Source: an uncultured Actinomycetes bacterium (lineage in GTDB: Bacteria > Actinomycetota > Actinomycetes > S36-B12). From it: a stretch of DNA of 32,759 nt. Under the pieces are notes generated by a model that was not told the DNA's origin, did no database searches, and worked only from the letters and a program-made list of their open reading frames with translations. Positions 1 through 32,759 of this stretch are shown piece by piece. Made by a program: the position numbers and the translations under genes. Position 1 is the first letter of the stretch; each line of letters opens with the position of its first letter. The stretch lies in NCBI GenBank assembly GCA_913061025.1, contig CAJXUJ010000004.1, positions 1 to 32,759 on the forward strand. Reading direction: 5' to 3'.

Positions 1-176
1 AGGGCGCCCTCGACGCACCCGCCGCTGACCGATCCGACCGCCTCCTGGGCGCTCGTGACGAGCATGGCGGCCCCCGCCGGCCGGGGGGCGGACTTCCAGG
101 TTCGAACCACGGTGGCCATGGCCACGGGCTCACCGGCCCGGTAGGCGGCCAGCAGTTCTCCGAGCACCTCTCGCAT
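1..176 (-). CDS. XdhC/CoxI family molybdenum hydroxylase maturation protein, N-terminal part (runs off left edge)
   Basis: Not in the ORF track because it is truncated. Reverse complement from ATG at 176 reads MREVLGELLAAYRAGEPVAMATVVRTWKSAPRPAGAAMLVTSAQEAVGSVSGGCVEGA, the typical XdhC/CoxI N-terminus (ATVVRTWxSAPRPxGA...GSVSGGCVEGA). Confidence 0.9.
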   Translation of the reverse strand, partial: MREVLGELLAAYRAGEPVAMATVVRTWKSAPRPAGAAMLVTSAQEAVGSVSGGCVEGA

Positions 177-205
177 GATCTGCAGGGTAGGCCAATAATG
201 GTCAG

Positions 206-640
206 ATGGCTCAGGGAGAGGTGTCGGTACGCCGGGTATCGGTCAGTACCGAGGTGATCGATGCGGATGAGCTCCGCAGGCTCGTGGCCGACCCCGCGGC
301 CGGGGCGTGCGTGGTGTTTACCGGGGACGTCCGGGATAACGATCACCATCGCTCGGTGGTGTCCCTTACCTACGAGGCCCATCCGAACGCTCAAGCGGCC
401 CTGGAGGAGGTCGCGGCCGAGGTAGTCGCCGAGCACGACGTGATTGCGGTTGCTGTCGTCCACCGGCACGGCCCCATCCCGATAGGTGAATCGGCTCTGG
501 TGGCCGCAGCCAGTGCCCGCCATCGGCAGCAGGCGTTCGAGGCGTGCGTTGATCTTGTGGAGAAGACTAAGCAGCAAATACCGATCTGGAAACATCAGGT
601 CTTTGCGGATGGAACCGACGAATGGGTGAATTGCGCGTGA
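206..640 (+). CDS. moaE: Molybdopterin synthase catalytic subunit MoaE
   Basis: Translation has GACVVFTGDVRDND, LTYEAH, HRHGPIPIGE and KTKQQIPIWKHQ motifs of MoaE. Confidence 0.95.
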   Translation: MAQGEVSVRRVSVSTEVIDADELRRLVADPAAGACVVFTGDVRDNDHHRSVVSLTYEAHPNAQAALEEVAAEVVAEHDVIAVAVVHRHGPIPIGESALVAAASARHRQQAFEACVDLVEKTKQQIPIWKHQVFADGTDEWVNCA

Positions 641-1650
641 GTGAGTCTGAGAAGTCGCTAGTCGACACGTATGGCCGAGTGCATCGCGACATGCGGGTGT
701 CCCTCACCGATCGCTGCTCGCTGCGCTGCAACTACTGCATGCCGGCGGACTTTGCTGACTGGATTCCTGGCGATCACTTGCTGACGACCGACGAGATGAT
801 GCTCGTTCTCGACGTCGCGACCGAGATGGGTATCGATCAGGTCCGGCTTACCGGGGGAGAGCCACTCTTGCGCCCGGACGTTGTGGACGTCGTTCGTCGC
901 ATCTACGCATTGCCGCACGCCCCAAAGATTTCGCTCACGTCCAACGGACTTCGTCTTCCGAAACTTGCGAAGGAGCTTGCAGATGCCGGCCTTGAGCGGG
1001 TGAATATCAGTCTGGACACGCTCGACCCCCAGCGCTTTAAGGAAATGACGCACCGCGATCGATTCCATGACGTGATCGCGGGCATCGAGGCCGCCAAGGA
1101 GGCCGGCCTCCTTCCGGTCAAGGTGAACGCGGTGCTCCTGCGGGGAGTGAACGACGACGAAGCCGTGCCTCTGCTGAAGCATGCCCTCGCCAACGATTGG
1201 AAGCTCCGCTTCATCGAGCAAATGCCGCTTGATGCCGGTGGCCTTTGGGCACGGCCGAAGATGGTCACAGCCGACGAGATCATGGAGATGCTCTCGGCTG
1301 AGTTCGAACTCACCCCGGTGCCCGCTCGTGGTTCGGCCCCCGCTGAGGAGTTCTACGTCGACGGTGGACCTGCGACCGTTGGGATCATCGCCAGCGTGTC
1401 TCGACCGTTCTGTGCGGCGTGCGACCGACTCCGACTCACCGCCGATGGACAGTTCCGCAATTGCCTGTTCGCCCAGGACGAGACCGATGTCCGGGCCCTC
1501 CTGCGTGATTCGTCGTTGTCCGAGGATGAGATCCGCGCTGGAATCGCGTCGACCCTCGCCAAGGTGACGAAAGCGAAGTTGCCCGGCCACGGCATCAACG
1601 ATCCGACCTTCATCCAGCCCGCTCGACCAATGTCGGCCATCGGCGGCTAA
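637..1650 (+). CDS. moaA: GTP 3',8-cyclase MoaA (radical SAM)
   Basis: Radical SAM CxxxCxxC (CSLRCNYC), second cluster CAACDRLRLTADGQFRNCLF, C-terminal GG. GTG start at 637 overlaps the moaE stop; the ORF track start is 622. Confidence 0.96.
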   Translation: MSESEKSLVDTYGRVHRDMRVSLTDRCSLRCNYCMPADFADWIPGDHLLTTDEMMLVLDVATEMGIDQVRLTGGEPLLRPDVVDVVRRIYALPHAPKISLTSNGLRLPKLAKELADAGLERVNISLDTLDPQRFKEMTHRDRFHDVIAGIEAAKEAGLLPVKVNAVLLRGVNDDEAVPLLKHALANDWKLRFIEQMPLDAGGLWARPKMVTADEIMEMLSAEFELTPVPARGSAPAEEFYVDGGPATVGIIASVSRPFCAACDRLRLTADGQFRNCLFAQDETDVRALLRDSSLSEDEIRAGIASTLAKVTKAKLPGHGINDPTFIQPARPMSAIGG

Positions 1651-1665
1651 GTCCGGTTAGCCGCC
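1642..1665. terminator. Perfect inverted repeat formed by the moaA 3' end and first repeat unit (possible terminator, weak)
   Basis: GGCGGCTAA (1642-1650) - GTCCGG - TTAGCCGCC (1657-1665): 9-bp perfect stem including the moaA stop codon. No U-tract follows. Confidence 0.45.
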
Positions 1666-1734
1666 CGCGGACTTTCTGGCGGCCGACGGTTAGCCGCCCG
1701 CGGACTTTCTGGCGGCCGACGGTTAGCCGCCCGC
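1655..1734. repeat. 33-bp tandem direct repeat, 2 full copies plus a 14-bp partial copy, in the moaA/moaD convergent gap
   Basis: Unit GGTTAGCCGCCCGCGGACTTTCTGGCGGCCGAC at 1655-1687 and 1688-1720, then GGTTAGCCGCCCGC at 1721-1734 overlapping the moaD 3' end. Each unit has a GCCGCC/GGCGGC inverted repeat. Confidence 0.97.
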
Positions 1735-1968
1735 AAAGGGCGGCAGCACATCCACCTCAACACCCTCCTCCACAACCACCTCGGCGGGGTCTCCGTGAGT
1801 GGCGGTCCCGTTCACCAGGAATGAACAGCGGGGCAGCACCTCTGCGAGGGCGGGATGTTCTGCGGTTAGAGCATCGAGGACCGACCGCAGGGTTCCGGGC
1901 TGCCCTTGAAGTTCGCTGACTCCCGCCGCAGCGCGAGCGGCAGCAAAGAGGCGAATAGTGACGGCCAC
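1723..1968 (-). CDS. moaD: Molybdopterin synthase sulfur carrier subunit MoaD
   Basis: 81 aa beta-grasp protein ending VDVLPPFAGG, the MoaD/ThiS C-terminal GG. GTG start. Confidence 0.93.
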   Translation of the reverse strand: MAVTIRLFAAARAAAGVSELQGQPGTLRSVLDALTAEHPALAEVLPRCSFLVNGTATHGDPAEVVVEEGVEVDVLPPFAGG

Positions 1969-2110
1969 GGTTGCAGGCTAGCGCGTAGATCGGTGGCTCG
2001 AAGATCGTGAATACGCTTACGAGTAGGGACCAGGTGTCCTACCGTGGAAGGTGGTCGGATCTTCGCGAGAAGAGCGCCACGACCGATGATCGATTTGGCA
2101 AGGAGACACG

Positions 2111-2776
2111 ATGGAACTCGAGAACTCGTTCACCGTCCCCGCGGATGTTGACACCGCCTGGCAGACGCTGCTTGATGTCGAGGCGATCGCACCCTGCATG
2201 CCGGGGGCGACCCTCGACTCGGTCGACGGCGATGAGTTCAGCGGCAAGGTGAAGGTGAAGCTGGGCCCTGTCTCGATGGTGTACGGCGGGGAGGCCAAGT
2301 TTCTGTCCAAAGACGAGGCAACCCACACCGCGGTCATCGAGGGAACGGGCAAGGAGTCGCGCGGAACGGGCACTGCTCAGGCGAACGTGACGGTTGCGCT
2401 GACGGCCGAGGGGGCCGCGAGCACCCGGGTCGATGTCTCTACCGACCTCATGATTACCGGCAAGGCCGCTCAGTTCGGTAAGGGCGTCATGCAGGACGTC
2501 GCCGGTCGGCTCGTAGGTCAGTTCGCCTCCAACCTTGAAGGCGTGATCGCCTCGCGTTCGGCAACTGTCAGCGAGCCGGTGTCCGAGGCAACCCCTGGTG
2601 ATGGGGGAGAGACGACGAGTGCACCCGCACCCGTCGCGGCTCCAGCGCCGCCGCAGCAGGCGGAAGCGCTCGACCTTGGATCCGTCGCCATGGGTCCGGT
2701 CTTGAAGCGCGCGATTCCCGTCGTCGTGGGCGTGGTGGTCGTGGTTGGCGTCATTTGGTGGATTGCCAGCAGGTAG
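2111..2776 (+). CDS. coxG: CoxG/SRPBCC family protein with C-terminal membrane anchor
   Basis: MELENSFTVPADVDTAWQTLLDVEAIAPCMPGATLDSVDGDEFSGKVKVKLGPVSMVYGG is the CoxG signature; Pro/Ala linker; C-terminal hydrophobic VVVGVVVVVGVIWWIASR. AAGGAG RBS upstream. Confidence 0.88.
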   Translation: MELENSFTVPADVDTAWQTLLDVEAIAPCMPGATLDSVDGDEFSGKVKVKLGPVSMVYGGEAKFLSKDEATHTAVIEGTGKESRGTGTAQANVTVALTAEGAASTRVDVSTDLMITGKAAQFGKGVMQDVAGRLVGQFASNLEGVIASRSATVSEPVSEATPGDGGETTSAPAPVAAPAPPQQAEALDLGSVAMGPVLKRAIPVVVGVVVVVGVIWWIASR

Positions 2777-2780
2777 CCAC

Positions 2781-3665
2781 ATGTCCTTGCAGGAAATGAT
2801 CCCTTCTCCGGAAGCGCTCGTTGACCAGTTGTCGGACGAGGGCTACTTGGCCGATGAAGGTTTGGCGACCGCCCTGTTCTGCGCTGTTCGCCTGCCGCAG
2901 CCGCTGCTACTCGAAGGTGAAGCCGGCGTAGGAAAGACGCAGGCGGCTAAGTCACTCGCGGCCATGCTCGACACTCCATTGATTCGGTTGCAGTGCTTTG
3001 AGGGGATTGATGCCTCTGAGGCGCTATATGAGTGGAATTACCCGCGCCAACTCCTGAGCATCCGGGTAGCCGAGGCTGAGGGTGCATCGATTGAAGAAGC
3101 ATCGCTGTTCGATCGCGACTACTTGATTGAGCGACCGTTGCTCCAGGCAATCGAACACCCGGGCCCACTTCCGGCTGTCCTGTTGATCGACGAGGTGGAT
3201 CGGGCGGACGAGGAGTTCGAGGCATTCCTATTCGAGATGCTCGCCGAGAGCACGGTGACGGTTCCGGAGATCGGGACGATTCATGCGAAGCAACCCCCGA
3301 TCGTGATCTTGACGTCGAACCGGACGCGCGATCTGCACGATGCCCTCAAGCGTCGGTGCCTCTACCACTGGATCGACTACCCCGACCTCACCCACGCCAC
3401 GGCCATCGTCCGCGCTCGGGTGCCAGAAGCCTCCGAACAACTCGCAACCGAGGTCGCCGAAGCCGTCGAGCGGATTCGTGGCCTGGACGTTCAGAAGCCA
3501 CCCGGGATCGCAGAAGCGATCGATTGGGTTCACGCTGCCGCTTTGCTCGGTCTTCGAGGCCTCGACGAAGTCGGAGTTGAACGGACGCTCAGCTCGGTGT
3601 TGAAATACCGCGAGGATCAAGATCTCGCTCGCGCCGAAGGTCTGGCCTGGGTTGCCGGACAGTAA
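2781..3665 (+). CDS. coxD: MoxR-family AAA+ ATPase (CoxD-like)
   Basis: Walker A EGEAGVGKT, Walker B LLIDEVDRADEEFEAFLFEMLAE, ILTSNRTRDLHDALKRRCLYHWIDYP. First good ATG at 2781. Confidence 0.88.
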   Translation: MSLQEMIPSPEALVDQLSDEGYLADEGLATALFCAVRLPQPLLLEGEAGVGKTQAAKSLAAMLDTPLIRLQCFEGIDASEALYEWNYPRQLLSIRVAEAEGASIEEASLFDRDYLIERPLLQAIEHPGPLPAVLLIDEVDRADEEFEAFLFEMLAESTVTVPEIGTIHAKQPPIVILTSNRTRDLHDALKRRCLYHWIDYPDLTHATAIVRARVPEASEQLATEVAEAVERIRGLDVQKPPGIAEAIDWVHAAALLGLRGLDEVGVERTLSSVLKYREDQDLARAEGLAWVAGQ

Positions 3666-4896
3666 CGAGCCGGACCTCTCGGCGATCTGTGCCGCCTTCG
3701 GTGACCTCCTGCATCGGGCGGGCGTGGCCGTCACCCCGGAACGCAGCGCCCGGTTCGCATCGTCGGTTCTGCTTGCCCAGCCTGCGGATATCCCGCATCT
3801 CTACTGGCTCGGTCGAGTGACACTGACAACGTCACGTGAGCAATTCGCTACCTACGATCAAGTCTTTCGACAGGTTTTCCGTGGTCTGGTCGACCTTGCC
3901 GAGTTGCGATCGGATGACGTTCGAGACGACGAGGCTCCGCAGCCGGAGGCACCCGGTGGGGATACCGCGCCGTCGGTTCGCGATCGCAGTGATGACTCGA
4001 ATGCGGGTAGGCACGGAACCAGCGCGACGCCGGGTGCGGTCAATCCCGATGCTGAAGCATCTGAGGCGAGCGCCCTCGCCGCGGTCAGCGAGGTTGAACG
4101 CTTGAACGATCGAGAGTTCTCGACGCTGACTCCCGAGGAACTAGCCCTGCTGCAGCGACTCGTCGAGCAACTTCCACTGGTGCCGCCTCTGCGCCGGGGG
4201 CGGCGTTCCAAGCGACACCGCTCGGTCGGCCCACTCGACGTCCGTGCGACCTTGCGCCGATCACATCGCACGGCGGGGGATCCGGTGACGTTGGTGCACC
4301 GCCGCCGGTCGACCAAGCCCCGCCGGATCATCCTGATCGCAGATGTCTCGGGCTCTATGGAGCCCTACGCGCGGGTTTACCTACACCTGCTGCGAGGTGC
4401 CGTTCGAGCTATCAAGGCCGAAGCGTTCGTCTTCGCAACCCATCTCACCCGGCTTACCTCACAGCTCTCGACCATGAACACCGAGGCCGCGTACGCGAAG
4501 GCCGCAGAAGCTGCCAACGATTGGTCCGGTGGAACCCGCATTGGCCGCTCGATACAGACCTTCATCGACGACTTCGGTCGGCGGGGCATGGCCCGCGGCG
4601 CTGTGGTGGTCATCGTGAGCGACGGGTGGGAGAGTGACCGACCGGAGTTCCTCGGCGCCGCGATGATGCAGCTGAGCCGCCTTACCCACCACATCATCTG
4701 GGTCAATCCGCGCAAAGCGGCCGATTCCTTCGAACCGTTGACCGGTGGGATGGCTGCAGCGCTTCCGTACATCGACACGTTCCTGTCCGGTCATAGCCTG
4801 CGGGCACTGCAGGACGTGATGGCGGCGATCTCTGCTGCAGGCGATCGGGTTGAACGCTCGACCCTCGAGCGGGCACGCGTGATCGGTGCAGCCTGA
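3652..4896 (+). CDS. coxE: VWA domain-containing CoxE-like protein
   Basis: Conserved RRSTKPRRIILIADVSGSM (MIDAS DxSxS), GGTRIG, VVIVSDGWE, HHIIWVNPRKA. TTG start overlaps the upstream ATPase gene; exact start uncertain. Confidence 0.87.
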   Translation: MPDSNEPDLSAICAAFGDLLHRAGVAVTPERSARFASSVLLAQPADIPHLYWLGRVTLTTSREQFATYDQVFRQVFRGLVDLAELRSDDVRDDEAPQPEAPGGDTAPSVRDRSDDSNAGRHGTSATPGAVNPDAEASEASALAAVSEVERLNDREFSTLTPEELALLQRLVEQLPLVPPLRRGRRSKRHRSVGPLDVRATLRRSHRTAGDPVTLVHRRRSTKPRRIILIADVSGSMEPYARVYLHLLRGAVRAIKAEAFVFATHLTRLTSQLSTMNTEAAYAKAAEAANDWSGGTRIGRSIQTFIDDFGRRGMARGAVVVIVSDGWESDRPEFLGAAMMQLSRLTHHIIWVNPRKAADSFEPLTGGMAAALPYIDTFLSGHSLRALQDVMAAISAAGDRVERSTLERARVIGAA

Positions 4897-4910
4897 ATAG
4901 GCTGACTCCC

Positions 4911-6140
4911 GTGTTGGTTTCCGTCGACGACTACCGCGAGGGGATTCTGTCTGGCCTGACTGCGCTGGATCCCATCACTCTCCCGCTGCCCGACAGCCAC
5001 GGCTGCGTACTGGCCGAGGATGTTGTGGCCGAGTGGCCGCTTCCGTCCTTTGATAACTCGTCGATGGACGGCTATGCCGTTCTTGCGACCGACGTAGCCG
5101 GCGCCACCGAGGAGTCTCCCGTCACCTTGACGGTTATCGACGACGTTCCCGCTGGTGCGCGGGCAGACGTACCGGTGACTTCGGGGAATGCGGTGCGGAT
5201 CATGACCGGGGCCCCGACGCCGGCCGGAACCGAATGCATCGTTCCGGTCGAACTCACCGACGGTGGCACCAGCACCGTGGAGATTCGTGGAGCCGTGGAA
5301 GCAGGCACCTACATCCGTCACGCGGGTGAGGACGTCATCGTCGGGGACACCGTGGTTCGCGCAGGGACGCTGCTTTCGGCTCGCCACCTTGCGGTGATCG
5401 CGGCAGTCGGCAAGGGGCACCTGCTCGTCTACCCGCGGCCCCGGGTTGCGGTGCTATCAACCGGCAGTGAACTGGTCGAGCCTGGAACCCCGCTGAGTAA
5501 AGGCATGATCAGCGATTCGAACAGCTTCCTGCTCGTCGCGGCAGCGAACGAGGCGGGAGCGCAGGCCTACCGCGTTCCACCGGTGCGCGACGACGCCGAG
5601 GCGTTCTCCGCGGCTATCACCGATCAGCTGCACCGGGCCGATCTCATCTTGACCAGCGGCGGCGTGAGCATGGGCGCCTACGACACCGTCAAGGAAGTCT
5701 TCACCGAGTACGGAACCGTCGAGTTCACCAAGGTGGCCATGCATCCGGGGATGCCGCAGGGTCACGGATTCGTCGGGGAGTCCGAGGACGAGCGCATTCC
5801 GGTCATCACCCTCCCAGGGAACCCGGTGAGTTCCTACATCTCATTCCAGAACTTCGTGCGCCCGGCGATCAACAAAATGCGTGGACTACCCGACGGAGAT
5901 CGTCCACGGATTCCTGCGCAGATCACTAAGGCGATGGACTCGCCCCAAAACAAGCGGCAATTCGCGCGGGGGCGGTTTCTCGCCGACGGTCGTGTCGAGC
6001 CGGTGGGTGGTGGTCAGGGTTCGCACGTGATCGGCGGCCTCGCGCAATCCGACTGCTTGATTGTCATCCCCGAGGGCGTGGGACATGTCAATGCCGGCGA
6101 CACGGTGGATGTCGTGGACCTGCGAGGTGACGTTCGATGA
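4911..6140 (+). CDS. moeA: Molybdopterin molybdenumtransferase MoeA
   Basis: SFDNSSMDGYA, GAPTPAGTECIVPVE, STGSELVEPG, LTSGGVSMGAYD, LPGNPVSSYISF motifs. GTG start. Confidence 0.96.
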   Translation: MLVSVDDYREGILSGLTALDPITLPLPDSHGCVLAEDVVAEWPLPSFDNSSMDGYAVLATDVAGATEESPVTLTVIDDVPAGARADVPVTSGNAVRIMTGAPTPAGTECIVPVELTDGGTSTVEIRGAVEAGTYIRHAGEDVIVGDTVVRAGTLLSARHLAVIAAVGKGHLLVYPRPRVAVLSTGSELVEPGTPLSKGMISDSNSFLLVAAANEAGAQAYRVPPVRDDAEAFSAAITDQLHRADLILTSGGVSMGAYDTVKEVFTEYGTVEFTKVAMHPGMPQGHGFVGESEDERIPVITLPGNPVSSYISFQNFVRPAINKMRGLPDGDRPRIPAQITKAMDSPQNKRQFARGRFLADGRVEPVGGGQGSHVIGGLAQSDCLIVIPEGVGHVNAGDTVDVVDLRGDVR

Positions 6141-6616
6141 GTGGTTTCACCCACCTCGATGATGCGGGCGACGCCCGGATGGTTGACGTCGCGGCGAAGG
6201 ATGTCACCGATCGACGCGCAACAGCGCGGGCCTTCGTGCGGGTTGGGCCAGAGGTGATCGACATGCTCCGCGGCTCGGGAGTCCCGAAGGGCGATGCCCT
6301 AGCGGTGGCTCGGATTGCTGCGATCGCGGGAACCAAGCGGACACCGGATCTCATTCCGCTGTGTCACCCGATCGCGGTGCATGGAGTGGATGTGGACGTC
6401 GTTGTCGAAGACGAAGGCGTCCAACTGACCGTGACGGTGCGGACGGCTGATCGCACCGGAGTCGAGATGGAAGCTCTCACCGGGGCCAGCGTTGGAGCGC
6501 TGGCGATGATCGACATGGTCAAGGGCGTGGATCGATCCGCGATGATCGACGAAGTAGTGCTTCTTGAAAAGTCCGGAGGCAGGTCCGGCCACTATGTCCG
6601 TGGTGAGTCCTCGTGA
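6137..6616 (+). CDS. moaC: Cyclic pyranopterin monophosphate synthase MoaC
   Basis: MVDVAAKDVTDRRATARA, GTKRTPDLIPLCHPI, GVEMEALTGASVGALAMIDMVK motifs. ATGA overlap with moeA. Confidence 0.96.
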   Translation: MSGFTHLDDAGDARMVDVAAKDVTDRRATARAFVRVGPEVIDMLRGSGVPKGDALAVARIAAIAGTKRTPDLIPLCHPIAVHGVDVDVVVEDEGVQLTVTVRTADRTGVEMEALTGASVGALAMIDMVKGVDRSAMIDEVVLLEKSGGRSGHYVRGESS

Positions 6617-7101
6617 GCTACCGGGCGCTCGTCATCACGTCTTCCAATCGGGCGGCAAGGGGAGAGTGGGAAGACACCTCCGGCCCGATCCTCGTTGCCG
6701 GGTTAACACAACTCGGGCTCGACGTGGTGGGACCGAGGGTTGTGGCTGATGGTGAACCTCTTGCCGAGGCCCTGGAACAGGGCGTCGTGGAGGGCTTCGA
6801 TCTGATCCTGACTACTGGCGGAACCGGACACACACCCCAGGACCTCACGCCGGAGATGACCCGGCGGGTGATCGAGCGTGAGTCGCCAGGCCTCGCCGAG
6901 GCGGTGCGCAACTACGGGGTCGCGGGTGGGGTACCGACCGCAGTACTCTCGCGGGGCATTGCCGGCATCGTCGGGCAGACCCTGATCGTCAATCTGCCGG
7001 GATCTCCGGGCGGCTGCCGCGATGGCATTGCCGCTCTCGGACCGGTTATTCCGCACGCACTCGATCAAATTCACGGTGGGGACCACCAGCGGACGTCCTA
7101 G
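6613..7101 (+). CDS. mogA: MogA/MoaB family molybdenum cofactor biosynthesis protein
   Basis: LILTTGGTGHTPQDLTPEMTRRVIERESPGLAEAVR and VNLPGSPGGCRDGI. Overlaps the moaC stop. Confidence 0.92.
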   Translation: MSYRALVITSSNRAARGEWEDTSGPILVAGLTQLGLDVVGPRVVADGEPLAEALEQGVVEGFDLILTTGGTGHTPQDLTPEMTRRVIERESPGLAEAVRNYGVAGGVPTAVLSRGIAGIVGQTLIVNLPGSPGGCRDGIAALGPVIPHALDQIHGGDHQRTS

Positions 7102-7120
7102 GACAAAGCCGCGACACCCC

Positions 7121-7142
7121 GTTCACCTTTCGTTCAGGATCC
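7121..7142 (+). promoter_or_regulatory. Candidate PHO box (PhoP-type 11-nt direct repeats) upstream of pstC
   Basis: GTTCACCTTTC (7121-7131) GTTCAGGATCC (7132-7142), then weaker ATTCGCGTGAT. Matches the actinobacterial PhoP GTTCAC-type 11-nt direct repeat architecture, about 60 bp upstream of pstC. Confidence 0.72.
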
Positions 7143-7203
7143 ATTCGCGTGATCGCCATGCGATAACCACCCGGCGGCTACGCATCCTCGCCAAAGTTCC
7201 TCC

Positions 7204-8175
7204 ATGTCGATGCCTCGGACCGAGGTCCGTCGAGACCTGAAGTCCGCGGCCACGTCTCACAAGGGTGACCGAATTTTCAATCGGTCAATAACTACCGCGG
7301 CGTTCACCGCGCTCGTGGTCCTCGCCGGAATCGCGATCTTTCTCGGTTTCAGTGCCATCGAGGCCCTGAGGACCCAGGGCCTGGATTTCCTCTTCACGAC
7401 CGAATGGTCCGTGGAGCAAGAGGATCCCAAGGCGGGCATCTGGGGAATGCTCTACGGATCAGTGCTGCTCTCGGTCATTGGCCTGGTCATCGCCATTCCA
7501 GCGTCGCTACTTCTCAGTGTCTTCATCGTCTTCCTCGCGCCACGTCGGCTGGCCAAGGTGATGACGAACGTCATTGACCTCATGGCCGCTATCCCCTCGG
7601 TGATCCTCGGTCTATGGGCGTTCTACCTCCTGAACCCGCCCGCGGAGGAATGGCAGTTCCTCCTCAACAAGTACCTCGGGTGGATTCCGATCTTCCAGAA
7701 CGAGTCCGGCAACTTCAATGGGACTCCGTTTATTGCCGGCTTCGTGCTCGCGATCATGATGATCCCGATCATTACGTCTGTCTCGCGAGAAGTGCTCGGT
7801 CGCACTCCGCCGGATCTGATCAACGCAGCAGAGGCCCTGGGCTGCTCGTTATGGACGATGCTCAGGTACGTCGCTCTTCCTTACGGACGCGGTGGAATCG
7901 TCGGCGGCATCATGCTCGGCCTCGGGCGCGCTCTTGGTGAGACCATCGCGATCTTCTTCGTGTTGAAGCTCATCTTCGAGACCAACTGGTACAACATCAT
8001 CGAATCCGGCGGCGGATCCGTCGCGACACTGATCGTTGCGACCTTCGGCGAGGTCTCTGGGCCCTATGAGTTGAACCTGCTTCTTGCCGCGGGCTTCTTC
8101 CTCTTCGTTGGAACCCTCATCGTGAATGTGATCGCCAACCTCATTGTCCAGCGCACAGGACGGATGCAGCGATGA
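7204..8175 (+). CDS. pstC: Phosphate ABC transporter permease PstC
   Basis: Multi-TM permease; LTTEWSVEQEDPKAGIWGMLYGSVLLS, AAIPSVILGLWAF, EALGCSLWTMLRYVALPYGRGGIVGGIMLGLGRALGET. Confidence 0.94.
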   Translation: MSMPRTEVRRDLKSAATSHKGDRIFNRSITTAAFTALVVLAGIAIFLGFSAIEALRTQGLDFLFTTEWSVEQEDPKAGIWGMLYGSVLLSVIGLVIAIPASLLLSVFIVFLAPRRLAKVMTNVIDLMAAIPSVILGLWAFYLLNPPAEEWQFLLNKYLGWIPIFQNESGNFNGTPFIAGFVLAIMMIPIITSVSREVLGRTPPDLINAAEALGCSLWTMLRYVALPYGRGGIVGGIMLGLGRALGETIAIFFVLKLIFETNWYNIIESGGGSVATLIVATFGEVSGPYELNLLLAAGFFLFVGTLIVNVIANLIVQRTGRMQR

Positions 8176-9275
8176 CTCAAGTCCTAGATCGGGAGCGCAT
8201 CGCGGAGTGGTCCACGCAGGAGCCACAGCGGCCCTGGACCAAAAAGCCAGTGCACCTACAGGTGTGGATCGCGCTTGCCGCGCTGCTGCCGGCAGTAGTT
8301 GTCGCACTCATGTTCACCTACACCGATTTACCGGGACCGGTACTTATGGTGGTCGTTTACCTACCGCTTCAACTCGTGGCTTCGGGATTTGCTGCGTTGG
8401 CTACCAAAGGGCGACAGGGCGTTGCAGACTCGGTGATCATCGTGAATGCGATTGGCGCGACCCTGTTCAGCTTCATCATCTTGTTCTCCGTGCTGGGGTC
8501 GCTCATTGTCCGCGGTTTCGAGGCTTTGTGGGGTGAGGACGGATTCCGGTCATCCTTCCTCGTGCAGAACAACGTGTACATCAACCCCAGTACGCCGCTG
8601 GAGTACGGCGGCCTTGGCCATGCAGTCCTCGGCACGTTGATCATCGTCGCCATCGCAAGTCTGATCGCGGTCCCCATCGGCATTGCGACGGCGATCTACA
8701 TCACTGAGGTTCGCGGTCGAGCAGTGCCCTACGTCCGCTTCTTTGTCCAAGCGATGAGTGGTGTTCCGTCGATCGTTGCCGGTCTTTTCATCCTGACGGT
8801 GCTGATCGTGTCCGGAGCCATCGGACAGAGTGCTTTTGCTGGGGGATTGGCCTACGCGATCTTGATGCTTCCGACTGTCGCGCGTACCGCCGAAGAAGTT
8901 CTCCGCCTGATCCCGGAAGACCTACGCACCGGGGCCCTGGCGCTCGGATCGACCAGAGCGCGGGTAGTCCTTCGAGTTGTCATTCCTGCTGCGAAGACAG
9001 GCATCATCACCGCCATCATTCTTGGCGTCGCGCGAGTCATCGGAGAGACGGCACCGCTTCTGCTCACCTCTTTGAAGAGCGACCAGACGGTTCTCAACCC
9101 GTTTAGCGACCCGATCGCTGCCCTCCCGACTTACATCTTCGACAACGTGGCGCTGCCCTATCCGGGAGCGGTTACCCGCGCTTGGGGTGCGGCGCTGGTC
9201 TTGATGGTCATCGTTCTCATTCTTTTCACCATCGCCCGGATCCTCGGGCGTGACCGACTGAACAAGTCCCGCTAG
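8172..9275 (+). CDS. pstA: Phosphate ABC transporter permease PstA
   Basis: SGVPSIVAGLF, RTAEEVLRLIPEDLRTGALALGSTRARVVLRVVIPAAKTGIITAIILGVARVIGETAPLLLT. Overlaps the pstC stop. Confidence 0.94.
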   Translation: MTQVLDRERIAEWSTQEPQRPWTKKPVHLQVWIALAALLPAVVVALMFTYTDLPGPVLMVVVYLPLQLVASGFAALATKGRQGVADSVIIVNAIGATLFSFIILFSVLGSLIVRGFEALWGEDGFRSSFLVQNNVYINPSTPLEYGGLGHAVLGTLIIVAIASLIAVPIGIATAIYITEVRGRAVPYVRFFVQAMSGVPSIVAGLFILTVLIVSGAIGQSAFAGGLAYAILMLPTVARTAEEVLRLIPEDLRTGALALGSTRARVVLRVVIPAAKTGIITAIILGVARVIGETAPLLLTSLKSDQTVLNPFSDPIAALPTYIFDNVALPYPGAVTRAWGAALVLMVIVLILFTIARILGRDRLNKSR

Positions 9276-9284
9276 GAGGAAGCA

Positions 9285-10124
9285 ATGTCCACTGCTGAAT
9301 ACGAGGGTGATGTAGAGGTCCTCGAAGGGGAGTTTGCAGACAAGCGGGACGTGGGACCCATTGAGCTTGAATCGCGCGACGTATCCGTCTGGTTTGGTCA
9401 ACGTAAGGTGCTCGAGGGCGTCAACATTGCGTGCCCAAAGAAGACTGTCACGGCACTGATCGGGCCATCGGGATGCGGTAAGTCGACATACATCCGCACT
9501 CTGAATCGGTTACACGAGCTCATTCCTGGCGCCGCGCTTGCCGGTTCGGTTCTCTACGAGGGCAAGGACATCTACGACACCGATGTGGATCCCGTCCACA
9601 TCCGGTTGAAGATCGGCATGGTCTTCCAGAAGCCCAACCCGTTCCCGTCCATGACAATTCGCGGCAACGTGCTCTCCGGGCTCAAGCTGTCCGGCATGAA
9701 GCGTGATGGTCACGATGAAATCGTCGAGCAGACGTTGACAGCCGCAGGGCTGTGGAATGAAGTGAAGGATCGTCTTGATTCCGCCGCCGGTGAGCTCTCC
9801 GGTGGCCAGCAACAGCGCCTCGTCATTGCCCGTGCACTCGCGGTTCAGCCGCACGTCCTGCTGATGGATGAGCCGTGCTCGGCCCTTGACCCCGCGTCAA
9901 CCTTGAAGATCGAGGAAACAATCCGGGAGTTGTCCAAGGAGATCACCATCGTGATCGTCACCCACAACATGCAGCAGGCGGTGCGTGTCTCGGACTACAC
10001 CGCCTTCTTCCTGGCCGCGGAGAATGAGCCCGGCTACGTGATTGAGCAGGGCCCCACAACGGACATCTTCAGCAACCCACGAGATCAGCGGACCCTCGAT
10101 TACGTCAACGGACGATTCGGTTAA
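9285..10124 (+). CDS. pstB: Phosphate ABC transporter ATP-binding protein PstB
   Basis: Walker [74 protein letters not shown]. Confidence 0.97.
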
Positions 10125-10160
10125 CCACGCGTTCACCTGGACACCCAGAGTTCACCCACT
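10120..10160 (+). promoter_or_regulatory. Candidate second PHO box upstream of pstS
   Basis: GTTAACCACGC (10120-10130) GTTCACCTGGA (10131-10141), then GTTCACCCACT (10150-10160) in the pstB-pstS gap. The third unit is off the 11-nt register. Confidence 0.5.
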
Positions 10161-10251
10161 GGATTGCATCTGGTTGCCAAGACGCCCACTGGTGGCTACG
10201 TGGTGTCTCTAATTTCCACCTGTCAGTAGTCCCGCAAAAAAGGAGAAACTC

Positions 10252-11310
10252 GTGCGACGTACGATCGCCATTCTCGCTGGTACGGCCATTGCAGCCTCCA
10301 CGGTTGCCGTAGCCGCCCCGGCCAATGCAGCGGAGACCATCCCCGGTGGTGGCGCTTCGTTCCCCTACGTGTTCCTGTCTCAGTGCCTGTCGGATTTCAA
10401 TGCTTCGCAGAACAACTTTGACATTGAGTACACCTCGACCGGTTCGGGTACCGGCAAGGGCAACTTCACCAAGGGCACCTTTGTATATGCCCAGACCGAC
10501 AGCAAGTTCTCAACGGGAACCGAGCCGGACTTCGGCTGGGAATACATCCCGAACATCGGCGGAGCGATTGTTTTCCCGATCAACCTGAAGAACTCCAAGA
10601 CCGGTCGCAGCCTCGGCTCGTCAATCCAGTTGAAGCAGAAGACGCTCGCCAAGATCATGGGTGGCGAAATCACCAACTGGCGTGACCGCGAGATTCTCCG
10701 CTCCAACCCGCGTATCGCTTCAGGTATCCCGAACGAGGACATCACGGTTGTCTACCGCGGCGACAAGTCCGGCACTACCAACAACCTGCTCCAGTACCTG
10801 AACGCGTGGGCGCCGACGATCTTCTCCGAGGTGCAGGACACCATGTCCACCGCGTTCCCCGGCGGCAAGCCCCCGTCAAACTCCGTTTCTGGTAACAAGA
10901 ACACGGGCGTGATGTCGCAGATCCTCGCCAAGGAAGGTGCAATCGGCTACGTCGATCTCGGTGATGCCAAGGGTTACCCCTCGGCTCGCATTGAGAATGC
11001 GCTCGGTCAGTTCGTGGCTCCATCCTCGGCTTCGGCAGCCCGCAACCTGGCTAACCAGGATGACGTCCAGTCCTCGGGCCTGGTGGACCTGAACTACAAG
11101 GTTCGCGCCAAGGGTGCCTACCCGATCGCGATCTTCAGCTACGCGCTGGCTCGCACGGACGGCAAGGGCCCGAACGGTCTGGGAGTACGTCAGTTCGTTG
11201 ACTACGTGATCCAAAAGTGCGGCCCGTCGCGCGCGGCCTCGCTCGGCTTCGTGCCCGTGGGCGGCAAGGTCTTGAACAAGGCCAAGGCGCTGGTCCGCGA
11301 CATCAAGTAG
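10252..11310 (+). CDS. pstS: Phosphate ABC transporter substrate-binding protein PstS (Sec signal, no lipobox)
   Basis: Signal peptide ending ANA|AET; IPGGGASFPYVF, LKQKTLAKIMGGEITNWRD, TVVYRGDKSGTTNN phosphate-binding loop. GTG start preceded by AAAAAAGGAG. Confidence 0.93.
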   Translation: MRRTIAILAGTAIAASTVAVAAPANAAETIPGGGASFPYVFLSQCLSDFNASQNNFDIEYTSTGSGTGKGNFTKGTFVYAQTDSKFSTGTEPDFGWEYIPNIGGAIVFPINLKNSKTGRSLGSSIQLKQKTLAKIMGGEITNWRDREILRSNPRIASGIPNEDITVVYRGDKSGTTNNLLQYLNAWAPTIFSEVQDTMSTAFPGGKPPSNSVSGNKNTGVMSQILAKEGAIGYVDLGDAKGYPSARIENALGQFVAPSSASAARNLANQDDVQSSGLVDLNYKVRAKGAYPIAIFSYALARTDGKGPNGLGVRQFVDYVIQKCGPSRAASLGFVPVGGKVLNKAKALVRDIK

Positions 11311-11339
11311 TTCGACAAGCAAACGGAATTCAAAGAAGA

Positions 11340-12509
11340 ATGGTGAGGGCAATGCTTCGATCGAATCGGGGCATTGCCCTCACCGCATTCTTGGGAGCGG
11401 GCGCACTGGCCGTGGCCGGATGTACGCCACCGATGCCGCCCGACGTCCTCGCGGCCCAGGCCGAATCGCAAATTGACTGCCAGAGCGGAACCGTTGATGT
11501 ATCGGTCCCCGAAAACCTCTTCGGCGCGATGACGTTTGTCGGTGATGCGCTTACATCTGTATGTCCCGATCAGACGCTGACCGAAGTCGGTCCGCTTGAC
11601 CCGGCTCCCCTCAAGGTTTTCGACGGCACTCCGACGGCGGACGACGTCGCAGAGTTTTCCGCAATTTGCCCAGTGGACGATGTCATCTACGTCCCGCTGT
11701 TCAACTACCCGGTAACTCTCGCGTACAACATCCCCGGTCTCGAAGGGCTCGTCCTGCCCCCGGAAGCCATCGCTGGAATCTTGAACGGCGCGATCACATC
11801 CTGGGAAGACCCGGCTATCGCCGGGGCAAACGAAGGATTCGACCTCTCGCTGCTACCGGACATTCAAATTTTCGCTCTGGATACCCCTACGGGCGCGGTT
11901 GAGGCAATGACCACGTGGCTATCGCAAGAGGCACCGGAGGAGTGGACCGCCGGCACTCTCGAGGTTCTCGACAATGCCACGACGTTTGCAACGCCGTTCG
12001 ACCTGACCGGTGAACTCTCCTTCACCGATGGCGCCGTTGCTGTTCTTCCCGTTTTCGAGGCTTTCAACGCCTTCGTGCCAACCGCAGCGCTGCCGGTGAT
12101 CGATGAGACCGAAGGTGGTTCGGGGGAGACCATCATTGCTTTCCCGGACGATCCACAACTGGCAAAAATCGGCGCCGGAGCGGTCGACATCACCGTCGAC
12201 GAGGCGGGAAACATCGCGGCGACCGCCGGTGTCGGGGGCAACCCCAACCCTGAGAACTTCGATTTCGCCGCATCCAAAATCATCCTCCAGGAGGGACAGC
12301 CCGAGATCGGTTGGCCGGTGATGGGAACGGGTCATTTGCTCGTATGTGACGATCCAGAAAACCCGGTTGCCCTGTCCGTCGCCCAGTACGCACTCCGGCT
12401 CGCTGGTCAGGGAGCCTTTGAGACCTTCGGATTGACCCCGCTGCCCGAGCCGGTTCGTATTCGAACCTTCGAGCCGCTGAAGGTCGTGGTGGAGGAGCCC
12501 ACCGAGTAG
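11340..12509 (+). CDS. Divergent PstS-like lipoprotein (substrate-binding fold paralog)
   Basis: Lipobox LAVAGC; LAYNIPGLEGLVLPPEAIAGILNGAITSWEDPAIA resembles PstS core but the R-x-D-x-SGTT loop is replaced by FALDTPTGAVEA. Start 11340 or 11352; the ORF track start 11217 lies inside pstS. Confidence 0.8.
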   Translation: MVRAMLRSNRGIALTAFLGAGALAVAGCTPPMPPDVLAAQAESQIDCQSGTVDVSVPENLFGAMTFVGDALTSVCPDQTLTEVGPLDPAPLKVFDGTPTADDVAEFSAICPVDDVIYVPLFNYPVTLAYNIPGLEGLVLPPEAIAGILNGAITSWEDPAIAGANEGFDLSLLPDIQIFALDTPTGAVEAMTTWLSQEAPEEWTAGTLEVLDNATTFATPFDLTGELSFTDGAVAVLPVFEAFNAFVPTAALPVIDETEGGSGETIIAFPDDPQLAKIGAGAVDITVDEAGNIAATAGVGGNPNPENFDFAASKIILQEGQPEIGWPVMGTGHLLVCDDPENPVALSVAQYALRLAGQGAFETFGLTPLPEPVRIRTFEPLKVVVEEPTE

Positions 12510-12527
12510 CGCTCGCACGAGACGTAA

Positions 12528-12561
12528 GAAGGGACCGAAGGCTGATGCCTTCGGTCCCTTC
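12528..12561. terminator. Strong inverted repeat between convergent pst and dsrE operons (likely bidirectional terminator)
   Basis: GAAGGGACCGAAGGC-TGAT-GCCTTCGGTCCCTTC: 15-bp perfect stem, 4-nt loop. Poor U-tract. Confidence 0.85.
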
Positions 12562-12590
12562 GCGTGAGGGGCGCCCATCCGAGCGACCGC

Positions 12591-13100
12591 TCAGATGAAG
12601 AGGAGTTGCGCTCCCTCGGTCAACTCGATGAAGTCGCTTGCGTTGATGATGCCATCGAGGCCATCGAACAGGTCGGACTCATCGACGTGATTCATGTCCG
12701 CGCTGAGCCGACAGGCCCAGAGCTTGGCACCCGATGCCTTGAGCAGCTCGAGGAACTCCGGCACCGGAGGAATGTCCAACTCATCCAGCGACTTGTTCAT
12801 CATGTGGGTAGCCATGGACGTCATACCCGGCAGTGGTGCCAGTGCTGCGGGCATGTGCGCGGCGGGGTTACCCACGGGTGAGAACTTCAAGTGCTCCATT
12901 CGGCCCTTGGTGATCATGTCGAATCCCCAGAAGGTGAAGAACAGGTGCACGTCCACGCCCTCACCCAGGGCGGCATTGCCCAGGATGAGTCCGGGATATG
13001 CCATGTCCAGGCTGCCTTTAGAGCAGATGATGGCAAGCGTCCTGTCGGTCTCGACGTCATCGTCGAAGGACGGGACGACCATGTCGGCGGTTGCAGTCAT
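12591..13100 (-). CDS. DsrE/DsrF/DrsH-like (DsrE2-type) sulfur-transfer family protein
   Basis: LAIICSKGSLDMAYPGLILGNAALGEGVDVHLFFTFWGFDMI and GAKLWACRLSADM (family Cys, Cys130) match DsrE2-like proteins. Confidence 0.85.
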   Translation of the reverse strand: MTATADMVVPSFDDDVETDRTLAIICSKGSLDMAYPGLILGNAALGEGVDVHLFFTFWGFDMITKGRMEHLKFSPVGNPAAHMPAALAPLPGMTSMATHMMNKSLDELDIPPVPEFLELLKASGAKLWACRLSADMNHVDESDLFDGLDGIINASDFIELTEGAQLLFI

Positions 13101-13110
13101 GTCGTCCTCC

Positions 13111-13425
13111 CTAGACGCAGCCGTGCGGCTTGGGCAGACCGGCGATGTAGGACATCTTCTTGGCCGGCTTCTTGGGGAAGAGCTGGAACAGCGTCTTGGT
13201 GTCCACCCCTCCCGCGGTTGAGACTCGGCGGATCGTGGGCGTCTCGCCCTTCACCTTGAAGTCCTCGCGCAGGAAGTCGATGACCTTCCAGTGGTCGTCG
13301 GTCATATCGACGCCGATGGCGGTCGCCAGTGCGCTGCCGATTTCCTTGTCCCATTGGTCGTACTCGGTCATGAAGCCTTCGTCGTCGACGACGACCTCTT
13401 TTCCGTTGATGGTTGTGGTTGCCAT
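13111..13425 (-). CDS. TusE/DsrC family sulfur carrier protein (single C-terminal Cys)
   Basis: DDHWKVIDFLREDFKVKGETPTIRRVS, LFQLFPKKPAKKMSYIAGLPKPHGCV. ATG at 13425 has a GAGGAG RBS 9 nt upstream; the ORF track start 13434 is TTG. Confidence 0.92.
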   Translation of the reverse strand: MATTTINGKEVVVDDEGFMTEYDQWDKEIGSALATAIGVDMTDDHWKVIDFLREDFKVKGETPTIRRVSTAGGVDTKTLFQLFPKKPAKKMSYIAGLPKPHGCV

Positions 13426-13464
13426 GGCAATCAACTCCTCACTGTGTGCCGTGGCGGGCGCTTC

Positions 13465-14739
13465 CTAGGCGGAAAGCGCCGGCTCTTTCTTTTCTTCTTG
13501 GTCGAGTAGTTCGGTCTTCTTGCCCTTGAGGGACATGAGTGGTGGAACAGGCATGGAGCGTCCTGGCATCAGGATGTTCCAGTAGACCCACCGGAATGCG
13601 AGCTTGCCGAGGTGATTCACGCGGCTTTCCTTCAGCAGCGCCATCGGACCCACGCCCGCGTAGGGGTACTTGCCGGGCAGGGGCTCGTAGTCGTAGTTGA
13701 AGTCGATCAGCATCGCCTTGCCGCCGCCGGTCTCGATGAAGCAGTTGGCGTGACCATCGAACCGATGCGTCATCTCCATGCCCTTGATGTGCTGCAGGAA
13801 GTTCTCGACGAAGATGTCGATCTCGAAGTGCGCAACCGAGCCTGCTTTCGATGCCGGGATGTCGTTGGCATCGCCGAGCGCGAAGATGGTGTCGTACTGG
13901 GTCGACACTTGGGTGAACTTGTCGACCGGGACCAGATTCAGTTCGTCGCCGAGTCCAGAGCGTCCAACGAAGTCCGCACCCATGTTGAGCGGAACGGTTA
14001 CCAGCAGGTCGAAGGGAACCTCTCGTTCGTCATAGGAAACGAGAGCCTTCTTCTCGTTGTCGATCTCCATCAGCATGAAGTCCGGCTCGACCGCGATGCC
14101 CTTCTCGTCGAGCGTGTTGCCGAACGCCTCGGCGGCGATGGGCTTGGTGAACGCTCCCGGCAGTGGGGTCACGTAGGTCATCTCGACCTTGTCACGCATT
14201 CCCTTGTCCTTGAAGAACGAGTCGGCCAGGAAGGTGAATTCCAGCGGCGCCACCGGGCACTTGATCGGCATCTCGACGATGTTGACGACCAGACGCCCGC
14301 CCTCCCAGTCCTTGAGTTTCTCGGCCAGAGCCGTGGAGCCCTCATAGGAGTAGAACTCGTGAATCGACTTCTTCCATTCCGGACCGGTCATGCCGTCGGT
14401 CTGGTCCGGACGCGGGCTCACACCGGTCGCGATGATCAACATGTCGTAGCCGAATTCGCGGCCGTCGGTTAGTGCGACGACCTGCTCCTCGGGGCGAACC
14501 ACGTCGATCTCGCCGTACTGGAGATCGACCGATGAGTTCAGCGTTGCCCGGCGGGACTTGGTCACCTGATCGGGGGTGTAGGTCCCGAACGGCATGAACA
14601 GGTATCCGGGCTGGTACCTGTGGTTGTCGTCGGCATCGATGACGGTGATCTGCCACTCGCCCGACGGGAGCTCCTTGTGGAGCTTGTTGGCTGCCATTGT
14701 TCCGGCGGTGCCACCGCCCAGAATTACTAATCTCCTCAT
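13465..14739 (-). CDS. sqr: FAD-dependent sulfide:quinone oxidoreductase-like protein
   Basis: N-terminal ILGGGTAGTMAANKL Rossmann; HRYQPGYLFMPFG; redox Cys161 (KCPVAPLEF) and Cys333 (HANCFIE); FALGDANDIPASKAGSVAHFE. Linked to TusE/DsrE. Confidence 0.82.
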   Translation of the reverse strand: MRRLVILGGGTAGTMAANKLHKELPSGEWQITVIDADDNHRYQPGYLFMPFGTYTPDQVTKSRRATLNSSVDLQYGEIDVVRPEEQVVALTDGREFGYDMLIIATGVSPRPDQTDGMTGPEWKKSIHEFYSYEGSTALAEKLKDWEGGRLVVNIVEMPIKCPVAPLEFTFLADSFFKDKGMRDKVEMTYVTPLPGAFTKPIAAEAFGNTLDEKGIAVEPDFMLMEIDNEKKALVSYDEREVPFDLLVTVPLNMGADFVGRSGLGDELNLVPVDKFTQVSTQYDTIFALGDANDIPASKAGSVAHFEIDIFVENFLQHIKGMEMTHRFDGHANCFIETGGGKAMLIDFNYDYEPLPGKYPYAGVGPMALLKESRVNHLGKLAFRWVYWNILMPGRSMPVPPLMSLKGKKTELLDQEEKKEPALSA

Positions 14740-14788
14740 GTCTACGACGGTATGCCCGTCGAGAGGTGCCGAGGCAGGGTCGAACCTA

Positions 14789-14822
14789 CGGACTCCTTGG
14801 GACTTTCGTCCGCTGGAGCCCG
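14789..14822 (-). other. Candidate RNA hairpin in ppa-sqr gap
   Basis: Minus strand CGGGCTCC-AGC-GGAC-GAAA-GTCC-CAA-GGAGTCCG: 8-bp stem with one G-U, 3x3 internal loop, 4-bp stem, GAAA tetraloop. The wobble pairs only on the minus strand. Confidence 0.5.
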
Positions 14823-14825
14823 GGA

Positions 14826-15329
14826 CTAGTGAGTGCCGCCGGAGTCCTTGAAGCGCTGCCAGGACTCGTGAATCTCCTTCTCCGCGGCCGTTCGACCGAC
14901 CCAGGTGGCGCCCTCGACCGACTTGCCGGGTTCTAGGTCCTTGTAGACCTCGAAGAAGTGCTGGATCTCAAGCCGGTCGAATTCGGCCACGTGGTGGATG
15001 TCGCGGAGGTGTTCCATCCGGGGGTCACCGGCCGGTACGCACAGGACCTTGTCGTCGCCGCCGGCCTCGTCCGTCATGCGGAACATGCCGACCGTTCTGC
15101 ATCGGATCAGCACCCCGGGAAAGGTTGGCTCCTGGATGAGAACGAGCGCGTCAAGCGGATCCCCGTCGAGCCCCAGGGTGTCGTCGATATACCCGTAGTC
15201 GTGGGGGTAGCGGGTTGATGTGAACAGCATTCGGTCCAGGCGGATCCGCCCGGTTTCGTGGTCCATCTCGTACTTATTGCGACTCCCCGCGGGAATCTCG
15301 ATGGTCACGTCGAACTCGAGTGGTTCCAC
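14826..15329 (-). CDS. ppa: Inorganic pyrophosphatase
   Basis: [50 protein letters not shown] family I PPase signature. Confidence 0.97.
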
Positions 15330-15412
15330 GGTGCCCCCTTCAGTTGGCCTAAGTCTGGTTGGTGCCCGGCACCCGCTGCGTAGGGTAGCCGTCGACTAGG
15401 AGGGTGTGGCCA

Positions 15413-16753
15413 GTGCAGACGTCCAGCATCAGCCGGCGGGCGGCGAGCGCCGTTGCGGCCGTGGGGCTCGTCGTGGCCATTGCCGCACCCACCCAGGCTG
15501 CGGATTCCATGCCGGCGAGTTCACAGGCAGCGGCCACTCCATGGACGGCCGTTTCATCGGCTAGCGGGACCGCGCCCACGGAAGCGGGTGTCGCTGCGCA
15601 GATCGGCAAGCTCGCGGGGTCCAAGGCGCTCAGGCGCTCGGGCGTCGTCGTTGTTGATCCGGGCACCGGTGGGGTCCTCTACAACAAGCAGGGTGCCCGC
15701 CCGCTTATTCCTGCATCTACCGCGAAGATCCTTACCGCGGCCGCGGCACTCGAAGCGCTTGGGCCAGGCACGAGACTCGCGACCCGCACCGTTGAACAAG
15801 CCAACGTCGTCTACCTGATCGGGGGTGGCGACGCCACCCTGCCGCGTTCGTTGAAGACCGACTCGCAGCCCGATGGCCCGGCCTCGCTTCGCCGGTTGGC
15901 TCGGGACACCGCAACCGCACTGGGCGGCACCACCAAGGTCGATCTCGTTTTCGATGACTCGCTGTTCTCTGGACGTCTGCTCGGACCGGGTTGGCCCAAG
16001 GGGTTTCCGGCCGCGGGGGTCGCGGCTCCGGTCACCGCCCTGATGATCGACCAGGGACGCAAATCGCGTTCTTCCCGTTCGCGGGTATCCGACCCCGCGA
16101 AACGAGCCGCGCAGGCCTTCGCGAATTTGCTCGAGAAGCGTGGCGTGCGGGTGACCGGCATCTCTCGGGGGAAAGCACCCACCGGTGCGAGTGAATTGGC
16201 TCGCGTGGAATCGGCCACGGTGACGGAGATCGTTCAGGACATGCTCACCGAGTCGGACAACGACGTAGCTGAATCGCTCGGTCACCTGGTGGGTAAGGAG
16301 GTGCTCGACGACGGGTCCTTCGCCGGCGGCGCCGCAGCGACCACTCAGATCCTGACGACAGCAGGGATCGATACCTCTGGCATTGCGCTGTCCGATGCCA
16401 GCGGCCTGTCCTCCCGTAATCAGATCGCACCCATCACAATCGCCGAGGTGCTGGCTGACGTCGTTGCCGAAGAACGGTGGACGCCGATCAGTCAGGGTCT
16501 CGCCGTTGCAGGCGTCACAGGCACGCTCGCCAATCGCTTCGGAACGCGGGCCACATCCGCGGGACGAGGCGTCGTCCGGGCTAAGACTGGAACGCTGACA
16601 GGAGTAGGTGCGCTGGCGGGGATCGTTCTCAGCGAAGATGGCCGCCCGCTTGTCTTCGCCACTCTCGCCAACAAAGTCACGTCGCAGGCACGCGCGCGCG
16701 ACACAATGGACCGAATCGCAAGTCGACTTTCAGAATGTGGGTGCACATCGTGA
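15413..16753 (+). CDS. dacB: D-alanyl-D-alanine carboxypeptidase/endopeptidase (DacB, PBP4 family)
   Basis: Signal peptide; SxxK PASTAKILTAAAALEALG; SDN-like ESDNDVAESL; KTG RAKTGTLTGVGALAG. GTG 15413 fits AGGAGG at 15398-15403; the ORF track start is 15404. Confidence 0.93.
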   Translation: MQTSSISRRAASAVAAVGLVVAIAAPTQAADSMPASSQAAATPWTAVSSASGTAPTEAGVAAQIGKLAGSKALRRSGVVVVDPGTGGVLYNKQGARPLIPASTAKILTAAAALEALGPGTRLATRTVEQANVVYLIGGGDATLPRSLKTDSQPDGPASLRRLARDTATALGGTTKVDLVFDDSLFSGRLLGPGWPKGFPAAGVAAPVTALMIDQGRKSRSSRSRVSDPAKRAAQAFANLLEKRGVRVTGISRGKAPTGASELARVESATVTEIVQDMLTESDNDVAESLGHLVGKEVLDDGSFAGGAAATTQILTTAGIDTSGIALSDASGLSSRNQIAPITIAEVLADVVAEERWTPISQGLAVAGVTGTLANRFGTRATSAGRGVVRAKTGTLTGVGALAGIVLSEDGRPLVFATLANKVTSQARARDTMDRIASRLSECGCTS

Positions 16754-17790
16754 ATCCGGAAAGCCCGATCCTCCTTCCCGTCAACCAGTTCGATCACTTC
16801 TACCGAGGCGGGGATCGGATCGGTGAGTTGCGCCACGGTCCCGGCGGCCCGCGTCGCCCCGAGGAGTGGATCGGCTCTGCGACAGCGCGTTTCGGTCAAG
16901 CGCCGGCGGGATTGACGGTCCTCCCCGACGGCCGCACGCTTGCCGAAGAGATAAGTGAGAATCCCGGCGCCTGGTTGGGGCCCGATCACGTGGCCCGCTA
17001 CGGGACCAGCACCGAATTGCTCGTGAAGTTGCTCGATCTCGGCCAGCGTTTGCCGGTGCACCTGCACCCGAACCGCGCCTTCTCTCGCACGCACCTCGGC
17101 CTGGCGCACGGCAAGACCGAGGCCTGGTATGTGCTCGATGCACCGCCCGGCGCTGAAGTGGGAGTCGGTTTCGCCCAGGACATGTCCTTGGATCAGGTGC
17201 GTGACTGGGTGATGAATCGCGACAGCGCGTCGCTGCTCTCGGCGCTTCGCACCCGGGAGGTTCGACCAGGCGATGCGATGCTGGTTCCCTCTGGGCTCCC
17301 GCACACCGTCCAGGACGGCGTATTCGTCCTCGAGCTACAGGAACCGACGGACCTGTCAATCCTGCTCGAGTGGGAAGGCTTTGCGGTGGACGGCTTTAAG
17401 GATGGCCACCTTGATCTTGGCTTCGAGACCGCGTTGCAGGCCGTCGACACCACCGCCGTCGCGGATTCCGATCTCGATAGTTTGGTTATTCCCCGCGAGG
17501 AAATCGTGGGCAACGGCCTGGTGTCCGCCCTGCCAGCCTCGGCGGATCCGTACTTCCGGCTGCATCGTCTCGCGCCGGCTTCCGGGGTTATCGACGTCGA
17601 ACCCGGCTTCGCCATCGTGATCGCCACCGAGGGGCGAGGAGTCATCACAGCGAACGGGCATGGACAGGAGATCGCCCGTGGCGATGCACTGTTGATTCCG
17701 TACGCGACCGGCCCGTGGTCGATCTCCGGAGATGTCGTGGCGATGGTGAGTCGCCCGCCGGACCCGTTCGCGCCGGATGCGCCCCGGTGA
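16750..17790 (+). CDS. manA: Class I mannose-6-phosphate isomerase
   Basis: LPVNQFDHFYRGGDRIGEL, RLPVHLHPNRAFSRTHLGLAHGKTEAWYVLDA, GDAMLVPSGLPHTV. Start uncertain (16735 or 16750). Confidence 0.85.
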   Translation: MNPESPILLPVNQFDHFYRGGDRIGELRHGPGGPRRPEEWIGSATARFGQAPAGLTVLPDGRTLAEEISENPGAWLGPDHVARYGTSTELLVKLLDLGQRLPVHLHPNRAFSRTHLGLAHGKTEAWYVLDAPPGAEVGVGFAQDMSLDQVRDWVMNRDSASLLSALRTREVRPGDAMLVPSGLPHTVQDGVFVLELQEPTDLSILLEWEGFAVDGFKDGHLDLGFETALQAVDTTAVADSDLDSLVIPREEIVGNGLVSALPASADPYFRLHRLAPASGVIDVEPGFAIVIATEGRGVITANGHGQEIARGDALLIPYATGPWSISGDVVAMVSRPPDPFAPDAPR

Positions 17791-18850
17791 TACTCGCGTG
17801 ACATCCAGCCCAGCGGTTGACTGGTCGCTCGCCGCGGCCGTGGCCAGGCGCTTCGCGCCGGCCGGTCCTCACCTGGAACGAGCACAAACCCATGCTGTGG
17901 TGTCCGAACTGCGTGACCACGCGCATGAAGCTCGGGAACATGTGCGGGCGATCACCGGTATGGATGCCGGCCCTGGGCACCCGGCGGTAGTGGTCGATCG
18001 CCCTCAGTGGATCGATTCCAACCTGGTAGCCCTCGACACCATCATGTCGATGTGGCCCTCGGCCAACGATCGGCACGAGCAGGGGTCAGCCGCTGCCCAG
18101 GCCATCGGACCCCGGGCTATCGGCGTGCAGGTCGGCTCCGCTCTGGGTTGGCTGAGCGGGAAAGTGCTTGGCCAATACGAGGCGTTGTCCGACCCCGGGC
18201 GACTCCTCCTCGTCGCGCCGTCGATCGTGGATGTCGAGCAGTCCCTCGAACTCGACTCTCGTGATTTCCGACTGTGGGTGTGCCTGCACGAGGAGACGCA
18301 TCGTGTGCAGTTCGGCGCAGTGCCGTGGCTCACCGACCACTTCCGCGGATTGATCGGGCGCTCGTTGCAGGCGTTCGACGATGCCACCGGAATGGATCGA
18401 CTCTCGTCCGTGCTTTCTGAGTTGGTTAGCGCTATCGGTGAGCGTCGGCCTCCGGATTTGATGTTCGCTCTGCAGACGCCCGAGCAGCGGGCGGTGGTGG
18501 ACGAGATCACCGGTCTGATGTCCCTGCTTGAAGGCCACGCCGATGTGGTGATGGACGAGGTCGGACCTTCCGTGTTGCCCAGCGTCGCCGTTATCCGTCA
18601 TCGCTTCGAAGGACGTCGCTCGTCGCAGTCCTCGGTGCGCGGCGCGGATTCCTTGTGGCGCAAGGTCCTGGGGATGGACGCGAAGTTGCGTCAGTACCGG
18701 GAGGGTGCCGTCTTCGTCCGCCATCTCATGGACGACGGCGGGATGTCCACCGTCAATCGCGTGTGGGAGCAGCCGGAGAACTTGCCGAGTGCTCAGGAGA
18801 TCCGCGATCCGCGCTTGTGGATGGATCGGGTGCGGGGTATCGCCGCGTGA
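17777..18850 (+). CDS. Zinc-dependent metalloprotease, coenzyme F420 biosynthesis-associated (DUF2342-like)
   Basis: VDWSLAAAVARRFAPAGP N-terminus and HExxH motif (CLHEETHRVQFG); lies just upstream of tilS. GTG at 17798 is an alternative start. Confidence 0.85.
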   Translation: MRPGDTRVTSSPAVDWSLAAAVARRFAPAGPHLERAQTHAVVSELRDHAHEAREHVRAITGMDAGPGHPAVVVDRPQWIDSNLVALDTIMSMWPSANDRHEQGSAAAQAIGPRAIGVQVGSALGWLSGKVLGQYEALSDPGRLLLVAPSIVDVEQSLELDSRDFRLWVCLHEETHRVQFGAVPWLTDHFRGLIGRSLQAFDDATGMDRLSSVLSELVSAIGERRPPDLMFALQTPEQRAVVDEITGLMSLLEGHADVVMDEVGPSVLPSVAVIRHRFEGRRSSQSSVRGADSLWRKVLGMDAKLRQYREGAVFVRHLMDDGGMSTVNRVWEQPENLPSAQEIRDPRLWMDRVRGIAA

Positions 18851-19839
18851 GCGAGGTTTCCGCGAATGCCCAGCGACTTCGCCGGGCCGTCGTGGATTGC
18901 CTTGACCCGGGGCCGGCCGTCGTCGGCTGTTCGGGAGGACCTGACTCGCTGGCCCTCGTCGCGAGTGCGGTCTGGGCGCTGGCGCATCGTGGCGAGGGGT
19001 TGCACGTTGTGGTGGTCGACCACGGGCTCCAAGAAGGCTCGGCTCAGGTAGCCCGCGAAGCAGCCGACGCTGCCCATGCGCTGGGTTGTGACAGTGTCGA
19101 AATCCGTCGGGTGGAGGTAGGCGCAGCCGGTGGACCCGAAGCCGCGGCGCGAGGAGCCCGGCGAGAAGCGCTCCGGGTTGCAGCGCGCGAACAGGGAAGT
19201 AATCAGATTCTGTTGGCGCACACCCGCGAGGACCAGGCCGAGACGGTCTTGATGCGGTTGGCGCGCGGATCGGGGGCACGCTCGCTGTCTGCAATGCGCA
19301 GGTGTGATCCTCCGTGGCATCGCCCGTTCCTGGACATTCCGCGGGAGATCGTGCACCGCGTTGCCGGCGAGTATCTGGAGCCACTAGGTCTGACGCCGTG
19401 GGATGACCCGCACAATCACGATCCGGCTTTTACCCGGGTCCGAGTGCGCAGCAGTATGCGGACGCTCGAGTCCGATCTCGGCCCGGGATTCGTGCCGGGG
19501 CTCGTGCGCTCGGCTGAACTGCTGGGTGATGACGCCGATGCCCTCGACTCGTGGGCGCAAGGGGCGTTCCACCGTTGCGTCCGGATCGACGGTCCGCATT
19601 GCGAAGCGGAGCTTGCCTCGCTCGCTGAGATGCCGCGGGCAGTTCGGACTCGCGTTATTCGACTCATGCACCGGTCAGTGTCAGTCAACGACGACGACCT
19701 CGAATTCGACCACGTGCAGCAGGTGGAGGCGATGGTCTCGGACTGGAAGGGTCAGGGAGACGCGTCCCTGCCAGGTTCGGTTACTGCGAGCGTCGCGTAT
19801 GGAAGGCTGGTCTTAGTCGCACATCCCCGGGAGTCGTGA
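18847..19839 (+). CDS. tilS: tRNA(Ile)-lysidine synthetase TilS
   Basis: P-loop VVGCSGGPDSLAL; VVVDHGLQEGSA; LAHTREDQAETVLMRLARGSGA. GTG 18847 overlaps the upstream stop. Confidence 0.93.
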   Translation: MSEVSANAQRLRRAVVDCLDPGPAVVGCSGGPDSLALVASAVWALAHRGEGLHVVVVDHGLQEGSAQVAREAADAAHALGCDSVEIRRVEVGAAGGPEAAARGARREALRVAAREQGSNQILLAHTREDQAETVLMRLARGSGARSLSAMRRCDPPWHRPFLDIPREIVHRVAGEYLEPLGLTPWDDPHNHDPAFTRVRVRSSMRTLESDLGPGFVPGLVRSAELLGDDADALDSWAQGAFHRCVRIDGPHCEAELASLAEMPRAVRTRVIRLMHRSVSVNDDDLEFDHVQQVEAMVSDWKGQGDASLPGSVTASVAYGRLVLVAHPRES

Positions 19840-20394
19840 GTGGAACCTGAGAACGTCGAAGCTGACCTTGACCATGTGCTGTTGACCGAGGCGCAGATTC
19901 TGGATCGCATCTCGGAGGTCGCAGCGCAGATCGATCAGGAATACGCAGGACGAGATCTGCTGTTGGTGGGAGTTCTCAATGGTGCCGTGATGGTGATGGC
20001 CGACCTAGCGCGGGCGCTGTCGGTGCACGCCAACATGGATTGGATGGCCGTCTCGTCCTACGGCTCGGGAGTTACCTCCAGTGGCGTCGTCCGCATTCTC
20101 AAGGACCTGGATGCGGATATCGAGGGCCGCGATGTCCTGATCGTCGAGGACATCCTCGACTCGGGTCTCACGCTCTCGTGGCTGATGAAGAACCTCCGAT
20201 CCCGCAAGCCGGCATCCCTGGAGATCTTCACGCTGCTGCGCAAGCCCGATGCTCTCAAGGTCAAGGTTGAGCCGAAGTACGTCGGCTTCGACATCCCCAA
20301 TGAGTTCGTCGTCGGTTACGGCCTCGACTACGCCCAGCGGTACCGAAACCTGCGTTGTGTAGGCACCCTGGCACCCCACGTCTACAGCGCCTAG
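19840..20394 (+). CDS. hpt: Hypoxanthine phosphoribosyltransferase
   Basis: [36 protein letters not shown] (PRPP motif), [14 protein letters not shown]. Confidence 0.95.
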
Positions 20395-20480
20395 AGGCTG
20401 CGGAAACCCACGTTCGCGGTGAGCGTAGGGCGCCCGGGCACCGACCGAAGTGCCGCGACACCTGCGTCGGTTACCGTTAC

Positions 20481-22460
20481 ATGGTGGATCTGAAGCGACT
20501 CTTCCGCGGCCCGATCTTCTGGATCGCCATGGCCGTGATCTTCGTGCTCGTCGGATCCAGCCTGATTTCCGGACTAGGCGCCCCCGAGGAGATCGACACG
20601 GGCGAGGCGATTTCCGACATCACCTCGGGCAATGTGGACACCGCCACCCTCATCGACCGGGACCAGGTGCTGGAACTGACCCTGCGCAATGGCGACCAGG
20701 TTCGTTCCCACTACATCACCGGTCAGGGCGTGGAACTGCAGAACCTGCTCCAGGAGCGGACGGACGCTGGCCAACTTCCCGGCGGCTACAACGTGGTGGT
20801 TCCCAGCGAGAACCTGCTGGTCACGCTGTTCATCTCGCTGCTCCCGTTCGCGCTACTCATCTTGCTGATGGTCTTCATCTTCAGCCAGATGCAAGGCGGC
20901 GGCGGACGGCTCATGAACTTCGGCAAGTCCAAGGCCAAGGCCATCACCAAGGACATGCCGCAGACCACGTTCGAGGATGTGGCCGGTGCGGACGAGGCCG
21001 TCGAGGAACTCGTAGAGATCAAGGATTTCCTCGCCGACGCCGAGCGGTTCCAGAAGGTCGGGGCCAAGATCCCCAAGGGCGTGCTTCTCTATGGTCCCCC
21101 GGGAACGGGCAAGACGCTCCTCGCGCGCGCCGTCGCGGGCGAGGCCGGGGTGCCGTTCTACTCGATCTCCGGTTCGGATTTCGTCGAGATGTTCGTCGGT
21201 GTCGGAGCCAGCCGGGTGCGCGATCTGTTCGAACAGGCCAAGGCGAATGCGCCGGCGATCATCTTCATCGACGAAATCGACGCCGTCGGTCGGCACCGCG
21301 GTGCCGGACTCGGTGGCGGCCATGACGAACGTGAGCAAACCCTCAACCAGATGCTCGTGGAGATGGACGGTTTCGACGTCACGGGCGGCGTGATCCTCAT
21401 TGCCGCGACCAACCGTCCAGACATCCTCGATCCAGCGCTGCTGCGTCCGGGCCGATTCGATCGGCAGATCGCAGTCGAGCGCCCCGATCTCAACGGTCGC
21501 TACGAGATCCTGAAGGTGCACGCCAAGGGCAAGCCCATTACCGAGGGCATCGACCTGATGGCCGTTGCGCGGCGCACGCCTGGCTTTACCGGCGCAGACC
21601 TGGCCAACGTTCTCAACGAAGCAGCGCTGCTGACCGCTCGCTCGGACAAGACCTTCATCGATGATGAAGCCCTAGACGAAGCGATCGATCGCGTTATCGC
21701 CGGACCGCAGAAGCGCACCCGTGTCATGGATGATCATGAGAAGACCATCACGGCGTACCACGAGGCGGGTCACGCTCTCGTTGCCGCGGCCCTCCCGGGC
21801 AATGACCCGGTGCACAAGATCACGATCATGCCGCGAGGTCGAGCCCTCGGCTACACGATGGTGTTGCCGGACCAAGACAAGTACTCCACAACGCGAAGCG
21901 AGATGCTGAACCAGTTGGCGTACATGCTCGGTGGCCGCGCGGCCGAGGAGTTGATCTTCCACGATCCGACCACCGGTGCTGCCAATGACATCGAGAAGGC
22001 GACCTCGGTTGCCCGCGCGATGGTGACCCAGTACGGAATGACCGAACGCCTCGGTGCGATCAAGTACGGGCAAGAGCAAGGCGAGGTATTCGTCGGTCGC
22101 GACATGGGTCATATGCGCGACTACTCCGAAGAAGTGGCCGCGGCGATCGACGAAGAGGTTCGGGGGTTCATCGAGGCCGCCCATCAGGAGGCGTACGACG
22201 TCCTCGTTGAGAACCGTGATGTTCTCGATGCCATGGTGCTCGCACTGCTTGAGCGCGAGACCTTGGACAAGGCCGAGATCGAAGAGATCTTCACCGAGCT
22301 GAAGCTCCGATCCCCACGCCCGGCCTGGACCGGCTCGGCCCGCCGCGCGCCGGATACCCGCGGTCCGATTCCCTTCCCGGTTGCATCGTCGAACGGACAC
22401 GGACCTACAGCGGGTCTGGAAACAGCCATGAACGAGTCGCGGGACGTCGACTCTCAGTAG
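20481..22460 (+). CDS. ftsH: ATP-dependent zinc metalloprotease FtsH
   Basis: Two TM segments, [28 protein letters not shown] region, HEAGH zinc site ([13 protein letters not shown]). ATG 20481 favoured over ORF start 20355 (inside hpt). Confidence 0.97.
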
Positions 22461-22468
22461 GCTGACGT

Positions 22469-23077
22469 ATGTCCATCGACCCGGTTCATTCTGGTTACAA
22501 CGTGCCTGCGGGTGAGTACAACGCGGCCGGGGTGGCTGCCGCGATCCGCGATCTCTTGATTGCCATAGGGGAAGACCCGGATCGTGAAGGCCTGCGAGAC
22601 ACCCCTGATCGGGTGGCTCGCAGTTACGCGGAGATCTTCGGTGGTCTGCGCCAGACAGCGGATGATGTCCTCACCACCACCTTCGACATCGGCCACGACG
22701 AGCTCGTTGTGGTGAAAGACATCGAGCTCTACAGCACCTGTGAGCATCACCTGCTCCCGTTCTACGGAGTGGCGCACGTGGGCTATATCCCGAACCCCTC
22801 GGGTCAGATCACCGGGCTATCCAAGTTGGCGCGCCTTGTGGATGTCTTTGCGCGCCGTCCCCAGGTGCAGGAGCGGCTGACCACCCAGGTTGCGGATTCG
22901 CTGATGCGAATCCTCGAACCACGGGGTGCGATCGTGGTGATGGAAGCCGAGCACATGTGCATGTCCGTGCGTGGTGTGCGCAAGCCCGGTTCCAAGACGA
23001 CCACGAGTGCAGTCCGCGGTTCGCTGCTGAACGCCGCGACCCGGGCCGAGGCGATGGCTCTCATCCTGGATCGCTGA
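22469..23077 (+). CDS. folE: GTP cyclohydrolase I FolE
   Basis: [58 protein letters not shown]. Confidence 0.97.
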
Positions 23078-23079
23078 CC

Positions 23080-23928
23080 ATGCTCGAGTTGCCCACCTCC
23101 GGCATCGACCCGCGACTTCCGGTGGTCTGGGGTGTTCTCAACGTCACCCCTGATTCCTTCTCCGACGGCGGCCTATTCGAATCGGTGGCGGCTGCGGCAG
23201 AGCAGGGCCGGCTTCTCACCAAACAGGGAGCCGATGTCATTGACATCGGCGGTGAATCAACGCGGCCGGGTGCAGACCGGGTGCCCATCGACGTCGAACT
23301 CGCTCGAGTCCTCCCGGTCATTGAGGAACTGGTGGCCGATGGTGCAACGGTCAGCATTGACACGATGCGTGCAGAAGTCGCTCGGGCGGCGGTGGAACGA
23401 GGAGCGAGCATCATCAACGACGTCAGCGGGGGACGCGCAGATCCGAACATGCACGCCACAGTGGCGGAGCTCGATGTTCCCTATGTACTGATGCACTGGC
23501 GGAGCCATTCGACATCGATGGATCAGTTCGCCTATTACAACGATGTTGTGCTCGAGGTCTGCGACGAACTCAAGGAACAAATAGCCCTGGCAACCACGGC
23601 GGGAATCGCGCGAGAGCGGATAATCGTCGATCCGGGCATCGGGTTTGCTAAGGATCTCGACCACAACTGGACGTTGTTGCGGTCCATGGATCGCATTCGT
23701 GATCTGGGGCTGCCGATCCTGGTGGGTGCGTCGAGAAAGCGATTCCTCGGTGCTCTCCTTGCTGATGACACGGAAACTCCCCGTGATTCTGGCGGTCGCG
23801 ATGTCGCAACCGCGGTGCTGAGCGCGTTACTTGTGGACGCAGGGGTGTGGGGACTGCGAGTACATGATGTTCAGGGAACGGTCGATGCCCTCAAGGTGGC
23901 GCACATGCTGGGAGAAGCAGATGGCTGA
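23080..23928 (+). CDS. folP: Dihydropteroate synthase FolP
   Basis: WGVLNVTPDSFSDGG, DIGGESTRPGA, INDVSGG, DPGIGFAKDLDHNW, GASRKRFLG. ATG at 23080. Confidence 0.97.
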   Translation: MLELPTSGIDPRLPVVWGVLNVTPDSFSDGGLFESVAAAAEQGRLLTKQGADVIDIGGESTRPGADRVPIDVELARVLPVIEELVADGATVSIDTMRAEVARAAVERGASIINDVSGGRADPNMHATVAELDVPYVLMHWRSHSTSMDQFAYYNDVVLEVCDELKEQIALATTAGIARERIIVDPGIGFAKDLDHNWTLLRSMDRIRDLGLPILVGASRKRFLGALLADDTETPRDSGGRDVATAVLSALLVDAGVWGLRVHDVQGTVDALKVAHMLGEADG

Positions 23929-24277
23929 TCGGATTGAGATCTACGGGATCAGCGGTTGGGGGTATCACGGAGTTCTCGCTTCTGAGAAGGAGGCTGGCCA
24001 GGAGTTCAGCGTTGACGTGATGATCGAGTTGACCCGTGCGAGTCTCGAAGACGATCTGGTTCACACCGTTGACTACTCGGTGGTTGCAGAGCGCGTGTAC
24101 GCCATCATCGTCGGCGAATCGATGGATCTCATCGAAACGGTCGCCGAGCGCATCATCGATTCCTGCCGGGAGTTCTCCGGTGTTGCAGCCGTTGAAGTTG
24201 CCGTGCACAAGCCTTCCGCGCCGATCAGTGTGCCGTTCCGGGACGTGGTTGTGCGCATTCGCCGGGAATTCATCTAA
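23921..24277 (+). CDS. folB: Dihydroneopterin aldolase FolB
   Basis: MADRIEIYGISGWGYHGVLASEKEAGQEFSVDV; TVDYSVVAERV; ETVAERI. Overlaps the folP end. Confidence 0.95.
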   Translation: MADRIEIYGISGWGYHGVLASEKEAGQEFSVDVMIELTRASLEDDLVHTVDYSVVAERVYAIIVGESMDLIETVAERIIDSCREFSGVAAVEVAVHKPSAPISVPFRDVVVRIRREFI

Positions 24278-24279
24278 CA

Positions 24280-24780
24280 ATGCGTTACGTCATTGCCATC
24301 GGCTCCAACCTTGGAGAACCTGAGGCGAGTGTTCGTCGAGCGATGGAGGCGGTCGAGTCCCGGCTCGAGTCTTCGTTCTCGAGGCGTTCGTCCTTATACA
24401 GAACGGAGCCGGTCGGCGGTCCCGAGCAACCGGACTACGTGAATGCCGTGATCGTGGTGGAGGCCGATGCTGATCCGGTGAATGTCCTGCGCACGTTGCA
24501 CGAGATCGAGGCGCAGGAGGGCAGGGTGCGCGATGTGAGGTGGGGGCCTCGCACGTTGGACCTCGACGTCATCGTCGCGGGTGAGACCGTGAGCGAAGAT
24601 CCCGATCTGTTGTTGCCGCATCCACGCGCCCACGAGCGGGCGTTCGTCTTGGTTCCGTGGCACGAGGTCGAGCCCGATGCGATTCTCGGGGGTCACGGGC
24701 CGATCACCGCGTTGATCGAACGCGGTTTCCCCGGCCAGGCCATCGAAGTAATTCCCTCCGGTGAAGGGATGTGGTCGTGA
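24280..24780 (+). CDS. folK: 2-amino-4-hydroxy-6-hydroxymethyldihydropteridine diphosphokinase FolK
   Basis: AIGSNLGEPEASVRRA, YRTEPVGGPEQPDYVNAV, RWGPRTLDLDVI, LPHPRAHERAFVLVPW. Confidence 0.96.
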   Translation: MRYVIAIGSNLGEPEASVRRAMEAVESRLESSFSRRSSLYRTEPVGGPEQPDYVNAVIVVEADADPVNVLRTLHEIEAQEGRVRDVRWGPRTLDLDVIVAGETVSEDPDLLLPHPRAHERAFVLVPWHEVEPDAILGGHGPITALIERGFPGQAIEVIPSGEGMWS

Positions 24781-25259
24781 AGCCCACCAGCGTTCGGCTC
24801 CTGGCCACCGTTGCCATCCTGGGCCTCGCCATTGGCTGGGCTGTCGCTGTCATCATCAGTGGCTGGAGTGGACGAGCAGTTCCGATTCCGGTGCTTGCAG
24901 GGTCCGCGCTCTGGCTTCTTGCCATCGCCTTGTTCGTGTGGGGAGCGGTGATCCGACCACGGCTTGGGGCGCAAATCGATCCGGCATCACATCCCGGAGT
25001 CGAACCGCTTCCGGTGCTGGTTGCGGCCCGGGTTGCAGCCATTGCGATGGCCGCCGCCCGTGTCGGAGCTTTCGTCACCGGCGTATACGCCGGACTGGCC
25101 GCGGTGACCGTGGCCGATGGCCTCTCGACCCCCGCGTCCCTGCAGTCGTTCTGGGCGTCCCTGCTTGCTGCGTCGGGTGCGGCAGCAACGAGTGTCGCCG
25201 CGGTACGACTCGAGCGGTCGTGTCTGCTGCCATCGGGTATCGATAAAGACGATCAGTGA
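24777..25259 (+). CDS. DUF3180 family membrane protein
   Basis: MKPTSVRLLATVAILGLAIGWAVAVIISGW and four hydrophobic segments; follows folK. GTG 24777 overlaps the folK stop. Confidence 0.8.
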   Translation: MKPTSVRLLATVAILGLAIGWAVAVIISGWSGRAVPIPVLAGSALWLLAIALFVWGAVIRPRLGAQIDPASHPGVEPLPVLVAARVAAIAMAAARVGAFVTGVYAGLAAVTVADGLSTPASLQSFWASLLAASGAAATSVAAVRLERSCLLPSGIDKDDQ

Positions 25260-25274
25260 CCTAAGGTCTAGCCC

Positions 25275-25571
25275 ATGAGCGAGTCATCGCAGACACCCCT
25301 GGAAGATCTGCCCTTCGACGAGTTGCGGCACCGCGCCTTCCACATCGCTGAGCACCGCGTGGACATTGGCTTCTTCACCGACCTTTTCGGGCATATGCCC
25401 GGCATGGTCGCGATCGAGGGCGAGCAGGGTGATCTCGGCGCTATCGGTGGAACCTTCATCGAGACCGTGCGCGCTGTGAAAGAGATGTTCGGATCCGGAG
25501 ACATCGATCCCAGCACCGAGGCCCTCCTGCGCGCACGTTTCGCGACCTACATTCGTGAACACGAGGGCTAG
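25275..25571 (+). CDS. Conserved hypothetical small protein (98 aa)
   Basis: Intact ORF, soluble acidic translation; no family recognised. Confidence 0.65.
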   Translation: MSESSQTPLEDLPFDELRHRAFHIAEHRVDIGFFTDLFGHMPGMVAIEGEQGDLGAIGGTFIETVRAVKEMFGSGDIDPSTEALLRARFATYIREHEG

Positions 25572-25577
25572 CGGCAG

Positions 25578-26726
25578 CTAGCGATCCGCGTCCCCGGTTA
25601 CGAAGAAGAAGGAACCCACGGCCGAGGAGAGTTCCGTCAGCGGGGTGCCCGGTAGCGCGACCTGCATCGCCTGCAGGTGGGCGAAGCTCGGTGTCCTTGC
25701 CTTGAGTCGTACCGGTAGGGAATCACCGTCGCTGACCAGAAGCCAGCCGGCGATACCGAGTGGATTTTGGGTGCGCACGTGAACCGTCCCCTCAGGTGCT
25801 CGCAGGGTCTTGGGCAACGGAACCGAATAGGGCTCGTCTTCGAGGTCCCTCAAGCGCGCGGCGCACTCGGCAATGATCGAAGAACTCACGGTGATCGAAT
25901 CGATGAGCGATAGATAGCGGGCGCGTGCGTCCCCTTCGGTCCGAACCGGTGCACTCCAATCGACATCGATGTGCTCGTAGGCCAAATAGGGGTCGTCGCG
26001 TCGCAGATCCCAATCGACGCCACTGGCGTGACCTACTGCACCGGAGCACGCATACGTACGGGCGTCGTCGTAACGAAGTAGCGCGAGATCGTTGAGTTCG
26101 TCGATCGCGGAGATGTGGTCTCGCCAGGTCGGTGCCAGGCTGCTCGCGTAAGCGGAGAGTTCAACGATGTCGGTGAGGCTGGCGTTTGGAAGCGGATGCT
26201 CCAGGCCACCGATTCGGTTGATCATTGGGTGCACGCGACCGCCGGTTGCCCGTTCCTGCCACTGCGCCCACGATTCGCGGAGGGACAGAGCATCGTCTAG
26301 CCCTCGGGCGCCGAGGAGGAGTGCGGCGGCACCTATCCGGCCGGCTTCGGCGAGCAGCATGCGAGACCACGTCGCGCGTTCGGGGGGCGTGATACCCGTG
26401 GCTTTCTCGACGGTCAAGGCCACACCGAGTTCGGATGAGACGGCCGAGAGCCAGTCGTGCCGGTTGGCCAGCATCATGATCTGTCGGTAGTCGCGAGCCT
26501 CGAAGAGTTTTTCGGCACTGCGATGCATCAGTCCTGGGCGCACGTGACACGACGTAACAACGTCGCGTCCAGACTGCACCTCGGTCTCGAGATCGATCTC
26601 AAGACCTCCGTGGTTACCGGGATGGAACTCTCCGAGATCGAGGGTTAGGCGGTTGTCTTCGGGGGTTCCCAGATATCGCGCCATCCCGATGGCAGCGGTG
26701 ATACGGCTCGTGCTCGCGGACTCCAC
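25578..26726 (-). CDS. Orphan NuoD-like (complex I 49-kDa subunit family) protein
   Basis: LTLDLGEFHPGNHGGLEIDLE, PGLMHRSAEKLFEARDYRQ, ASGVDWDLRRDDPYLAYEHIDVD, LVSDGDSLPVRLKARTPSFAHLQAM, C-terminal VTGDADR match NuoD block by block. GTG start. Confidence 0.9.
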   Translation of the reverse strand: MESASTSRITAAIGMARYLGTPEDNRLTLDLGEFHPGNHGGLEIDLETEVQSGRDVVTSCHVRPGLMHRSAEKLFEARDYRQIMMLANRHDWLSAVSSELGVALTVEKATGITPPERATWSRMLLAEAGRIGAAALLLGARGLDDALSLRESWAQWQERATGGRVHPMINRIGGLEHPLPNASLTDIVELSAYASSLAPTWRDHISAIDELNDLALLRYDDARTYACSGAVGHASGVDWDLRRDDPYLAYEHIDVDWSAPVRTEGDARARYLSLIDSITVSSSIIAECAARLRDLEDEPYSVPLPKTLRAPEGTVHVRTQNPLGIAGWLLVSDGDSLPVRLKARTPSFAHLQAMQVALPGTPLTELSSAVGSFFFVTGDADR

Positions 26727-26730
26727 CTTC

Positions 26731-27690
26731 CTATGCTCGCATCCCGGTGGTTCCGCGCTGCTCGATCAGCCATGCGAAGGAGCCCAGCGCGGGCGGCCAG
26801 GAATCCAAAGATGTATCGCCGAGTAGTTCCGATTGATGGTGGATCGCCGATCGTGGGCCTGCGCACGCATCCAGGGCGACGTGCGCGGTGATGTTCATCG
26901 AGCCATCGGGAACGGCGGATCGGGGCGCGCCGTTCGCGAAACCCTTCATAGTCCCGCCATCCCACAGCCCAGCCGCTCGATCCGCGCGGTGGTGCGCGTA
27001 ATCGATCGCGACGCAGTAGCCGTTGTCGATCGTCTGCGTAAGGCCTCTCCACACCCGGTCACGCGTGGTACCAATCTCCCGGCGCGCGAAAGCGCGCGTC
27101 GGGGGCCACCACCGGTCCAGCCAGTCCGCTGCTTCAACCCGTGTCGTATTTCCGAGATAGCGATCGGCTGCCGGATCCCCGAGAAGAGGGCCGAGGTCTT
27201 CTGCTCCGCTCGTGGGGTCGACGAGTACTACGCGTGGCCGCACCTGGTCATCGAGTTCGACGATGGGGCACGCGATGTCATCGAGGAACTCATGCGCGAC
27301 CAGGATTCCGTTGACCGACTCTGCCGATCCGAGGATCTCCGAATCGCCCTCGGCTAGTTCGCGTTGCTGCCACACAATTCTTGTTGGCAGATCCGCAGGG
27401 CGGGGTCGTTGATCGATGCCAATCAACGTCGTCGACTTGGGGACCCGAGTTGACAGTTGGCGTAGCAGTTCACCGGATCCGGAGCCGACGTCGATGATTG
27501 CTAAATCCTTGGTCGATTCCTCGAGGTTGGTGAGGAGATTCGCAAGGGTCTGTGCAGTGCGCGTGCTGGCGTGAACCGGCGTCTGGAAGTGCTGTTCGGC
27601 ATGGTGAGACGTGTAGAAGTCACGATTCGCCTGGTTCCAACTATCCAGCCACGGATGTTCCGCGCAAACTCGGCTATCGGCCCGTGACAT
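26731..27690 (-). CDS. SAM-dependent methyltransferase, probably MidA/NDUFAF7 (COG1565)-like
   Basis: SAM motif IIDVGSGSGELL; GILVAHEFLDDIACPIVELDD (MidA NEFxDAxP-like); GYCVAIDYAHH...GTMKGFANG...SMNITAHVALDA (MidA IDYG / DITAHVDF-like). Stops 4 bp before the NuoD-like start. Confidence 0.75.
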   Translation of the reverse strand: MSRADSRVCAEHPWLDSWNQANRDFYTSHHAEQHFQTPVHASTRTAQTLANLLTNLEESTKDLAIIDVGSGSGELLRQLSTRVPKSTTLIGIDQRPRPADLPTRIVWQQRELAEGDSEILGSAESVNGILVAHEFLDDIACPIVELDDQVRPRVVLVDPTSGAEDLGPLLGDPAADRYLGNTTRVEAADWLDRWWPPTRAFARREIGTTRDRVWRGLTQTIDNGYCVAIDYAHHRADRAAGLWDGGTMKGFANGAPRSAVPDGSMNITAHVALDACAGPRSAIHHQSELLGDTSLDSWPPALGSFAWLIEQRGTTGMRA

Positions 27691-27726
27691 GTCGGCACGC
27701 TAGTGCCACCCCTAGGCTTCATTGTC

Positions 27727-28611
27727 GTGAGTGAGGCATCGCCGTCACGTTTGCGGATCGCGATCGTCGGTTCCGGCCGCGTTGGTGCGGTGTTGGGGTC
27801 TGCCTGGCGGAGGGCCGGTCACACCATCGTTGGAGTGACGGCTCGCTCGGATACGTCGCGGCTTCGTGCCGAAGCATTGCTGCCCGGGGTGCCGATCTCC
27901 GATGCATCGACGATCACGCATGAGGCGGACCTCGTCTTCATCGCAGTTCCCGACCGCGAGCTCGCGGCGGTTGTCGAAGATCTTGCCGATAGCGGGGCGC
28001 TGCGATCCGGCCAGTTCGTGGTGCATCCGGCAGGGAGGTACGGACTCGATGTGCTCGCCCCCGCGGCGGTCGCCGGAGCGGTTCCGTTGGCCATCCACCC
28101 GGCACTGCCGCTCACCGGCACCACCATGGATCTCGATCGTCTGACCGGGGCAGCCTTCGGAGTGACGGCGCCGGAAGGGATGCGCAGCATCGCGGAAGCA
28201 CTCGTCGTCGAGTTGGGTGGCGAACCGGTCTGGGTCCCGGAACAAGCGCGAACCGCGTATCACGCCGCACTCGCGCTTGCCGCGAATTACTCCATGACAC
28301 TGGTCAACGAGGCCGTCGCGATCCTCCAGGACACCGGCGCGGAATCACCTCAACGCATTCTCGGCCCGCTGGTGCGGGCGAGTGTCGAGACGGCACTCGA
28401 GCGTGGTGACCGCGCCCAGACGGGACCGATCTCACGCGCCGATGCGTCGACGGTCGCCGATCACGTGCGCGTTCTGCAGGAGAGTTCTCCGCTGGCTGCA
28501 CAGGCCTACCGAGCCCTCGGTCGACTTACTGTCGATCGTCTGCTGGAGGTAGGAGTCCTCGATACCGATGGAGCATCGGCGGTCCTACGGGAACTGGAGG
28601 AAATCCAGTGA
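27727..28611 (+). CDS. Rossmann-like/DUF2520 NAD(P)-binding protein
   Basis: RIAIVGSGRVGAVLGSAWRRAGHTIVGV, LVFIAVPDRELAAV, HPALPLTGT, AYHAALALAANYSMTL. Start 27703 or 27727. Confidence 0.85.
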   Translation: MSEASPSRLRIAIVGSGRVGAVLGSAWRRAGHTIVGVTARSDTSRLRAEALLPGVPISDASTITHEADLVFIAVPDRELAAVVEDLADSGALRSGQFVVHPAGRYGLDVLAPAAVAGAVPLAIHPALPLTGTTMDLDRLTGAAFGVTAPEGMRSIAEALVVELGGEPVWVPEQARTAYHAALALAANYSMTLVNEAVAILQDTGAESPQRILGPLVRASVETALERGDRAQTGPISRADASTVADHVRVLQESSPLAAQAYRALGRLTVDRLLEVGVLDTDGASAVLRELEEIQ

Positions 28612-29441
28612 AGGTCGGTCGGATCGTTCCGCCTGTTGAACCCGGCGTCACCCGGGTTCTGGTTCCAACTATGGGAGCCCTGCATGACGGGCACCGGTCT
28701 CTTATGCGCGCTGCACGGGTACAGGCGGGTGAGTCGGGGGAAGTGGTGGTCAGCGTTTTCGTCAACCCGACGCAGTTCGCTCAGGGAGAGGACTTCGATG
28801 CGTACCCGCGGACCTTGGATGCCGACGAGCACGTGTGTCGAGCCGAAGGCGTTGATTTTCTTTATGCACCAACGGTTTCGGATATCTACGGGGGCGATGA
28901 CCGCCACGACCGCATCACGATCGACCCGGGCACGTTGGGGCGCGAACTCGAGGGCGAAGCGAGGCCCACGCACTTCTCCGGTGTTCTGACGGTGGTGTCG
29001 ATTCTGTTTCACCGGGTGCAGCCGGATATTGCAGTCTTTGGCGAAAAGGACTATCAGCAATTGCAGTTGATCCGTCGTATGAACGATGATCTCGGATTTG
29101 GAATTCGTGTCGTCGGTATTGAGACGGTTCGTGATGTCGACGGTGTCGCCTTGAGCTCACGCAATGCGTATCTGTCGTCCCAAGCTCGTCGTCGCGCCGC
29201 ATCAATACCCGCGGCGATGAATGCCGCGCAGTCGGCCGCCGTCGATGGAACTGGTGCAGCAAAGGACGCTGCAGAGGAAGTTCTGCGTGCGGGCGGTGTA
29301 GAGATCGACTACGTGGAGGTTCGTTCGGTGGACCTTGGAGAAGGCCCGGAGCAGGGACCGGCTCGATTACTGATTGCCTGCATGGTTGAGGGCACTCGAT
29401 TGATCGATAACTGCTTAATCACCGTTGGAGAGGGTCGATGA
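28608..29441 (+). CDS. panC: Pantothenate synthetase PanC
   Basis: VPTMGALHDGHRSLMRAAR, VSVFVNPTQFAQGEDFDAYPR, VFGEKDYQQLQLIRRM, LSSRNAYLS. Confidence 0.96.
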   Translation: MKVGRIVPPVEPGVTRVLVPTMGALHDGHRSLMRAARVQAGESGEVVVSVFVNPTQFAQGEDFDAYPRTLDADEHVCRAEGVDFLYAPTVSDIYGGDDRHDRITIDPGTLGRELEGEARPTHFSGVLTVVSILFHRVQPDIAVFGEKDYQQLQLIRRMNDDLGFGIRVVGIETVRDVDGVALSSRNAYLSSQARRRAASIPAAMNAAQSAAVDGTGAAKDAAEEVLRAGGVEIDYVEVRSVDLGEGPEQGPARLLIACMVEGTRLIDNCLITVGEGR

Positions 29442-31111
29442 AGGTCAAGACGCCAATCCCCAGTCGGCTTGATGCTCCGCCGCCGGGGTGGACGGCGCGA
29501 GCCGACGTTGTTGTTGTCGGTTCCGGTGTTGCTGGGCTCACCACTGCCTTGCGCGTGCGCGCTTTGGGGCTGAGCGTGTTACTGGTCACCAAGGCGACGG
29601 TGGACGAAGGCTCGACCCGCTGGGCCCAGGGTGGAATCGCTGCCGCCCTCGCCGATGACGACTCTCCAGAAGAACACATGCGGGACACGTTGGAAGCCGG
29701 CGGAGGCCTGTGCAACGAGCATGCCGTCGAGATCCTGGTCAACGAGGGTCCCGATGCGGTACGCGAACTCATTTCCTGGGGGGCTCGCTTCGACACCGAC
29801 CCGACTGGGTCCATCTCCCTCACCCGTGAAGGTGGCCACCATCGCAACCGCATCGCCCATGCTGGTGGAGACGCGACGGGTGCGGAAGTCTCGCGTGCTC
29901 TCGTTGCAGCGGTCGCAGCTGATCCGGGAATCGAACTCGTCGAGAATGCCCTCGTTCTTGACCTGATCACGGCGGAGGATGGTCGAACGGCCGGCGTGAC
30001 CCTGCACGTGATCGGGCCTGGTCAGCGTGACGGCGTGGGCGCGGCGCTCGCCCCATCGGTTGTGCTTGCGACGGGTGGGTTCGGTCAGGTCTTCGGTCAG
30101 ACGACCAATCCCTACGTGGCAACAGGTGATGGTGTAGCTCTCGCGCTTCGAGCCGGCGCCGCGGTTGCCGATTTGGAGTTCGTGCAATTCCATCCGACCG
30201 TTCTGTGGCTTGGGCCGGTAGCCCAAGGTCAACAGCCCCTTGTCTCGGAAGCGGTACGTGGAGAGGGCGCAGTGCTCGTCGATGATGCTGGACGCCGCTT
30301 CATGATCGGTGAGCACCCGATGGCAGATCTGGCACCGCGGGACGTGGTGGCCAAGGCCATCATGCGCCGGATGCGTGCGACCGGCGCATCCCATGTGTGG
30401 CTGGACGGTCGTGAACTTGGTGCTGACACCTGGGTGCACCGCTTCCCGACGATCTTGGCGTCGTGCCGGATGCGGGGCATCGATCCGGTGACCGACCTCA
30501 TCCCCGTTTCCCCCGCGCAGCACTACGCGTCGGGTGGAGTGATAACCGATTTCGATGGGCGCTCCACGATTCCAGGTTTGTACGCCTGCGGTGAGGTCGC
30601 GTGCTCGGGAGTGCACGGCGCCAATCGCCTTGCCTCGAATTCCTTGCTGGAGGGTTTGGTCTTCGCCCGCCGAATCGCTACGGCTATCGGTGATGACAGG
30701 GAAGGACGTGGCAGCCCAGACGTCGGGATGACCAATGGAGCGGATCAGTCCGGGGTCATCTCCAACGCGGCTCGGCGTGCACTGCAGCAAACAATGGACA
30801 CTGACTCGGGCGTGCTGCGAAGTGAGGACTCCTTGCATGAAGCAAGCCACTGGCTGGATCAGGCTATGTCGACGTCGCAGGGCAAGCCGTGCACCGAGGA
30901 TTGGGAAACGACCAATGTCGCATCAGTTGCGCGTGTTCTCGTCGAACATGCAACTCAACGCGAGGAGACTCGCGGCTCCCACTGGCGGGAGGACCATCCG
31001 TCCAGTCGCGATGAGTGGCGGGTTCGACTTGTCACGACGATGGATACCGACGGAACCCTCAGGACGGTCATGCGACCTCCGTCGTGGGTGCCGGGTATAG
31101 AGGAGGACTAA
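29438..31111 (+). CDS. nadB: L-aspartate oxidase NadB
   Basis: VVVGSGVAGLTTALRVRALG, STRWAQGGIAAAL, EFVQFHPTVL, HYASGGVITDFDGRSTIPGLYACGEVACSGVHGANRLASNSLLEGLVFARRI. Confidence 0.96.
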   Translation: MKVKTPIPSRLDAPPPGWTARADVVVVGSGVAGLTTALRVRALGLSVLLVTKATVDEGSTRWAQGGIAAALADDDSPEEHMRDTLEAGGGLCNEHAVEILVNEGPDAVRELISWGARFDTDPTGSISLTREGGHHRNRIAHAGGDATGAEVSRALVAAVAADPGIELVENALVLDLITAEDGRTAGVTLHVIGPGQRDGVGAALAPSVVLATGGFGQVFGQTTNPYVATGDGVALALRAGAAVADLEFVQFHPTVLWLGPVAQGQQPLVSEAVRGEGAVLVDDAGRRFMIGEHPMADLAPRDVVAKAIMRRMRATGASHVWLDGRELGADTWVHRFPTILASCRMRGIDPVTDLIPVSPAQHYASGGVITDFDGRSTIPGLYACGEVACSGVHGANRLASNSLLEGLVFARRIATAIGDDREGRGSPDVGMTNGADQSGVISNAARRALQQTMDTDSGVLRSEDSLHEASHWLDQAMSTSQGKPCTEDWETTNVASVARVLVEHATQREETRGSHWREDHPSSRDEWRVRLVTTMDTDGTLRTVMRPPSWVPGIEED

Positions 31112-32014
31112 ATGCAATACGCGACCTACCGGTTCTCGGCCGAGACCAATGCTCGTCTCGGGGAGGTCGGCCTGCGCCCCCTGGACGTCGAGGCGATCGC
31201 CCTTCGAGCGCTCGAGGAGGACATCGACGATGGCGTCGACGTCACCACGATTGCCACTGTTCCCGCAGAGCAGCGTGGTCGATTGGCGTTCGTGGCTCGA
31301 TCCGGTGGGGTGATCGCTGGTCAGATCGTCGCAGCCGCGATCTTCGACGTGGTGTGTGGTGACGAGCACACGGTCGAGTTTTGCGTCGAGGAGGGTGCCC
31401 AGGTCGATGCAGGAACCGAGGTCATGGCGATCACTGCGTCTACTCATCAATTGCTTCGGGGTGAGCGCCCTGCGTTGAACCTCCTGAGCCATCTGAGCGG
31501 TATCGCAACGGCCACGCGAGCGTGGGTTCAGGCCGTGCAGGGAACGTCGGCCCGTATTCGTGACACTCGCAAGACCACTCCCGGTCTGCGGTATCTAGAG
31601 AAGTACGCGGTTCGCATGGGTGGAGGTGTCAATCACCGGATGAATCTCGCCGATGCTGCCCTGGTCAAGGACAACCACATCGCGGCGGCGGGTGGCGTCG
31701 AGCAAGCCTTTACCGCGGTGCGAGAGAGATTCCCCGATGTTCCCGTCGAGGTCGAAGTGGACACACTCGAGCAACTCGATGAGGTTCTCGACGCCGGTGC
31801 CGATCTTGTTCTGCTCGACAACTTCTCCATCGATCAGATGACCGAGGCGGTCTCTCGTAATGCTGGCAGGGCTCGACTGGAAGCATCCGGTGGGCTCTCC
31901 CTTGACCGGGCGGCCGCCGTAGCCGCGACGGGGGTCGACTACCTTGCCGTCGGTGCGCTGACCCACTCAGCGCCCGTCCTTGATATCGGCGCGGACCTCG
32001 TCGTCCTCGGTTAG
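31112..32014 (+). CDS. nadC: Quinolinate phosphoribosyltransferase NadC
   Basis: RPALNLLSHLSGIATATRAWV, RDTRKTTPGLRYLEKYAVRMGGGVNHRMNLADAALVKDNH, ASGGLSL. AGGAGG RBS at 31101. Confidence 0.96.
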   Translation: MQYATYRFSAETNARLGEVGLRPLDVEAIALRALEEDIDDGVDVTTIATVPAEQRGRLAFVARSGGVIAGQIVAAAIFDVVCGDEHTVEFCVEEGAQVDAGTEVMAITASTHQLLRGERPALNLLSHLSGIATATRAWVQAVQGTSARIRDTRKTTPGLRYLEKYAVRMGGGVNHRMNLADAALVKDNHIAAAGGVEQAFTAVRERFPDVPVEVEVDTLEQLDEVLDAGADLVLLDNFSIDQMTEAVSRNAGRARLEASGGLSLDRAAAVAATGVDYLAVGALTHSAPVLDIGADLVVLG

Positions 32015-32022
32015 GAGTCCCG

Positions 32023-32759
32023 ATGCTTCTGGCGGTGGACGTTGGCAATACCAACACTGTTCTTGGTCTCTTCGACAGCGAAGAACTAGTGAACTCTTGG
32101 CGCATCACCACCCACGCGCGCGCCACCGGTGACGAAATGGCCCTGACCTATCGCGGCCTCCTCGCTTCCCAACCTCCGGTCACAGGAGTTGCCCTGTGCA
32201 GCACCGTTCCGAGTGTCTTGCACGAGTTGCGTCCCATGATCGCGTCTTTCTTCAGCGATATCCCGGTTGTCATCGTGGAGCCGGGTACCAAGACGGGAGT
32301 GCCGATCCTTACTGACAACCCGAAAGAGGTAGGGGCCGACCGGATCGTGAACACCCTTGCCGCGCACCAGCAGTACGGCGGGCCATGCATTGTTGTGGAT
32401 TTCGGGACCTCAACCAATCTCGATGTTGTTTCAGCCAAGGGGGAGTTCCTTGGTGGTGCACTTGCACCGGGCATCGACATATCCCTCGAAGCCCTCTCGA
32501 ACAGGGCTGCTCAGTTGCGCAAGGTCGAGGTGGTCCGGCCTCGGTCGCCGATCGGTAAGAACACGGTGGAGGCGCTGCAATCCGGGGCTGTCTTCGGGTT
32601 CGCAGGCCAGGTCGATGGTCTGGTCGATCGGATCATTGAGGAAACCGGTCCGGTGACTGCTGTAGTAGCGACCGGTGGTCTGGCGTCCGTGGTGATCGGT
32701 GAGTCCGAAACCATTACTCATCATGACCCCGATCTCACCTTGACCGGCCTTCGGTTGGT
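32023..32759 (+). CDS. coaX: Type III pantothenate kinase CoaX (3' end beyond window)
   Basis: Not in the ORF track (no stop in window). ATG 32023 reads MLLAVDVGNTNTVLGLFDSEELVNSWRITT...GADRIVNTLAAHQQYGGPCIVVDFGTSTNLDVVSAKGEFLGGALAPGIDISLEALSNRAAQLRKVEVVRP. Confidence 0.95.
   Translation, partial: MLLAVDVGNTNTVLGLFDSEELVNSWRITTHARATGDEMALTYRGLLASQPPVTGVALCSTVPSVLHELRPMIASFFSDIPVVIVEPGTKTGVPILTDNPKEVGADRIVNTLAAHQQYGGPCIVVDFGTSTNLDVVSAKGEFLGGALAPGIDISLEALSNRAAQLRKVEVVRPRSPIGKNTVEALQSGAVFGFAGQVDGLVDRIIEETGPVTAVVATGGLASVVIGESETITHHDPDLTLTGLRL

Follow-up and report, generated by a model that had tools for sequence, protein, structure and literature searches.

Why does a freshwater-type actinobacterium keep a NuoD/49-kDa-type gene of complex I away from its nuo operon, directly beside the gene of a MidA/NDUFAF7-family methyltransferase? 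The window (the whole stretch of 32,759 nucleotides analyzed here) holds no nuo gene besides nuoD2 according to a six-frame search, in agreement with the preliminary description, and a search for the canonical nuo operon of the host genome located it, with its own nuoD, on contig C3, apart from the window. We consider it likely that NuoD2 is a subunit of a second complex I (nuo2), which in the host clade has been reduced to a hydrophilic Q-module remnant of NuoB2, NuoC2, NuoD2 and NuoI2, with the neighboring enzyme most likely dimethylating Arg69 and the module being ferredoxin-linked and probably soluble.

The nuoD2-methyltransferase gene pair

The two closely spaced minus-strand genes were confirmed as open reading frames (Table 1), with 4 bp separating the methyltransferase stop (26731) from the NuoD2 GTG start (26726) and nuoD2 lying downstream. 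The pair stands outside any nuoA-N cluster, flanked by folE-P-B-K/DUF3180 on one side and DUF2520-panC-nadB-nadC on the other, and its gene order is kept in relatives. Purifying selection acts on both genes, with dN/dS values of 0.05-0.16 for NuoD2 and 0.07-0.20 for the methyltransferase. Between DUF3180 and nuoD2, a 98-aa ORF on the plus strand (25275-25571), convergent with nuoD2, has no Pfam match and occupies the same position in nearly all relatives. Elsewhere in the window, positions 206-7101 carry the molybdenum cofactor genes moaE, moaA-like, moeA, moaC and mog-like, with an AAA ATPase/CoxE-like VWA pair (2745-4896) in their midst.

Table 1 Gene pair and candidate methylation site in the window
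Feature	Position	Strand	Evidence
NuoD2, NuoD/49-kDa-type, 382 aa, GTG start	25578..26726	minus	PF00346, Foldseek, AF2
MidA/NDUFAF7-family SAM-dependent methyltransferase, 319 aa, divergent subfamily	26731..27690	minus	PF02636 (COG1565)
Arg69 codon CGC of NuoD2 (NDUFS2 Arg85 equivalent)	26520..26522	minus	sequence + alignment

The upstream product matched PF02636 (Methyltransf_28) with E = 1.3e-10 and 41.7 bits against a gathering cut-off of 23.3. A family profile of 26 orthologs, from which the PDB matches came rather than from a single-sequence search, matched the COG1565/MidA structures 4f3n (1e-14) and 1zkd (9e-10) and NDUFAF7 5ztz (5.5e-6). Its AlphaFold model (pLDDT 92.7) gave 4g67 as the best fold match (E 3e-14, TM 0.71), and the six best fold matches, chains of 4g67, 1zkd, 4f3n, 5zu0 and 5ztz, all belong to COG1565/MidA, which bears out the proposed membership. 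Identity to solved structures is 11-18%, marking a divergent MidA, and the conserved positions include the SAM motif DVGSGSG (D67, G69, G71, G73), E134/D137, D230-Y231 and T268-A-H-V. The enzyme thus resembles NDUFAF7/MidA (5ztz/5zu0, 4g67, 1zkd) in its PF02636/COG1565 family and fold and in its SAM, Glu/Asp and TAHV-type motifs, but the putative enzyme here falls in a divergent actinobacterial subfamily and its gene adjoins nuoD2 or ends a nuo2 operon. No second PF02636 protein was found in the host genome.

NuoD2 matched PF00346 (E = 1.2e-40) and scored 189.6 bits against the NuoD equivalog TIGR01962, whose cut-off is 459. Its AF2 model (pLDDT 91.8) retrieved complex I 49-kDa chains in Foldseek with TM of about 0.8. 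The segment GLMHR69SAEK aligns with bovine GLLHRGTEK, as had been claimed, and NuoD2 therefore bears the HRxxEK motif like NDUFS2 of the NDUFAF7 system. At the NDUFS2-Arg85 position, Arg is present in all 116 distinct NuoD2 sequences and Thr in 14/14 canonical actinobacterial NuoD; because the canonical protein has Thr, NuoD2 is the host's NuoD with the methylatable residue there. This sets the host apart from the NDUFAF7/MidA system, for its canonical NuoD is without the Arg. The quinone-ligating Tyr site (bovine Tyr108) is Leu86 in all 116 NuoD2 and Phe/Tyr in the 14 canonical sequences, and the residue after it is Trp in the former and Tyr in the latter. A shortened, divergent and possibly decaying NuoD2 with HANHRGDEK and AHINRHGW was seen at the usual locus of one relative (G043, L101 4680-5582).

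Co-occurrence of NuoD2 with the methyltransferase

Across Actinomycetota there is a second complex I without an N-module (nuo2), to which NuoD2 contributes the D subunit and of which the methyltransferase is a long-standing partner. A larger nuo2 with H2, K2, L2 and M2 occurs in Streptomyces, Actinoplanes, Aeromicrobium and others, with NuoD2 and the methyltransferase encoded elsewhere; in Kibdelosporangium (L231) these two lie 3-4 kb from nuo2, and in another actinobacterial class an intact operon B-C-D-H-I-K-L-M-N is followed by a PF02636 gene (L259, L236-L239, L270, L271). NuoD2 of the host descends from an 11-subunit-type nuo2 complex. Of 80 named loci, 67 have the methyltransferase inside the fetched NuoD2 flanks, in line with the long conservation, Streptomyces included, suggested in the preliminary description.

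The expected co-occurrence within Actinomycetota was also recovered: NuoD2, NuoB2 and the methyltransferase share an identical distribution over 30 of the 73 genomes sampled from the class Actinomycetes, and the only methyltransferase hit in the other 43 is a doubtful fragment (G458) unconfirmed by PF02636. As one family supplies most of the 30 genomes, the counts are clustered by phylogeny and a Fisher value overstates the evidence; concordant loss in family f12 and several relatives gives independent support. Among the relatives of the host, the methyltransferase accompanies NuoD2 in 31/49 genomes and occurs in 0/10 genomes without it. The view of the pair as dedicated needs qualifying: the enzyme, which in these relatives is confined to genomes with NuoD2, is lacking in 18 of the 49 genomes of the host's clade (8 changes on the tree, pointing to repeated loss) and the Arg stays invariant there. 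A family-profile search revealed no overlooked methyltransferase at the loci of the enzyme-less relatives.

Arg85 of NDUFS2 is dimethylated by NDUFAF7, which is established chemistry (PMC3829151, PMC8042128), and MidA function in prokaryotes has so far been inferred only in silico (PMC12455994). We rejected Arg conservation as proof of methylation in NuoD2 on the basis of the enzyme-less control lineages. Besides the relatives mentioned above, Arg is found in nine sampled nuo2 NuoD from families that yielded no PF02636 protein, and since it is invariant in enzyme-less lineages, its retention is not evidence of methylation. The corresponding Arg in E. coli is not dimethylated (PMC8042128), and the Arg of NuoD2 is likewise kept for its own sake.

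This conservation without the enzyme would also suit a methyltransferase acting on another nuo2 subunit, another protein or nucleic acid, its link with NuoD2 reflecting shared regulation or nuo2 membership only; the divergence of the subfamily and a report that Wolbachia MidA methylates DNA in E. coli (PMC12455994) point the same way. We regard such a target as rather unlikely, as the enzyme is tightly coupled to NuoD2 and nuo2, both physically and phyletically, and the characterized protein substrate of the family is NDUFS2/NuoD at the same Arg (PMC3829151). Methylation of Arg69 by the neighboring enzyme is the probable activity. The repeated loss of the enzyme in the clade without a membrane arm, together with its presence in 30/30 sampled genomes of the other Actinomycetes families, fits a modification that mattered most in the membrane-bound ancestor, though the ordering may also be the reverse.

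Essentially every genome with the pair also has canonical nuo, as would be expected if NuoD2 and the methyltransferase helped to assemble canonical complex I or served as decoys for it. This is very improbable given that five relatives (G038, G042, G046, G048, G054) retain nuo1 without NuoD2, NuoB2 and the methyltransferase, and that the target position is Thr in canonical NuoD. Canonical complex I as the client of the methyltransferase was discarded on the same two observations, which favor the role outside canonical complex I that had been proposed for NuoD2.

Partner subunits and loss of the membrane arm

NuoD2 is not the orphan it had been taken for. A PF01058 search of the relatives detected a second, short NuoB in 44 of 49 genomes with NuoD2 and in 1 of 8 without it. 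In sister genomes nuoB2 heads a three-gene cluster, nuoB2-nuoC2-nuoI2 (PF01058, PF00329 and two 4Fe-4S motifs), which in the relatives follows nuoN and a polyprenyl synthetase gene. The Fe-S ligands are intact, including the N2 cysteines of NuoB2 and both CxxCxxCxxxCP motifs of NuoI2. Homology and co-occurrence make it highly probable that NuoB2, NuoC2, NuoD2 and NuoI2 form a physical complex. Divergently adjoining nuoB2C2I2 in 9/12 loci (L106, L107, L109, L111, L112, L114-L117) is korA-korB, encoding a 2-oxoacid:ferredoxin oxidoreductase.

The cluster was absent from the host's own assembly, which is 79% complete. Contig C3 stops just past the polyprenyl synthetase, and the contig with korA, some 2 kb long, is interrupted within that gene at the end facing the expected nuoB2, a break that explains the missing genes. 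A further PF01058 match in the host genome (G000, C135:761-1255, L119) lies in a 391-aa frame and is neither NuoB nor NuoB2.

In the host clade, nuo2 is down to B2-C2-I2, beside korAB, plus D2. The host genome and nearly all of 58 relatives have a single NuoH and no second one, the exceptions being a hydrogenase-like locus in G035, G043 and G052, a split gene in G003 and a complete additional copy on a separate contig in G008. The beta1-beta2 loop of NuoD2 has an identity of 0.51 in this arm-less group, compared with 0.94 for the arm-bearing sequences and 0.92 for canonical NuoD, and the 130-150 loop, 29 residues long in 49/50 arm-bearing NuoD2 and 14/14 canonical NuoD, ranges from 18 to 40 in arm-less ones; two Frankiales MAGs (L173, L177) were labelled arm-bearing here without a check for the nuo2 cluster. 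The host's NuoD2 is of the arm-less variant, with a short 130-150 loop and an altered beta1-beta2 loop. The N2-facing region 68-92 is still conserved in arm-less NuoD2, and because dN/dS is low in both genes of the pair, the changes in this clade do not represent decay. Arm-less NuoB2 lacks the YSLW helix and the R-D-x-x-R-x-G...PRQADL segment, and arm-less NuoI2 lacks the N-terminal amphipathic segment, all of which are retained in arm-bearing nuo2. From the general knowledge of complex I structures, we take the lost segments of D2, B2 and I2 to be the NuoH/quinone interface. In the tree, arm-less NuoD2 forms one clade nested within arm-bearing NuoD2 (support 98), consistent with a single loss of the arm.

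Could the four subunits instead dock as an alternative Q-module onto the canonical Nuo1 membrane arm, giving a ferredoxin:menaquinone oxidoreductase? Just one membrane arm is encoded, the BCI genes follow nuoN within one region and adjoin korAB, and for Streptomyces the nuo and nuo2 products have been proposed to form a hybrid (PMC9239103). We nevertheless find this docking unlikely, because what D2, B2 and I2 have lost or scrambled in this clade is exactly their NuoH/quinone-facing segments, and lineages with their own arm retain them. The soluble state of the module, to which the missing arm of its own and the degraded quinone- and NuoH-facing surfaces point, is somewhat favored on balance.

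Proposed mechanism and relation to known systems

In the proposed mechanism, the MidA-family enzyme would dimethylate Arg69 before or during docking of NuoD2 onto NuoB2, and the modification would stabilize cluster N2 as NDUFAF7 does through Arg85 of NDUFS2. Ferredoxin, reduced by the adjacent KorAB, would hand electrons to NuoI2, from which they would arrive at N2 at the B2/D2 interface of a soluble redox complex. The input of ferredoxin from KorAB is slightly more probable than its absence. The full combination, in which the Q-module has left the membrane, lost its quinone site and become a soluble ferredoxin-linked enzyme coupled to 2-oxoacid:ferredoxin oxidoreductase while keeping the arginine methyltransferase of its ancestor, is put forward tentatively, at a little under even chances.

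Measured against 11-subunit complex I-like enzymes, the module has B, C, D and I paralogs with Fe-S ligands in sister genomes and nuo2 descent, but no membrane subunits of its own. The set B, C, D and I without E, F and G, with ferredoxin as the proposed donor, is shared with Desulfitobacterium (PMC11238625) and cyanobacterial NDH-1; unlike these, the host clade has no A, H and J-N counterparts for the module, whose quinone/NuoH interface is gone. What donates electrons to N-module-less complex I is a question left open in the literature (PMC11238625), for which the conserved korAB beside nuoB2 offers a concrete candidate. Operon linkage between a MidA enzyme and a NuoD with the Arg, in cells that have Thr in their canonical NuoD, provides a clean natural system for testing the role of the methylation. 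If three subunits did lose their membrane interface together, this would be an unusual case of part of complex I quitting the membrane. In the literature searched, which left most subscription papers outside, we found no description of a NuoD2-methyltransferase pair, a nuo2-linked MidA or an arm-less BCDI module.

Streptomyces nuo2 and nuoD2 have been described, with their function called unclear and nuo2 given as being without NuoC and NuoD (PMC3765725, PMC8388888, PMC9239103). Like Streptomyces nuo2, the system here has an orthologous NuoD2 apart from the other nuo2 genes and no EFG module; unlike the published version, it includes a NuoC2, encoded inside nuo2 clusters, as well as the methyltransferase, and in the host clade nuo2 has lost its membrane subunits. 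In three Streptomyces loci (L227, L228, L234), korA-korB also lies near nuo2. At a Microbispora locus (L233), nuoB2 and nuoC2 adjoin korAB, and the genes that part them from nuoI2 are unrelated and include no NuoH, perhaps another way to lose the arm.
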